Assembly: GCF_900169785.1 (NCBI RefSeq)
Contig: NZ_FWER01000018.1
Span: 1 to 64,000 of the forward strand
Direction of reading: 5' to 3'
Source: Rhizobium sullae
Lineage (GTDB): Bacteria; Pseudomonadota; Alphaproteobacteria; Rhizobiales; Rhizobiaceae
DNA: 64,000 nt
Both the position numbers and the translations under genes were made by a program. Shown in pieces: positions 1 to 64,000 of this stretch (positions within the stretch are counted from its first letter, which is position 1; every line of letters begins with the position of its first letter). The notes under the pieces are model-generated. The model worked only from the letters and a program-made list of their open reading frames with translations. It was not told where the DNA came from and did no database searches.

Positions 1-29
1 CCCCGTCCAATCAGGATATGATCCCGGGA

Positions 30-398
30 TTATTCCGCGGAAGCGGCGGCTTCAGCTGCGTCGGCAGCCTTCTGAGCCTTTTCGGCGGTGCGCTCCTGAG
101 CCTTCTTTCCCGGCTTTGCCTTTTCCGGGTTGTTCTTGGCTTCGCGCTTGGCAACGCCGGCTTCGTTGAGGAAGCGCAGAACGCGGTCGGTCGGCTGCGC
201 GCCGTTATCGAGCCAGTGCTTGATGCGCTCGGCGTTCAATTCAACGCGCTTTGCGTCGTCCTTGGCAAGCATCGGGTTCCAGGAACCGAGCTTTTCGAGG
301 AAGCGGCCGTCGCGCGGCGAGCGAGCGTCGGCAACAACAACGTGGTAGTACGGGCGCTTCTTGGAGCCACCGCGGGCGAGACGAATTTTCAGTGCCAT
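30..398 (-). CDS. rpsP: 30S ribosomal protein S16
   Basis: Small-subunit ribosomal protein that binds 16S rRNA during assembly of the 30S particle. The 122-residue product begins with the typical S16 N-terminus ([20 protein letters not shown]) and keeps the DGRFLEKLG and [18 protein letters not shown] segments of the family. After about residue 85 it carries an Ala/Lys/Glu-rich tail, usual for rhizobial S16 and longer than the E. coli protein. It lies downstream of the chorismate mutase and ffh genes on the same strand, as in other rhizobia, where rimM-trmD-rplS usually follow (outside this window). Confidence 0.97.
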
Positions 399-448
399 GT
401 CATTTACTCCTTAGGCTTTTCTTGACCGCTTCGTGAGGCGGTATCGGT

Positions 449-769
449 TCATTTTGCTGCGGCGCCTTGTTCAGCGTGATCCGCAGCGATCTGCTCATGG
501 TGCCGGATGACTTCTTTAATGACGAAGTTCAGGAACTTCTCGGCGAAATCCGGATCCAGATGTGCGTCTTCGGCAAGCTGCCGCAGACGGGCGATCTGGT
601 ATTCCTCGCGCGCCGGATCGGCCGGCGGCAACTTGTACTTGGCCTTCAGCACGCCGACCTCTTTGGTGCAGCGGAAACGTTCGGCCAGGATGTGAACGAG
701 CGCGGCGTCGATATTGTCAATCGACTGGCGATAGCTCGAAAGCTGGGCTTTGACTTCTGGATCAATCAT
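449..769 (-). CDS. Chorismate mutase, AroQ class
   Basis: Probably converts chorismate to prephenate, the first committed step to Phe and Tyr. The 106-residue all-helical product matches the small AroQ-type family: an N-terminal helix with an R-x-x-I-D-x-I-D pattern (about residues 14-21), a central R/K-rich segment (RFRCTKEVGVLKAKY, 31-45), and a C-terminal helix. The start at 769 gives the family length; the same frame stays open further upstream, but only by reading through the 3' end of ffh. It sits 16 bp downstream of ffh and 50 bp upstream of rpsP, so it is probably co-transcribed with translation genes, a layout common in Rhizobiales. Confidence 0.9.
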   Translation of the reverse strand: MIDPEVKAQLSSYRQSIDNIDAALVHILAERFRCTKEVGVLKAKYKLPPADPAREEYQIARLRQLAEDAHLDPDFAEKFLNFVIKEVIRHHEQIAADHAEQGAAAK

Positions 770-785
770 GGGCCAGGCGATCCTC

Positions 786-2357
786 TCACTTCTTCTTCGG
801 CAGTCCGGGCAGACCCGGCAAACTGCCACCGAGACCCGGCAGCTTTGCGCCGCCAAGACCCGGCAAACCGCCTCCCAAACCGGGCATGCTCCCGCCCGGC
901 TTTCCAAGACCCGCCGCTTCGGCCTGCTTCTGAAGCGCCTCCAGCTGTTTCGGGTCGATATTCGAGAGATCGGGCATGCCGCCCATTCCTCCCATGCCGC
1001 CAAGGCCCATCTTGCCGGCAAGACCGCCCATCAGCTGCTTCATCATGCCGCCTTTGCCCTTGCCGCCCATCATCTTCATCATGTCCGCCATCTGGCGGTG
1101 CATCTTGAGCAACTTGTTGATGTCGGAGGCTTCGGTGCCGGAACCGGCGGCGATGCGCTTCTTGCGGGAATGCTTGAGGATGTCCGGGTTGGCGCGCTCG
1201 GCCTTGGTCATCGAAGAGATGATCGCAAGCTGACGGCCGAAAAGGCCGTCGTTCAGGCCGGCGGACGCCATCTTGTCCTTCATGCCGCCCATGCCGGGCA
1301 TCATGCTCATGATACCGCCCATGCCGCCCATCTTCTGCATCTGGCGCAGCTGGTCGGCGAGGTCGTTGAGGTCGAACTTGCCCTTGGCCATTTTGGCAGC
1401 CATCGCGGCTGCCTTTTCGGCATCGATATTTTCCGCCGCGCGCTCGACAAGCGAAACGATGTCGCCCATGCCGAGGATGCGGTCTGCGATGCGGCGGGGA
1501 TGGAATTCTTCCAGCTCATTCATCCGCTCGCCGACGCCGATCAGCTTGATCGGCTTGCCGGTGACGGCACGCATCGAAAGAGCGGCACCGCCGCGGCCGT
1601 CGCCATCCATACGCGTCAGGACGAGGCCGGTGATGCCGACGCGCTCGTCGAAATTGCGGGCCAGGTTGACGGCGTCCTGACCGGTCAGCGAATCCGCGAC
1701 AAGCAGGATTTCATGCGGGTTCGACTTCTTCTTGATATCGGCCATTTCGACCATCAAGGGTTCGTCGATATGCGTACGGCCGGCGGTATCGAGAATGACG
1801 ACGTCGTGGCCGCCGAGCCTGGCTGCCTGAACGGCGCGCGCGGCGATATCGGTCGGCGACTGACCGGCGATGACCGGCAGCGTGTCGATGCTCGCCTGCG
1901 CTCCGAGTTGCCGAAGCTGCTCCTGCGCAGCCGGACGGCGCGTGTCGAGCGATGCCATCAGCACCTTCTTCTTCTCGCGCGTCGTAAGGCGAAGGGCGAT
2001 CTTCGCCGTCGTCGTTGTCTTGCCGGAGCCTTGAAGGCCAACCATCATGATGACGACAGGGGCGGCAGCGTGCAGGTCGACACCGACGCCTTCGCCGCCC
2101 AGCATCTCGATCATTTCGTCATGAACGATCTTGACGACCATCTGGCCGGGCTTGATCGACTTCAGTATCTCGGCGCCGACGGCCTTTTCGCGCACGCGGT
2201 CGGTGAAGCCGCGCACGACGTCGAGTGCAACATCAGCTTCCAGCAACGCACGGCGAACCTCGCGCAGCGCTGCGGAAACATCGGCTTCCGAAAGCGCGCC
2301 ACGGCCTGTCAGTCCATTCAGAATGGATCCAAGACGGTCCTGGAGGTTTTCAAACAT
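786..2357 (-). CDS. ffh: Signal recognition particle protein Ffh
   Basis: SRP GTPase that binds 4.5S RNA and signal sequences of nascent membrane proteins and hands them to FtsY, which is also encoded in this window. The 523-residue product has an N domain (1-85), a G domain with P-loop GLQGSGKT (107-114), DTAGR (190-194) and TRMD (248-251), and a methionine-rich M domain. The C-terminal tail (about 465-523) is unusually long and made of Gly/Met/Leu/Pro-rich repeats, longer than in E. coli Ffh. The start at 2357 follows a good ribosome-binding site (GGAAGAG); upstream in-frame starts would add non-conserved sequence. Confidence 0.96.
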   Translation of the reverse strand: MFENLQDRLGSILNGLTGRGALSEADVSAALREVRRALLEADVALDVVRGFTDRVREKAVGAEILKSIKPGQMVVKIVHDEMIEMLGGEGVGVDLHAAAPVVIMMVGLQGSGKTTTTAKIALRLTTREKKKVLMASLDTRRPAAQEQLRQLGAQASIDTLPVIAGQSPTDIAARAVQAARLGGHDVVILDTAGRTHIDEPLMVEMADIKKKSNPHEILLVADSLTGQDAVNLARNFDERVGITGLVLTRMDGDGRGGAALSMRAVTGKPIKLIGVGERMNELEEFHPRRIADRILGMGDIVSLVERAAENIDAEKAAAMAAKMAKGKFDLNDLADQLRQMQKMGGMGGIMSMMPGMGGMKDKMASAGLNDGLFGRQLAIISSMTKAERANPDILKHSRKKRIAAGSGTEASDINKLLKMHRQMADMMKMMGGKGKGGMMKQLMGGLAGKMGLGGMGGMGGMPDLSNIDPKQLEALQKQAEAAGLGKPGGSMPGLGGGLPGLGGAKLPGLGGSLPGLPGLPKKK

Positions 2358-2769
2358 AGGCTCTTCCTTGATACGTTTCGGGCGGGATTGGTATGCCCGG
2401 AAACGTCGTGCTTTTCCTTGACGAAAACAAGACGCAAAGCCAAAAAGCACCCGAGGGCGCATCGCGCTGTCGGGTGTGGACCTCCGGGATCTCTTTATAC
2501 CTTTGCGGGTCCCGGTCGGCGGCTCGAGTCTTGAAGCTCGTCATAGAATGAGCGGCGGTAAACAGGAAAGCGCAGACAAAGTCAAGAGAATGCGGACAAA
2601 TGACCGCGTTGCGGGCTTCTGAGACCCTTCGGCGTGCCCCTTGCGTAATCTCACGTGACACGATCAAAGTGCCGCCGTGCAGGACATTCGCGACCTGCTC
2701 GGCCTCAAGGTCGGCGGGCCGATCCATTGCGAGCGCATCGGGCCGTCAAGATGGGTACCACGGCCACCA
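2358..2769. other. Intergenic region upstream of ffh
   Basis: This stretch holds the ffh 5' region on the minus strand and no gene I can support. Open frames exist on both strands but have rhizobium-atypical composition and no recognisable family motif. No 4.5S RNA core (the conserved GGAAG-containing apical loop) was found here. It runs into the decayed 5-oxoprolinase remnant that begins near 2770. Confidence 0.5.
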
Positions 2770-3051
2770 ACGCGCCTCTGGAACGCCAGGGTGCCATCCT
2801 CTCCGGCCCAGGGCGGCGGAACCCGCCATACGATCCGCTTCCCTGACGAAATGGATTGCAGCATCCTCTCCTCCCATCGCACGATCCGGCCTTTCTGCCT
2901 TCACGGCGGAGAGGGCGGCGAATTGGGCAAAACAGAGGTCCGTTGCGCCGGCGGGCAAATCGAAACCATGACCGGCTGCGACCAGTCAACGCCTGCTGCG
3001 GGCGAAGCGGTTATCGTCACGACTCCGACCGGAGGAGGTTACGGTGCTTGA
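2770..3051 (+). pseudogene. Remnant of a 5-oxoprolinase / hydantoinase B C-terminus
   Basis: Reading frame 1 here ends in a stretch strongly like the C-terminus of bacterial 5-oxoprolinase (OplAH/HyuB family). IRFPDEMDCSILSSHR (from 2833) corresponds to the family's IRF-x-x-x-M-x-x-x-ILS-x-HR. It is followed by a GGEGG-x-LG segment, then a GCDQ-x-x-x-x-x-GE-x-x-x-x-TP-x-GGGYG ending. Only about 75 residues align well; the part before 2833 is poorly conserved and seems to contain deletions. There is a stop shortly upstream (2656) and no room for the roughly 1,200-residue enzyme, so it is a fossil of a gene that otherwise is gone. The alignment is from memory of the family. Confidence 0.72.
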
Positions 3052-3107
3052 GGTTAGGCTGGCGATACTCCGGGTAGCTTTGAGTATCTTCAAAGATGTG
3101 TGGCGCT

Positions 3108-5057
3108 TTAATTCGCGTGCGATCCCGAACCGTGCGTATGTATGATAGACTCGGCCTCCTTGCCGTAGATCTCCTCAAAGTGGTCGAAGGTTTTGGAGAA
3201 GTACCCGATCCCCTGAGTGGCTGAGCGCAGTGCCCGAGCCAACTCGTCCAGCGCCCCACCGGGAACGAGTGACCGGAAGACATCCCAGCCTTTGGCGCTC
3301 TCATCACGATCGAATCCAAGCACCTGGCCCTTGAGCGCCGAGATGATCGCCACCATGCTGCCGGAGAAGATGGAGGGTATGTGGATTTCGACGCGAACCA
3401 CCGGCTGCATTAGCACGGCCGCTGCCTCTGACAGCGCCTGCCGCACGCCCATCCTTGCCGCTGCCCGGAAGGCGAAATCGGAGCTATCGACAGAGTGATA
3501 CTGGCCGTCCGTGAGCGTCACATCGACATCGATCACCTGAAAACCGAGTGGGCCTTTCTCCATGGCTTCACGGGCGCCGGCCTCCACCGCCGGTATATAA
3601 TTCCGTGGAACGGTGCCGCCCTTGACCGTCTCGCTGAAGGTGAAGCCTTGCCCGCGCGCGTTGGGCCGGACGCTCAATTGCACGTCCGCGAACTGACCTG
3701 CGCCGCCCGTTTGCTTGCGGTGACGGTAGTGGACGTTCGAGGGCTTCGAGATCGTTTCCCGATAGATAGGGTTCGGCGATCGATCGGTCACCTCGACGCG
3801 GAACACCTCCGACAGGGTCTTGCGCAGATCGCGCAGGTGAATCGGCCCTTGGGCGCAGATCAACTGCGCGCCCGTTCCTTCTTCCTGCATCACCTTCAGG
3901 CCGCGATCGGTCTCGGCCAGCTTTGCCAGCGTCGCCGAGAGCTTCGTCTCGTCACGCTCTGTGCCCGGAACGAGGATGCGTTCGAGCATTGGCGTCGGCG
4001 GCGTCGTCCAAGCTGGCGGCGGCAACGCGTCGGCCGGTGTCAGCAGCGCAGGTGCGGGTAGGTGGTCTGACTTGACTGCGGCGAATATCGTGCCGCATGT
4101 CAGGTTGGGACGGCCGTTTCCTCCCTCCTGAAGCGAGCCGAGCCCCGAGCCGCCCAGCGCCGCGCCCTGCTTCAGTCCGTCGGCAAGCGCGCGGGCGAGA
4201 ACTGTCTTCCCAACGCTCGGCCGATGGTAGGCGTGAAAGCTCACGGCAGCCAACGCCGTTTCATCTAGGCTGGCGGCCGCGGCCAGCCGCCTCTTTAGAG
4301 CTTCAACAGGCGGCGCTTCATGGCGCAGCGCCTTCATCAGCCGCTTGATGCCATTGCTGTGGGAAGCTGCCCCGAAGAGCACGGGAATGACCCTGTTTTC
4401 CTTCAGGATCCGCGAAGCGATGGCAAAGAGTGCGTCGCTTGCCGGTTCGCGATCTTCGATCAGCTCCTCCAGAAGCCAGTCATCATAGTCGGAAAGATGC
4501 TCCAGCAATTCGGAGCGTGCCTCGTGCTCGCGCGCTGCAGCACTGTCGGGAAGTTCAACGAGGGCGGAAGGTTGACCTTCGCGATAGCGCCAGGCGCGCT
4601 CCGAAATCAGGTCGCAGCTGCCGACGACCGCATCTCCGTCGCGGATCGGTATCTGCCGCAGGACGAGGGGATGGCTGGAATAGTCCTGCAGGGCGGCGAT
4701 GACGTCGCGCACGCGCCCTCGCGGCTCGTCCATGCGGTTCACGAAAAGAATGCAGGGTGTTCCCGAAGCTTCGATGACACGAAGATAGGGGGCTGCCAGC
4801 ACGGCTTCGTCCGGTGACGGCGATACGCAGAGGATGCAGGCGTCGCTTGCCAGCAGCGAATCCTGGGCGAGCGCCAGCGCCTCGTTGGCGCCGGGTGTGT
4901 CCAGCGCACACCATCCCTCGCTTCCGAATTCGAATTCCGTCAGGCTTGATCCGTATGGAGAAACAGACTTTCTCGGTGTCCCTTCGAGCGAAGCCAGTTT
5001 TGCGACGAGCGTCGACTTTCCCGTCTGCGAGGGTCCAAGTACCGTGAAGCAGCGCAT
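3108..5057 (-). CDS. EF-G-like translation factor paralogue with degenerate GTPase domain
   Basis: The 649-residue product has the EF-G layout: a G domain, then domain II, then the EF-G III/IV/V region (for example the NYIPAVEAGAREAMEKGPL segment, typical of domain IV). The GTPase motifs are altered: P-loop GPSQTGKS (8-15), DTPG (53-56) and NRMD (107-110) are present, but the RGITI switch I motif of true EF-G is absent and the G domain is shortened. This fits the divergent FusA2/EF-G-like paralogues found in rhizobia beside a canonical fusA in the str operon. Whether it hydrolyses GTP or binds ribosomes cannot be told from sequence. It stands alone, divergent from dapF. Confidence 0.82.
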   Translation of the reverse strand: MRCFTVLGPSQTGKSTLVAKLASLEGTPRKSVSPYGSSLTEFEFGSEGWCALDTPGANEALALAQDSLLASDACILCVSPSPDEAVLAAPYLRVIEASGTPCILFVNRMDEPRGRVRDVIAALQDYSSHPLVLRQIPIRDGDAVVGSCDLISERAWRYREGQPSALVELPDSAAAREHEARSELLEHLSDYDDWLLEELIEDREPASDALFAIASRILKENRVIPVLFGAASHSNGIKRLMKALRHEAPPVEALKRRLAAAASLDETALAAVSFHAYHRPSVGKTVLARALADGLKQGAALGGSGLGSLQEGGNGRPNLTCGTIFAAVKSDHLPAPALLTPADALPPPAWTTPPTPMLERILVPGTERDETKLSATLAKLAETDRGLKVMQEEGTGAQLICAQGPIHLRDLRKTLSEVFRVEVTDRSPNPIYRETISKPSNVHYRHRKQTGGAGQFADVQLSVRPNARGQGFTFSETVKGGTVPRNYIPAVEAGAREAMEKGPLGFQVIDVDVTLTDGQYHSVDSSDFAFRAAARMGVRQALSEAAAVLMQPVVRVEIHIPSIFSGSMVAIISALKGQVLGFDRDESAKGWDVFRSLVPGGALDELARALRSATQGIGYFSKTFDHFEEIYGKEAESIIHTHGSGSHAN

Positions 5058-5244
5058 CGGCTATCCTCCCATTGCCAAGAACACGCATCCCATTGCCAAG
5101 AATGCCTTCAACTGATGAAAAGCGCTAGGCCATTGCGATTTTTCTCAAGGATGAGGCGGCACGATGGGCGTCCGCTTTGTCGGTGCCCACTGGTAATTCC
5201 CGCGCGTTTCGGCCATATACAGCCGAAATACACGGAATGATCCT

Positions 5245-6150
5245 ATGAGCACAACGGTCGAATTCGCGAAGATGAACGGGCTTGGTAACAAGATCCTGGT
5301 CGTTGACATGCGCGGCCGCGCGGACAAGGTGACGTCGGCTGCGGCGGTTGCGCTGAATGCCCATCCGGATACGGCCTTCGACCAGATCATGGCGATCCAT
5401 GACCCGAGAGCCCAAGGCACTGATGCCTGGATCGATATCCTGAACTGCGATGGATCGAAGGCGCAAGCCTGCGGCAACGGCACGCGTTGCGTGGTGCAGG
5501 CTCTTGCTGCGGAAACCGGCAAGAAGGTCTTCACCTTCCAGACGGTGGCAGGCATCCTCAATGCCGTCGAGCATGATGACGGCACGATCTCGGTCGACAT
5601 GGGCAAGCCTGTTTTCGATTGGGACAAGATCCCGCTTGCGGAAGAATTCCACGATACGAGCCGCATCGAACTGCAGATCGGCCCGATCGACAGCCCGGTT
5701 CTGCATTCGCCCTCCACCATGTCGATGGGCAATCCGCACGCCGTCTTCTGGGTCGACAGGGACGTGATGTCCTTTGATCTTGCCCGCTTCGGACCGTTGC
5801 TTGAAAACCATCCGATGTTTCCGGAGCGCGCCAATATCACGCTGGCACAAGTCACCTCGCCGGTATCGATCACGACGCGCACGTGGGAGCGCGGCGCGGG
5901 ATTGACGCTTGCCTGCGGTTCGGCTGCCTGCGCAACCGCGGTTTCCGCTGCCCGCACGGGCCGCACGGGCCGCAAGGTCGACATTCATGTCGCCAGCGCC
6001 AAGCCGCCCGGCATATTGTCGATTGAATGGCGCGAGCGCGACGACCACGTGATCATGACCGGCCCAGCCGAATGGGAATGGTCCGGCACTGTCGATCCCG
6101 CCACGGGCTCATGGTCGCGCGATCAGGCGCAGGGGGCCGAGGCGCGGTGA
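5245..6150 (+). CDS. dapF: Diaminopimelate epimerase
   Basis: Interconverts LL- and meso-diaminopimelate in lysine and peptidoglycan synthesis, without cofactor, using two cysteines as acid and base. Both active-site signatures are visible: CGNGTRC (C76) and ACGSAACA (C224), in a 301-residue protein of normal family length. The start ATG follows the weak region after 5200 and gives the conserved [11 protein letters not shown]-terminus. The stop overlaps the GTG start of mtaB by four bases, indicating translational coupling. Confidence 0.97.
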
Positions 6151-7400
6151 GCGGCGTCGAGGTCATAACCTTCGGCTGCCGCCTCAATACCTATGAATCC
6201 GAAGTGATGCGGGCGGAGGCGGAAAAGGCAGGGCTCAACAATGCCATTCTAGTGAACACTTGCGCGGTCACAGGCGAGGCCGTGCGTCAGGCGCGGCAGG
6301 CCATCCGCCGCGTGCGCCGCGATAATCCACATGCCCGCATCATCGTGACGGGCTGCGCGGCCCAGACCGAAAAGCAGACATTTGCCGAAATGACCGAAGT
6401 CGACGCCGTTCTCGGCAATGAGGAGAAGCTGACGAGCACTTCCTACCGCGCGCTTCCCGATTTCGGCGTTTCGGCGGAAGAGAAGCTGCGCGTCAACGAC
6501 ATCATGAGTGTGCGCCAGACGGCGCCGCAGATGGTGAAGCACATCGACGGGCATGTGCGTGCTTTTATCCAGGTGCAGAACGGCTGCGACCATCGCTGCA
6601 CTTTCTGCATCATTCCCTATGGCCGCGGTAATTCCCGTTCCGTGCCCATGGGTGCCGTGGTCGATCAGGCGCGCAACCTCGTTGAAAGTGGCTATCGCGA
6701 GATCGTGCTGACAGGCGTCGATGCCACCAGCTACGGCGCCGACCTCACGGGCGAACCGACGCTCGGGCTGCTCGCTAAGACGCTTCTGAAGCAGGTACCC
6801 GACATCCGCCGTCTGCGGCTGTCTTCGATCGACAGCATCGAGGCGGACAAGCATCTGTTCGATCTGATCGCCGACGAGCCGCGTTTCATGCCGCACCTGC
6901 ATCTTTCGCTGCAGCATGGCGACGACATCATTCTGAAGCGCATGAAACGGCGCCATTCGCGCGCCGATGCGTTGGGCTTCGTCGAGCAGGTCCGCCGTCT
7001 GCGTCCGGAGATGAGCCTCGGCGCGGATATGATCGCCGGTTTCCCGACCGAGACCGAAGCGATGTTCGAAAATGCTGTCAGCCTGGCGGAAGAAGCGAAG
7101 ATCGCTCATCTGCACGTCTTCCCTTACAGCCCTCGTCCAGGCACGCCGGCAGCCCGCATGCCGCAACTCGACCGAGCACTCGTTAAGGATCGCGCGGCAC
7201 GGCTTCGCGCTACTGGACATCAGCTTCATCAGTCCCATCTGGATCAGATGGTTGGAACGCGGCAATGGCTGCTGGTGGAAAACAACGGGCTGGCACATAC
7301 CGAAAACTTCACGCTTGTCGCAGCTCCCGGTCTTCGCCCGGGTTCGTTCGTCGAGGCGACCATCACCGGCCACAACGGCAACATCTCGACATGCAATTGA
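6147..7400 (+). CDS. mtaB: tRNA t6A37 methylthiotransferase MtaB
   Basis: Radical-SAM enzyme that converts t6A37 to ms2t6A37 in ANN-decoding tRNAs; its substrate base is made with TsaD, also encoded here (48765). The product is 417 residues from the GTG at 6147, which overlaps the dapF stop and is preceded by AGGGGG. The N-terminal methylthiotransferase domain has C11, C39 and C70 for the second cluster, and the radical-SAM motif C147-x3-C151-x2-C154 follows (CDHRCTFC). The same frame is open further upstream inside dapF, but those residues are not family-like. Confidence 0.94.
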
Positions 7401-7435
7401 TAGCCGCCGACGCGGCCTGATTTCACGGAATTCCC

Positions 7436-8995
7436 ATGGCGCTCAGTTTCATCAAAAAGGTCTTCACCTTCGGCAAGGAAAAGCCGGCGGAAGAACAGGC
7501 GCCGGAGGCTGCAGAGACGAAAGCTCTCGAAGCCGAACTGGAGCCGCATTCGCGCGAAGAGCACCTGCCGCGCGCAAGCGATCCCGCTTTGCCGGAGGAG
7601 ATGGATACCGCGGGTGGGCCGGCTGCGGATGCGTCCGAGACTTCCGCAGAGGAGAATTTGACGATTCTTCCGGCGGCCGACCAGATTGGTGATCTTGGAG
7701 TGATACCACTCTCGCTGCTGGAGGCGGAAGCCGAGCAGGAGGCGGGCGAGATAAAAACACCCCCCTCTGTCCCTACGGGACATCCCCCCCACAAGGGGGG
7801 AGATCCGTTGGAGGGCGAGGCTGCCTTTTCGGAAGAAAGCGCTGCTGAGGTTGTTGAGGCGTCAGAAGCCGAACCAGTGACGTCAGAGTCTGGGAAAGAC
7901 ATCGCCGCTCAACCGCTCACCCCCCATGTGGGGGAAATGTCCGGCAGTACAGAGGGGAATATTCCTAGTCCTGAAGCGGATGGCGAGCATGCTTCAGAGG
8001 CGGAGCCTGTGCTTCCCAAGGGCTTTGCAACCGGTCCGAAAGTCGCCGAGCCGGAACCGATTGCTCTGACGCCAAAACTCAGCTGGTTCCAGCGTCTGCG
8101 TGCTGGTCTCGCGCGCACCTCGTCGCAACTTACGGGCCAGATTTCCGCACTCTTCACCAAGCGCAAGCTGGACGACGACACGCTTCAGGATCTCGAAGAC
8201 CTGCTGATACAAGCCGACCTCGGCCTCGAGACCGCCATGCGCGTCACCGGCACGCTTGCTTCCGAGCGCTATGGCAAGGATGTGACGGGAGAGGACGTCA
8301 GCCGCATCATGGCGTTTGAAATTGCCAAAGTATTGAAGCCGGTCGCAAAGCCGTTGCAGCTCGATCTCAGCCACAAGCCGCATGTCATTCTCGTCGTCGG
8401 CGTCAACGGCACCGGCAAGACGACGACAATCGGCAAGCTGGCGTCGAAGCTCTCGGGTGCCGGGTTGAAGGTCATGGTGGCGGCGGGTGACACTTTCCGT
8501 GCCGCGGCGATTGAGCAGTTGAAGATTTGGGCCGATCGCACGAAGTCGGAATTCATCGGCACCAAGCTTGGTGCCGATGCCGCGGGCCTCGCCTATGACG
8601 CCTTCGAGCAGGCGAGGGCGAAAAAGTGCGACGTGCTGATCATCGATACCGCCGGACGCTTGCAGAACAAGGCGGAATTGATGGCGGAGCTTGAAAAGAT
8701 CGTCCGCGTGCTCGGCAAGCTCGATCCCGACGCCCCGCATACGGTGCTGCAGACGCTGGATGCGACCACCGGCCAGAACGCTCTCAACCAAGTCGAAATC
8801 TTCCGCAACGTTGCGGGCGTCAACGGCCTCATCATGACCAAGCTCGACGGGACGGCGCGAGGCGGCATCCTCGTTGCCATTTCCGCCAAGCACAAGCTGC
8901 CGGTCTATTTCATCGGCGTCGGCGAAGGTGTGGACGATCTGGAGCCCTTCGAGGCCGAGGATTTCGCTCATGCCATTGCCGGTCTCGGGCAATGA
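7436..8995 (+). CDS. ftsY: Signal recognition particle receptor FtsY
   Basis: SRP receptor GTPase that docks Ffh-ribosome complexes at the membrane. The 519-residue protein has a long acidic N-terminal A domain (about 1-210, Glu/Ala/Pro-rich), then the NG domain with P-loop GVNGTGKT (322-329), DTAGR and TKLDG (468-472). Residues about 108-175 of the A domain are encoded by two inverted copies of a GC-rich palindromic repeat and the DNA between them, with Pro/His/Gly-rich translation unlike the flanks. The frame is intact throughout, so the gene should be functional. It follows mtaB by 35 bp and is probably in the same operon. Confidence 0.96.
   Translation: MALSFIKKVFTFGKEKPAEEQAPEAAETKALEAELEPHSREEHLPRASDPALPEEMDTAGGPAADASETSAEENLTILPAADQIGDLGVIPLSLLEAEAEQEAGEIKTPPSVPTGHPPHKGGDPLEGEAAFSEESAAEVVEASEAEPVTSESGKDIAAQPLTPHVGEMSGSTEGNIPSPEADGEHASEAEPVLPKGFATGPKVAEPEPIALTPKLSWFQRLRAGLARTSSQLTGQISALFTKRKLDDDTLQDLEDLLIQADLGLETAMRVTGTLASERYGKDVTGEDVSRIMAFEIAKVLKPVAKPLQLDLSHKPHVILVVGVNGTGKTTTIGKLASKLSGAGLKVMVAAGDTFRAAAIEQLKIWADRTKSEFIGTKLGADAAGLAYDAFEQARAKKCDVLIIDTAGRLQNKAELMAELEKIVRVLGKLDPDAPHTVLQTLDATTGQNALNQVEIFRNVAGVNGLIMTKLDGTARGGILVAISAKHKLPVYFIGVGEGVDDLEPFEAEDFAHAIAGLGQ
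7757..7806. repeat. Palindromic repeat copy 1 inside ftsY
   Basis: About 50 bp with two small stems: CCCCCC-ACAA-GGGGGG (around 7785-7800) and TGTCCC-TAC-GGGACA (around 7769-7783). The reverse complement is clearly homologous to the copy at about 7914-7960. It resembles the GC-rich palindromic intergenic repeats common in Rhizobiaceae. It is translated in frame as a Pro/His/Gly-rich segment. Confidence 0.75.
7914..7960. repeat. Palindromic repeat copy 2 inside ftsY, inverted
   Basis: Inverted relative of the copy at 7757-7806: CCCCCC-ATGT-GGGGG followed by ATGTCC-GGCAG-TACAGAGGGG. The two copies bracket about 107 bp, so together they look like one 204-bp element (68 codons) with inverted ends. 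Confidence 0.72.
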
Positions 8996-9058
8996 TGCCA
9001 CAGATAAGTCGACAACTGCGCGCAAGCCGCGCGAACGATGAACAGGTTTGACGGGTAC

Positions 9059-9703
9059 ATGACCACTGAAAGCGATATTACGCCCAGCGCCGCCGACCGG
9101 CACCATCCGATGCTGAAGCTGGCGCTGGAACTCGGGCCGCTTATGATCTTCTTCTTCGCCAATCTGCGCGGCGCCTGGCTGGTCGAGAGGTTCCCTGCCT
9201 TGTCCGAACTCGGCGGGCCGCTCTTCGTGGCGACGGGGCTGTTCATGGCGGCAACGATTGTCTCGCTCGTTGTTTCCAAGCTTGTTCTCGGCCATCTGCC
9301 GATCATGCCCTTCGTGTCGGGCATCGTCGTTCTGATCTTCGGTTCGCTCTCGATCTACCTCCAGAACGAAACCTTCATCAAAATGAAGCCGACGATCGTC
9401 AATGCACTGTTTGGCGTCGCGCTGCTGGGCGGGCTTGCCTTCGGCAGGTCTCTGCTCGGCTATGTCTTCAATGCAGCCTTTCAGCTCGACGCCGAAGGCT
9501 GGCGCAGGCTGACGGTCCGGTGGGGTGTCTTCTTCCTGTTCCTCGCAGTTTTGAACGAAGTCGTCTGGCGCAATTTTTCGAATGATTTCTGGGTGGCCTT
9601 CAAGGTCTGGGGGACGATGCCGATTACTATCATTTTCACCATGGCGCAGATGCCGCTCATCCTGAAGCATTCGATAACTCCTGCAGGAGAGACCGAAAAG
9701 TGA
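9059..9703 (+). CDS. ispZ: Septation protein A / YciB family inner-membrane protein
   Basis: Small polytopic inner-membrane protein of the IspZ/YciB family, linked to normal septation and envelope synthesis; its biochemical role is not settled. The 214-residue product (from 9059) has about five or six hydrophobic segments and the family motifs [19 protein letters not shown] and the W-x-x-F-V-x-F-K-x-W-G region ([10 protein letters not shown]). An alternative ATG at 9038 adds seven residues; neither has a strong ribosome-binding site. Its stop overlaps the GTG of the next gene. Confidence 0.9.
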
Positions 9704-10287
9704 CGGCTTTCAGTGCGGCGGAAAGAACGAGGCATCAGAACTTCTGGTTTGCGGCCTGCCTGGCGGTTTTGATCGCCCAGATGGCTGCCGAGTATCTGAT
9801 GGGCCGCACGCCGATCTGCACCTGCGGCTATGTCAAGCTGTGGGAAGGCGTTGTCAACTCGAGCGGCAATTCCCAGCATCTTTCGGACTGGTACACGCCA
9901 TCCCACATCATTCATGGCTTCCTGTTCTATGGGCTGGCGCATCTCGTGCTACGCGGCAAACCTATTGCCGTCCGCCTGCTTCTGGCGCTAGTCATAGAAT
10001 CCGGCTGGGAGCTGATGGAGAATTCGCCGATCATCATCGACCGTTACCGTGCGACGACGATCTCCCTCGACTATTATGGCGACAGCATCCTGAACTCGGC
10101 CATGGACACCGTCTTCATGGTCGCCGGCTTCTTTTTCGCTGCCCGCGCGCCGGTCGCGCTTACCGTTGCCATCGCGATCTTCTTCGAGATTTTCACGGGT
10201 TATATGATCCGCGACAACCTGACGCTCAACGTGCTGATGCTGGTTTGGCCGGTCGAGGCGGTCAAAGCCTGGCAGAGTGCGATTTAG
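9700..10287 (+). CDS. UPF0314/DUF2585 family membrane protein
   Basis: 195-residue protein of an uncharacterised family largely confined to Rhizobiales. Visible features are a first hydrophobic helix (about 15-32), a conserved ICTCGY-x-KLWEG motif (about 39-50), a WYTPSHI-x-HGFLFYG segment with polar residues in a membrane setting, an [11 protein letters not shown] motif, and two C-terminal hydrophobic helices. The clustered conserved W/H/E residues suggest a membrane enzyme, but no function is known. It starts with GTG overlapping the ispZ stop (translational coupling), and its stop overlaps the convergent ccmG stop by three to four bases. Confidence 0.88.
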
Positions 10288-10889
10288 GAAACAGGCTTCC
10301 CGAGCGCCTTTTCCATCGCGGGATAGAGGCCTTCCTTGAGGCTGACATCATCGAAGGGGCCGACGCGCTTATAAAGGATCGTGCCGTCGGGGCCGACCAG
10401 GTAACTCTCCGGGATGCCATAAACGCCCCAGTCGATCGCTGCCTTGCCATTCGGATCGATGCCGATCGCGGCATAGGGATTTCCGAGCTCGCCGAGGAAA
10501 CGCAGTGCGCTCTCGTTCTTGTCCTTGTAGTTGATCGCCACGATGTTGAGCCGGTTGTCCTTTGCCAGTTCCGTGAGGATCGGGTGCTCCTCCCGGCAGG
10601 GAAGGCACCAGGAAGCAAAGACGTTGACCAACGTCAGCTTTCCCTTGATCGCGATGTCCGTCAGAGGCGGCAGATTGGAGCCTTCGAGCGGTGCCAGGTT
10701 CAATGCCGGAGCCTTGGTGCCGATCAGTGCTGACGGTATTTCCGAAATGTTCTTGCCGTGGAAATCCTGATCGTAAAGCATTTTGGCAGCTGTCATTGCG
10801 ATGCCGCCGAAAACCATAAGCGGGATCAGAGCCAGCGCGTAACGGGCCAAGCGACGCGGTTTCGGCTGATCCTGCTGCTGCGTGCTCAT
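10284..10889 (-). CDS. ccmG: Thiol:disulfide interchange protein CcmG/DsbE
   Basis: Membrane-anchored periplasmic thioredoxin that keeps apocytochrome c haem-binding cysteines reduced during cytochrome c maturation. The 201-residue protein has one N-terminal transmembrane anchor (about 16-35) and the redox motif W94-C95-L96-P97-C98, followed by the [12 protein letters not shown] segment with the cis-proline typical of this fold. It is last in the minus-strand ccmABCDG cluster; its ATG overlaps the ccmD stop (ATGA). Confidence 0.95.
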
Positions 10890-11053
10890 TCGCCATCCTT
10901 TGCGCGCGCCGAGCGGCGGCGGATACCGGAAGCCTCGAGCACTGCGAGTTCCTTCCGCCGTGCTCGTCCGTCGGCCCAGACCCAGAGCGTGACGGCAATC
11001 GTGAGCAAGGCCGCGAAACCGTAGGCGCTATAGACATAAAAAGCATGCGTCAT
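10886..11053 (-). CDS. ccmD: Haem exporter protein CcmD
   Basis: 55-residue single-pass membrane protein with one helix (about 8-27) and a basic cytoplasmic tail (DGRARRKE and following). CcmD helps release haem-loaded CcmE from the CcmABC complex. The start at 11053 is chosen because it begins the conserved [10 protein letters not shown] segment and lies two bases downstream of the ccmC stop; the frame is open upstream only through ccmC. The stop overlaps the ccmG start. Confidence 0.9.
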
Positions 11054-11055
11054 GG

Positions 11056-11817
11056 CTATTCCTCGCGGCTTGCCATGCGGGCAGCGAGGCGGCGCTGGGC
11101 AGCAACGCGACGGCGCCAGATCTCGTTGCGCATTGCGGTGATGTGCAGCGTGAAGAAGAGCAGCGTGAAGCCGATGGCCATCACGAGGAGCGGCCGCAGG
11201 AATTCCGGATCGATTGCGGGGCCGTCGAGACGCACGACGCTTGCGGGCTGATGTAGCGTGTTCCACCAGTCGACGGAAAACTTGATGATGGGGATGTTGA
11301 CGAAACCGACGAGAATCAGAACCGCGGTGACCCGTGCGGCCCTCGACGGATCATCGATGGCGCGGTTGAGTGCAATGAGACCGAGATACATCAGGAAGAG
11401 GATGAAGACGGACGTCAGCCGCGCGTCCCAGACCCACCAGGTACCCCACATCGGCTTGCCCCAGAGAGAGCCGGTGACGAGCGCTAGGAGGGTGAACGCG
11501 GCACCGAGCGGTGCGGCCGCCTTGGCGGAGACATCGGCCAGCGGATGGCGCCAGACGAGGGTGCCGATCGCCGAAATGCTCATCACCGTGTAACACATCA
11601 TCGCGAGCCAGGCCGAAGGCACATGGAGATACATGATGCGGACGGTTTCGCCCTGTTGGTAGTCGCCTTCCGTTGAGAAGCTGAGATATAGCCCGACGAT
11701 GAGACAGAGCGCCGTTGCCGCCGCCATCCACGGGATCGTGCGCTGCGCCAGCGCCAGAAACCGCGTCGGATTGGCGAGATCGCTAAATTTGCTGATGGCA
11801 AGGCTTGTTTCGTTCAT
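11056..11817 (-). CDS. ccmC: Haem transporter / handling protein CcmC
   Basis: Six-helix membrane protein of the haem-handling family that loads haem onto CcmE. The tryptophan-rich WD signature ([13 protein letters not shown]) is visible near residue 125, with conserved histidines in the flanking periplasmic loops (MYLHVPSAW before it, NTLHQPASV after it). The start at 11817 gives a 253-residue protein; residues before it in the open frame are not family-like. It lies 58 bp downstream of ccmB and 2 bp upstream of ccmD. Confidence 0.95.
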
Positions 11818-11875
11818 GAACGGTTCTTTACCTTGAACGCAGTGCTCCCGCAATTGATCGTGATCAAAGAGCCGA

Positions 11876-12535
11876 TCAATCCGATGTGTTTCGCAGCGCA
11901 AGTGCTGCGGCTGCCGGACCGATAACTGCAAAGAACAACGTCAATGCGATCAGAATGAGGAAGGGCGGCAGGAAAGGTGCCGGATCCTCCACGGCCGCAT
12001 AGGTGGCGCTTACGCCGAAAATCAGCACCGGAATGGTCAACGGTAGAACAAGGATCGAGACCAGCAGCCCGCCGCGCGGAAGCGCGACGGCGACGGCCGC
12101 GCCGACGGCGCCAATGAAGGTGATCGCGGGCGAGCCGGCCAAGAGCGTCAGCATCGTCGCGCCGATCGCAATCTCGTTCATATTCATGAAGAGACCGAGG
12201 AACGGGGAGGCAATCACCAACGGGAGGCTCGTTGCCGTCCAGTGCGCGAAGCATTTAACGAGAACCGTCAGCACAAGCGGCGTTTCCTGCATCAGCATCA
12301 GGTCCAGCGAACCGTCGTCGCGTTCGGCTTGGAAAAGCCGGTCAAGACCGAGCAAAGCCGCAAGCAGCGCACCAATCCAGACGATCGCGGGGCCAATCCG
12401 CGAAAGCAGATTCAGGTCTGGCCCGACGCCGAACGGGATGACAGCGACGACGGTGAGAAAAAACAGCACGCCAACCAGCGCACTGCCGCTGGCGCGGATG
12501 GAAAGCTTCAGGTCGCGGAAGAAGAGGGCGGTCAT
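11876..12535 (-). CDS. ccmB: Haem ABC exporter permease CcmB
   Basis: Membrane subunit that pairs with the CcmA ATPase. The 219-residue protein begins with the family pattern FFRDLKLSIR, has about six hydrophobic segments, and carries the conserved LDRLFQAERDDGSLDLMLM motif (about residues 63-82). In many bacteria ccmA and ccmB are adjacent or overlapping; here they are separated by 181 bp containing a palindromic repeat element. Confidence 0.95.
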   Translation of the reverse strand: MTALFFRDLKLSIRASGSALVGVLFFLTVVAVIPFGVGPDLNLLSRIGPAIVWIGALLAALLGLDRLFQAERDDGSLDLMLMQETPLVLTVLVKCFAHWTATSLPLVIASPFLGLFMNMNEIAIGATMLTLLAGSPAITFIGAVGAAVAVALPRGGLLVSILVLPLTIPVLIFGVSATYAAVEDPAPFLPPFLILIALTLFFAVIGPAAAALALRNTSD

Positions 12536-12557
12536 ATGCAGATGTCCCCTCGGATGG

Positions 12558-12693
12558 ACGACCCCTCCCCGACCCGCCGCGTCGGCTGGCGCCTAAAGCA
12601 GGCCATTTCCGAATTAGCGAGGATACGATCCATATGAGCGGATGCCGTGTTGAAGCCCCTCGCTCTTGTGAGGAGGGGTTGGGGAGGAGTCGT
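12558..12693. repeat. Palindromic repeat element between ccmB and ccmA
   Basis: 136-bp element bounded by imperfect terminal inverted repeats of 16 bp (12558-12573 and 12678-12693, 14 of 16 matching, core GACCCCTCCCC/GGGGAGGAGTC). An inner stem AGCCCCTC/GAGGAGGGG sits near the right end. Short mosaic elements with this look are frequent between genes in Rhizobium genomes. It fills nearly the whole ccmA-ccmB gap and would form a strong secondary structure in the ccm mRNA. Confidence 0.75.
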
Positions 12694-12716
12694 GTTCCGG
12701 TGTGCCATAAGCTTCA

Positions 12717-13364
12717 TCAACCCCAAACTCCTCGATCCACACCCGCAAACCCGGTCATCTTGAGTTCCCGGGCACTCTCAAGCCCGAGCGGCTGGTGGGT
12801 CGCGGCGAGAACGATGCCGCCCTTTCTGCGGTGGGCGTCGATGAGATCGGCAAGCAAGCGGTCGGCGCTTGCGTCGAGCGCTGCGGTCGGTTCGTCGAGA
12901 ATCCAGACCGGGCGGTAGGCGACGAGCAGCTTGGCGAATGCAAAGCGGCGTTGCTGGCCGGCAGAGAGATAGCCGAAGGGAAGATGCGTAATGCCCGAGA
13001 GGCCGACGGCCCCGGCGGCGTCTTCGATCGATAATTCTGAAGCGCCGAGCGTGTCGCCGAGAAAATTTTGCCAGAAGGCGAGATTTTCTGAAACGGTCAG
13101 CTCGCTTTTCATCGCATTGCGGTGGCCGAGATAGTGGCTGACCTCGCGCGGATCCCGGTCCGTTTCACCACGCGAATCAGTGAATTCGACTGTGCCCCTT
13201 TCGGGCGCCAAAAGACCGGCCACGACACGCAGCAAAGTGGACTTTCCCGATCCGTTTTTCCCAGTCAAAACTAGCGCTTCGCCTGCGTCGAGACGAAAGG
13301 ATACGTCTGTGAAAATCAGGTCTTCGCCCCGCCTGGCAGCGAGATTGGAGGCGTCGAGATGCAT
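12717..13364 (-). CDS. ccmA: Haem ABC exporter ATP-binding protein CcmA
   Basis: ATPase of the CcmAB(C)D complex that releases holo-CcmE during cytochrome c maturation. The 215-residue product has Walker A GKNGSGKST (about 34-42), the signature LSAGQQRR, Walker B VWILDEPTAALD and the H-loop (ATHQP). The start at 13364 gives the standard length; an upstream open frame adds 25 unlike residues. It is first in the ccm cluster and divergent from acnA over a 258-bp shared promoter region. Confidence 0.95.
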   Translation of the reverse strand: MHLDASNLAARRGEDLIFTDVSFRLDAGEALVLTGKNGSGKSTLLRVVAGLLAPERGTVEFTDSRGETDRDPREVSHYLGHRNAMKSELTVSENLAFWQNFLGDTLGASELSIEDAAGAVGLSGITHLPFGYLSAGQQRRFAFAKLLVAYRPVWILDEPTAALDASADRLLADLIDAHRRKGGIVLAATHQPLGLESARELKMTGFAGVDRGVWG

Positions 13365-13443
13365 AGGTTTTCCGTTCGATAAGATTTTGGTCACCGCGAC
13401 GCAAAAAATGTCCCAAATGGGCCAAGCCCTCTCTGGCACCTTT

Positions 13444-13462
13444 CTTAGAAATTATCTATAAG
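13444..13462. promoter_or_regulatory. Candidate Irr-type (ICE-like) dyad between ccmA and acnA
   Basis: CTTAGAAATTATCTATAAG is an imperfect 19-bp dyad matching most positions of the rhizobial Irr box (TTTAGAA-N3-TTCTAAA type). It lies 80 bp upstream of ccmA and 160 bp upstream of acnA, both iron/haem-demanding functions. The match is by eye and the site also contains TATAAG, so it could simply be a -10 element. Confidence 0.35.
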
Positions 13463-13622
13463 ACCCGCAACCACGCCAGCGGCCGGCGTGAATTTCATCC
13501 TTGCGCCGAACATGGAGAACCTCTCCACGTGCGGACAGCGGAAATGGCCGTACCCGCATCCTGATGTGCATTAGTGCATAGGCGTCCGCACGACTGTGTT
13601 GGCTATCAGAACGGGGTCTCTC

Positions 13623-16313
<2,691 letters not shown>

Positions 16314-16339
16314 TTGTTAAGAGGCATGACATATAATGA

Positions 16340-16368
16340 CCGCCGGAAAGCAATCTCCGGCGGTTTTC
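16340..16368 (+). terminator. Rho-independent terminator after acnA
   Basis: An 8-bp perfect stem CCGCCGGA/TCCGGCGG with an 8-base loop, followed by TTTTCTTT, 27 bp downstream of the acnA stop. Confidence 0.85.
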
Positions 16369-16532
16369 TTTGCGGGTTTCCATCTCACGCCGATGTGTTC
16401 CGGCGACGATACCGGCGCGTGGCGTCTCACCCCTTCGTGACTTCCCGTTTGCGGCCGGAAGGATTATCTCTACCATCGTAATCAGGGACTGCGGTTTTCG
16501 GTCTGCTGCGTGTCTCTGGAAAAGAGGTTGGA

Positions 16533-17273
16533 ATGTCGCCGCGTTTTGTGATCTCGCTGGTCGCCGGTATGGTGCTTACAGCGCCGCTTCATGCCGAGGA
16601 TGGCAAGCTGAAAGGCGTCGTTGAACTTTTCACCTCGCAGGGATGCTCCTCTTGTCCCCCCGCCGATGCTGCCTTCCGGAAGCTTGTTAGCCAGGGCGAT
16701 GTCATCGCGCTCGCCTATCATGTGGATTACTGGAATTATCTCGGGTGGACGGACACGTTCAGCTCGAAGGAAAACACCGAGCGCCAATATGGTTATGCGC
16801 GGATGATGGGCCGCAGCAATGTCTATACACCGCAGGTCATGGTGAACGGCCGCGATCACCTGACTGGCTCAGACCTTTCTGCTATCAACGGCAAGATCGA
16901 TACATTTTCGACGGAAGGCAAAGGCTTGACCGTGCCCGTGGACGCGCAGATGCACGGCGACGAGCTCGAGATAAAGATCGGCGCCGGCGAAGGAAAGGCC
17001 AATGTCGTTCTTGTCTATTTCGACAAGGAAAAGACGATTACCGTCGAAAAGGGCGAAAATAGCGGCAAGAAGATTTCCTATCTCAACAGCGTCAGCGATG
17101 TCGAAACGATCGGCATGTGGGACGGCAAGTCGGCAAACCTGACGCTGCCCGCAAGCGTTCTGCAGAAACCAGGACTCGAGGGGTGCGCCGTCCTGCTTCA
17201 GGCTGCGACAGCGGACGGCGATCCGGCCGCGATTCTCGGCGCAACAATCGTCATGGCAGGCAAGAATATCTGA
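16533..17273 (+). CDS. DUF1223 family thioredoxin-fold secreted protein
   Basis: 246-residue protein of the DUF1223 family. A cleavable signal peptide is apparent (hydrophobic 5-17, AxA-like end at LHA-ED). Immediately after comes VELFTSQGCSSCPPADA, a thioredoxin-like C-S-S-C-P site (about residues 35-39), then the conserved Y-H-V-D-Y-W-N-Y-LGW-x-D segment. This suggests a periplasmic thiol-active protein, but the substrate is unknown. The N-terminal half is the thioredoxin-fold part; the rest is a beta-rich domain. It stands alone between acnA and the DUF2794 gene. Confidence 0.87.
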   Translation: MSPRFVISLVAGMVLTAPLHAEDGKLKGVVELFTSQGCSSCPPADAAFRKLVSQGDVIALAYHVDYWNYLGWTDTFSSKENTERQYGYARMMGRSNVYTPQVMVNGRDHLTGSDLSAINGKIDTFSTEGKGLTVPVDAQMHGDELEIKIGAGEGKANVVLVYFDKEKTITVEKGENSGKKISYLNSVSDVETIGMWDGKSANLTLPASVLQKPGLEGCAVLLQAATADGDPAAILGATIVMAGKNI

Positions 17274-17309
17274 CCGGTTTCACCGCTTCGACGCGGACGG
17301 AAATGAGGC

Positions 17310-17364
17310 GGCCCGGCTGATCGTATTCGGGGCTGGGGTTAAGGTCGATACGCTCAGCCGGGCC
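17310..17364. repeat. Long stem-loop downstream of the DUF1223 gene
   Basis: An 11-bp perfect outer stem (GGCCCGGCTGA/TCAGCCGGGCC), a single T/C mismatch, then a further 5-bp stem (CGTAT/ATACG) enclose a G-rich loop of about 21 bases. No T-tract follows, so it is not a standard terminator. A second hairpin follows within two bases. Confidence 0.6.
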
Positions 17365-17365
17365 C

Positions 17366-17385
17366 TTTGGCGCGCTGGCGCCAAA
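17366..17385. repeat. Short hairpin adjoining the 17310 stem-loop
   Basis: A perfect 8-bp stem TTTGGCGC/GCGCCAAA around a GCTG loop. On the plus strand a run of three A's closes it; it lacks a clear T-tract. With the preceding stem-loop it makes a tandem structured block upstream of the DUF2794 gene. Confidence 0.6.
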
Positions 17386-17550
17386 TCAGTGAGCGAACTT
17401 CCCCCGGAAATGAGGCGCTGTTTTGACTGAAATGCGGCGCTTGGGAGATTGCATAGCATATGTTTAATGTGATGGTTGGCCGCACTTGCAATTTGATGTG
17501 GCTCGGGCAAACTGTCGTTCTCCTGTCATAAGCGGAGGCTTGGGAGACTG

Positions 17551-17952
17551 ATGACAGATCAGCCGGATTTGCGGCATGGCGACGCCCGTTCCGCCAGTAG
17601 TAGTTCCTCGGTCGTCGTCGATTTAAAAGAGTACAAGCAAAGCAAGGATCCGCCGCCGGTGACGTTTCATCGCCGCGAGCTGGATGCGATTCTGTGGATC
17701 TACGGAAGGATGGTCGGCGAAGGCGAATGGAAAGACTACGCCATCGACCATTTGAAGGAGAAGGCGATCTTCGCCGTGTTCAAACGTTCAGGCGAGATGC
17801 CGCTTTTCCGCATCGAGAAGGATCCGAGGCTTGCCACCAAGCAAGGCGCCTATTCCGTGGTCAATTCAAACGGCATGATCCTGAAGCGCGGCCATGACCT
17901 CCAGCAGGTGCTGAAAGTCTTCAACAAGGTGTTCAAACTCGTCGAGAAGTGA
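17551..17952 (+). CDS. DUF2794 family protein
   Basis: 133-residue cytoplasmic protein of a family restricted to alphaproteobacteria and of unknown function. It has a low-complexity Ser-rich N-terminus (about 13-22) and a conserved core FHRRELDAILWIYGRMV (44-60), then GEWKDYAIDHLKE and PLFRIEKDP-x-LATKQGAYSVVN segments. No transmembrane segment or catalytic motif is seen. It is preceded by GGGAGACTG and convergent with the GNAT gene five bases beyond its stop. Confidence 0.88.
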   Translation: MTDQPDLRHGDARSASSSSSVVVDLKEYKQSKDPPPVTFHRRELDAILWIYGRMVGEGEWKDYAIDHLKEKAIFAVFKRSGEMPLFRIEKDPRLATKQGAYSVVNSNGMILKRGHDLQQVLKVFNKVFKLVEK

Positions 17953-17957
17953 AGGCA

Positions 17958-18515
17958 TCAGCCCTTGAACAGCGTGCCGGGATAGACCGACGGATTAGGA
18001 TCGCTGTCTTTGCCATCGCCGAGCGGCCGCTGCATGATCATCGTGTCAAGCCAGCGCCCGTGTTTGTATCCGGCACCTTTCAGCAGACCCGTATCTTCAA
18101 AGCCCAACGTGCGATGAAGCGCGATCGAAGCAGGATGAGCGCCGCCAATGACGGCTATCATCTGGCGGAAGCCGAGTTCCGTGCAGCGCGAAATCAGCGC
18201 TGTGAGCAGTGCCCGACCGATGCCAAGGCCGCGCGCTGCAGGCGCGAGATAGATTGAATCCTCCACGATCCAGCGATAGGCAGGTCGGGTGCGGAAGGCG
18301 GAGGCGTAGGCATAGCCAAGCAGGGTCCCATTCTCATCAACCGCAGCGACATAGGGATACCCGAGGCCGGTATTCGCGGAGAAGCGAGAAGCCATCTCGG
18401 ATTCCGAAGGCGGGATGATCTCGTAGCTGGCGACGCCATTGAGGACTGATTCGCGATAGATTTCCGTGATTGCGGGAAGGTCGGAAGGAGTGGCGTCACG
18501 AAGGGAGAATGGCAT
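17958..18515 (-). CDS. GNAT acetyltransferase, phosphinothricin acetyltransferase-like
   Basis: 185-residue GNAT protein close to the Pat/Bar/YncA group, which N-acetylates glufosinate-like or methionine-sulfoximine-type compounds or other small amines. The N-terminus (LRDATPSDLPAITEIY), the EDSIYL strand, the acetyl-CoA loop ARGLGIGRALL (about 94-104) and the GGAHPASIALH-x-x-LGF segment match that group. The physiological substrate cannot be inferred. It is expressed from its own start, convergent with the DUF2794 gene. Confidence 0.85.
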   Translation of the reverse strand: MPFSLRDATPSDLPAITEIYRESVLNGVASYEIIPPSESEMASRFSANTGLGYPYVAAVDENGTLLGYAYASAFRTRPAYRWIVEDSIYLAPAARGLGIGRALLTALISRCTELGFRQMIAVIGGAHPASIALHRTLGFEDTGLLKGAGYKHGRWLDTMIMQRPLGDGKDSDPNPSVYPGTLFKG

Positions 18516-18574
18516 TGAGTCGGCCGACTATTGATGAATAGTCTTTAGAAAACACTCCATCGCTCAACGCGCAA

Positions 18575-18602
18575 TAAAAAAGGCGGCCGGAGCCGCCTTT
18601 TC
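18575..18602 (-). terminator. Rho-independent terminator of the Bax-inhibitor-1 gene
   Basis: On the minus strand AAAAGGCGGC-TCCG-GCCGCCTTTTTT forms a 10-bp stem with a tetraloop and a T-tract, 16 bp beyond the stop of the gene ending at 18618. Being A/T-flanked on both sides, it might also act on the plus strand. Confidence 0.85.
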
Positions 18603-18617
18603 GGTGATGCTGTCCCC

Positions 18618-19346
18618 TTACCTGCGGTTACCGAGGAACTGCAGCAGGAACATGAAGAGGTTGATAAAGTCGAGATAGAGCGTCAGCGCGCCTATGATCG
18701 CCTTGCGGCCGGCGACGGCAACGTCATCGGCTTCGAAGTACATTTCCTTGATCCGCTGCGTATCGTAGGCTGTAAGGCCTGCGAAGATCAGAACGCCGAT
18801 CACGGAGATCGCGAACTGCATCGCGGAAGAGGCCAGGAAAATGTTCACCAGCGAGGCGATGATCAGACCGAAGAGGCCCATGATCAGGAACGAGCCCATC
18901 GCCGAGAGGTCACGTTTTGTCGAGTAACCGTAAAGCGACAGCGCGCCAAAGGAGGCGGCGGTGATGAAGAACGTTTGAACGACGCTCTGGCCCGTGTAGA
19001 TCAGCAGGATTGACGACAGCGAAAGGCCGACGAGTGCGGCATAGACCCAGAAAGTCGTCTGGGCGGCGGCGACACTCATGCGGCCGATCCGGAAGCTCAG
19101 GAAAAACACCAGAGCCAACGGGGCAAGGATCACGACCCACTTCAGCGGGCTCACATAGATCGCCTGGCCGAAGGCGGTCAATTGACCGTCGGCAAAAGCG
19201 AGCTGGAATGATAGAAATGCCGCTACACCCGTGATCGCCAGACCCAGCGCCATCAGGTTGTAGACCTTGAGCATATAGGAGCGCAGGCCCTGGTCGATCA
19301 TCTCGCCAGTTTGTGCGCGGCTTTGGTAGTTACGAAGGTCAGCCAT
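18618..19346 (-). CDS. Bax inhibitor-1 / YccA-YbhL family membrane protein
   Basis: 242-residue polytopic inner-membrane protein with about seven hydrophobic helices. The family signature near the C-terminus is present: LTAYDTQRIKEMY (about 193-205), and the LTLYLDFINLFMFLLQFLG ending. Bacterial members are linked to calcium leak or membrane-protein turnover, but the role here is inferred only from the family. A structured leader upstream resembles the ybhL RNA motif of Rhizobiales; a terminator follows. Confidence 0.93.
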   Translation of the reverse strand: MADLRNYQSRAQTGEMIDQGLRSYMLKVYNLMALGLAITGVAAFLSFQLAFADGQLTAFGQAIYVSPLKWVVILAPLALVFFLSFRIGRMSVAAAQTTFWVYAALVGLSLSSILLIYTGQSVVQTFFITAASFGALSLYGYSTKRDLSAMGSFLIMGLFGLIIASLVNIFLASSAMQFAISVIGVLIFAGLTAYDTQRIKEMYFEADDVAVAGRKAIIGALTLYLDFINLFMFLLQFLGNRR

Positions 19347-19356
19347 AGTTTCCTCT

Positions 19357-19418
19357 TAAAAGCTCCGATGGGAATACGGTGTCGGGCTATACGACCCGGG
19401 CGCCGCTGCGGAGCTCCA
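19357..19418 (-). promoter_or_regulatory. Probable ybhL leader RNA
   Basis: On the minus strand, just before the Bax-inhibitor-1 (YbhL family) gene, an outer 7-bp stem AGCTCCG/CGGAGCT (19409-19415 with 19361-19367) encloses a smaller hairpin CGGG/CCCG (or CGTC-type GTCG/CGAC alternative). The 3' arm is followed by TTTTAAGAGGAAACT-ATG, so the last stem ends in a short T-run right before the ribosome-binding site. The ybhL motif is a known structured leader upstream of ybhL in Rhizobiales; I assign it from position and fold, not a covariance match. Confidence 0.6.
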
Positions 19419-19525
19419 GCATGCCTAGCCACAATATGAGCCTTTCGCCCTTTGCAAACAAGGCCCTTGCAACCCGCGATCGGGTTAAATCGCCGTAAGG
19501 TGAAGGGATTTTATCTGCCGCCGAT

Positions 19526-22069
19526 TCAGAGCTCGCGCAAAACGGGTGCTGCCTTCTGGCCGAGAATGCGCCAAGTGCCGATCAGCCCGATGCCAACGGT
19601 CAGGACCAGAGCGGTGATCAGCGTAAGGCCAGCGACATCCGGCAGGAACGTCGAAGGTATCCGCATAATTCGGCTGACGATGAACCAGGCCGCGGCTCCG
19701 CCGGCGATCAATGCGAAGACCGCCGTTGCAATCCCTAGGATCAGGTATTCGTAGCTGAAGGCGCGGATCAGCATCGCTCGCGTTGCGCCCAGCGTCTTGA
19801 GCACGACGGCATCGTGGGTTCGTGCCCGGTTGCCGGCGGCAAGCGCGCCGGCAAGTACCAGAATGGAGGAGATGAGCGCAACGGAGGCGGCCGCGCGGAT
19901 TGCAGTCGCAAGCTGCGCGACCAGCGTGTTGACGATGTCGATCGCATCTTTGACACGGACGCTGGTGATCGTCGGGTAGGTATTGGTCACGGATTTGAGG
20001 ATGGCTGCTTCCACGGCCGGCGTCGCCGAGGGATCGGTAAGCGTTGCCAACCATGCATGCGGAGCGCCACGGAAGGTATTGGGCGAGAAGACCATGACGA
20101 AATTGATCGACAGCGATTCCCACTCGACCTTCCGCAAGTTGGCAATTTTGGCAGTGAGGTTGCGGCCAAGCACATTGACAGTAACGGTATCGCCGATCTT
20201 CAGGCCGAGTTCTCTGGCTTCTTCCGAGGAGAAGGAGACAAGCGGCTCGCCCCCGTAGTCCTTCGGCCACCAGCTTCCCTCCGTCAGCGAGGAGTTTTCC
20301 GGCTTCGACTCTGAATAGGTGATGCCGCGATCGCCGCGCAGCACCCACTGGCCACCGGGTGGCACCTGGATCTTGGTCACGTCCTTCCCGTTCAGCGCCA
20401 AGATACGGCCGCGCAGCATCGGCACTTCGACGAGTTTGCCTTCTGGTGCCTGCCGGTTGATCAGGCTGCGGAAGTTTTCGACCTCGGCACTTTGAATGTC
20501 GACGAAGAAGAAATTCGGTGCGCCATCGGCCATGCGTCCGGTCAATTGCCGGCGGAGGTTACCGTCGATGAGCGTCAGGGTGACCAGCAGAGCGAGGCCG
20601 AGACCGAGCGAGAGGACGACGGACGGCGTCAGTGCGCCAGGGCGATGGATGTTGCCGATCGCAAGCCTCAGTGCCGGCGAATTGACGCGCGGGCTGCGCT
20701 TGGCAAGCCAGGCGATCAGTGCCGCAACAGCGCGCAAGATGACGAAGGCGAAGACGATCGCACAGACGAAGATGACGGCGATGTAGCGGTCATAGGCGGT
20801 AAGGATCGCAAGACTGGCAAGTGCTGCCATGAAAAGCGCGGCAAGCAGGATATAGGGCCACGAGGGCAGGCGGCGTGCCTCGAAACCCTGTTCGCGGAAG
20901 AGCGCGGTTGCCGGCACTTCGCGGGCATGGCCGAGCGGCATGATGGCGAAGGCGAGTGTCGTCAGGATGCCGAAGAGCGCTGCTATCAGCAGCGCGCCTG
21001 GATAGAGCGTCGGCTCGGTGGAGACCGGCAGGAATTGTGCGAGAAATTGCGCGGCGAGCATCGGCGACAGGATACCCAAGACGAGGCCGATCAGGATGCC
21101 GGCGAAGGCGATGATCGCAATCTGGAAGAGATAAACGAGGACGACGACTGCGGCAGGTGCTCCGAGGCATTTGAATGTCGCGATCGTTGTGCGCTTCGCA
21201 TCCAGGAAGGCGCGGACGGCGTTGGCGACGCCCACGCCGCCGACGATCAGTGCGGTGAGGCCGACGAGCGTGAGGAATTGCGAGAAGCGGGTAATGTTTT
21301 CGGTGAGCGAGGGTGCCGCGCGGTCGCTCGTTCGGATCGACCAGCCCGCCGATGGTAACTCCGTGGTGGCGCGGTCGCGCACGCTGCCGCGCTCGGAGGG
21401 GTCGTCGAGCTTGATCTTGTAGACATGCTCGACAAGGCTGCCGGTCTGGATGAGCCCGGAGGCAGCCAGAGCTTGCCAGCTGACCACCAGACGCGGCGCA
21501 AAACCGAAACCTTCTGAGAGCGCATCTGGCTCTGTCTTAACGGTGCCGGTGATGCTGAGCGTCGCGTTTCCGAGCAGGATCTCGTCGCCCACCGCAAGAC
21601 CGAGGCGCTCCAGCAGCAGGGGTGCTGCAACGGCGCCATAGGTTCCGTTCTGATCGGAGAGCAGAGCGGAAAGGGTGTAATCCGGTTCGGCCGTGAATTT
21701 GCCATAGAGCGGATAGGCGTTATCCACCGCCTTGACCTCGACCAGCGCCTGATCGGAGCCATCCGGCTTTCGTGCCATGGAGCGAAGGCCGGTCGAGGTG
21801 GAAACCTGGCCAAGGCCCCGGAGGAAACCCATCTCCTGCTGGGTCGCCTCGCGATTATTCAGTTCGAAACGGACATCGCCGGCGAGCAGCTCCTGGCCCT
21901 GGGATGCGATTGTGTCGGTGATCGATTGCGAGACGGAATTGACGGCGGCGATCGCGCCGGTGCCGAGCGCGATGCAGGCAAGGAAAATATAGAAGCCTCT
22001 GAGGCCGCCGCGAAGCTCGCGAAGGGCAAGACGGAAGGCGAGCGCGACGCGGGGTGTGACGAGCTTCAT
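19526..22069 (-). CDS. FtsX-family ABC transporter permease (YbbP-like)
   Basis: 847-residue permease with the double-FtsX layout of the YbbP/LolC-related export family: an N-terminal helix (about 15-40), a large periplasmic domain, a three-to-four-helix FtsX block (about 240-360), further helices, a second periplasmic domain and a final FtsX block (about 720-840, with RAFSYEYLILG). With the adjacent ATPase it should form an exporter or mechanotransmitting ABC complex; the esterase divergent to it is the usual TesA-like partner of ybbA-ybbP. The start at 22069 overlaps the ATPase stop. Confidence 0.9.
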   Translation of the reverse strand: MKLVTPRVALAFRLALRELRGGLRGFYIFLACIALGTGAIAAVNSVSQSITDTIASQGQELLAGDVRFELNNREATQQEMGFLRGLGQVSTSTGLRSMARKPDGSDQALVEVKAVDNAYPLYGKFTAEPDYTLSALLSDQNGTYGAVAAPLLLERLGLAVGDEILLGNATLSITGTVKTEPDALSEGFGFAPRLVVSWQALAASGLIQTGSLVEHVYKIKLDDPSERGSVRDRATTELPSAGWSIRTSDRAAPSLTENITRFSQFLTLVGLTALIVGGVGVANAVRAFLDAKRTTIATFKCLGAPAAVVVLVYLFQIAIIAFAGILIGLVLGILSPMLAAQFLAQFLPVSTEPTLYPGALLIAALFGILTTLAFAIMPLGHAREVPATALFREQGFEARRLPSWPYILLAALFMAALASLAILTAYDRYIAVIFVCAIVFAFVILRAVAALIAWLAKRSPRVNSPALRLAIGNIHRPGALTPSVVLSLGLGLALLVTLTLIDGNLRRQLTGRMADGAPNFFFVDIQSAEVENFRSLINRQAPEGKLVEVPMLRGRILALNGKDVTKIQVPPGGQWVLRGDRGITYSESKPENSSLTEGSWWPKDYGGEPLVSFSSEEARELGLKIGDTVTVNVLGRNLTAKIANLRKVEWESLSINFVMVFSPNTFRGAPHAWLATLTDPSATPAVEAAILKSVTNTYPTITSVRVKDAIDIVNTLVAQLATAIRAAASVALISSILVLAGALAAGNRARTHDAVVLKTLGATRAMLIRAFSYEYLILGIATAVFALIAGGAAAWFIVSRIMRIPSTFLPDVAGLTLITALVLTVGIGLIGTWRILGQKAAPVLREL

Positions 22070-22773
22070 GCGATGGCTGCTTCGGAACGCCGGTCGGCAG
22101 TATCGCCTTCGATCTGGCCGGAACGGACTTTGATCTGCCGCGAACATCGGTTGGCGAGCGACACGTCATGCGTGACGAGCAGCAGAGTCATGCCGCGCTC
22201 GGCCTGCTTGGAAAACAGCAGATCGGCGATCTGGCGGCCGGTATCGGTGTCGAGATTACCGGTCGGTTCGTCGGCGATGAGGAGGGCGGGCGAAGGCGCA
22301 AGCGCGCGGGCGATGGCGACGCGCTGTTGTTCGCCGCCCGAAAGCTGGCCCGGATAGTGGCTCAGCCGCTCGCCGAGGCCGACCGACATCAGCTCGCGCC
22401 GGGCGATTTCGAAAGGGTTCGGCACGTTTGCGAGCTCAAGGGGTACTGCGACGTTTTCAAGGGCCGTCATATTGGCGATCAGATGGAACGACTGGAAGAC
22501 GATGCCGATATTGCGGCCGCGGAAATCAGCGACCTGGTCTTCGCTGAGAGCGTGCAGGGGTGTCTCGTTGATGTTGATCTCGCCGCTATCGAGCTTCTCG
22601 AGACCGGCAAGGACCATCAGCAATGTGGACTTGCCGGAACCGGAGGGGCCAACGATACCAACCGACTCGCCGGCGGCGACCGAAAGGTCGATGCCTTTCA
22701 ATACATGCACGGAGGCTGCAGCATTGCCCAGCGTCAAATCTGCCTGCTTGAGCTTGATGATGGTTTTTGCCAA
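22066..22773 (-). CDS. ABC transporter ATP-binding protein (YbbA-like)
   Basis: 235-residue ATPase of the MacB/LolD/YbbA group, pairing with the overlapping permease gene. It has Walker A GPSGSGKST (about 42-50), Q-loop (FQSFHLI), signature LSGGEQQRVAIARAL, Walker B LLIADEPTGNLD and the H-loop (VTHD). It is the first gene of the two-gene operon and is divergent from the TesA-like esterase, with a 54-bp shared upstream region. Confidence 0.93.
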   Translation of the reverse strand: MAKTIIKLKQADLTLGNAAASVHVLKGIDLSVAAGESVGIVGPSGSGKSTLLMVLAGLEKLDSGEININETPLHALSEDQVADFRGRNIGIVFQSFHLIANMTALENVAVPLELANVPNPFEIARRELMSVGLGERLSHYPGQLSGGEQQRVAIARALAPSPALLIADEPTGNLDTDTGRQIADLLFSKQAERGMTLLLVTHDVSLANRCSRQIKVRSGQIEGDTADRRSEAAIA

Positions 22774-22827
22774 CAGAAAATCGCCCTATATGAATTGCAA
22801 AGACTTTGCCAATCTAGGGAAAGCAGC

Positions 22828-23472
22828 ATGAGATTTAAAGTTGTCGCGCTTCACATCGCTGTCATTGCCGTTTCGTTGATTTTCGGGACCAGTGCAAATG
22901 CCACGACCATCAACCTTGTCGGCTTCGGCGACAGCCTGATGGCAGGCTACCAACTGCCGCCAGGCGACGGCTTCCCGGAGAAGCTGCAAGCGGCCTTGAA
23001 AGCCAAAGGCGTCGATGTTTCGATCGCCAATGCGGGCGTTTCCGGCGACACGACGGCAGGCGGGCTGGCGCGAATCGACTGGTCTGTCCCGGACGGCACA
23101 AACGGCGTCATTTTGGAGCTTGGTGCCAACGACGCGTTGCGCGGCATTGCCCCGGAAGAGAGCGAAAAGAATCTCGATGCGATAATTGCCCGGCTAAAGG
23201 GTCGCGGCATCGCCGTGCTGCTTGTGGGTATGATGGCGCCGCCGAACATGGGTGCGGATTATGCCGCGCGGTTCAATCCGATCTACCAAAAACTCGCGGA
23301 AAAACATAAGGTTCGGCATTATGCCTTCTTCCTTGACGGGGTCGTCACGGACGCCAGTTTAAAGCTTGAGGATGGAATGCATCCGAACGCGAAGGGCATT
23401 GATGTGATGGTCCAGAAGATGGAACCAGCTGTCACGGAATTCATCGGGACGATTTCTACTGTGAAGAAATAA
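22828..23472 (+). CDS. Arylesterase / TesA-like SGNH hydrolase, secreted
   Basis: 214-residue periplasmic SGNH-family esterase or lysophospholipase. It has a signal peptide (hydrophobic 5-20, ending SANA-TT), block I GFGDSLMAGY with the catalytic Ser (about residue 34), the Gly block (NAGVSGDTTAGG), block III GANDALRG and block V DGMHPNAKG with catalytic Asp and His. It is homologous to E. coli TesA, whose gene likewise adjoins ybbA-ybbP. The start at 22828 is set by the signal peptide; longer in-frame readings overlap the divergent ATPase gene. Confidence 0.93.
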   Translation: MRFKVVALHIAVIAVSLIFGTSANATTINLVGFGDSLMAGYQLPPGDGFPEKLQAALKAKGVDVSIANAGVSGDTTAGGLARIDWSVPDGTNGVILELGANDALRGIAPEESEKNLDAIIARLKGRGIAVLLVGMMAPPNMGADYAARFNPIYQKLAEKHKVRHYAFFLDGVVTDASLKLEDGMHPNAKGIDVMVQKMEPAVTEFIGTISTVKK

Positions 23473-23540
23473 GGGCTTGCGCGGGTCTCGAATGCGTGAT
23501 TCCGTGTGAGCACCTGCAAAAGATTCGGGGAGTGCTCGTT

Positions 23541-24134
23541 ATGCCGAGACTGTTTACCGCCCTCGAAATTCCGCGCAATGCGGCGATGAGCCTTTCATTG
23601 CTGCGCGGTGGTCTTCCCGGTGCTCGATGGATCGATGTCGAGAATTACCATATCACGCTGCGTTTCATCGGCGATGTCGACGGACGTACTGCGGACGAGA
23701 TCGTCGAGCGCTTGGACCGGATCGACCGGCCCGAATTTCAGATACGCCTTGACGGCATCGGCTCCTTCGGCTCGAAGAAGCCCCATTCCGTTTGGGCGGG
23801 CGTTTCGCCTTCGCCGGAGATGTATGCCCTGCAGGCTGAAATCGAACGTATATGCCAGAGGATCGGCCTGCCGTCGGATCCCCGCAAATTCACGCCGCAT
23901 GTGACGCTGGCGCGGCTGAAGTCCTCGCGCGTCGATGACGTCGTCCACTATCTTTCCAGTCGAGGCAACTTCCAGACGTCATCCTTCACGGTTCCACGCT
24001 TCGTGCTGCTTTCTTCGCGGGAGTCGGTCGGCGGCGGTCCCTATCTGACGGAAGAAGTCTTCCCGCTGAGCGAGGCTTGGTCCGCGCCGAGCGTATCGAC
24101 CAGCGCGATGCAGCCGGTCAAAAGCCTCGTATAG
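23541..24134 (+). CDS. thpR: RNA 2',3'-cyclic phosphodiesterase
   Basis: 197-residue 2H phosphoesterase family protein (ThpR, formerly LigT-type 2'-5' RNA ligase). Both H-x-T-L motifs are visible: HITL (about residue 36) and HVTLARLK (about 120), with the N-terminal RLFTALEIP strand. It hydrolyses 2',3'-cyclic phosphates in RNA; the in vivo role is unclear. Its 3' end overlaps the convergent phosphatase gene by 94 bp, so both last 31 codons share DNA. Confidence 0.92.
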   Translation: MPRLFTALEIPRNAAMSLSLLRGGLPGARWIDVENYHITLRFIGDVDGRTADEIVERLDRIDRPEFQIRLDGIGSFGSKKPHSVWAGVSPSPEMYALQAEIERICQRIGLPSDPRKFTPHVTLARLKSSRVDDVVHYLSSRGNFQTSSFTVPRFVLLSSRESVGGGPYLTEEVFPLSEAWSAPSVSTSAMQPVKSLV

Positions 24135-24541
24135 ATCAGTTCAAAGCCTTCCGGGCCGCCGTAGTAGGGGTCCGGAATATCCTCGCCGGTCTGAAGCGCG
24201 GCGTCGCCGAAAAGCATTATGTTGCCTGCGCCCGGCGCCATCGCGCGAAGCTCGGCAACATTGGCGCGGTCCATTGCGAGGACAAGATCGAATTCCTCGA
24301 AATCGTCAGGGCGGATATGGCGGGCACGCTGCTCTGTAATGTCAATACCGTGGGCTCGTGCGATTGCGATCGAGCGCCTATCAGGCTGTTTGCCTTGATG
24401 CCAGCCGCCGGTACCTGCCGAATCAATCTTGAAACGATCGGCAAGACCGGCTTCTCTTGCAATACGCGCAAGGATGCCTTCGGCGAGCGGCGAGCGGCAG
24501 ATGTTGCCCATGCAAACAAAGAGAATGCTGACGCGTTTCAT
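24041..24541 (-). CDS. Low-molecular-weight protein tyrosine phosphatase
   Basis: 166-residue phosphatase with the N-terminal P-loop FVCMGNICRSPLAEG (catalytic Cys about 10, Arg about 16) and the general-acid loop IPDPYYGG near residue 125. It removes phosphate from tyrosine; in rhizobia such enzymes are sometimes linked to exopolysaccharide control, but no partner kinase is encoded here. The 3' end overlaps thpR on the opposite strand by 94 bp. The start at 24541 gives the conserved KRVSILFVCMGN N-terminus. Confidence 0.93.
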   Translation of the reverse strand: MKRVSILFVCMGNICRSPLAEGILARIAREAGLADRFKIDSAGTGGWHQGKQPDRRSIAIARAHGIDITEQRARHIRPDDFEEFDLVLAMDRANVAELRAMAPGAGNIMLFGDAALQTGEDIPDPYYGGPEGFELIYTRLLTGCIALVDTLGADQASLSGKTSSVR

Positions 24542-24577
24542 GAAGGGACCTGACGGAACATATGGGAGAACAATGAC

Positions 24578-24880
24578 ATGAAACAGGAGAAACTGGAACG
24601 GAGTGCGATCAACGGCCAGCTTGCCGGATTGACGGGCTGGTCCCTGGATGATGGTGCAGCATCGATCTCCAAAACCTTCAAATTCGCAAGCTTCGTTGAA
24701 GCCTTCGGTTTCATGACGAAGGCGGCGCTTGTGGCAGAAAAGCTCAACCACCATCCGGAATGGTTCAATGTCTACTCCAGGGTCGAGGTGAAGCTGAACA
24801 CGCATGATGCGGGCGGCCTGACCGAACTCGACTTCAAGCTTGCCAAGGCGATGGACAAGGCTGCCGGACAGTTTGATTGA
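24578..24880 (+). CDS. phhB: Pterin-4a-carbinolamine dehydratase
   Basis: 100-residue enzyme of the PCD/DCoH family that dehydrates the 4a-hydroxypterin formed by aromatic amino acid hydroxylases. The catalytic signature is present: [18 protein letters not shown] (about 62-79), with the two adjacent histidines, and the C-terminal [14 protein letters not shown] segment. No phenylalanine hydroxylase is in this window. It lies 36 bp from the divergent phosphatase gene and 51 bp upstream of the DUF1232 gene. Confidence 0.93.
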
Positions 24881-24931
24881 ATATGCCGAAGCCATCACCA
24901 TATCTTCGCATGCACGAAAAGGGAAAACGGA

Positions 24932-25321
24932 ATGGACGACGTCAAGTTCGGTGAGATCCTGCTCCCCGGGGACGAAGATACCCAGAGCAGGCAGGAAAAG
25001 GCTGTGCGGAAAAAGTTCTGGCCGACCTTCAAGCGGGCAGTGCGGCAAATTCCGTTTTCACGCGACCTGGTGGCAGGCTTCTATTGCGCGCTCGATCCCG
25101 AGACGCCGGCGCGTGTACGCGGCATCATGCTTGCTGCGCTAGCGTATTTCATCCTGCCTCTGGACATGATTCCGGACATTTTCGCCCTGATCGGCTTTTC
25201 GGACGATATTGCCGTGCTCACCGCAGCGTTTGCGATGGTCAGCAGCCATGTGAAAGCGAAGCATTACGAGGCGGCGGATCGTGCGCTTGCCGATCAGCCG
25301 GAAGGCATGAAAACGATCTAG
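24932..25321 (+). CDS. DUF1232 / YkvA family membrane protein
   Basis: 129-residue protein of the YkvA (DUF1232) family, with a conserved hydrophobic core around AALAYFILPLDMIPDIFALIGFSDD (67-91). The ILP-x-D-x-IPD-x-x-x-x-x-GF-x-DD pattern is the family hallmark. It is probably membrane-associated through one or two short helices; function unknown. It may be co-transcribed with phhB. Confidence 0.88.
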   Translation: MDDVKFGEILLPGDEDTQSRQEKAVRKKFWPTFKRAVRQIPFSRDLVAGFYCALDPETPARVRGIMLAALAYFILPLDMIPDIFALIGFSDDIAVLTAAFAMVSSHVKAKHYEAADRALADQPEGMKTI

Positions 25322-25660
25322 GCCGTTTCGGCTTCCAGCACCTGTGCTCAGGCAATTCTTTGATAAATTTCCAATGCCTTAATGGTCCGGCAGCGGAATT
25401 CCGGAAGGTCAAACTCTTGCCTGAATCTTTATGTCTTAAATCTCCTCGAAGGGATGGCATCAGGCCATCAGGGCAGAATATCGTCGCGGGGCGCAATCGC
25501 GTTATACGTTGACACTCAGGCCGGAATGACACACGTGGCGACAATTCGTAGGCTCCGTTGACGCTTTGGTAACCTGAATCAAGTCAAAATAAAGCAGATC
25601 GTGACGAAGACGCCGCTCGCTCCGACAGGGCGCTGAATCGTAAGAACCGGCAGGAAATCC
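25322..25660. other. Intergenic region before the IalB-family gene
   Basis: About 340 bp without a gene I can support. The 3' part is the upstream region of the IalB-family gene: a TTGACG hexamer lies near 25558, with AT-richer DNA (AAGTCAAAATAAAG) beyond, but no convincing spaced -10 box. No hairpin followed by a T-run is seen after the DUF1232 gene. Confidence 0.4.
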
Positions 25661-26176
25661 ATGTTTGTAAAAAGTATCGTATCCGCTCTCGCACTCGTTC
25701 TGATCACGGCCGGAACTGCAGGAGCGCAGCAGACTGCTGCTGCGCCCACGCGCATCCAGCAATTCCAGGCTTGGGGTGCCTATTCCTACAAGCAGGGCAA
25801 TGGCAATGTTTGCTACGTGCTGTCCGTGCCGACCGAAAAGAAACCGGTTGGCATCGACCACGGCGACAACTTCTTTATCGTCTCGCAGCGTCCCGGCCAG
25901 AACATCTCTTACGAGCCGCAGGCCATGATGGGCTACACGGTCAAGGAAGGCTCGAAGATAGAAGTCGTCATCGATAGCAAGACCTTCGTTATGTTTACCA
26001 AGGATAAGGCCGGCTGGGTCGAGAATGCGGCGCAGGAACCGGCGCTTGTGGCAGCCATGAAGGGCGGCAAGTCGATGACTGTCAATGCGATGTCTCGCCG
26101 AGGCACCGCCACATCCTACAGCTACTCGCTCTCCGGCATCTCTGCTTCGCTGAAGCAGATCGAAACCTGCAAGTAA
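25661..26176 (+). CDS. Invasion-associated locus B (IalB) family periplasmic protein
   Basis: 171-residue secreted protein of the IalB family, named after Bartonella but widespread in non-pathogenic Rhizobiales. It has a signal peptide (hydrophobic 6-21, ending GAQ-QT), the core W-x-x-Y-x-Y-x-x-G-x-G-NVCYVLS (about 38-50), and a C-terminal GISASLKQIETCK with a terminal Cys that may pair with C47. Function is unknown. It is monocistronic, with its own terminator downstream. Confidence 0.9.
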   Translation: MFVKSIVSALALVLITAGTAGAQQTAAAPTRIQQFQAWGAYSYKQGNGNVCYVLSVPTEKKPVGIDHGDNFFIVSQRPGQNISYEPQAMMGYTVKEGSKIEVVIDSKTFVMFTKDKAGWVENAAQEPALVAAMKGGKSMTVNAMSRRGTATSYSYSLSGISASLKQIETCK

Positions 26177-26201
26177 GCCACGTTGCGCGATCTTGAAGTT
26201 C

Positions 26202-26233
26202 AAGGCCGGCCCTTGCGCCGGCCTTTGCCTTTT
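26202..26233 (+). terminator. Rho-independent terminator after the IalB-family gene
   Basis: A 9-bp stem AAGGCCGGC/GCCGGCCTT with a 6-base loop, followed by TTGCCTTTTG, 25 bp past the stop codon. Confidence 0.8.
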
Positions 26234-26399
26234 GCCATCTATAGTGACGCGCGGCGAAAATGATGATAAAGCCGCGCGCAACTGCGGAAGATCGCGGCAT
26301 AGCCGCTCCGCTAATCAATTTTCTTTGAACTGCCGATGCCGCCCGCGAAGTCTTCCGGCTTACCGGGGTGAGTGCAGTTTGATTTCGGGATAAGGGACC

Positions 26400-27629
26400 A
26401 TGTCCGTCATGGATGCCGTGACCATCACCAAGCCTGCCGCGCAGCCGCGCACGGAGCTTTCGCCGAAGCCATCGCTGATCGGCTTGAGCCGCGGGGAAAT
26501 GGGCCAAGCGCTTAGCGAGAAGGGCGTTGCCGACAAGCAGATCAAGATGCGCGTCAGCCAGTTGTGGAACTGGATCTATGTGCGCGGCATCTCCGATTTC
26601 GATCAGATGGTGAATATCGCCAAGGACATGCGCGAGATGCTGAAGCAGCATTTCACGATCGCGCGTCCAGAGATTGTCGAAGAGCAGGTTTCCAATGACG
26701 GCACCCGCAAATGGCTGCTGCGCTTTCCGCCCCGCGGCGCCGGACGGCCCGTCGACATCGAGACGGTGTACATCCCGGAAGAGGGCCGCGGCACGCTCTG
26801 CATCTCCAGCCAGGTGGGCTGTACGCTCACCTGTTCCTTCTGTCATACCGGCACGCAGCGGCTGGTACGCAACCTGACAGCGGAAGAAATCCTCTCGCAG
26901 CTCCTGCTTGCCCGCGACCGGCTCGGCGATTTCCCGGACCGCGACGTGCCGGTCGGCGCCGTCGTGCCGTCGGAAGGCCGCAAGGTGAGCAACATCGTCA
27001 TGATGGGCATGGGTGAGCCGCTCTACAATTTCGATGCCGTGAAGCAGGCCTTGCTGATCGCCACGGACGGCGACGGGCTTTCACTTTCGAAGCGCCGCGT
27101 CACGCTTTCCACCTCCGGCGTTGTGCCCGAGATTTTCCGCACCGGAGACGAGATTGGCGTCATGTTGGCGATCTCGCTGCATGCCGTGCGCGACGACCTG
27201 CGCGACATCCTGGTGCCGATCAACAAGAAGTATCCGCTGAAGGAATTGATCGACGCGTGCCGTGCTTATCCGGGCCTCTCCAACGCGCGTCGCATCACCT
27301 TCGAATATGTGATGCTGAAGGACGTCAACGACAGTCTGGAAGATGCCAAGGGGCTGATCCAGCTCTTGAAGGGCGTGCCTGCCAAGATCAACCTGATCCC
27401 GTTCAATCCCTGGCCTGGCACGAATTATCAGTGTTCTGACTGGGCGCAGATCGAGAAGTTTGCCGATTTCATCAATTCGGCGGGCTACGCGTCGCCGATC
27501 CGCACGCCACGCGGCCGCGACATCCTTGCCGCATGCGGCCAGCTCAAGTCGGAATCCGAGCGCATGCGCAAGACCGAGCGCCTGGCCTTCGAGGCGATGA
27601 TGATCGCCAATCACGGCGCCGATGACTGA
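26400..27629 (+). CDS. rlmN: 23S rRNA (A2503-C2) / tRNA (A37-C2) methyltransferase RlmN
   Basis: Radical-SAM methyltransferase that makes m2A at 23S rRNA position 2503 and at position 37 of some tRNAs. The 409-residue protein has the cluster motif C141-x3-C145-x2-C148 ([12 protein letters not shown]), the N-terminal [11 protein letters not shown] segment, [13 protein letters not shown], and the C-terminal methyl-carrying Cys in ILAACGQL. The ATG at 26400 follows AAGGGACC. It is monocistronic. Confidence 0.95.
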
Positions 27630-27719
27630 TCAGCAAGTTTGATCCTTGCAGCAGTTCTTTGCGATTGATTGCGGCGTGCGGTTTTCTTAGAAGCCTTTCA
27701 TCACCGATGGAGGACTCTC

Positions 27720-28673
27720 ATGCGTTTGATCTCGCTCGCCGTCGCGGCGACTCTTGCCCTTACCTTGCCCGCCAAGGCTGACGACGTCACGGTCGCCGTG
27801 ACCGCTATCGTCGAGCACCCGGCGCTCGATGCCGTGCGCAAGGGCGTCCAGGATACGCTTGCGGCGGCAGGCTACAAGGAAGGCGAGAACCTCACATTCC
27901 TCTTTGAATCCGCACAGGGAAATCCTGCTACGGCAGCGCAGATCGCCCGTCAGTTCGCAGGCGAGGATCCGAACATCATTGTGCCGATCTCCACGCCGTC
28001 GGCGCAGGCCGTGGTTTCCGCGACCCGCGACATTCCGGTGGTCTTCACCGCCGTTTCCGATCCGCTCGGCGCGCAACTCGTCAAGGATATGGACAAGCCT
28101 GGCGGAAATGTCACCGGCCTTTCCGATATGTCGCCGGTTGCCGAGCACGTCGCGCTGATCAAGGAAATCCTGCCGGAGGCCAAGACGGTTGGCTACCTCT
28201 ACAATTCCGGGGAAGCGAATTCGGTGTCGCTGCTTGCAGTCCTGAAGGTTGAAGCGGAGAAGGCCGGCATGCGCGTCGTTGAATCGGCGGCAACCAAGTC
28301 TGCGGAGGTGCAGGGTGCAGCTCGCTCGCTCGTCGGCCGTGCCGATGCGATCTACGTGCCGACGGACAACACGATCATCTCGGCGCTGGAAGGCGCCGTT
28401 GCGGTCGCCGCAGAAAGCAAGCTGCCGCTCTTTACAGCAGATACCGATTCCGTCTCACGCGGCTCCGTCGCGGCACTCGGGTTCAACTATTACGACGTTG
28501 GCAAGCAGACCGGCGATGTCGTGGTCCGTGTCCTGAAGGGCGAAAATCCGGGTGATATCCCGGTCAAGGTCGCCGCCGGCAGCGATCTCGTCATCAACAA
28601 GGCCGCGGCTCAGAAAATGGGCGTTACGCTTCCAGAAAGCGTTCTCAAGCGGGCCAATCGCGTCATCGAATAA
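27720..28673 (+). CDS. ABC importer substrate-binding protein (TrpX-like)
   Basis: 317-residue periplasmic binding protein of the ABC_sub_bind group (PF04392, TrpX-like). It has a signal peptide (hydrophobic 4-17, ending AKA-DD), then TVAVTAIVEHPALDAVRKGVQD and PISTPSAQAVVSATRDIPVVF-type segments typical of the group. Some relatives bind aromatic amino acids, but the substrate here is not known. It is first in a three-gene operon with a permease and an ATPase. The chosen start follows GGAGGACTCTC. Confidence 0.9.
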   Translation: MRLISLAVAATLALTLPAKADDVTVAVTAIVEHPALDAVRKGVQDTLAAAGYKEGENLTFLFESAQGNPATAAQIARQFAGEDPNIIVPISTPSAQAVVSATRDIPVVFTAVSDPLGAQLVKDMDKPGGNVTGLSDMSPVAEHVALIKEILPEAKTVGYLYNSGEANSVSLLAVLKVEAEKAGMRVVESAATKSAEVQGAARSLVGRADAIYVPTDNTIISALEGAVAVAAESKLPLFTADTDSVSRGSVAALGFNYYDVGKQTGDVVVRVLKGENPGDIPVKVAAGSDLVINKAAAQKMGVTLPESVLKRANRVIE

Positions 28674-28706
28674 CAAGCAGCTTTTGCCGCTATCGATATT
28701 GCGCTT

Positions 28707-28736
28707 AGCCGTTCCTGTTTCTAAACGGGAGCGGCT
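28707..28736 (+). other. Intercistronic stem-loop in the ABC importer operon
   Basis: A 14-bp stem (AGCCGTTCCTGTTT with AAACGGGAGCGGCT, two G-T wobbles) closes on a 2-base loop between the binding-protein stop and the permease. It lacks a T-tract. Such structures commonly stabilise the upstream mRNA so that the binding protein is made in excess over the membrane subunits. Confidence 0.65.
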
Positions 28737-28793
28737 GATGATATTGATGCCCTTACGATTGGGCAGAACTGAAGAAAAGAAGGGCATATCGCC

Positions 28794-29675
28794 TTGAGTC
28801 AGATTGCATTTTGGGGAGCCGTTGAGCTGGGGCTGGTTTATGCCTTTGTCGCCCTCGGTGTCTATCTCGCGTTTCGCGTCCTCGATTTTCCGGATCTGAC
28901 CGTCGACGGCTCCTTCCCGCTCGGTGCAGCGGTTACTGCGGTGTTGATTATTGCCGGCGTGAACCCTTGGCTTGCTGCGCTCCTTGCGATGGTCGCGGGG
29001 GCCGGCGCAGGCATCGTGACCGCGATGCTCAACGTCAGGTTCAAGATCTTGAACCTGCTTGCGTCGATCCTGACCATGATTGCGCTCTTCTCGGTCAATC
29101 TCCGCGTCATGGGCAAACCCAACGTCGCGCTGATCAATGCCGATACGATGATCAGCCCGTTCTTCGGTCTTGGTCTTCGCGACTTTTATGTCCGGCCGCT
29201 CTTTGTCGGTGTTCTCGTCATCATCGTGTTGATCGTGGTCTGGCGTTTCCTCGAGAGCGATGCCGGGCTTGCGATGCGAGCAACGGGTGCAAATGCACGG
29301 ATGGCGCGGGCGCAGGGCGTCGATACGAGCAGGCAAATTTATCTTGGCATGGCGATGTCGAATGCTCTTGTCGCGCTTGGCGGCGCGCTCTTCGCGCAGA
29401 CCAATGGCTTTGCCGATGTGACCTCTGGTGTCGGCACGATCGTGGTCGGCCTTGCCGCCGTGATCATCGGTGAGACGCTGCTGGGCCGCCGGGGGCTCCT
29501 GATTGCCCTCATCGGCTGTGTCTTCGGCTCGATCATCTACCGCATTGCCATTCAACTGGCGCTTTCGACCGATATAATGGGACTTCAGGCCTCGGATCTC
29601 AATTTCGTGACGGCGGTTCTCGTGACTATTGCGCTCATTCTTCCCCGTATTCGCCGCGGAGGAGCCGCATCGTGA
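28794..29675 (+). CDS. ABC importer permease
   Basis: 293-residue permease of the branched-chain/ribose family with about eight hydrophobic segments and the typical FPDLTVDGSFPLGAAV segment near residue 31-46 and the ATG-x-N-x-x-M-A-R-AQGV motif (about 161-173). It begins with TTG at 28794, where the conserved N-terminus starts, and is preceded by GAAGGGC. Its stop overlaps the GTG start of the ATPase gene. Confidence 0.9.
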   Translation: MSQIAFWGAVELGLVYAFVALGVYLAFRVLDFPDLTVDGSFPLGAAVTAVLIIAGVNPWLAALLAMVAGAGAGIVTAMLNVRFKILNLLASILTMIALFSVNLRVMGKPNVALINADTMISPFFGLGLRDFYVRPLFVGVLVIIVLIVVWRFLESDAGLAMRATGANARMARAQGVDTSRQIYLGMAMSNALVALGGALFAQTNGFADVTSGVGTIVVGLAAVIIGETLLGRRGLLIALIGCVFGSIIYRIAIQLALSTDIMGLQASDLNFVTAVLVTIALILPRIRRGGAAS

Positions 29676-30466
29676 TCAGCGTCAAGGATGTCAAAGTCGT
29701 TTTCGGGAAGGGCACGCCGCTCGAGAAAAGGGCGCTAAATGGCGTCAGCCTGACGATTGAGCAAGGCTCCTTCGTGACTGTCATCGGCTCCAACGGCGCC
29801 GGCAAATCGACGCTGCTCGGCGTTCTTGCTGGCGACGTTCTGGCAAGCGAGGGGAAGGTGCTAATCGGCGACATCGACGTGACGCGCAAGCAGACCGCTC
29901 AGCGTGCGGGGCTTGTCGCACGCGTCTTCCAGGACCCGCTGACCGGAAGCTGCGGCTCCCTCTCGATCGAGGAGAATCTAGCTCTTGCCGCCCGGCGCGG
30001 CGAGCGGCGCGGATTGGTGGCGGCCCTCGGCCCGAGGCGCCGCGATCATTTCCGTGAACGGATCAGCGAACTGAACCTCGGCCTCGAAAATCGTATGGCT
30101 GATCGCATGGATTTGCTTTCCGGCGGTCAGCGGCAGGCGGTTTCGCTGGTCATGGCGACGCTTGCCGGTTCCGAGGTGCTGCTGCTCGACGAACATACGG
30201 CCGCACTTGATCCAGCCATGGCGGAATTTGTCATGAGTCTCACGGACAAGATTGTCTCGGAGCGCAAGCTGACCACGCTGATGGTGACCCATTCCATGCG
30301 CCAGGCGCTGGACTACGGACACCGCACCGTCATGCTGCATGGTGGCGAAATCGTGCTGGACGTCAGCGGTGACAGCCGCAAGGACCTGCAAGTCGAAGAC
30401 CTGATCGCGATGTTCCGCAAGATGCGCGGACAGACGCTGGACGACGATGCACTACTGATCGGCTAG
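29672..30466 (+). CDS. ABC importer ATP-binding protein
   Basis: 264-residue ATPase of the importer. It has Walker A GSNGAGKST (about 38-46), Q-loop (VFQDPLTG), signature LSGGQRQAVSLVMA, Walker B VLLLDEHTAALDP, where DEP is DEH, a variant common in this subfamily, and the H-loop (VTHSM). It starts with GTG overlapping the permease stop, and ends 11 bp from the convergent LysE gene. Confidence 0.93.
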   Translation: MISVKDVKVVFGKGTPLEKRALNGVSLTIEQGSFVTVIGSNGAGKSTLLGVLAGDVLASEGKVLIGDIDVTRKQTAQRAGLVARVFQDPLTGSCGSLSIEENLALAARRGERRGLVAALGPRRRDHFRERISELNLGLENRMADRMDLLSGGQRQAVSLVMATLAGSEVLLLDEHTAALDPAMAEFVMSLTDKIVSERKLTTLMVTHSMRQALDYGHRTVMLHGGEIVLDVSGDSRKDLQVEDLIAMFRKMRGQTLDDDALLIG

Positions 30467-30477
30467 GGCAGGCGTGG

Positions 30478-31119
30478 TCAACGCGCCTGCGTAAAGAAGA
30501 TCTTCACGGCGAAGATCGAGAAGACTCCCGCAAACGCGTAGTCCATTCCGCGCAGCACCTTCCTGTTTTTCTGTAGCCAGCCGGCGAGCCAGTCGGAGGC
30601 GAGAACCACAAAGGTGTTCACCGGCATACCGATCAGAATGAAGAAGAAACCGAGGAACAACAGCTTCTGTGTCACCGTCGGATCGCCGGCGCTTACAAAC
30701 TGCGGCAGGAAGGTCATGAAGAAGATGATGACCTTGGGGTTCAGGAGATTGACCCAGAAGCCGACGGATATGTTGGAAAGCGGTGTGCCTTTGGCTTCGC
30801 CGACCTGCTCGACGGAAAGCTTCGAGCCAAAGCGGATTGCCTGAAGAGCCAGCCACAGAAGATAGGCGGCGCCTCCGGTCTTCAGAATCAAGAAGGCCAT
30901 CGGCGAGGCGGTGATCAGCGCTGAGATACCGAAAGCAACCAGCATGGTATGAACCACGATGCCGAGGCTGGTGCCCAAGACGACGTAAAGCGCCGGCTTT
31001 TTGCCTTGAGAGAGTGCTCGGCTGATCGAGAGTGTCATATCCGGCCCTGGCGTTGCTGCGAGAAGCAGGCTGGCCGCCGTGAAGGCGAGAAGGGTTGCGA
31101 TGCTCGGCACGAAATCCAT
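30478..31119 (-). CDS. LysE/RhtB family amino-acid exporter
   Basis: 213-residue membrane protein with about six hydrophobic segments and the family motif near the N-terminus (AATPGPDMTLSISRALSQGKK, about 22-42, with conserved PGP). It exports amino acids or derivatives such as homoserine/threonine; the substrate is not known. A long dyad overlaps its 5' region. A second LysE-type gene lies at 33593 but the two are not close relatives by eye. Confidence 0.92.
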   Translation of the reverse strand: MDFVPSIATLLAFTAASLLLAATPGPDMTLSISRALSQGKKPALYVVLGTSLGIVVHTMLVAFGISALITASPMAFLILKTGGAAYLLWLALQAIRFGSKLSVEQVGEAKGTPLSNISVGFWVNLLNPKVIIFFMTFLPQFVSAGDPTVTQKLLFLGFFFILIGMPVNTFVVLASDWLAGWLQKNRKVLRGMDYAFAGVFSIFAVKIFFTQAR

Positions 31120-31127
31120 GACACACT

Positions 31128-31170
31128 CTGAAAGCTGATAAGAGTTAGTGTTTTCTTATCCAGCTTTCAG
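31128..31170 (-). promoter_or_regulatory. Strong stem-loop/dyad directly upstream of lysE-type gene
   Basis: CTGAAAGCTG-ATAAGA ... TCTTATC-CAGCTTTCAG forms a 16-bp stem with a single bulged base and a 10-base loop. It ends nine bases before the start codon at 31119, in the gap after the SDR gene. It may be an operator for a divergent or remote regulator, or an RNA structure limiting translation. It does not end in a T-run in the gene's own direction. Confidence 0.55.
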
Positions 31171-31199
31171 AAAATTACAAATCAATCCTGATGATCCGC

Positions 31200-32051
31200 C
31201 TATCGCTTTTCTTCAAGGGAGGCCTTGAACCTGTCGGCATAGTCCTTGTGCCAGCGCGATAGCGGCGGGCGGTTCTCGATGATGTCGCCGATCGCCCAGG
31301 CCATGCGGCGCTCGTCAACCGGGCGGGCGACGTCGTTGTCCGGGCATAGGATATAGAAATCGCCGCGCTGCAGGCTTTCGATCATGAAGTCGACCGTCTG
31401 TTCCGGTGTCCAGGCGGCCGCGGGCTTTTCGGCGCTGTCACCCCTGGTGAGGCCGGTGAAAACGAAACCCGGGATCAGAAGATGGGCTGAGATCTTCGAG
31501 CCTTCGGTGTTGCGAAGCTCGTGCTCCAGTGCTTCGGTGAAAACCTTCACGCCTGCTTTCGAGATATTGTAGGCGGGATTGCCCGGAGGGGTCGTGATGC
31601 CCTGCTTGGAGCCGGTGTTGATGATGAGTCCGGGCTCGCCATGTGCCAGCATGCCCGGTCCGAAGACGCGCGTGCCATTGATGACGCCGAGGAGATTGAC
31701 AGCCAGGATGCTGTCCCAATTCGCCTGAGCGCTGAAAATCGAGGTTTCCGGACCGATGCCGGCGTTGTTCATAAGGACATGGACGCGGCCGAAGCGCTGA
31801 ACGACCGCCCGTTCGAGCGCTTCCAGCGACGTTTTGTCGGAAACATCCGCCGCAATTGCCATCACGCGCTCGTGGCCCGCAATGGCTTCGAGTTCGCCAC
31901 GAGCCTTAGCCAGCCGCTCGCCGCCGAGATCGGCAATTGCGACCCTCATGCCGGCCTTGGCGAAATGCTTCGCCGCCGCAAGGCCGATACCGGATGCGCC
32001 GCCGGTGATCACGGCAACATTGGGCTTCTTGAGAATTTCCTGAATATTCAT
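31200..32051 (-). CDS. Short-chain dehydrogenase/reductase
   Basis: 283-residue classical SDR with the cofactor motif TGGASGIG (about 17-24), the NNAG motif and catalytic Y-N-I-S-K (Tyr-x3-Lys) in order. The segment after VAIADLGGERL has Asp at the end of strand 2, suggesting NAD(H) preference. Substrate is unknown. The start at 32051 gives the usual N-terminus. It is divergent from argG (189 bp). Confidence 0.88.
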   Translation of the reverse strand: MNIQEILKKPNVAVITGGASGIGLAAAKHFAKAGMRVAIADLGGERLAKARGELEAIAGHERVMAIAADVSDKTSLEALERAVVQRFGRVHVLMNNAGIGPETSIFSAQANWDSILAVNLLGVINGTRVFGPGMLAHGEPGLIINTGSKQGITTPPGNPAYNISKAGVKVFTEALEHELRNTEGSKISAHLLIPGFVFTGLTRGDSAEKPAAAWTPEQTVDFMIESLQRGDFYILCPDNDVARPVDERRMAWAIGDIIENRPPLSRWHKDYADRFKASLEEKR

Positions 32052-32239
32052 AGGACCGGCCTCCTCAACCATTGTTCGGACGCAGCCAGATATGGGTGTG
32101 CGTTTCGCACTGTCAAACTCCAAGCCCACACCGGCGGCGGCAATCCTGCCCTTGCGTCACGCGACAATCTCGCTAAAAGTGCCCGCGACACCGGGCTATG
32201 CGGGTTCGCCGCTGCCCATATGCAACGGACCTCATCATC

Positions 32240-33463
32240 ATGGCATCCAAAAAAGACGTGAAAAAAGTCGTGCTCGCCTATTCCGGCGGCCTCGATACCT
32301 CGATCATCCTCAAGTGGCTGCAGACTGAACTCGGCGCCGAAGTAGTGACCTTCACCGCCGACCTGGGCCAGGGCGAAGAGCTGGGACCGGCGCGCAAGAA
32401 GGCCGAGATGCTCGGCATCAAGGAAATCTATGTCGAGGACGTGCGCGAAGAGTTCGTGAAGGATTTCGTCTTTCCGATGTTCCGCGCCAATGCCCTCTAT
32501 GAGGGCGTCTACCTGCTCGGCACTTCGATCGCCCGGCCGCTGATCTCCAAGCACCTGATCGACATCGCCCGCAAGACCGGCGCCGATGCGATCGCCCATG
32601 GCGCAACCGGCAAGGGCAACGACCAGGTCCGTTTCGAGCTTTCCGCCTACGCGCTGAACCCGGACATCAAGATCATCGCGCCGTGGCGCGATTGGGCGTT
32701 CAAGAGCCGCACCGAGTTGCTCGCGTTTGCTGAACAGCACCAGATCCCGGTTGCCAAGGACAAGAAGGGCGAGGCACCGTTCTCCGTCGACGCCAACCTG
32801 CTGCACTCGTCATCCGAAGGCAAGGTCCTGGAAGATCCGGCGCAGGAAGCACCGGAATACGTGCACATGCGCACGATCTCGCCGGAAGCCGCGCCTGACA
32901 AGGCAACGGTCATCAAGGTTGGCTTCGAGAAGGGCGATGCGGTTTCGATCAACGGCGTTCGCATGACCCCTGCAACGCTTCTCGCCACGCTCAACACCTA
33001 CGGCCGAGACAACGGCATCGGCCGCCTTGACCTTGTGGAGAACCGTTTCGTTGGCATGAAATCGCGTGGCGTCTATGAAACGCCCGGCGGCACGATCCTG
33101 CTTTCGGCACACCGTGCGATCGAATCCATCACGCTCGACCGCGGCGCAGCGCACCTCAAGGACGAGATGATGCCGCGTTACGCGGAGCTCATCTACTACG
33201 GCTTCTGGTTCTCGCCGGAACGCGAAATGCTGCAGGCCCTCATCGACAAGAGCCAGGAGCATGTCGAAGGCGAAGTGACGCTGAAGCTCTACAAGGGCAA
33301 CGTCATGGTCATCGGCCGGGAGAGCCCGAAGTCGCTCTATTCCGACAAGCTGGTCACCTTCGAAGACGACCAGGGAGCCTACGATCAGAAGGACGCCGCG
33401 GGCTTCATCAAGCTGAACGCACTGCGCCTGCGCACACTCGGCAAGCGTAACCTCAAGAGCTAA
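32240..33463 (+). CDS. argG: Argininosuccinate synthase
   Basis: Joins citrulline and aspartate with ATP in arginine synthesis. The 407-residue protein has the PP-loop motif AYSGGLDTS (about 13-21), the [11 protein letters not shown]-type segment ([15 protein letters not shown], about 117-131) and the conserved EYVHMRT-like and PGG-x-ILLSAHRA segments. The ATG at 32240 is chosen because the upstream codons of the open frame are not conserved. A terminator follows 23 bp beyond the stop. Confidence 0.96.
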
Positions 33464-33486
33464 GCATGTCATAGTATGCTTGACGA

Positions 33487-33522
33487 GAGGTCCGCCGGCA
33501 GCGCCGCGGGCCTCTTCTTTTT
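33487..33522 (+). terminator. Rho-independent terminator after argG
   Basis: A 9-bp stem GAGGTCCGC/GCGGGCCTC (one wobble) with a 10-base loop, followed by TTCTTTTT. Confidence 0.8.
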
Positions 33523-33592
33523 GAGTTGTGCGGCGCTTGACGGATTACCGGGTTAGCATAGTCTGCGGCTTTGACCCTTCGGAGCGTTTGAC

Positions 33593-34234
33593 ATGACGCA
33601 ACCCCTGCTTGTCGGTGCCTTTCTGGCGGCTCTCTTTTATGTGCTCATTCCAGGTCCGGCGTTCCTTCAGCTTCTCGGCATTGGTGCTGGACAGGGACGA
33701 AAGGCTGGTGCCTTCTTCATGATGGGGCATCTCGTCGGCGATATTCTCTGGTCGGCGCTGGCGCTGGTTGCGATCGTCGGCGCAAGAACGATCGGCACCT
33801 TCGTCTTCGATCTGCTCGGCTTGCTCTGCGGCTTCTATCTCGCCTGGATCGGCTGGAGCGCGGTAACGGCGAAGCCGAAAGGTGACGGGCGGGCGTTGGT
33901 GATGGTCGAGCGGCCCTTCCGCCGTGGGCTGATTTTCGGCGTCACCAATCCGAAGGGTTATCCGGTAGCGCTTGCGACCTTCACGGCGTTGGTCGCAGGT
34001 TCGGCAGGCGCCCTCGATTTCGAGGCGTTGCCGCTGCTTCTCAGCGTATCCTTCGTAGGCTTCGTGACTGCCGATCTTATTCTTGTCGCCATTATCGGCG
34101 CAGGCGCTGTGCGGCGTTTCTACCGCGCGCATGAGCGGCTGATCGTCCTCTGTTCCGGCGTGCTCTTCATGGGATTTGCAGCCCAGGCGCTCTGGCACGC
34201 GACGCCAGGCCTGCTCGGATGGCGTAAGGCCTGA
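33593..34234 (+). CDS. LysE family translocator
   Basis: 213-residue membrane protein with about six hydrophobic segments and the family pattern IPGPAFLQLLGIGAGQGRKAG near residues 20-40 and GVTNPKGYPVAL around 120. The substrate is unknown. It differs from the other LysE-type gene (30478) in the N-terminal loop. Its stop lies seven bases from the convergent orphan gene's stop. Confidence 0.88.
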   Translation: MTQPLLVGAFLAALFYVLIPGPAFLQLLGIGAGQGRKAGAFFMMGHLVGDILWSALALVAIVGARTIGTFVFDLLGLLCGFYLAWIGWSAVTAKPKGDGRALVMVERPFRRGLIFGVTNPKGYPVALATFTALVAGSAGALDFEALPLLLSVSFVGFVTADLILVAIIGAGAVRRFYRAHERLIVLCSGVLFMGFAAQALWHATPGLLGWRKA

Positions 34235-34240
34235 ACGCGG

Positions 34241-34672
34241 TCAAACGTTCAAGAAATTCACGATGGATTTCAGTGTCTTCACGCTATCGGAATCGCCGAT
34301 CGACATGGCGATCTGCAGCTGGTTTTCGTAATAATCGCGAAAATTGAATAGCGTGCCGTCGGTGATCCCGGTCAGGTCGATGACGTTACCCTGTGCATCG
34401 ATGGCGTGCATCGGCAGCGGCTCGGAAATCGCCGCAAATGTGTCCTGATCGATCCCGCCGCCGTCGTAGCTTTGGCGCGCATGGTTTCGCAGCTCGCCCG
34501 GGCTCATTGCCGTAAAATCCGGGCCTTCGACACCACTGTCGTCGGTCCTGAATATCACTGAAGCGGCCGCTCCGGTGTCGATTCCAATCTCTTCGGTCTT
34601 CGAATTTTTTGCGTTGTTCTGGCTGTTCTTAAAAAGCAAACTCTGAGAAGACCGCACAGAAAAAATTTCCAT
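34241..34672 (-). CDS. Hypothetical protein, no recognised family
   Basis: 143-residue soluble protein beginning MEIFSVRSSQ, with a Ser/Asn/Lys-rich N-terminus (about 6-27), an acidic middle and a C-terminal segment NFRDYYENQLQIAMSIGDS (about 109-127). No signal peptide, transmembrane helix or known motif is seen. It uses fewer G/C-ending codons than its neighbours. The start at 34672 is set by a strong AGGGGA ribosome-binding site eight bases upstream; a longer open frame is unlikely. Confidence 0.7.
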   Translation of the reverse strand: MEIFSVRSSQSLLFKNSQNNAKNSKTEEIGIDTGAAASVIFRTDDSGVEGPDFTAMSPGELRNHARQSYDGGGIDQDTFAAISEPLPMHAIDAQGNVIDLTGITDGTLFNFRDYYENQLQIAMSIGDSDSVKTLKSIVNFLNV

Positions 34673-34883
34673 GGCATATGTCCCCTGACGGAAAGAGTGG
34701 CTTGAGACTAGCGCCAGCGCGCGAGTCGCGTCAATCGTCAACGATTGGTTAATTCTTGTGTATCAATTCTTGTCGGTTAGATCTTACTGTGAAAGGTAAA
34801 AAGTGAATTTCGCCAGCGGCATACCAATGCCGCGATGCCTTGCCTATATTGCCGTTTCAGCCCTCTGCATAAAGGACGTCAGC

Positions 34884-36971
34884 ATGCCATCCACACAAGA
34901 TTTCAACACGGCTCTCGTCAACTGGAATGGGCTTCATGGCCTGCCGCGCTTCGACGCGTTGAACGATGGCGATTTTGCTGCCGCTTTTGATGCTGCTTTC
35001 GCATCCCATGATGTGGAGATCGATGCGATCGCCGGAAACGTGGAAGAGCCCACATTCGAGAATACGATCGTCGCGCTCGAGCTTGCAGGCGATGAGCTTT
35101 CGCGTGTTTCGGCGCTGTTCTGGAACCGCGCGGGCGCGCATACGAACGATACGATCCAAGCGCTGGAGCGCGATATCTCGCCGAAAATGTCGCGCCACTA
35201 TTCCAAGATCGGAATGAACGCTGCGCTTTTTGCGCGTATCGATGCGCTCTGGGAGAAGCGGGAACGTCTCGGTCTGACACTCGAGCAGACGCGTGTGCTA
35301 GAGCGGCATTGGAAAAGCTTCGTGAAATCCGGTGCCAAGCTGCCGAAGGGGGAGCAGGAAAAGCTCGCGACAATCAACGAAAAGCTCGCAGGCCTGAGCA
35401 CGCAGTTCGGACAGAACGTGCTTGCCGACGAGAAGAACTGGTCGCTGATCCTCTCCGAAGGACCGGAGCTCGCGGGCATTCCGGATTTCCTGAAGGACGC
35501 CATGGCGGCGGCGGCGCGCGAGCGCGGTAAAGAGGGGAAGTTTGCGGTCACTCTGTCGCGCTCGATTATCGAACCGTTCCTGACCTTTTCCGAGCGGCGC
35601 GACCTGCGCGAGCAGGCTTTCAAGGCATGGGTTGCCCGCGGCGAGAACGAGGGCGAGACGGACAATCGCGGCATCATCCGCGAGACGCTGGCGCTTCGCG
35701 GCGAAGTCGCGAAGCTTCTCGGATACGCCAATTTCGCGGAATTGAAGCTCGACAATACGATGGCAAAGACGCCGGCCGCTGTTAACGGTCTGCTGCGCGC
35801 CGTGTGGGCAAGGGCTGTCAAACGGGCGCATGACGAAGAGGCGGATATTGCCAGACTGATTGCCGAGGACGGCAAGAACCACGAGGTCATGCCTTGGGAT
35901 TGGCGCTATTATGCCGAAAAGATCAGGGCGCAGAGGTTCAATTTTTCCGAAGCCGAGCTGAAGCCCTATCTGCAACTCGAAAAAATCATCGATGCCTGTT
36001 TTGACGTCGCCGGCCGTCTCTTCGGCATTCGTGCCGTCGAAAAGAAGGGCATTGCCGCCTATCATCCGGATGTGCGCGTCTTCGAAATTCGTGATAGCGA
36101 AGATAAGCTGGTTGCGCTTTTCCTGGGCGACTATTTTGCCCGCAGTTCCAAGCGCTCCGGCGCCTGGATGAGCGCGTTCCAATCTCAGCACAAACTCACA
36201 ATGAAGAATGCACGCCAGGGCGAACTGCCGATCATCTACAATGTGTGCAATTTCGCAAAACCGGCCGAGGGTAAGCCGGCACTGCTTTCGCTGGACGATG
36301 CGCGCACGCTTTTCCATGAATTCGGCCACGCGCTTCATGGCATGCTTTCGAATGTGACCTATCCGACCGTGTCGGGCACGGCCGTTTCGCGCGACTTCGT
36401 GGAGCTGCCATCGCAGCTTTACGAGCATTGGCTGACGGTTCCTGCGATCCTCAAGCAATATGCCGTGCATTTCGAAACCGGCGAATCCATGCCGCAGGCA
36501 CTGCTCGACAAGGTGCTTGCGGCGCGCACCTTCAATGCCGGGTTCAACACGGTCGAGTTCACCTCCTCGGCGATTGTCGACATGGAGTTCCACACGCGCG
36601 ACACTGTGGAAGACCCGATGGCGGTGCAAAAGCAGGTGCTTGCCGAACTCGGGATGCCGAAGTCTCTCGTGATGCGCCATGCCTCGCCGCACTTCCAGCA
36701 CATCTTCTCCGGGGGTTATATGGCAGGCTATTACTCCTACATGTGGTCTGAAGTGCTTGATGCCGATGCCTTCGCGGCTTTCGAGGAATCAGGTGACGCC
36801 TTCAACAGTGAGATGGCGCGGAAGCTCAAGGACAACATCTATTCCAGCGGAGGGTCGATCGATCCGGAAGACGCCTACAGGGGATTCCGCGGCAAGCTGC
36901 CGACCCCGGATGCGATGCTCGTCAAGAAGGGCCTCGCCACGTTCGAGGAGCTGTCGGGCAGCGATGCCTGA
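34884..36971 (+). CDS. M3 family metallopeptidase (Dcp/oligopeptidase A type)
   Basis: 695-residue zinc peptidase of the thimet/oligopeptidase family, degrading short peptides in the cytoplasm. The metal site H478-E-F-G-H482 lies in LFHEFGHALHG, and the downstream third ligand and FVELPSQLYEHW segment are present. Length and the N-terminal F-x-A-F-x-A-A segment match peptidyl-dipeptidase Dcp better than OpdA; the symbol is left open. The start at 34884 is preceded by AAAGGACGTC. Confidence 0.92.
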   Translation: MPSTQDFNTALVNWNGLHGLPRFDALNDGDFAAAFDAAFASHDVEIDAIAGNVEEPTFENTIVALELAGDELSRVSALFWNRAGAHTNDTIQALERDISPKMSRHYSKIGMNAALFARIDALWEKRERLGLTLEQTRVLERHWKSFVKSGAKLPKGEQEKLATINEKLAGLSTQFGQNVLADEKNWSLILSEGPELAGIPDFLKDAMAAAARERGKEGKFAVTLSRSIIEPFLTFSERRDLREQAFKAWVARGENEGETDNRGIIRETLALRGEVAKLLGYANFAELKLDNTMAKTPAAVNGLLRAVWARAVKRAHDEEADIARLIAEDGKNHEVMPWDWRYYAEKIRAQRFNFSEAELKPYLQLEKIIDACFDVAGRLFGIRAVEKKGIAAYHPDVRVFEIRDSEDKLVALFLGDYFARSSKRSGAWMSAFQSQHKLTMKNARQGELPIIYNVCNFAKPAEGKPALLSLDDARTLFHEFGHALHGMLSNVTYPTVSGTAVSRDFVELPSQLYEHWLTVPAILKQYAVHFETGESMPQALLDKVLAARTFNAGFNTVEFTSSAIVDMEFHTRDTVEDPMAVQKQVLAELGMPKSLVMRHASPHFQHIFSGGYMAGYYSYMWSEVLDADAFAAFEESGDAFNSEMARKLKDNIYSSGGSIDPEDAYRGFRGKLPTPDAMLVKKGLATFEELSGSDA

Positions 36972-37011
36972 GATGATCCTTTAACAAAACTGTCGCCGAA
37001 GTTTCGGAAAA

Positions 37012-37045
37012 CCGTCATGTCATCTTCAAGAGACTGACATGACGG
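37012..37045. promoter_or_regulatory. Perfect inverted repeat between the M3 peptidase and phoD
   Basis: CCGTCATGTCA and TGACATGACGG form a perfect 11-bp dyad around a 12-base loop, 41 bp after the peptidase stop and 52 bp before the phoD start. It contains TGTCA/GTCAT units like those in PhoB boxes, but not in the standard direct-repeat spacing. No T-tract follows, so terminator activity is doubtful. Confidence 0.5.
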
Positions 37046-37096
37046 CTGCTCTAGGCTTGTTGCGGGAGATTCGTTCCCGCTCTCGAAGCAAGCCGG

Positions 37097-38689
<1,593 letters not shown>

Positions 38690-38815
38690 ACGGTTGCATG
38701 GCTCCGATCCGCCCTCCCCCCTTTCGCAAACGCGAAAAACACTGTAAGAGCGCGCCAAACGTAATTGGCGCATTCTCTTGAACGTAGCGCCTCAGCCTCA
38801 GAGATTTGAAAACAT

Positions 38816-40633
38816 ATGGCACTTCGCAACATCGCGATCATCGCGCACGTTGACCATGGCAAGACGACCTTGGTGGACGAACTCCTGAAGCAGTCCGGCT
38901 CGTTCCGCGAGAACCAGCGCGTTGCAGAGCGTGTGATGGACTCCAACGACCTCGAAAAGGAGCGCGGCATCACCATTCTCGCGAAGGCGACGTCGGTGGA
39001 ATGGAAAGGTGTCCGCATCAACATCGTCGACACCCCCGGCCACGCCGACTTCGGCGGTGAAGTCGAGCGCATTCTCTCGATGGTGGACGGCGCGATCGTT
39101 CTGGTCGACTCGTCCGAAGGCCCGATGCCGCAGACAAAGTTCGTCGTCTCGAAAGCCCTGAAGGTCGGCCTTCGCCCGATTGTCGCGATCAACAAGATCG
39201 ACCGTCCTGATGGCCGCCACGAAGAAGTCATCAACGAAGTGTTCGACCTCTTTGCAAACCTCGACGCGACTGACGAACAGCTCGATTTTCCGATCCTTTA
39301 CGGTTCTGGCCGTGATGGCTGGATGAACGTCAACCCGGAAGGCCCGAAGGACCAAGGTCTCGCACCGCTGCTCGACCTCGTGCTCGAGCATGTTCCGGAA
39401 CCGACAGTCCACGAAGGTCCGTTCACGATGATCGGTACGATCCTCGAGGCTAACCCCTTCCTCGGCCGTATCATCACTGGCCGCATCAATTCCGGCTCGA
39501 TCAAGCCGAACCAGGCCGTCAAGGTTCTGAGCCAGGATGGCAAGCTGATTGAAAACGGCCGTATCTCGAAGATCCTCGCTTTCCGCGGCATCGAGCGCAC
39601 GTCGATCGAAGAAGCGCATGCAGGCGACATCGTCGCGATTGCCGGTCTCTCCAAGGGCACGGTTGCCGATACCTTCTGCGATCCCTCGGTTACCCAGGCG
39701 CTCACCGCACAGCCGATCGATCCGCCGACTGTCACCATGTCCTTCATCGTGAACGATAGTCCGCTGGCTGGGACCGAAGGCGACAAGGTGACCTCGCGCG
39801 TCATTCGCGACCGTCTCTACAAGGAAGCCGAAGGCAACGTCGCGCTGAAAATTGAAGAAGCAGAAGGCAAGGATTCCTTCTACGTGTCCGGTCGTGGCGA
39901 ATTGCAGCTCGCCGTTCTGATCGAAACGATGCGCCGCGAAGGCTTCGAACTGGCCGTGTCGCGTCCGCGCGTGGTCATGCATCGCGATGAGAACGACCAG
40001 CTGATGGAGCCGATCGAAGAAGTCGTCATCGACGTCGATGAAGAGCATTCCGGCGTCGTCGTGCAGAAGATGTCCGAGCGCAAGGCCGAAATGGCCGAGC
40101 TCAGGCCTTCTGGCGGTAACCGTCTTCGCCTGGTGTTCAACGCGCCGACGCGGGGCCTGATCGGCTACCAGTCGGAACTCCTGACCGACACGCGCGGCAC
40201 AGCCGTGATGAACCGTCTGTTCAAGGAATATCAGCCGTTCAAGGGTGAAATCGGCGGCCGTACCAACGGCGTTCTGCTCGCCAACGCTCCGGGCGAAGCT
40301 GTTGCCTATGCCATGTTCAACCTGGAAGATCGCGGCCCGATGATGATCGAGCCGGGCGAAAAGGTCTACATGGGCATGATCATCGGCATTCATTCCCGCG
40401 ACAACGATCTTGAAGTCAACGTTCTCAAGGGCAAGCAGCTGACCAACATCCGCGCTGCCGGCAAGGACGAAGCCGTCAAGCTGACGCCGCCGATCCGCAT
40501 GACGCTCGACCGCGCCTTGTCCTGGATCCAGGACGACGAGCTGATGGAAGTGACGCCGAAGTCAATCCGCCTGCGCAAGATGTATCTCGACGCAAACGAT
40601 CGCAAGCGCTTCAGCAAGGCAAAGATGGCCTGA
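38816..40633 (+). CDS. typA: GTP-binding protein TypA/BipA
   Basis: 605-residue ribosome-associated translational GTPase involved in 50S assembly and stress/low-temperature growth. It has G1 AHVDHGKTT (10-18), the switch I ERGITI, DTPGH and NKID motifs, then EF-G-like II/III/V domains and the typical BipA C-terminal domain. A good start follows the AGAGATTTG... region; a terminator follows 25 bp beyond the stop. Confidence 0.96.
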
Positions 40634-40658
40634 GCCATCCAGACACCTTGAAGGCTTT

Positions 40659-40687
40659 AAACCCCGGCTATTGTGCCGGGGTTTTTT
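40659..40687 (+). terminator. Rho-independent terminator after typA
   Basis: A perfect 10-bp stem AAACCCCGGC/GCCGGGGTTT with a 6-base loop and a six-base T-tract. Confidence 0.9.
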
Positions 40688-40723
40688 ATTGTGTTCTGCG
40701 TCGAATCCGGCTTGTCGCAATAG

Positions 40724-40738
40724 TTAAAAAAGCGTTAA
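40724..40738. promoter_or_regulatory. CtrA-like box upstream of the GNAT gene
   Basis: TTAA-N7-TTAA matches the spaced half-sites of the CtrA consensus (TTAA-N7-TTAAC), lacking only the final C. It lies 98 bp before the GNAT start in an otherwise gene-free 200-bp gap. Confidence 0.35.
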
Positions 40739-40835
40739 ATTTTGCTCATCGTCCACATGTTAAGTCTGTGGGCAAACGGCCGAAACGCATGATCGCGTAT
40801 GGTTAATTGCCTGCTGGAAGACCAGAGTAAGCGTT

Positions 40836-41342
40836 ATGAAGACGTTGTCGATCGATGTCCGGCGGGCGGAACCGCATGATGCTCAGGCCATCTCCGAGGT
40901 GCATCGCCTCGCTTGGCAGCACACCTATGCCGGGATCATTCCGCATCGTGCCTTGACGCACATGATCGAACGCCGCGGCGAGAACTGGTGGCGCAAGGCA
41001 ACCCGCGGTCCGGCAACGCTTCTCGTTCTTGACGTCGCCGGGACGGTCGCAGGCTATGCCACACTCGGCCTCAATCGCGCCCGCGCACTGCCGCAGGAAG
41101 GCGAGATCTACGAACTTTATCTTCGTCCTGAGTATCAGGGCATCGGTCTTGGGCGCATGCTTTTCGGCGAGGCGAGGCGGCTTCTGAAGTCACTCGGCTG
41201 CAAAGGCCTCGTAGTCTGGTGCCTTGAGGAAAACGAGAACGCCAGCCATTTCTATCGCGGCCATGGCGGCGTCGACTTCTGCGAAGGAATGGAGAGCTTC
41301 GACCACAAGCAGTTGAAGAAAATCGGCTTCATCTGGAACTGA
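40836..41342 (+). CDS. GNAT family N-acetyltransferase
   Basis: 168-residue GNAT protein (RimI-like fold) with the acetyl-CoA loop PEYQGIGLGRMLF (about 98-110) and the C-terminal NENASHFYRGHGG segment. The N-terminal VRRAEPHDAQAISEVH pattern and the HTYAGIIP segment are family-typical. The substrate is unknown. Confidence 0.88.
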   Translation: MKTLSIDVRRAEPHDAQAISEVHRLAWQHTYAGIIPHRALTHMIERRGENWWRKATRGPATLLVLDVAGTVAGYATLGLNRARALPQEGEIYELYLRPEYQGIGLGRMLFGEARRLLKSLGCKGLVVWCLEENENASHFYRGHGGVDFCEGMESFDHKQLKKIGFIWN

Positions 41343-41520
41343 AAAGCACAGCCTTCAACTTTTCGAAACAGTGCTGCATCGCCTTGAACTGACTGGCGAA
41401 ATCGGCCGCTTGTCCTTCAATATTTCAAGCTGTATCTGGAACATCACGAACGCGCCGTGTTGCGTTGCGGCATAAAACGGACTATTTGGCTGCGAACAAT
41501 TCATTTTGTGGGAGTTTTGC

Positions 41521-42054
41521 ATGCGAATCGACGCCATTTCCATCGGCAAGAATCCTCCGGAAGATGTCAACGTCATCGTTGAAGTTCCGGTCGGCGGTCA
41601 CCCCATCAAGTATGAAATGGACAAGGAAGCCGGCACGCTGGTCGTCGACCGCTTCCTCTATACGCCGATGACCTATCCGGGCAATTACGGCTTCGTGCCG
41701 CATACGCTTTCGGAAGACGGCGATCCGATCGATGTCCTGATCGCCAGCACGCGTCCGTTGGTTCCAGGCTGTGTCATCAATGTCCGCCCGATCGGCGTTC
41801 TGAAAATGGAAGACAATTCGGGCAAGGACGAGAAGATCATCGCCGTTCCTTCGCCGGCGCTTACATTGCGCTACGAGAAGGTGAAGGACTACACCGACCT
41901 TCCGGAGATCACGCTGAAGCAGATCGAGCACTTTTTCGCGCACTACAAGGACCTGGAGCCCGGCAAGTGGGTGAAGATTTTCGGCTGGGGCGATTCAAAG
42001 GAAGCCGGTCAGCTCATCCTCGAAGCCGTTGAGCGTGCCACGAAGGCAACATAA
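41521..42054 (+). CDS. ppa: Inorganic pyrophosphatase
   Basis: 177-residue soluble family I pyrophosphatase, which drives biosynthesis by hydrolysing PPi. Active-site segments are visible: the [20 protein letters not shown] strand-loop region (about 44-63) and EDGDPIDVL (65-73) with metal-binding aspartates, and PGKWVKI near the end. The ATG at 41521 follows a GGGAG site; an upstream in-frame ATG at 41506 is less likely. Confidence 0.95.
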
Positions 42055-42058
42055 GCCG

Positions 42059-42373
42059 TTACGGCTTCAGAAGCTTTTCGAGCCTTTCCATCAACTCCTT
42101 CGGGTCGCCATCGATCCGGAGGATTTTTTTGCGCGATGTATCGCCTGAAACCAATTGGATCGAGGATTTCGGGATGCAGAGCGCTTTGGACAGAAGCGCG
42201 ATGAGCGCCTTGTTGGCTTTTCCTTTTTCAGGGATCGCGGTGACACGGACTTTAATGTGGCACGCGCCTTCGGCATCGGCCTCGAAGCCATCGATCGCGT
42301 CGCGCCCGCCATTCGGTGTCAACCGAACGGCGAGGCGTATATGATCATCGAAAATCTTCCCGGCGGAATTCAC
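42059..42373 (-). CDS. DUF167 family protein (YggU-like)
   Basis: 104-residue protein of the DUF167/YggU family, function unknown. It has the [13 protein letters not shown] motif (about 16-28), the [17 protein letters not shown] segment and a C-terminal [11 protein letters not shown] start it at the GTG (42373), whose bases overlap the stop of the upstream yggT-like gene (GTGA), the usual coupling; an ATG at 42400 would also be possible. Confidence 0.82.
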
Positions 42374-42660
42374 GCCACCAGCGGGAAGAGAGTGTTCCAC
42401 ATCAGCGAGCGGAGGAAGAAGATGATGAGCAGAAGAATGATCGGCGAGATGTCGATACCACCAAGATTCGGCAGCAGCCGGCGAATCGGACGCAGTAGCG
42501 GCTCGGTCACATTGTAGAGGAACATGCCGACCGAATTGACGAACTGGTTGCTGGAATTGATGACGTTGAAGGCGTAAAGCCAGGAGAAAATGGCACTCGC
42601 AATTAGCACCCAGGTGTAAAGATTCAAAGCCAAATCAATGGTTTGAAATAGGGCAATCAT
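42370..42660 (-). CDS. YggT family membrane protein
   Basis: 96-residue membrane protein with two hydrophobic helices (about 10-27 and 69-88) and the family core [18 protein letters not shown] (about 47-64). YggT proteins are linked to division/envelope functions and to stress in some bacteria; the role here is unknown. It is followed directly by the DUF167 gene, the common yggT-yggU order. Confidence 0.92.
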
Positions 42661-42849
42661 CTTGGTCTCCAGTTCGTTTCTGACAGACATGTAGCCATTG
42701 GGCGCCAAACGGGCAAGTGCCGCGTGAAAACCTGCGGCGAATCATGCTTGGCGGGCGTGTCCGATCATGCGTCCGGCTTTTTCGCAGCAGAAAACGAACA
42801 GTGCAATGGGAAAGCAGCGGCGCGTGGCCTCGAGCGGACTTCTGAGCAC

Positions 42850-43608
42850 CTATGCGGACAGTGCAGCTACAGAGCCCGGTACGGCCTTTGCCGTCTTGCC
42901 TTCGAAGACGATATCGAGAAATTCGGTCAGCCAGGCCTTGAGCGGCGCATCGAAGAGCATGCGGCCTTCCAGATGCTCCCGGCCCTGCTGTGCATTCGGA
43001 AGAATGAAGCGATGAGCGCCGTGGACGACCCAGCGGTGCATCATCACGCGGGTGAGCTCGGCGTGGAACTGCAGCGCCCAGGCGTTGCCGTTGTAGCGGA
43101 AGGCCTGGTTCGGATAGGTATCGCCTTCTGCGAGCAGATCGGCGCCGTGCGGCAGATCGAAGCCCTCGCGATGGAAATGGTAGACCATCTTCGGCCAGTG
43201 CATCAACAAGCGGCCCTTTTCGGTCGGGCGGAGCGGATACCAGCCGATTTCGGTCGAGCCGTCGGCATTCGGCTGCACCTTGCCGCCAAGGTGGCGCACC
43301 AGCATCTGCGCGCCAAGGCAGATGCCGAGGAACGGGCGATTTTCCTTGAGTGGAATGTCCAGCCAGTTGACTTCGGTTTTCACGAAGTCGTCCGGATCGT
43401 TTGCGCTCATCGGCCCGCCGAAGACGACCGTTCCGGCGTGGTTTTCAAGCGTGGTGGGCAGCTTATCGCCCAGAACCGGGCGGCGGATGTCGAGGCTGTA
43501 GCCCTTGTCGACCAGAAGCTGACCTACTCGGCCGGGGCTGGAGCGTTCCTGATGCAGGACGATCAGGATAGGGCGCTTGTCGCGCTTGATGGGACGGTCA
43601 ATCGACAT
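42850..43608 (-). CDS. Class I glutamine amidotransferase-like protein
   Basis: 252-residue protein of the GMP-synthase-like amidotransferase group. The nucleophile motif FLGICLGAQ (Cys about residue 97) and the ALQFHAE segment with the catalytic His are present. No synthetase partner is adjacent; such stand-alone proteins are annotated as putative glutamine hydrolysing enzymes. Its start overlaps the upstream TerB-family gene by about 11 bp, so the two are coupled. Confidence 0.88.
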   Translation of the reverse strand: MSIDRPIKRDKRPILIVLHQERSSPGRVGQLLVDKGYSLDIRRPVLGDKLPTTLENHAGTVVFGGPMSANDPDDFVKTEVNWLDIPLKENRPFLGICLGAQMLVRHLGGKVQPNADGSTEIGWYPLRPTEKGRLLMHWPKMVYHFHREGFDLPHGADLLAEGDTYPNQAFRYNGNAWALQFHAELTRVMMHRWVVHGAHRFILPNAQQGREHLEGRMLFDAPLKAWLTEFLDIVFEGKTAKAVPGSVAALSA

Positions 43609-44083
43609 CGTCTTGCACCACCACCGTATCGGTCACGCGTGCGGCTGCCTCCTGACGTTTCCGGATGCGCTCGCGGGAGGAGACGCCGAGCAGATCGGCG
43701 ATCCGCCAGATGACGTGATCCTCCATCTCGCTGCGTTCGCCGTCGGCATAGACGATGTCCCAGAGAATGCCGATGAGTTCCAGCCGCTGCTCGGTATCGA
43801 GATGGCGTTTCAGGTCGGACGTGAAGCGGTAATAGTCGACGGCGCTGCTCTCGGCTTCCTGGCCGGCGGCGATCAAGGCATCCAGCTGCTTTCCGTCGAG
43901 CCCGTATTGCTCCTTGAGCAGTTTGCGGAGCCGCTTCTTTTCGCTGTCCTTGACCTTCCCATCCGCCTCCATCACCTGCATGCAGAGAGCGGCAACGGCG
44001 ATGCGGGGATCGTCAGGGCTAAAACCCTTCTTGGGATTGTTTGCAGCGAGATTTTGGAAGAATGCCTGAAAACGTTCGAACAT
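43598..44083 (-). CDS. TerB family protein
   Basis: 161-residue cytoplasmic all-helical protein of the TerB (tellurite-resistance B-like) family, recognised from the VAALCMQVMEADGKVKDSEKKRLRKLL segment (about 31-57) and the DIVYADGERSEMEDHVIWRIADLLG repeat (about 114-138). TerB domains bind metal and membranes; here the gene is separate from a ter operon, so a tellurite role is not implied. The start at 44083 gives the MFERFQAFF N-terminus. Confidence 0.85.
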   Translation of the reverse strand: MFERFQAFFQNLAANNPKKGFSPDDPRIAVAALCMQVMEADGKVKDSEKKRLRKLLKEQYGLDGKQLDALIAAGQEAESSAVDYYRFTSDLKRHLDTEQRLELIGILWDIVYADGERSEMEDHVIWRIADLLGVSSRERIRKRQEAAARVTDTVVVQDDVD

Positions 44084-44099
44084 GCAGATTTCGTTCCAT

Positions 44100-45704
44100 T
44101 CAGAAAAGGCGGAGTCGTGTCTTGGGTTCTGGTTCCGCCTTTGTGTTGCGAACGCCAGGGTCATCCGGCATTCCATAAAAGGGTTTCGGTTCTGGCTGCG
44201 CGGTAACCGGCTCTGGCTGCTTGGCGACCGGCGCGGGCGAGACAGACTTCGGAGCAGGAGCCGGTCGGGCGGCCTCGGCAATCGTTGCGGCGCGCTCCAG
44301 CTCGATGATTCGGTGATCGTTGGCCGAACTTTCGGGCCGTGTTTCGCGAACGGGCGGCAAAGTCCGCAGCGCGGCGTCGATCGAGATGGTGGGTCGTTCC
44401 TCGACCGGCCCTTCGAGCTGACCGAAAGGCGCCTTCCATTCGAAGACGTCGAGACGGCCGGTGATGGGTGAGACGGGCAGCCATTTGTCGGAAACGAAGC
44501 CGTCGGCGACCCAGGCCGGGTCACGCGGCGCCTTGAGCGCCTGTGCCAGCCAGTGGCGTACACGGCCCTGGTCGCCAGTTTCGGCCTCTTCGATGTCGGC
44601 AAGCAGCAGGAAGGCGGCTTCACGCGGCTGCATGCGGGCGGCAGCTTCCGCCTTCGCGCGGGCCTTCGCAAAGTGCTGCGCATCGAGCGCCGCCTGCGCG
44701 ACCACGAGCAGGGACTCGACGTTGTTGGGACGCAGGGCCTCCAACTTTTCGGCGCGTTTCAGGCGATCAACGGAGGAATCGCCGCTTCGAGCGAGCACAT
44801 AAGTGCGGCCGATCTCGGGATGCGGTCCGGCTTTCCATGACTGCTCGAGGATCGAGGCGGCCTTGCGCAGTTTATCTTCCCGGAAAAGTGCCTTGGCGGC
44901 GATGATGGCGGCCGGTTCGAAGTCGGCAATGAGCTTCAGCGCATGCATCGCGTCGTCACGGGCACCGGCCGGATCGCTTTCCAGCTTGTCGTCAGCGCGA
45001 GCGGTCAGCAGCACGCCGCGCAGACGGTCCGCATCCTGCTTTTCGACGACACGTGCGGCCTTCTGTTGCTCAAGAAGCCGGATGGCGTCGTCCCAGCGGC
45101 CGGACTGGCTGCGGTATTCGAGCGTAGCCTGTGCCGCCCAGGGCAGATAGGGGGCGTTGTCGGCTGCCTTCTCGGCATATTGGCGCGCGGCCTCGTTGGC
45201 GCCGAGGCGTTTGGCTTCTAGATAGAGCCCGCGAAGGCCGAGTTCACGCGTTTCCGGATCGTTGGCCATCGCTTCGAACTTGGCGCGCGCTTCGTCATGC
45301 CGGCCTTCGATCAGGGCAGCCTGTGCCTCGAGCAGGTTGATCAGCGGCTCCTGATCGGCACGGATGAGGCCTCGGGAACGGGCTGCCATCTTGCGGGCAA
45401 GCAGGGCATTGCCGGCGCCGGCGGCGATAAGGCCGGTCGAGAGCGCCTGATAACCGCGATCGCGCTTGCGGGCGCGAAAATAGCGTCTCACAGAATGAGG
45501 CGACGTCCAGACCGTGCGGATCAGCCACCAGGCGATCATGACAACGGCGATCAGTGCGATAAGGCCGCTTGCCGCGACGATCAGCTTTGCCTGATAAAGC
45601 CGGCCTTCCCACACCAGCGACAGATCGCCCGGGCGATCGGCAAGCCAGGAGAAACCATAGCCGAGAACGACGACGAGGGCGACGAAGACGACGAGACGGA
45701 TCAT
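44100..45704 (-). CDS. HemY family membrane protein with TPR region
   Basis: 534-residue protein of the HemY N-terminal family (not the protoporphyrinogen oxidase HemY). Two transmembrane helices span about 3-20 and 40-62, followed by a long alpha-helical TPR-like region (about 100-400) and a Pro-rich tail. It is associated in genomes with hemC/hemD and with Mic60. Its start is four bases from the Mic60 stop, so the two are coupled. Its exact role in haem metabolism is not established. Confidence 0.88.
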   Translation of the reverse strand: MIRLVVFVALVVVLGYGFSWLADRPGDLSLVWEGRLYQAKLIVAASGLIALIAVVMIAWWLIRTVWTSPHSVRRYFRARKRDRGYQALSTGLIAAGAGNALLARKMAARSRGLIRADQEPLINLLEAQAALIEGRHDEARAKFEAMANDPETRELGLRGLYLEAKRLGANEAARQYAEKAADNAPYLPWAAQATLEYRSQSGRWDDAIRLLEQQKAARVVEKQDADRLRGVLLTARADDKLESDPAGARDDAMHALKLIADFEPAAIIAAKALFREDKLRKAASILEQSWKAGPHPEIGRTYVLARSGDSSVDRLKRAEKLEALRPNNVESLLVVAQAALDAQHFAKARAKAEAAARMQPREAAFLLLADIEEAETGDQGRVRHWLAQALKAPRDPAWVADGFVSDKWLPVSPITGRLDVFEWKAPFGQLEGPVEERPTISIDAALRTLPPVRETRPESSANDHRIIELERAATIAEAARPAPAPKSVSPAPVAKQPEPVTAQPEPKPFYGMPDDPGVRNTKAEPEPKTRLRLF

Positions 45705-45707
45705 CGA

Positions 45708-46961
45708 TCAACCCTCCTTGCCGGCGCCGGAAATGGCCTTGGAGAGCGCACCACCCACCAGTTCCTCGACACGGATGCGGGCTTCCAACGATTGCTTGAA
45801 AGCGGCGGAAGCCTGCTTTGCGTTCGCGGGCAGATCGTTCCATTCGTTGGCAGCGCCCGGCAGGTCGCCGTTCTTCACCTTGTCTTCTATGCGGGCGGCA
45901 ATCGCCTCGACGCTTTCGCCCTCGATATTGCCGACAGGGCGCACGGTAACGAGCGACTTGGCGCTCGCCATCAGCCGGTCCGACCAGCTCTGGTTCGGAT
46001 CCGATTGGGTGACGGATTGGATGACGGCGGTCGCGACGTCGGGAACCTGACGGATCAGTTCGGCGCGCGAGGGTACGCCGGTTTCGGCGAAATTGCGTAG
46101 ATCGGCGACTGCGGGGTCGTCCGGCGAAACGCCGGCGAAAGTATCGAGTTCGGCCATGAAAGGTCCGCCGCGGTCGATCGCTGCCTTGAGTGCCGCAGCG
46201 GCGATCGCCTGCGCAACCGCAACATCCTGGCGTGGTTCGTTGAGCTTCTTCTCGGCTTCCTCCAGGCGCTTGACAATGTCGGCGCCGTTCGACGCCCGCT
46301 CTTCGGAGGATTGAGAGAGAGATGTGCGCACCTGTTCCAGCTGCGCGGCCAAATCCGCGACCTTCTGGTTCAGCGCATCGACTGCCGCTGTGTCTGCTGG
46401 CCCCGTGACGGCAGGCGTCTTTGCCGCCGCCTCGAGAGCAGATAGTCGCTTGTCGAGCGCGTCGTCGCTGGTATTCGGCGCTGCGGCCAAGTTCGCGATG
46501 GATTGCTTGAGGCCGTCGATTTCAGCCGAAAGGTTGGCCGTTTCATCCAGCGCGGTTTGGGGTGCTGAAGACGTCGGAAGGTAGCCGGCATATTGGATAA
46601 CGCCAGCACCCAGCAGGGCAACGAGGCCGCCGAAAATGCCCGCAGCGATCTGACCCGACGTCGTTCCGCCGCGCGGCGGCTGCCGGATCGGCTCCGGGTC
46701 GGCTGTCGTTTCCGGCTGACTGGACTCCTCGGAGGCGGCGGCGGGCTCGGCCGTCTCCTCGGCCGATGGTTCCTTTTGCGGATCGACGGATGCCTCCAGG
46801 TCGGCTGTCGCATTGTCTGCGTCGGGAGCGTCGGCTTCAGGGCCGTTCTCTTCGGATTTCTTGTCGGTATCGGCTGCTGCCGCAATTTCCTGCGCTTCCA
46901 GATCGATCGTGACCGGCTCGTCGGTGTTTTTCGAATGACGTGGCGGATTTCCCGATACCAT
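45708..46961 (-). CDS. Alphaproteobacterial Mic60/mitofilin homologue
   Basis: 417-residue membrane protein of the mitofilin family (COG4223). An acidic low-complexity N-terminus (about 20-95), one transmembrane helix (about 104-124), a coiled-coil region (about 135-270) and a C-terminal mitofilin-like domain rich in alpha helix (about 270-417) are visible. Alphaproteobacterial Mic60 is the accepted bacterial ancestor of the mitochondrial MICOS protein and is typically found beside hemY, as here. It probably shapes inner-membrane contact sites. The start at 46961 is the first plausible ATG. Confidence 0.85.
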   Translation of the reverse strand: MVSGNPPRHSKNTDEPVTIDLEAQEIAAAADTDKKSEENGPEADAPDADNATADLEASVDPQKEPSAEETAEPAAASEESSQPETTADPEPIRQPPRGGTTSGQIAAGIFGGLVALLGAGVIQYAGYLPTSSAPQTALDETANLSAEIDGLKQSIANLAAAPNTSDDALDKRLSALEAAAKTPAVTGPADTAAVDALNQKVADLAAQLEQVRTSLSQSSEERASNGADIVKRLEEAEKKLNEPRQDVAVAQAIAAAALKAAIDRGGPFMAELDTFAGVSPDDPAVADLRNFAETGVPSRAELIRQVPDVATAVIQSVTQSDPNQSWSDRLMASAKSLVTVRPVGNIEGESVEAIAARIEDKVKNGDLPGAANEWNDLPANAKQASAAFKQSLEARIRVEELVGGALSKAISGAGKEG

Positions 46962-47051
46962 GCGTATCCTCATTTTCCTGCATCGCAACGAAACTAGTCA
47001 GTGATGCCAGTTATGAAAAGAGGTTAGATCAAATTTGAGCGGCTAAAGCCT

Positions 47052-47756
47052 TCAAAGAAGCGACAGAAGGCTTGTCTCATCCGGTAATGCTGCAATGCGA
47101 AGATTTCTGCCGAGCGATGCCGGAACAGCTGCCGCGACGGCTTTGCTGAGACAAAGAATGAGCGCCTGATTGATCCAGGCGGGTTCCGATTGGGTTCCGG
47201 CGAGACTGAAAAAACGCTCCGCGGTCTGGCGGGAATAGAGGAGAACGGCCTCTGGCGGCGGGATCAGCGCTTTTAGCAGGGCGTCCGGATCAGGTTCTGC
47301 CGGCAGCATCCGATAGCACTCGACGATATCGACCTTCAGTCCAAGTGCTTGTGCCTTGAGCTCAAACGTTTCCGCACGTGGCGAACCGGCAAGATAGGTG
47401 ACCGGTTCCCGTATTTGCCCTGCGATCAGCTCCGCCAGTTGCGCGCCATCGCCCGCCGACGCCAGGACCGAAGCAAATCCGATCGCTTTGGCTGCGTTTG
47501 CGCTCGCTTTGCCAACGGCGAACACCGGCCGGAGGCGATAAGGCTTGACGTCTGTTCCTGACGATGAGAGCGCATGGACAGCCTCCGTGCTTGTGATGGC
47601 GATAGGACCGTCGCTCCTCGCCAGCGCATCCATCGCGGCCTTGCCATCATGCATGGGCTGCGAAAGCGGCAGCAAGACGGGCTCATGTCCCATATCGCGT
47701 AAGGTTTTGGCGGTTCGTTCCCCCGAATGCTTCGGACGGGTAACCAGCACGCGCAT
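47052..47756 (-). CDS. hemD: Uroporphyrinogen-III synthase
   Basis: 234-residue enzyme that cyclises hydroxymethylbilane to uroporphyrinogen III in haem and cobalamin synthesis. Sequence conservation is low in this family; matches are the VTRP-x-x-SGERTAKTL N-terminus, the ITSTEAVHAL segment (about 53-62), PVTYLAGSPR near 119-128 and the C-terminal LILCLSKAVAAAV. It follows hemC by 6 bp. Confidence 0.93.
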   Translation of the reverse strand: MRVLVTRPKHSGERTAKTLRDMGHEPVLLPLSQPMHDGKAAMDALARSDGPIAITSTEAVHALSSSGTDVKPYRLRPVFAVGKASANAAKAIGFASVLASAGDGAQLAELIAGQIREPVTYLAGSPRAETFELKAQALGLKVDIVECYRMLPAEPDPDALLKALIPPPEAVLLYSRQTAERFFSLAGTQSEPAWINQALILCLSKAVAAAVPASLGRNLRIAALPDETSLLSLL

Positions 47757-47762
47757 GCTGCA

Positions 47763-48692
47763 TCAGCTCCAGTCGTCGAAGAAGCTGCTGCCGGCGCGGG
47801 CGCGAATGTCCTGGCCGGCGCGGGTGCCATGTGCTGCGGCATCGCGGCGATGGCCGTCGATGGTCACCGAATGCTGGTTGCGGCCGTCCGGGGTGATGAT
47901 CAGGCCGGAGAACCTGATCTGATCGCCTTCGCAGATCGCGTAGCCGCCGATCGGCGTGCGGCAAGAGCCGTCGAGGGCAGCAAGGAAAGCGCGTTCGCAG
48001 GAGACGGCATCGTAGGTGACCGGGTCATTGATCGTTGCAAGCAGATCGTCGATCCGCTGATCGCCGATGCGGCTTTCAATGCAGATAGCACCCTGCGCGG
48101 GCGCGGGCGGGAAAGTATCGGGGTCGAGGATGTCGGTAATCACGTCCACCTTACCGAGACGCTTCAGGCCCGCGAGCGCGAGCAGCGTCGCATCGACCTG
48201 GCCTTCGTCCAGCTTGCGCAGACGGGTTTCCACCGCGCCCCGGAAGGTTACGACCTTGATATCAGGCCGCATACGGCGGATCAGGGCCTGACGGCGCAGT
48301 GATGCCGACCCGACCGTCGCACCGTGCGGCAACTCGATCAGTTTCGGCGCCGTGCGGCCGATTACCGCATCGCGGATGTCTTCCCGCGGCAGATAGGCCG
48401 AGAGATAGAGCCCTTCCGGCAACACCGTTGGCATGTCCTTGGCGGAATGGACGGCGAAATCGAGATCGCCGCTGGCAAGCTTTTCTTCCAGCTCCTGAGT
48501 GAAAAGACCCTTGCCGCCAATCTCGGCAAGCGAACGATCCGTGATGCGGTCGCCTTTCGTCGTCAGCACAACGATTTCGAACATTTCCTCCGGCATTCCG
48601 TGCGCTGCCATCAGCCTGTCGCGCGCTTCGTGGGCCTGAGCAAGGGCCAGCGGGCTGCCCCGCGTGCCAATCCGGAAAGGTTTTGTTTGCAT
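47763..48692 (-). CDS. hemC: Porphobilinogen deaminase (hydroxymethylbilane synthase)
   Basis: 309-residue enzyme that links four porphobilinogens into hydroxymethylbilane through a dipyrromethane cofactor. Conserved segments are [14 protein letters not shown] near the N-terminus, [11 protein letters not shown] (about 79-89), and [11 protein letters not shown] with the cofactor-carrying Cys (about 242). The start at 48692 gives this N-terminus. It is divergent from tsaD with only 72 bp between, sharing a promoter region. Confidence 0.96.
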
Positions 48693-48764
48693 CCGCTTTG
48701 ATCCGTTGTTACCGGAAGTTCTCGTAACCGGGTTTCGCACCCATCGCAATCAACGACAGGCTTC

Positions 48765-49862
48765 ATGGCTCCCTTTCTACGCATCCTCGGCATCGAAACA
48801 AGCTGCGACGAGACTGCCGCGGCTGTGGTCGAGCGCGATGCGGACGGGCGCTCGAAGGTGCTTTCCGACGTCGTCTTGAGCCAGTTGGACGAGCATAGCG
48901 CCTATGGCGGCGTGGTACCAGAGATAGCCGCGCGCGCTCATGTCGAGGCGCTCGATACGCTGATCGACGAGGCGTTGCAGCGCGCCAATGTGTCGCTCTC
49001 CGACGTCGATGCGATTGCCGCCACCTCCGGGCCGGGATTGATCGGTGGGCTGCTCGTCGGATTGATGACGGGCAAAGCGATCGCCAAGGCCACCGGCAAG
49101 CCGCTTTATGCCGTGAACCATCTCGAAGGCCATGCGCTGACGGCCCGGTTGACGGACGGGCTCTCCTTTCCTTATCTCATGCTGCTCGTGTCCGGCGGCC
49201 ATACGCAGCTCATCCTCGTGCGCGGCATTGGCCAATACGAACGCTGGGGAACGACGATCGACGATGCGCTCGGCGAGGCCTTTGATAAGACCGCGAAGCT
49301 GCTCGGGCTGCCTTATCCGGGCGGGCCACAGGTGGAAGAGGCGGCGAAGAACGGCAATCCGGACCGCTTTGATTTCCCGCGGCCGCTCGTCGGTGAAACG
49401 CGGCTCGATTTCTCCTTTTCGGGCTTGAAGACGGCGGTCCGGCAGGCAGCAACGGATATCGCGCCGCTCACGGATCAGGATGTCGCCGATATATGCGCCT
49501 CGTTCCAGAAGGCGATTTCGAGAACGCTGAGAGATCGCATCGGCCGTGGATTGCAGCGGTTTAAGGCGGAATTCCCGCAGCTGAACAGGAAGCCGGCCTT
49601 GGTCGTTGCGGGCGGCGTCGCCGCCAATCTGGAAGTGCGTGGTACGCTGCAGGCCCTCTGCGACAAACACGGCTTCCGATTCATCGCGCCGCCGCTGAGA
49701 TTGTGCACCGACAATGCGGTGATGATTGCCTGGGCAGGGCTCGAGCGCATGGCGACGGGCGTTGCGCCGGATGACCTCGATGTGCAACCGCGGTCGCGCT
49801 GGCCGCTGGATTCGAATGCGGAAGCGCTGGTTCACTACGGAAAGCGGGGGGCAAAGGCATGA
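48765..49862 (+). CDS. tsaD: tRNA N6-adenosine threonylcarbamoyltransferase TsaD
   Basis: 365-residue ASKHA-family enzyme that transfers threonylcarbamoyl to A37 of ANN-decoding tRNAs, giving t6A. Metal-binding histidines are visible in [12 protein letters not shown] and [12 protein letters not shown], with [13 protein letters not shown] at the N-terminus and FSGLKTAV downstream. The product is the substrate base for MtaB. Its stop overlaps the gpsA start (ATGA). Confidence 0.96.
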
Positions 49863-50842
49863 GCGAACAGATTGCCGTCGTTGGCGCAGGCGCTTTCGGA
49901 ACGGCGCTTGCCTCCGTCGTTGCGCTCACCGGCCGCAACCAGGTCACTCTTGTCGGCCGTAATCCCTCGCTGATTGCCGACCTGAAGGCCGAACGGCTGC
50001 ATGATGCGGTTCTCCCGGGCATCGAGCTGCCGGACGCTCTGGAGTTTTCGGCAGAGCCTGATTCAATCGGCGATGCGGATATCGTGCTTTTTGCCATGCC
50101 GTCGCAGGCGCAGGCGGATGCCGCCCGGCAGTACGGCGCTCATCTCGCTAAGGACGCGATCGTCGTAACATGTGCCAAGGGCATCGAGCGGGCGACCGGC
50201 AACTTGTTGACCGACATGCTGGAGCGCGAATTGCCGCAGCATCGCGTCGCAGTGCTTTCAGGGCCAGGTTTTGCGGCTGATATTGCCAAAGGGTTGCCGA
50301 CCGCTATGGTACTTGCGGCATCGGAGGTGGCTGTTGCCGAGCGGCTGGCTCAGGCGATTTCGGGCAGAACCTTCCGGCTCTATCCGTCGTCCGACCGTAT
50401 CGGCGTGCAGCTTGGTGGTGCGCTGAAGAATGTATTGGCGATCGCCTGTGGTATCGTCGAAGGCTGCGGCATTGGCGATTCTGCGCGTGCGGCGCTGATT
50501 GCGCGCGGGCTGGCGGAGATGTCGCGCCTCATCGTCGCCAAGGGCGGGCAGGCCGATACGGCGCGCGGGCTTTCCGGGCTTGGCGATCTCGTCTTGACTG
50601 CGACGAGCCATCAGTCGCGCAATCTGCGCTTCGGTATTGCGCTCGGCCGTGGCGAAAAGGCCGATCCTTTGCAAGGCGAGTTGGTGGAAGGTGCATTTGC
50701 CGCCGCCGTCGCCTCGCGGCTGGCGGAAGAGCTCGGCATCGCGATGCCGATCACGGACGCCGTCTCTGCGATCATCGAAGGCAAACTCGGCATCACCGAG
50801 GCCATCGAGCAATTGATGACACGTCCGATCACGACCGAATAG
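49859..50842 (+). CDS. gpsA: Glycerol-3-phosphate dehydrogenase (NAD(P)+)
   Basis: 327-residue enzyme that reduces dihydroxyacetone phosphate to glycerol 3-phosphate for phospholipid synthesis. It has the nucleotide motif [15 protein letters not shown] (about 6-20), the AKGIERATG segment, PGFAADIA, and the [13 protein letters not shown] region with the catalytic lysine. The ATG overlaps the tsaD stop. A YciI gene follows 9 bp later. Confidence 0.95.
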
Positions 50843-50851
50843 GAGAGAGAC

Positions 50852-51145
50852 ATGCTTTTCGCCCTTCTCTGCAAGGACAAGCCGGGGCATCTCAATGTGC
50901 GCATGGAGACACGTGCTACACATTTGGAGTATTTGAATAAGCTGAATGCCGAAGGCAGGCTCAGCCTGGCCGGACCGTTCCTCGACGGCGAAGGCAAGCC
51001 CTGCGGCAGTCTGGTAATCGTGAAAGCCGAGACGGCCGAGGAAGCCAAGGCGCTCGCCGATGCCGACCCCTATGCGAAGGCCGGTCTTTTCGAGAGCGTC
51101 GAGATCAAGCCCTTCAACTGGGTCTTCAACAATCCGGAGGCATAA
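50852..51145 (+). CDS. YciI family protein
   Basis: 97-residue ferredoxin-like-fold protein of the YciI family, with the conserved RATHLEYL segment (His about 24) and the ADADPYAKAGLFESVEI segment. Relatives include putative dehalogenase/lactonase-type enzymes, but function here is unknown. It lies between gpsA and the EVE-domain gene in a compact plus-strand run. Confidence 0.87.
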   Translation: MLFALLCKDKPGHLNVRMETRATHLEYLNKLNAEGRLSLAGPFLDGEGKPCGSLVIVKAETAEEAKALADADPYAKAGLFESVEIKPFNWVFNNPEA

Positions 51146-51148
51146 GGA

Positions 51149-51580
51149 ATGGCCCATTGGCTCTATAAATCCGAACCGTCTTCCTGGTCCTGGGAGCAGC
51201 AGAAGGCCGCAGGCGAAAAAGGCACGGAGTGGACGGGCGTTCGCAATTATCTCGCCCGCAACAACATGCGCGCCATGCAGATCGGCGACAAGGGCTTCTT
51301 CTATCACTCGAATGACGGCCTGGAGGTCGTCGGCATCGTCGAGGTCTGCGCGTTGTCGCATCCGGACTCGACGGCGAAGGGCGACGATCGCTGGGATTGC
51401 GTCGATATCCGCGCCGTGCGCGATATGCCGAAGCCGGTGACGCTGAAGGATGTCAAGGCGAACGAAAAGCTCTCGAAGATGGCGCTGGTGACGTCGATGC
51501 GCCTTTCGGTCCAACCGGTGACAGACGACGAGTGGCTCGAAGTCTGCCGAATGGGCGGCCTCGACAATCCACCGCGCTGA
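51149..51580 (+). CDS. EVE domain protein
   Basis: 143-residue EVE-domain protein. This fold (PUA-like) binds modified bases in DNA or RNA. The N-terminus HWLYKSEP-x-x-WSWEQQ, the GVRNYLARNNMRAMQIGD segment (about 31-48) and the FYHS motif are typical. It starts four bases after the YciI stop and is probably in the tsaD operon, which fits a link with modified nucleic acids. Confidence 0.92.
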   Translation: MAHWLYKSEPSSWSWEQQKAAGEKGTEWTGVRNYLARNNMRAMQIGDKGFFYHSNDGLEVVGIVEVCALSHPDSTAKGDDRWDCVDIRAVRDMPKPVTLKDVKANEKLSKMALVTSMRLSVQPVTDDEWLEVCRMGGLDNPPR

Positions 51581-51586
51581 CCGCCT

Positions 51587-52234
51587 TTGAAGACAGATCC
51601 CGAAATCTTCATCCGCGCCAATACGAGTCTGATTGCGCCGCCGCATGTGCCGGAGATCCGGTTACATCTGGCGAGCGAAGTGCATGAGCTTTGGCTCAAG
51701 ACGGAAGAGGAACTGGTGGAGATCGGCCTGCCGCCGCCGTTTTGGGCTTTTGCCTGGGCAGGCGGACAGGGGCTTGCGCGTTATATTCTCGATCATCCGG
51801 AGACGATGCAGAATAAGCGCGTTTTCGATTTTGCAACAGGCTCGGGGCTCGTCGCGATTGCGGCGAAGATGGCGGGTGCGGCGGCGGTGAAGGCGGCGGA
51901 TATCGATCCGTGGGCTGAGACGGCCGTGCTGCTTAATGCTGTTGCCAATGGGGTCTCGATTGATTTCGATGGCGCCGATTTCGTCGGCCAACCTGTCGAT
52001 GCCGATATCGTTCTGGCGGGCGACGTGTTCTATGACCGCGTCTTCGCGAACGCCCTCGTTCCGTGGTTCGAACGGCTGGCCAGCGAAGGCAAGGAGGTCT
52101 TGGTCGGCGATCCGGGACGCGCCTATCTGCCAAAGGAGCGGCTGGAGTTTTGCGCCATCTACCAAGTGCCCGTAACGCGGGCGCTCGAGGATAGCGAGAT
52201 CAAGAAGACGACGGTCTGGCGATTCAGGGCCTGA
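51587..52234 (+). CDS. METTL20-type (ETFBKMT) protein-lysine methyltransferase
   Basis: 215-residue class I methyltransferase. The PPPFWAFAWAGGQGLARYILDHP region (about 48-70, here split as PPPFW and WAGGQGLARY), motif I FDFATGSGLVAIAA (about 81-94) and the AGDVFYD motif (about 142-148) match the METTL20/ETFBKMT family. An Agrobacterium homologue is reported to methylate lysines of electron-transfer flavoprotein beta and of ribosomal protein L7/L12. It begins with TTG at 51587, six bases past the EVE stop. Its 3' end overlaps the convergent secreted-protein gene by 11 bp. Confidence 0.85.
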   Translation: MKTDPEIFIRANTSLIAPPHVPEIRLHLASEVHELWLKTEEELVEIGLPPPFWAFAWAGGQGLARYILDHPETMQNKRVFDFATGSGLVAIAAKMAGAAAVKAADIDPWAETAVLLNAVANGVSIDFDGADFVGQPVDADIVLAGDVFYDRVFANALVPWFERLASEGKEVLVGDPGRAYLPKERLEFCAIYQVPVTRALEDSEIKKTTVWRFRA

Positions 52235-52685
52235 TGACGCAGACGCCGGCCTCGTAGCTGCAGGGGTCGCCCTGGACGGCGACGTCGATCACCTTGGCCT
52301 TGGCTGCAAGCGGCGCGGCCTGCGGCACGCCGTAGGTCTCATAGCCGTCGACGCCGAAATAGGTGCCGCCTTCCGTCTCGTAGCCATAAGTGCCGCCGTA
52401 AACGCCGCTGTAGGCATGGCGGGAGAGCTGCGGCGATGCAGCGATAACGCTGCGGATACCGTAGCCGTTCGATGACGGCGAGAAATGCTTGAGGCGAACA
52501 TGGCGGTTATGACCGTGATGGTGACGGCGATCGCCGAACCAGGGCTTGGCAATATTTGCCCACTTGGCGCTGCTTGCCCAATGGATCGTGCCGCGATGAT
52601 GCCGGTGGCGCTCGCCGGCCACGGCCGGAAGCGCAATTAGAGCACATAACAGGAGCGAAACGACTTTCGAGATGCGCTGGAACAT
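52224..52685 (-). CDS. Secreted His/Gly/Tyr-rich hypothetical protein
   Basis: 153-residue small exported protein. The signal peptide is clear (hydrophobic about 8-21, ending AVA-GE), then a His/Arg-rich segment (about 24-64, with RHRHHRG and RRHHHGHNRHVR runs), a Gly/Tyr-rich middle, and a C-terminal Cys pair (DPCSYEAGVCVIRP). No family is recognised. The His-rich part could bind metal. A full CtrA-type box lies 29 bp before its start. Its 3' end overlaps the methyltransferase gene by 11 bp. Confidence 0.8.
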   Translation of the reverse strand: MFQRISKVVSLLLCALIALPAVAGERHRHHRGTIHWASSAKWANIAKPWFGDRRHHHGHNRHVRLKHFSPSSNGYGIRSVIAASPQLSRHAYSGVYGGTYGYETEGGTYFGVDGYETYGVPQAAPLAAKAKVIDVAVQGDPCSYEAGVCVIRP

Positions 52686-53001
52686 GGGACGTCAGCCTCC
52701 GGAAACTCGGCCATTAACAAATCGTTAACGCCAGCTTGCGTCAAAACTACCCCTCTGTCCACTTGAGCGATGAAAAATCAGGATAAAATTTGAGCCGAAA
52801 AGGCCAGTTTCCATTTCCGGCAACTTCCCGGTAACGCGAATCGATTAAATTAAAAGCAGACAGCAATTGTGCTTGTCGTCGGGGGTTTCGGTGATTAAAC
52901 GTCGCCGTTGATGCAACGCACACAGACAAATTTGTCATTCCTGTGGTTGCCTCGAAATGCTCCGAAATTCGGGAGCGCAGAGAAGACGCCGCGAGGTTCT
53001 G
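52686..53001. other. Divergent intergenic region before sdhC
   Basis: About 316 bp between the secreted-protein gene and sdhC. It holds the CtrA-type box at 52714-52729 (near the secreted-protein start), AT-rich DNA around 52790-52860, and a perfect 12-bp palindrome GACAAATTTGTC (52925-52936) 65 bp before sdhC, a possible operator for sdh. No gene or T-run terminator is seen. Confidence 0.55.
52714..52729. promoter_or_regulatory. CtrA-type box upstream of the secreted-protein gene
   Basis: TTAACAAATCGTTAAC: TTAA, seven bases, TTAAC, exactly the full CtrA consensus spacing, and nearly symmetric so it reads on both strands. It sits 29 bp before the start codon at 52685. Confidence 0.55.
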
Positions 53002-53397
53002 ATGGCGAATGTGACAAATAACCGGCCTCTGTCGCCGCATTTGCAAGTTTATAAACTTATTCCTACCATGGTCATGTCGATCGTCCATCGTATCACCGGC
53101 ACCGCTCTTTATTTCGGCACGCTGCTGGTCGCCTGGTGGCTGATTGCGGCTGCGACCGGCCAGGCTTATTACGACTGGGTGAATTGGGTACTCGGCAGCC
53201 TCATCGGCAAGGTCGTCCTGCTTGGTTACACCTGGGCACTGCTTCACCACATGCTCGGCGGCCTGCGCCACTTGCTGTGGGACCTCGGCCATGGTTTCGG
53301 CAAGGAATTCTCCACCAAGCTCGCCATCGCCAATATCATCGGATCGCTCTGTCTTACCGTGTTGGTCTGGGTGATCGGCTTTATCATTCGCTTCTGA
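53002..53397 (+). CDS. sdhC: Succinate dehydrogenase, cytochrome b556 subunit
   Basis: 131-residue membrane subunit of complex II that with SdhD anchors SdhAB and binds haem b and quinone. [26 protein letters not shown] and the histidine-containing [15 protein letters not shown] segment, plus three hydrophobic helices, identify it. The start at 53002 is chosen because upstream in-frame codons are not conserved. First gene of sdhCDAB. Confidence 0.95.
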
Positions 53398-53407
53398 GGT
53401 CGCTCAC

Positions 53408-53788
53408 ATGGATATGCGTACCCCTCTGGGTAAGGTTCGCGGCCTCGGTTCCGCCAAAGAAGGCACCGAACACTTCTGGCGTCAGCGCCTGACGGCTGTT
53501 GCCAACATCCCGCTCATCGTCTTCTTCGTCATCTTCATGATCGTTTATGCTGGCGCGCCTTATGCGGATGTCGTGCATGCGCTGTCGAACCCCTTCGTGG
53601 CGGTCATCATGGGGCTGATGGTGATTTCAGGCATCGTTCACATGCGTCTCGGCATGCAGGCCATCATCGAGGATTACGTGCACAGCGAAATCGGCAAGCT
53701 CGTCCTGCTGATGCTAAACACGTTTTTCGCGATCTTGGTCGCGGGGCTCTGTCTGTTTGCCATTCTGAAAATTGCTTTCGTAGGATAA
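53408..53788 (+). CDS. sdhD: Succinate dehydrogenase, hydrophobic membrane anchor
   Basis: 126-residue second membrane subunit. It has three hydrophobic helices, the [20 protein letters not shown] segment and the [15 protein letters not shown] region carrying the haem-ligand-type histidine. It starts 10 bp after sdhC and ends 7 bp before sdhA. Confidence 0.95.
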
Positions 53789-53795
53789 CCGTATC

Positions 53796-55637
53796 ATGGC
53801 ACCGACTTCACCTGCTCAGAATGGGAAAGCCTACAAATATGTCGATCACTCCTATGACGTGATCGTCGTCGGCGCCGGCGGCGCCGGTCTTCGCGCCACG
53901 CTCGGAATGGCCGAACAGGGGTTCCGCACGGCCTGCATCACCAAAGTATTTCCGACCCGCTCGCACACCGTTGCGGCGCAGGGCGGCATTGCCGCCTCGT
54001 TGCAGAACATGACGCCGGACAGCTGGCAGTGGCACCTCTACGACACCGTCAAGGGTTCGGATTGGCTCGGCGACGTCGATGCCATGCAGTATCTCGCCAT
54101 GGAAGCGCCGAAGGCGGTCTATGAGCTCGAGCACTACGGCGTGCCTTTCTCGCGCAATGAGGAAGGCAAGATCTATCAGCGCCCGTTCGGCGGCCACATG
54201 CAGAACTACGGCGAAGGCCCGCCGGTGCAGCGCACCTGCGCCGTTGCCGACCGCACCGGCCACGCCATCCTGCACACGCTTTACGGCCAGTCGCTGCGCC
54301 ACAACGCTGAGTTCTTCGTCGAATATTTCGCACTCGACCTCATCATGTCGGAAGACGGCAATCGTTGCACTGGTGTTGTTGCCTGGTGCCTCGATGATGG
54401 CTCGATTCATCGCTTCGCGGCGAAGATGGTAGTGCTGGCGACCGGTGGCTATGGCCGCGCTTACTTCTCCGCGACCTCCGCCCATACCTGCACCGGTGAC
54501 GGCGGCGGCATGGTGGCGCGCGCAGGGCTTCCGCTGCAGGACATGGAGTTTGTGCAGTTCCATCCCACCGGCATCTACGGCTCCGGCTGTCTGATCACCG
54601 AAGGCGCGCGCGGGGAAGGCGGCTACCTGGTCAACTCCGAAGGCGAGCGCTTCATGGAGCGCTACGCGCCGTCGGCGAAGGACCTTGCCTCGCGCGATGT
54701 CGTCTCGCGCTGCATGACGCTGGAAATCCGCGAGGGCCGCGGTGTTGGCAAGAACAAGGATCATATCTTCCTGCATCTCGATCATCTCGATCCGGCCGTC
54801 CTGCACGAGCGCCTGCCGGGCATCTCCGAGAGCGCCAAGATCTTTGCCGGTGTCGATGTGACGCGCGAGCCGATCCCGGTCCTGCCGACCGTCCATTACA
54901 ACATGGGCGGCATTCCGACGAACTATTGGGGTGAGGTGCTCAATGCCGACAACGCCAATCCGGAACGCGTGATTCCCGGGCTGATGGCCGTCGGCGAAGC
55001 GGGCTGCGCTTCGGTGCATGGGGCCAACCGCCTCGGCTCGAACTCGCTGATCGACCTCGTCGTTTTTGGCCGCGCAGCGGCAATCCGTGCCAGCGAGGTC
55101 ATTGACCGCTCCGTATCGACCCCGCATCTGAATATAGCTGCCTGCGACAAGATCATGGATCGCTTCGACGGTCTTCGCCACGCCAATGGCGGAACGCCGA
55201 CGGCGTATCTGCGCGAGAAGATGCAGCGCGCCATGCAGGAAGACGCTGCCGTGTTCCGCACTCAGGAATCGCTGGAATCTGGCTGCCAGCGCATTTCGGC
55301 GATCTGGCAGGAAATGTCGGACATCAAGGTCACCGACCGTTCGATGATCTGGAATTCCGATCTCGTCGAGACGCTCGAATTGCAGAACTTGATGGCGAAT
55401 GCGATCACCACGATCTACGGCGCCGAGGCCCGCAAGGAAAGCCGCGGTTCGCATGCCCGTGAGGATTACACCGAAGGCGCATACGCTGGCCGCGACGACG
55501 TCAACTGGCGCAAGCACACGCTCGCCTGGGTCAACAATGCCGGCGAGGTCAAACTCGACTACCGCCCGGTTCACACCGAGCTCATCGCAGAAGGCATCGA
55601 TCCCAAGAAGATCGCGCCGAAGGCTCGCGTGTATTAA
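53796..55637 (+). CDS. sdhA: Succinate dehydrogenase flavoprotein subunit
   Basis: 613-residue flavoprotein that oxidises succinate to fumarate. The FAD-binding [15 protein letters not shown] motif (about 26-40), the [12 protein letters not shown] segment with the covalent-FAD histidine (near 60), the active-site [12 protein letters not shown] and the HRxG-type [18 protein letters not shown] segments are present. It belongs to complex II with SdhB, SdhC and SdhD. Confidence 0.97.
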
Positions 55638-55648
55638 GAGGACTGGAC

Positions 55649-56428
55649 ATGGTTGAACTCGCTCTCCCCAAGAACTCTCAGATGCGCGAAGGCAAGGTCT
55701 GGCCGAAGCCGGCGGGCGCAAAGAACGCCCGCGAATTCCGCGTCTACCGCTGGAGCCCGGATGACGGGCAGAACCCGTCGATCGACACCTTCTATATCGA
55801 TATCGACGACTGTGGCCCGATGGTGCTTGATGGCCTGCTCTACATCAAGAACAAGATCGATCCGACGCTGACGCTGCGCCGTTCCTGTCGTGAAGGCATC
55901 TGTGGTTCCTGCGCGATGAATATCGACGGCACGAACACGCTTGCCTGCACGAAGGGCATGGAGGAGATCAAGGGCACGGTGAAGATCTATCCGTTGCCGC
56001 ATTTGCCGGTGGTGAAGGATCTCGTTCCGGACCTGACGAATTTCTATGCGCAGCACCGCTCGATCGAACCCTGGCTGAAGACTATATCTCCGGCACCCGC
56101 CAAGGAGTGGAAGCAGAGCCACGAGGAACGCCAGAAGCTCGACGGCCTCTACGAGTGCATTCTCTGCGCCTGCTGCTCGACCTCTTGTCCGAGCTACTGG
56201 TGGAACGGCGACCGCTATCTCGGCCCGGCCGTCCTGCTGCAGGCTTATCGCTGGCTGATCGACTCCCGAGACGAGGCGACCGGCGAACGTCTCGACGACC
56301 TCGAAGATCCGTTCCGGCTTTACCGCTGCCACACGATCATGAACTGCGCGCAGACCTGCCCGAAAGGCCTCAATCCGGCAAAGGCTATTGCGGAGATCAA
56401 GAAGATGATGGTCGAGCGCCGGGTTTGA
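55649..56428 (+). CDS. sdhB: Succinate dehydrogenase iron-sulfur subunit
   Basis: 259-residue subunit carrying three clusters. The [2Fe-2S] motif is [18 protein letters not shown] with a further Cys in NTLACTKG; the [4Fe-4S] and [3Fe-4S] motifs are [15 protein letters not shown] and [17 protein letters not shown]. Last gene of the sdhCDAB cluster, 11 bp after sdhA. Confidence 0.97.
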
Positions 56429-56448
56429 TAGCCGATGCTCGCCAATTG

Positions 56449-56490
56449 CCCGGCGCTCAGAGAGGCGGCGCCGGGTCTTACCGAGTTTTT
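56449..56490 (+). terminator. Possible weak terminator after sdhB
   Basis: A perfect 8-bp stem CCCGGCGC/GCGCCGGG with an 11-base loop, 20 bp after the sdhB stop. The T-tract (GAGTTTTT) starts about 10 bases past the stem, so termination may be inefficient. Confidence 0.5.
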
Positions 56491-56718
56491 GCCCCCACCG
56501 GTCCGAATCCGGCGAAAGATCGTGCAGATCATCACCTTGCTGACAAATTCTATCTGCAGGAAGTTCTCCGGCAGGCAAGTTGAATTGCTCCATTTCCGGC
56601 ATAAGTGTTGTCGCGAGCAATTTATGGCTGTGCCGACTTGATTAACTAAAGTGAAATACGTTAATTCGAAATTAGTCTGATGACCAATTCTGTGCTGCAA
56701 GAGCGGACAATCGGGAGC

Positions 56719-57231
56719 ATGATGATGCAGTTGCGATATGCGATGACGGGTGTGGCGGTTGTTCTGTCATTGGCGGGCTGCCAGCGCACGACATATGACA
56801 ATGCGAGTTACAGCTCGCCGGCACCGCTGACAGCGCAGCCTGTTCCTTCCGTCCAGGGCGGGCAGCTGCCGCCGCCTGCAGGCGCTTCGCAGTTTCCCGC
56901 CGCTCCGACGGCGGCGCCGGCGACTCCGGGCCAGCCGGGTGCCATGGCGGCCAATGCACTTGACGTCACCAAGGAATCCATGGTCGGCAGCTGGCGCGTC
57001 AACGGCAGCTGCGACATGTTCCTGACGCTCACTAATCTCGGCAGCGGCTCGCGCGGCGGCACGCGCGGCTGCGTCGGCGAGCTGACGGCGATGGGCTCTT
57101 GGGAAGTTGCAGGCAAGCAGGTTCTTCTCAAGGATCGCAGCGGCAACCCGATCGGCAGCGTCTACAAGACGGCCGACAACAGCTTCAGTGGCCAGACGAG
57201 CACTGGCCAGCCGATCACCCTCAGCCGGTAA
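56719..57231 (+). CDS. Omp19-like lipoprotein with protease-inhibitor (Inh) domain
   Basis: About 170-residue outer-membrane lipoprotein. The N-terminus has a hydrophobic segment ending in the lipobox LSLAGC, so the mature protein begins at that Cys (about residue 21). A Pro/Ala-rich linker (about 37-80) leads to a C-terminal [18 protein letters not shown] and [12 protein letters not shown] region of the Inh/Omp19 family, with a disulfide-type Cys pair. Brucella Omp19 inhibits proteases. Three consecutive ATG codons precede it; the third (56725) is best placed relative to GGGAG. Confidence 0.82.
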
Positions 57232-57277
57232 GACAACCGGCGGCCACCCCGCCGACGACGCCTAGGCGGACTTCTCC

Positions 57278-58441
57278 ATGCAGCCTATCCCCGATTATAC
57301 TTCGAGCGTCAGCGAGCACTTGAAATCGCTGACGGCTTCAGGCGCTCTCCAGATCGATTCAGCGCAGATGGATGTGGCAAAAAGCCTCGATCGGGTGCTT
57401 TTTGAACTGAAGCGCCGCCGCCCTGCTGCGAAATCCAGCTCGCTCGGCTGGCTCTTCGCTCCGAAGAAGAAGGCGGAGGATCACATCAAAGGGCTTTACA
57501 TTCATGGCAGCGTCGGCCGCGGCAAGACAATGCTGATGGATATCTTTTACGGGATGGCGCCCTGTTCGAAGAGACGCCGTGCGCACTTCCATGAGTTCAT
57601 GACCGATGTCCACAACCGCATCGCCGCGCACCGGCTCAAGCTGAAGAACGGCGAGATAAAGCAAGCCGATCCCGTGCCGCCGGTGGCGGCCGCACTTTAC
57701 GAGGAGGCCGAACTCCTCTGCTTCGACGAGTTTACGGTGACGGACATCGCTGATGCGATGATCCTCTCGAGGCTGTTCTCAGAGCTTTTTGCGCGCGGCT
57801 GCATGCTCATCGCGACCTCGAATGTCGAACCTGACAATCTCTACAAGGACGGCCTCAATCGCGGTCTCTTCCTGCCTTTCATCGGTCTCCTCAAGAAGAA
57901 TGTCGAGGTCGTGACGCTCGACTCCCCGACGGATTACCGGATGGAGAAGCTGAACAGCCAGCCCGTCTATCTGACGCCGATCGACGAGCGGACGGATATG
58001 GCGATGGATGCGTCCTGGGCGCAGGCGCTGCACGGGCGCAAGGCGCAGCCCCTCGATATTCCGATGAAAGGCCGCTCGATCCATGTGCCGCTCGCGGTCG
58101 ATCGCATGGCGCGCTTTTCCTTTGCCGATCTTTGCGAGAAGCCGCTCGGTGCTGCAGACTTTCTCGCAATCGCCAAGCGCTTTGATACGATTTTTGTCGA
58201 CCGCATCCCAAAACTGGGTCCGGACAAGCGGAACCAGGCGAAGCGACTCATCATTCTCGTCGATACGCTCTACGATCACGGCGTGCGGCTTCATGCGTCC
58301 GCAGCGGAAATGCCGGAAGATTTGCTGGTCGAACGGTGTGGGACGGAAGGCTTCGAATTCGATCGGACCGCCTCGCGCCTTTTCGAGATGCGCAGCGCAG
58401 AATATCTTGCAACGCACCATGAAAAGCATGCCGCCGAGTAA
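57278..58441 (+). CDS. zapE: Cell division protein ZapE (AFG1-like ATPase)
   Basis: 387-residue ATPase of the AFG1/ZapE family, linked to FtsZ-ring function under stress and low oxygen. Walker A GSVGRGKTML (about 76-85), the RRAHFHEFM segment, Walker B ELLCFDEFTVTDIADAM (about 146-162) and sensor ATSNV are present. Note that AFG1 in mitochondria serves respiratory-complex quality control; here zapE lies between sdhCDAB and mdh-sucCD. Confidence 0.92.
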   Translation: MQPIPDYTSSVSEHLKSLTASGALQIDSAQMDVAKSLDRVLFELKRRRPAAKSSSLGWLFAPKKKAEDHIKGLYIHGSVGRGKTMLMDIFYGMAPCSKRRRAHFHEFMTDVHNRIAAHRLKLKNGEIKQADPVPPVAAALYEEAELLCFDEFTVTDIADAMILSRLFSELFARGCMLIATSNVEPDNLYKDGLNRGLFLPFIGLLKKNVEVVTLDSPTDYRMEKLNSQPVYLTPIDERTDMAMDASWAQALHGRKAQPLDIPMKGRSIHVPLAVDRMARFSFADLCEKPLGAADFLAIAKRFDTIFVDRIPKLGPDKRNQAKRLIILVDTLYDHGVRLHASAAEMPEDLLVERCGTEGFEFDRTASRLFEMRSAEYLATHHEKHAAE

Positions 58442-58543
58442 CAATTTGGTGACGAAATATTTTACGTTTACGTAAGTATTTTTATATCTAAACGATTGAA
58501 ATTGCTGCAGCAAAAATAACACGTTGCCATTTTTTGGCTTTGA

Positions 58544-59581
<1,038 letters not shown>

Positions 59582-59600
59582 TCGAAACAGGGATAAACCC

Positions 59601-60797
59601 ATGAACATTCATGAATATCAGGCCAAGGCTCTGCTGAAGAGCTATGGCGCGCCGGTCGCCGAAGGTGTGGCCATCTTCAAGGCCGACGAGGCTGAGGCTG
59701 CTGCAAAGCAATTGCCGGGTCCGCTCTACGTCGTGAAGAGCCAGATCCACGCCGGCGGCCGCGGCAAGGGCAAATTCAAGGAGCTCTCGCCGGAAGCCAA
59801 GGGTGGCGTTCGCCTTGCGAAGTCGATCGACGAAGTCACCGCCAATGTCAAGGAAATGCTTGGCAATACGCTGGTTACCAAGCAGACCGGTCCTGCCGGC
59901 AAGCAGGTCAACCGCCTCTACATCGAAGACGGCGCCGATATCGACCGCGAACTTTATCTCTCGATCCTCGTCGATCGTTCCGTCGGTCAGGTTGCCTTCG
60001 TCGTTTCGACCGAAGGCGGCATGGACATCGAGACCGTTGCGCACGACACGCCAGAGAAGATCATCACTGTCGCCATCGACCCGGCAATGGGCGTGACGGC
60101 TGAGGACAACAAGAAGCTTGCGGATGCTCTGAGGCTCGAAGGCGACGCCCGCAAGGATGGCGACACGCTGTTTCCGATCCTCTACAAGGCGTTCGTCGAA
60201 AAGGACATGAGCCTGCTCGAAGTCAATCCGCTGATCGTCATGAAGAACGGCCGCCTGCGCGTCCTCGACGCCAAGGTATCCTTCGACGGCAATGCGCTCT
60301 TCCGTCACGAAGATATCGTTGCGCTGCGCGACAAAACGGAAGAAGACGAGAAGGAAATCGAAGCCTCCAAATACGACCTCGCCTACGTTGCCCTCGACGG
60401 CAATATCGGCTGCATGGTCAATGGTGCAGGCCTTGCCATGGCGACCATGGACATCATCAAGCTCTACGGCGCCGAGCCTGCGAACTTCCTCGATGTCGGC
60501 GGCGGTGCTTCGAAGGAAAAGGTCACCGCGGCTTTCAAGATCATCACCGCTGATCCGGCCGTGAAAGGCATCCTGGTCAATATCTTCGGCGGCATCATGC
60601 GCTGCGACGTCATCGCCGAAGGCGTGATTGCGGCAGTGAAGGAAGTGGGCCTCCAGGTGCCGCTGGTCGTCCGTCTCGAAGGCACCAATGTAGAACTCGG
60701 CAAGAAAATCATACGAGAGAGCGGGCTGAACGTGATCCCTGCCGACGATCTTGACGACGCGGCGAAGAAGATCGTCGCTGCTGTGAAAGGGAACTAA
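59601..60797 (+). CDS. sucC: Succinyl-CoA synthetase beta subunit
   Basis: 398-residue ATP-grasp subunit that binds nucleotide and succinate. [12 protein letters not shown] at the N-terminus, [13 protein letters not shown] (about 46-58), the [14 protein letters not shown] segment and the [15 protein letters not shown] region (about 331-345) identify it. It begins 19 bp after mdh and 4 bp precede sucD. Confidence 0.97.
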
Positions 60798-60800
60798 GGC

Positions 60801-61706
60801 ATGTCCATTCTCGTCAACAAAGATACCAAGGTCCTGGTCCAGGGGCTGACCGGCAAGACCGGCACTTTCCACACCGAGCAGGCGCTTGCTTATTACGGCA
60901 CCAAGATGGTGGGCGGCATCCATCCGAAGAAGGGCGGCGAGACCTGGGGATCGCTCGAAGGCGAAGCGCAATTGCCGATCTTCGCCTCCGTCGCCGAGGG
61001 CAAGGAAAAGACCGGCGCCGATGCATCGGTGATCTATGTGCCGCCGGCCGGCGCCGCCGAGGCGATCATCGAGGCGATCGAAGCGGAAATCCCGCTCATC
61101 ATCTGCATCACGGAAGGCATTCCGGTCGAGGACATGATCAAGGTCAAGTCCAAGCTCGACAAGTCGAAGTCGCGCCTGATCGGTCCGAACTGCCCGGGTG
61201 TTCTGACGCCTGAGGAATGCAAGATCGGCATCATGCCGGGCAACATCTTCCGCAAGGGCTCGGTCGGCGTTCTCTCGCGCTCCGGCACGCTGACCTACGA
61301 AGCCGTCTTCCAGACCTCGAATGAAGGCCTCGGCCAGACGACAGCTGTCGGCATCGGCGGCGACCCGGTCAAGGGCACCGAGTTCATCGATGTACTCGAG
61401 ATGTTCCTTGCGGACGACGAAACCAAGTCGATCATCATGATCGGCGAAATCGGCGGCTCGGCCGAAGAAGATGCGGCTCAGTTCCTGAAGGACGAAGCCA
61501 AGCGCGGACGCAAGAAGCCGATGGTCGGCTTCATCGCCGGGCGTACGGCACCTCCCGGCCGCACCATGGGCCATGCCGGTGCCGTTATTTCCGGCGGCAA
61601 GGGCGGTGCGGAAGACAAGATCTCGGCCATGGAATCGGCTGGCATCACGGTGTCCCCGTCTCCGGCCCGTCTCGGCAAGACGCTGGTTGAAGTCCTCAAG
61701 GGCTAA
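60801..61706 (+). CDS. sucD: Succinyl-CoA synthetase alpha subunit
   Basis: 301-residue subunit that binds CoA and carries the phosphohistidine. Conserved parts are [36 protein letters not shown] and [12 protein letters not shown] with the active His about residue 258. It converts succinyl-CoA to succinate with NTP formation. It is followed by a stem-loop before sucA. Confidence 0.97.
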
Positions 61707-61718
61707 GCCAACTTATAC

Positions 61719-61752
61719 CCGGGCGGAAGAAAGCATCTGCGCTTCCGCCCGG
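61719..61752 (+). other. Stem-loop between sucD and sucA
   Basis: A perfect 11-bp stem CCGGGCGGAAG/CTTCCGCCCGG with a 12-base loop, 13 bp after the sucD stop. No T-run follows, so it is more likely an mRNA-stabilising or processing structure than a terminator. Confidence 0.6.
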
Positions 61753-61869
61753 CCCCAAGTTTCGACAGCAGATGTGCCGCGGACAGGCGGTAAATTCGAA
61801 TGCGGCAGCCGGGTAGAGCCGGCAAATTCATCAAAGTCAGGAGGCGGGCGGAAAGCGTCCGCGTAAAAC

Positions 61870-64000
61870 CATGGCACGGCAAGAAGCCAACGAGCAGTTT
61901 CAGATCACCTCGTTTCTGGATGGCGCCAATGCTGCCTATATCGAGCAGCTCTATGCGCGCTACGAGGAGGATCCGTCTTCCGTCGACGATCAGTGGCGGA
62001 CTTTTTTCAAGGCTCTGGAAGACGATCCGAACGATGTGAAGAAGGCGGCCAAGGGTGCTTCCTGGCGCAAGAAGCACTGGCCGATCCAGGCCGGCGGCGA
62101 TCTCGTATCGGCGCTCGACGGCGATTGGGGCGCGGTCGAGAAGGTCATCGAAACCAAGGTGAAGGCAAAGGCCGAAGCTGCGGGCAAGCCGACCGACGGC
62201 GCCGACATTCTCCAGGCGACGCGCGATTCCGTCCGTGCCATCATGATGATCCGTGCCTATCGCATGCGCGGCCATCTGCATGCCAAGCTCGATCCGCTCG
62301 GCATCGCGGCGGCGGTCGAAGACTACAAGGAACTGTCGCCGGAAGCTTACGGCTTCACCCCAGCCGACTTTGATCGCAAGATCTTCATCGACAACGTGCT
62401 CGGTCTCGAATACGCGACCATTCCGCAGATGATCGAGATTCTCGAGCGGACCTATTGCTCGACACTCGGCGTCGAGTTCATGCACATGTCCAATCCGGAA
62501 GAAAAGGCCTGGATCCAGGAACGCATCGAAGGGCCGGACAAAGGCGTCGCATTCTCGCCGGAAGGCAAGAAGGCGATCCTTGCCAAGCTCATCGAGGCGG
62601 AAGGCTACGAGCAATTCCTCGACGTCAAGTTCAAGGGTACCAAGCGCTTCGGCCTCGATGGCGGCGAATCGCTGATCCCGGCTCTTGAGCAGATCCTGAA
62701 GCGCGGCGGCCACCTCGGCCTGAAGGAAGCCGTGTTCGGCATGGCGCATCGCGGCCGCCTGAATGTGCTTAGCCAGGTCATGGGCAAGCCACACCGTGCC
62801 ATCTTCCACGAGTTCAAGGGCGGTTCCTATGCACCCGACGAGGTCGAGGGTTCAGGTGACGTGAAGTACCATCTCGGCGCATCTTCCGACCGCGAATTCG
62901 ACGGCAACAAGGTTCACGTCTCGCTGACGGCAAACCCTTCGCACCTCGAAATCGTTGATCCGGTCGTCATGGGCAAGGTCCGCGCCAAGCAGGATATGAG
63001 CGCCACCGTCTGGGAAGGCGATATCATTCCGCTCTCCGAGCGCGCCAAGATTCTGCCGTTGCTGATCCATGGCGACGCGGCTTTCGCTGGCCAGGGCGTC
63101 ATCGCTGAAATTCTCGGCCTTTCGGGACTCCGCGGCCACCGTGTCGCCGGCACGATGCACGTCATCATCAACAACCAGATCGGCTTTACGACGAACCCGG
63201 CCTTCTCCCGCTCGTCGCCCTATCCGTCCGATGTTGCGAAGATGATCGAGGCACCGATCTTCCACGTCAATGGTGATGATCCGGAAGCTGTCGTCTACGC
63301 AGCCAAGATCGCGACCGAATTCCGCATGAAGTTCCACAAGCCTGTCGTGCTCGACATGTTCTGCTACCGGCGCTACGGCCACAACGAAGGTGATGAGCCG
63401 TCCTTCACCCAGCCGAAGATGTACAAGGTTATCCGTGGCCACAAGACGGTGTTCCAGCTTTACGCCGAGCGTCTTGTTGCGGAAGGCCTGCTGACCGAAG
63501 GCGAAGTCGAGAAGATGAAGGCCGACTGGCGCGCCCATCTCGAGCAGGAGTTCGAGGCCGGGCAATCCTACAAGCCGAACAAGGCCGACTGGCTGGACGG
63601 CGAATGGTCTGGCCTGCGCACGGCAGACAACGCCGACGAGCAGCGCCGTGGCAAGACGGCCGTGCCGATGAAGCAGTTGAAGGAGATCGGCCGCAAGTTG
63701 TCGGAAATCCCGGCGGGCTTCCACGCGCACCGCACGATCCAGCGCTTCATGGAAAACCGGGCCAACATGATCCAGACGGGCGAAGGCATCGACTGGGCAA
63801 TGGGTGAGGCGTTGGCATTCGGCGCGCTCTGCCTCGAAGGACATAAGATCCGCCTTTCAGGTCAGGATTGCGAACGCGGCACTTTCTCGCAGCGCCATTC
63901 GGTCCTCTACGATCAGGAAACTGAAGAACGCTATATCCCGCTCGCCAACCTGTCGCCGACGCAGGCCCGTTACGAAGTCATCAATTCGATGCTTTCCGAA
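61870..64000 (+). CDS. sucA: 2-Oxoglutarate dehydrogenase E1 component, 5' part
   Basis: Thiamine-diphosphate-dependent E1 subunit; only the first 710 codons lie in the window, and the gene runs past the right edge. The N-terminal segment (SFLDGANAAYIEQLYARYEEDP) is typical, as are the EEKAWIQERIEGP, GMAHRGRLNVL, HGDAAFAGQGV, INNQIGFTTNP and YGHNEGDEPSFTQP segments of the ThDP-binding region. The ATG at 61870 follows the sucD-sucA spacer; it probably belongs to the mdh-sucCDAB operon. Confidence 0.95.

Follow-up and report, generated by a model that had tools for sequence, protein, structure and literature searches.

The ybhL leader (RF00520) was described in 2005 by Corbino et al. (PMC1273637) as an RNA motif of the Rhizobiales that stands ahead of genes of the Bax-inhibitor-1 (BI-1) family and is built of an outer and an inner stem, and the same sequence, stems and position are found at the locus studied here. 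In the parts of that report considered here, in-line probing of an A. tumefaciens RNA spanning -139 to +21 was read as a doubly bulged hairpin, no role was proposed for the motif, and pseudoknots were mentioned for metA/SAM-II only (PMC1273637). Later papers, in the passages that name the motif, merely list it (PMC2573895, PMC2245857, PMC3766115, PMC5596092); the first two of these give the Sinorhizobium meliloti 1021 gene as SMc03839. A literature search covering the main texts of papers open without subscription returned no pseudoknot reported for ybhL and no role proposed since 2005. A covariance model cannot hold a pseudoknot, so that one may or may not be annotated in the Rfam seed.

The preQ1 riboswitch and other small pseudoknot riboswitches are short elements with crossing helices, and in SAM-II the last strand lies near the ribosome-binding site, as in the ybhL leader. 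SAM-II, as presented in the 2005 report, is likewise a short element with crossing helices, the arrangement that we propose below for ybhL (PMC1273637). However, the ybhL sequence is unrelated to those of SAM-II and the small pseudoknot riboswitches, any ligand of it is putative and only BI-1 genes lie downstream in the loci examined, so that the leader may work like them but is not a member of their classes. ROSE-type RNA thermometers are also rhizobial. They resemble the ybhL leader in preceding possibly stress-linked genes in the same bacterial group, whereas the ybhL Shine-Dalgarno sequence lies in no conserved helix and the ybhL sequence is conserved far beyond the need of a thermometer. 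ROSE-type elements are mentioned in the excerpts considered of PMC3989490 and PMC4167512. As to the downstream gene, deletion of BI-1 in Brucella suis was reported to lower resistance to acid, peroxide, polymyxin B and lincomycin, and YetJ was described as a calcium-homeostasis protein, both in the portion considered of PMC7876416.

The leader of Rhizobium sullae, its promoter and its occurrence

A cmscan of the window, by which we mean the whole stretch of 64,000 nucleotides of R. sullae DNA that was analysed, returned a match to RF00520 with an E-value of 7e-11 (whole window as search space) and a score well above the gathering score (Table 1). This covariance-model search had been proposed as a check in an earlier note made from the DNA letters alone, and it bears out the identity assigned there. 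The Bax-inhibitor-1 gene that the note expected downstream is present, with the leader directly upstream of it, and B. subtilis YetJ was the only solved BI-1 relative found by sequence. The extent given in the note (19357-19418) overlaps the leader but misses its conserved 5' end (19426-19419). A GNAT gene (17958-18515) lies downstream of BI-1, and an FtsX-type permease gene and an ABC ATPase gene lie upstream. Just past the BI-1 stop codon, a G+C-rich inverted repeat followed by a T-run (18575-18605, minus strand) looks by eye like a terminator; it is absent from the list of the terminator scan. The second Rfam match in the window, RF01793 (ffh) at 2440-2491 on the minus strand (65.5 bits against 35), stands upstream of ffh, which is listed as ORF 786-2462 and whose usual start is probably the ATG at 2357.

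Table 1. Coordinates of the ybhL leader, its predicted parts and the flanking features in the window
Feature	Position	Strand	Basis or remark
ybhL leader RNA (RF00520)	19358..19427	-	cmscan 75.3 bits, gathering 50
BI-1 / YbhL gene, 242 aa (Bax1-I)	18618..19346	-	Pfam PF01027, 219.9 bits, E 3.9e-65
-35-like CTTGTT	19457..19462	-	CTTG-N20-CATANT spacing in relatives
-10-like CATATT	19433..19438	-	7-9 nt before conserved GGCATGC
Putative transcription start A, first base of RNA element	19426	-	promoter spacing
Proposed P0 5' strand GGCAUGCUG	19417..19425	-	paired 19425-19423, 19420-19417; matching changes in relatives
P1 5' arm GCUCCG	19409..19414	-	inside P0 loop; 19415, 19416 can extend
Proposed P0 3' strand CAGCGGCGCC	19399..19408	-	19408-19405 with 19417-19420; 19401-19399 with 19423-19425
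P3 hairpin CGGG/CCCG	19383..19398	-	size highly variable in relatives
Conserved ACACC after P3	19378..19382	-	contains most of Rfam P2 3' side
P1 3' arm CGGAGC	19362..19367	-	19361-19360 can extend
Shine-Dalgarno AGAGGA	19351..19356	-	sequence

Among 197 distinct upstream regions, drawn from the first 236 loci, CTTG stands exactly 20 nt before CATANT in 190, the end of the -10 box is 7-9 nt from GGCATGC in all 195 where both boxes were found, and an A immediately precedes GGCATGC in every one; this base differs in a few loci that were found later and are more divergent, such as L319. The conserved spacing of the boxes together with the invariant A suggests that the transcript begins with the element itself, so that the BI-1 mRNA probably begins with the leader, or within 1-2 bases of it, and the element takes up roughly its first 80 nt. 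For A. tumefaciens, too, a possible start close to where the hairpin begins was noted in the part of the 2005 report considered (PMC1273637). The RNA probed in that species apparently started upstream of the natural 5' end, and the additional 5' nucleotides may have kept the probing from showing the whole fold. CTTG-N20-CATATT resembles both RpoD-type and RpoH-type motifs, similar ones being quoted, in the excerpts considered, for S. meliloti RpoH1/RpoH2 and R. etli SigA/RpoH; the CTTGTT/CATATT promoter was not among the sites listed by a sigma-70 scan of the window.

A GCUG..CAGC core lies right behind the -10 box in 374 of 396 loci. Fifteen of the 22 regions that are devoid of this core were inspected: 12 keep a CTTG..CATATT-like promoter and three have no recognisable -10 box. 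Most of these 12 transcripts would open with an unrelated plain hairpin (mean z -1.95 with two of 12 near zero, values that stand without a matched control set). Core-less regions with this promoter and an unrelated simple 5' hairpin are L358, L363, L365, L366, L367, L372 and L374, the hairpin of L366 being no better than shuffles.

Of 60 genomes sampled from the genus, 59 had RF00520; family-wide it was present in 263 of 394 genomes and 79 of 109 genera. A sample of the order gave 18 positive genomes of 397, all 18 in the window's own family, and a search of 14 control genomes outside the order with RF00520 gave no hits. A second model, R2, was built here from alignment A2 (described below) with P1 and P3 as its only structure; it lifted the family count to 281 of 394 genomes and 82 of 109 genera, its hits on A2 genomes not being independent because it was built from them, and in a second sample of the order it matched 12 of 297 genomes, again all in the window's own family. 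An all-species motif scan found 119 stretches, and each of the 80 that were listed carried a rhizobial name (Rhizobium, Sinorhizobium/Ensifer, Hoeflea, Ciceribacter, Pararhizobium, Agrobacterium and unnamed Rhizobiales). Given this spread over genus and family, a ybhL leader is an ordinary find in this window.

Of the genomes listed without a match, 21 were inspected for BI-1: all 21 encode it, and the GCUG..CAGC core is kept in five of them (L360, L361, L364, L368, L377) and missing in 16; the gene is thus more widespread than the leader. The RNA models and the motif together yielded 344 loci, and in every one the core lies at most 175 nt upstream of BI-1, which was the only downstream gene in the loci examined. 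One genome (G703) has a second BI-1 copy (L359) with its own divergent leader, in which CCAGU replaces CCAGC and which is probably the second of two R2 matches in that genome. At L382, L384, L408 and L409, a second, more distant BI-1 copy (start MN..) has no leader core and lies, by eye, closely behind another gene.

Outer stem P1, hairpin P3 and a proposed helix P0

Two alignments were made. A1 holds 32 sequences chosen from 62 representatives; A2 holds 100 divergent loci hand-picked from 151 representatives of 274 unique elements (those longer than 125 nt excluded), and its counts are therefore not those of a random sample. The model used to align A2 contained P1 and P3 as its sole structure.

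The outer stem, which the earlier note gave as 7 bp, exists in the window as a 6-bp helix (P1, 19414-19409 with 19367-19362) that an A-U and a G-U pair can extend to 8, and the inner hairpin is present as P3 (19398-19395 with 19386-19383). In A2, whose fitting to P1 and P3 makes their scores lean that way, five of the six P1 pairs and three of the four P3 pairs were changed on both sides, with 98.8% and 95.6% of cells paired, respectively. For the two helices together, 97.6% of cells were paired over the 100 relatives, eight of ten pairs had two-sided changes and 97 cells were two-sided, a value that none of 500 shuffles equalled. The second check of the note, whether the stems are kept by compensatory changes, was thereby run and its expectation held. 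The length of the Rfam match in relatives ranges from 61 to 139 nt, a variation that by eye falls almost wholly in P3; P0 and P1 are constant in size, and P3 looks like a site of lineage-specific inserts.

The middle helix of the Rfam drawing, P2, was paired in 89.8% of A2 cells; it had zero two-sided changes in this alignment, and its outer pair (27-114) was broken in 26 of 97 sequences. As a single sequence, 19359-19418 folds with a z of -2.05 (4 of 200 shuffles fold as well), and the longer span 19347-19426 folds unremarkably (z 0.13); with single-sequence statistics this weak, the case rests on comparison and not on one fold.

The invariant 5' end of the leader, GGCAUGCUG, is unpaired in the Rfam covariance model and is complementary to the CAGC-GG-CGCC block, which suggests that the 5' end of the leader pairs with its middle. 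This helix, P0, would offer a reason for the conservation of the 5' end. Compared with RF00520 as drawn, what appears to be new is that the conserved 5' tail is paired and that the middle helix is without covariation. The hairpin within an outer stem that the note described is thus present in both its parts but is probably incomplete, as the 5' end appears to pair with the middle.

In A2, fitted to P1 and P3 only, 97.6% of P0 cells were paired and 8 were two-sided, with none of 500 shuffles as high. All 8 fall at pair 1-35, which is GC in 85, UA in 4, CG in 3, UG in 1 and otherwise composed in 7 of the 100 sequences; the upper GCUG/CAGC segment of P0 hardly varies and so has almost no covariation of its own. 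Slid controls were lower than P0 in cells paired, the one slid by +3 columns reaching 72.0%. This +3 control nevertheless beat P0 in two-sided cells (15 versus 8) and in covariation score (0.061 versus 0.040), so that the slid-control table alone is not decisive.

The weightiest evidence for P0 comes from divergent lineages. By eye, GGCAA in one genus faces UUGCC or CUGCC, and replaced pairs are also seen as GCAC with GUGC in L305, UGC with GCA in five loci (L213, L193, L198, L332, L334), CGC with GCG in L269 and C1 with G35 in L300 and L344. Regions fetched through the protein add AGAUC/GAUCU (L368), GUG/CAC (L360), AAGCG/CGUUU (L377) and GGU/ACC (L373). L368, L360 and L377 come from genomes for which the RNA-model searches listed no match and yet keep P0 with replaced pairs, and L373 was found by model R2 only.

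A partner-swap test was carried out on the 396 regions, 22 of which were dropped as having no core. Over 43 distinct combinations, the mean hairpin energy was -11.02 with own partners and -10.31 with swapped ones, and none of 300 shuffles was as good; for the 28 combinations with non-consensus 5' ends none of 500 shuffles was as good, and with one combination per 5' type (n=16) one of 500 was. At position 10, a base other than G occurs in 15 of 139 unique leaders without the partner base and in 1 of 135 with it (Fisher p 4e-4), the sole departure among partner-bearing leaders being a U-G pair. Exceptions at this position are one leader with G-A and two loci found later, L394 (U-C) and L395 (C-C), in which the pair is broken.

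A BI-1 tree built with FastTree from 118 rows shows 18 changes in column 1. When independent pairs were taken across supported (starred) branches only, G1 and C35 (coarse labels) went the same way in 4.9 of 8 pairs and the opposite way in 0.0, with a median p of 0.06; U1 with A35 yielded 2 independent pairs only, too few to test. Pair 1-35 is unpaired in 7 of 100 A2 rows, namely L210 and six with C1, some of which could re-pair in another register. Outside A2, L391 has A-A at the lower pair and L364 is without the lower part of P0. Two folding results also speak against P0: in the window it has a probability of 0.018 in the pseudoknot-free ensemble, and the first 29 nt of the leader fold no better than shuffles. 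In a fold of 19320-19426 the 5' end paired instead with the beginning of the coding sequence, which was judged to be chance because codons 1-4 vary (ATGTCT, ATGGTT) and no matching changes were found by eye.

A probable pseudoknot and its possible control of translation initiation

P0, P1 and P3 are thus predicted helices that are supported by comparison, and the first two would form simultaneously. The P0 loop (GCUG to CAGC) measures 7-10 nt in 371 of 374 loci and, apart from 0-3 bases, is the P1 5' arm; since the two helices share no base, both can form, as an H-type pseudoknot. Such a fold takes two crossing helices, and each of them is backed by comparison, P1 through its changed pairs and P0 through its lower part. 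Our preferred reading, which we hold to be probable, is that P0 and P1 make up an H-type pseudoknot with P3 in its long loop and that this structure regulates translation initiation in cis.

An ungapped P1 could be fitted in 361 of the 374 loci and not in the other 13. Two subtypes were distinguished, for which the labels R and M were coined in this analysis: P1 has 7-8 bp and a linker of 0-1 nt in 198 of 201 fitted R loci, and 6 bp with a linker of 1-2 nt in 137 of 160 fitted M loci. In 194 of the 361 loci P1 can be extended over every linker base; with no linker base left, a pseudoknot would require P1 to give up one or two pairs at its end. P0 is kept and P1 is not in L377. Rough energies, computed with a fixed penalty of +9.6 kcal/mol, place the pseudoknot of the window at -24.7, its best nested fold at -24.1 and P0 without P1 at -20.7 kcal/mol. 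By the same rough comparison, which left out 37 of 374 loci (longer than 125 nt, or with no 6-bp P1 having at most one G-U), the pseudoknot beats the best nested alternative in 126 of 192 R loci; in M loci it is worse, by a median of +1.6 kcal/mol, and better in 28 of 145.

A Shine-Dalgarno-like site follows the P1 3' arm by 4-15 nt in 358 of 361 fitted loci; the R subtype has the shorter distance, 4-6 nt (190 of 201 loci), and the M subtype the longer, 7-15 nt (157 of 160). The footprint of the 30S subunit usually covers the region just ahead of the Shine-Dalgarno sequence, the end of the P1 3' arm included. With this end inside the footprint, a stabilised pseudoknot should hinder initiation, and opening of the pseudoknot would allow it; loss of P1 would free its 3' strand, and P0 alone would still leave a hairpin at the 5' terminus of the mRNA. 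Because the alternative folds are nearly equal by the rough energies, little would be needed to shift the balance, and the signal could be an ion, pH, a metabolite or a protein. Control of translation by the leader is plausible, and the revised structure supplies precise base pairs from which testable mutants can be designed. We suggest only tentatively, and with a good deal of doubt, that the ybhL leader is an unrecognised pseudoknot riboswitch class that governs a channel-like BI-1 by sensing an ion or a related signal in membrane or calcium homeostasis. Ions and pH come first among the candidate signals because of the phenotype of the B. suis BI-1 deletion, which makes their choice a guess. 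Identification of a signal would give a pointer to what bacterial Bax-inhibitor-1 proteins do; should the leader be such a riboswitch, its ligand would reveal this as well.

A structured 5' end may also be useful in itself, as promoter and plain hairpin persist where the core is missing. It is possible, although not the account that we favour, that the 5' structure mainly protects the mRNA end or sets a basal rate of translation and answers to no signal. The 12 of 15 core-less regions that keep the promoter, most of them opening with a plain hairpin, fit this idea, which is compatible with the pseudoknot; over 82 of 109 genera, however, loop and junction bases are conserved more strictly than a plain hairpin needs.

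Less likely is a two-state switch with no pseudoknot, in which P0 and the set P1-P2-P3 exclude each other, P0 forming first during transcription with the translation start open and refolding into P1-P2-P3 closing it. P0 and Rfam P2 do have bases in common, the mean cost of forcing P0 into a nested fold, relative to the best fold of 62 representatives, is 2.1 kcal/mol in R and 1.3 kcal/mol in M, and the first 29 nt at the 5' end, taken alone, fold into P0 at -11.5 kcal/mol. But these 29 nt fold no better than shuffles (z -0.17), and the only true competitor, P2, is the helix without covariation. Moreover, P0 and P1 have no base in common, and the P1 5' arm runs directly into the P0 3' strand with no base to spare, features that an either-or switch does not need.

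It is more doubtful still that the Rfam drawing is right as it stands, the RNA being a doubly bulged hairpin and the conservation of its unpaired 5' end and loops being due to their recognition by a protein or a ligand. The in-line probing was read as such a hairpin in the part of the 2005 report considered (PMC1273637), P1 and P3 are strongly supported and P2 is still mostly paired; against it, changes at the 5' end tend to have matching changes in the middle, and the middle helix lacks covariation. Finally, an attenuator in which translation of a leader peptide from an AUG at +5 (MLELRSGARVV in the window) controls the fold was rejected as highly improbable because, although an AUG stands at that place in 245 of 304 unique leaders, neither frame nor stop is conserved: 33 of 304 leaders have no AUG, UUG or GUG there, one extra base puts the conserved block in another frame in the M subtype, 126 of 271 frames reach or pass the gene start, and no conserved terminator was found.

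The earlier note had also described a T-run after the 3' arm and suggested early termination as one of two modes of control. In the window this run amounts to UUUU, and it is not a conserved feature: only 18 of 304 unique leaders have four or more consecutive U within the 24 nt that precede the start codon. The terminator scan of the window listed no terminator-like site in the leader. Early termination is thus not supported, and transcription attenuation was rejected for want of a conserved U-run. A ROSE-type thermometer was rejected as well, the Shine-Dalgarno sequence lying outside P0, P1 and P3 and not in a conserved helix. In many single-sequence folds this sequence is partly paired, mostly with the coding sequence by eye, and its median accessibility is 0.40 and 0.35.
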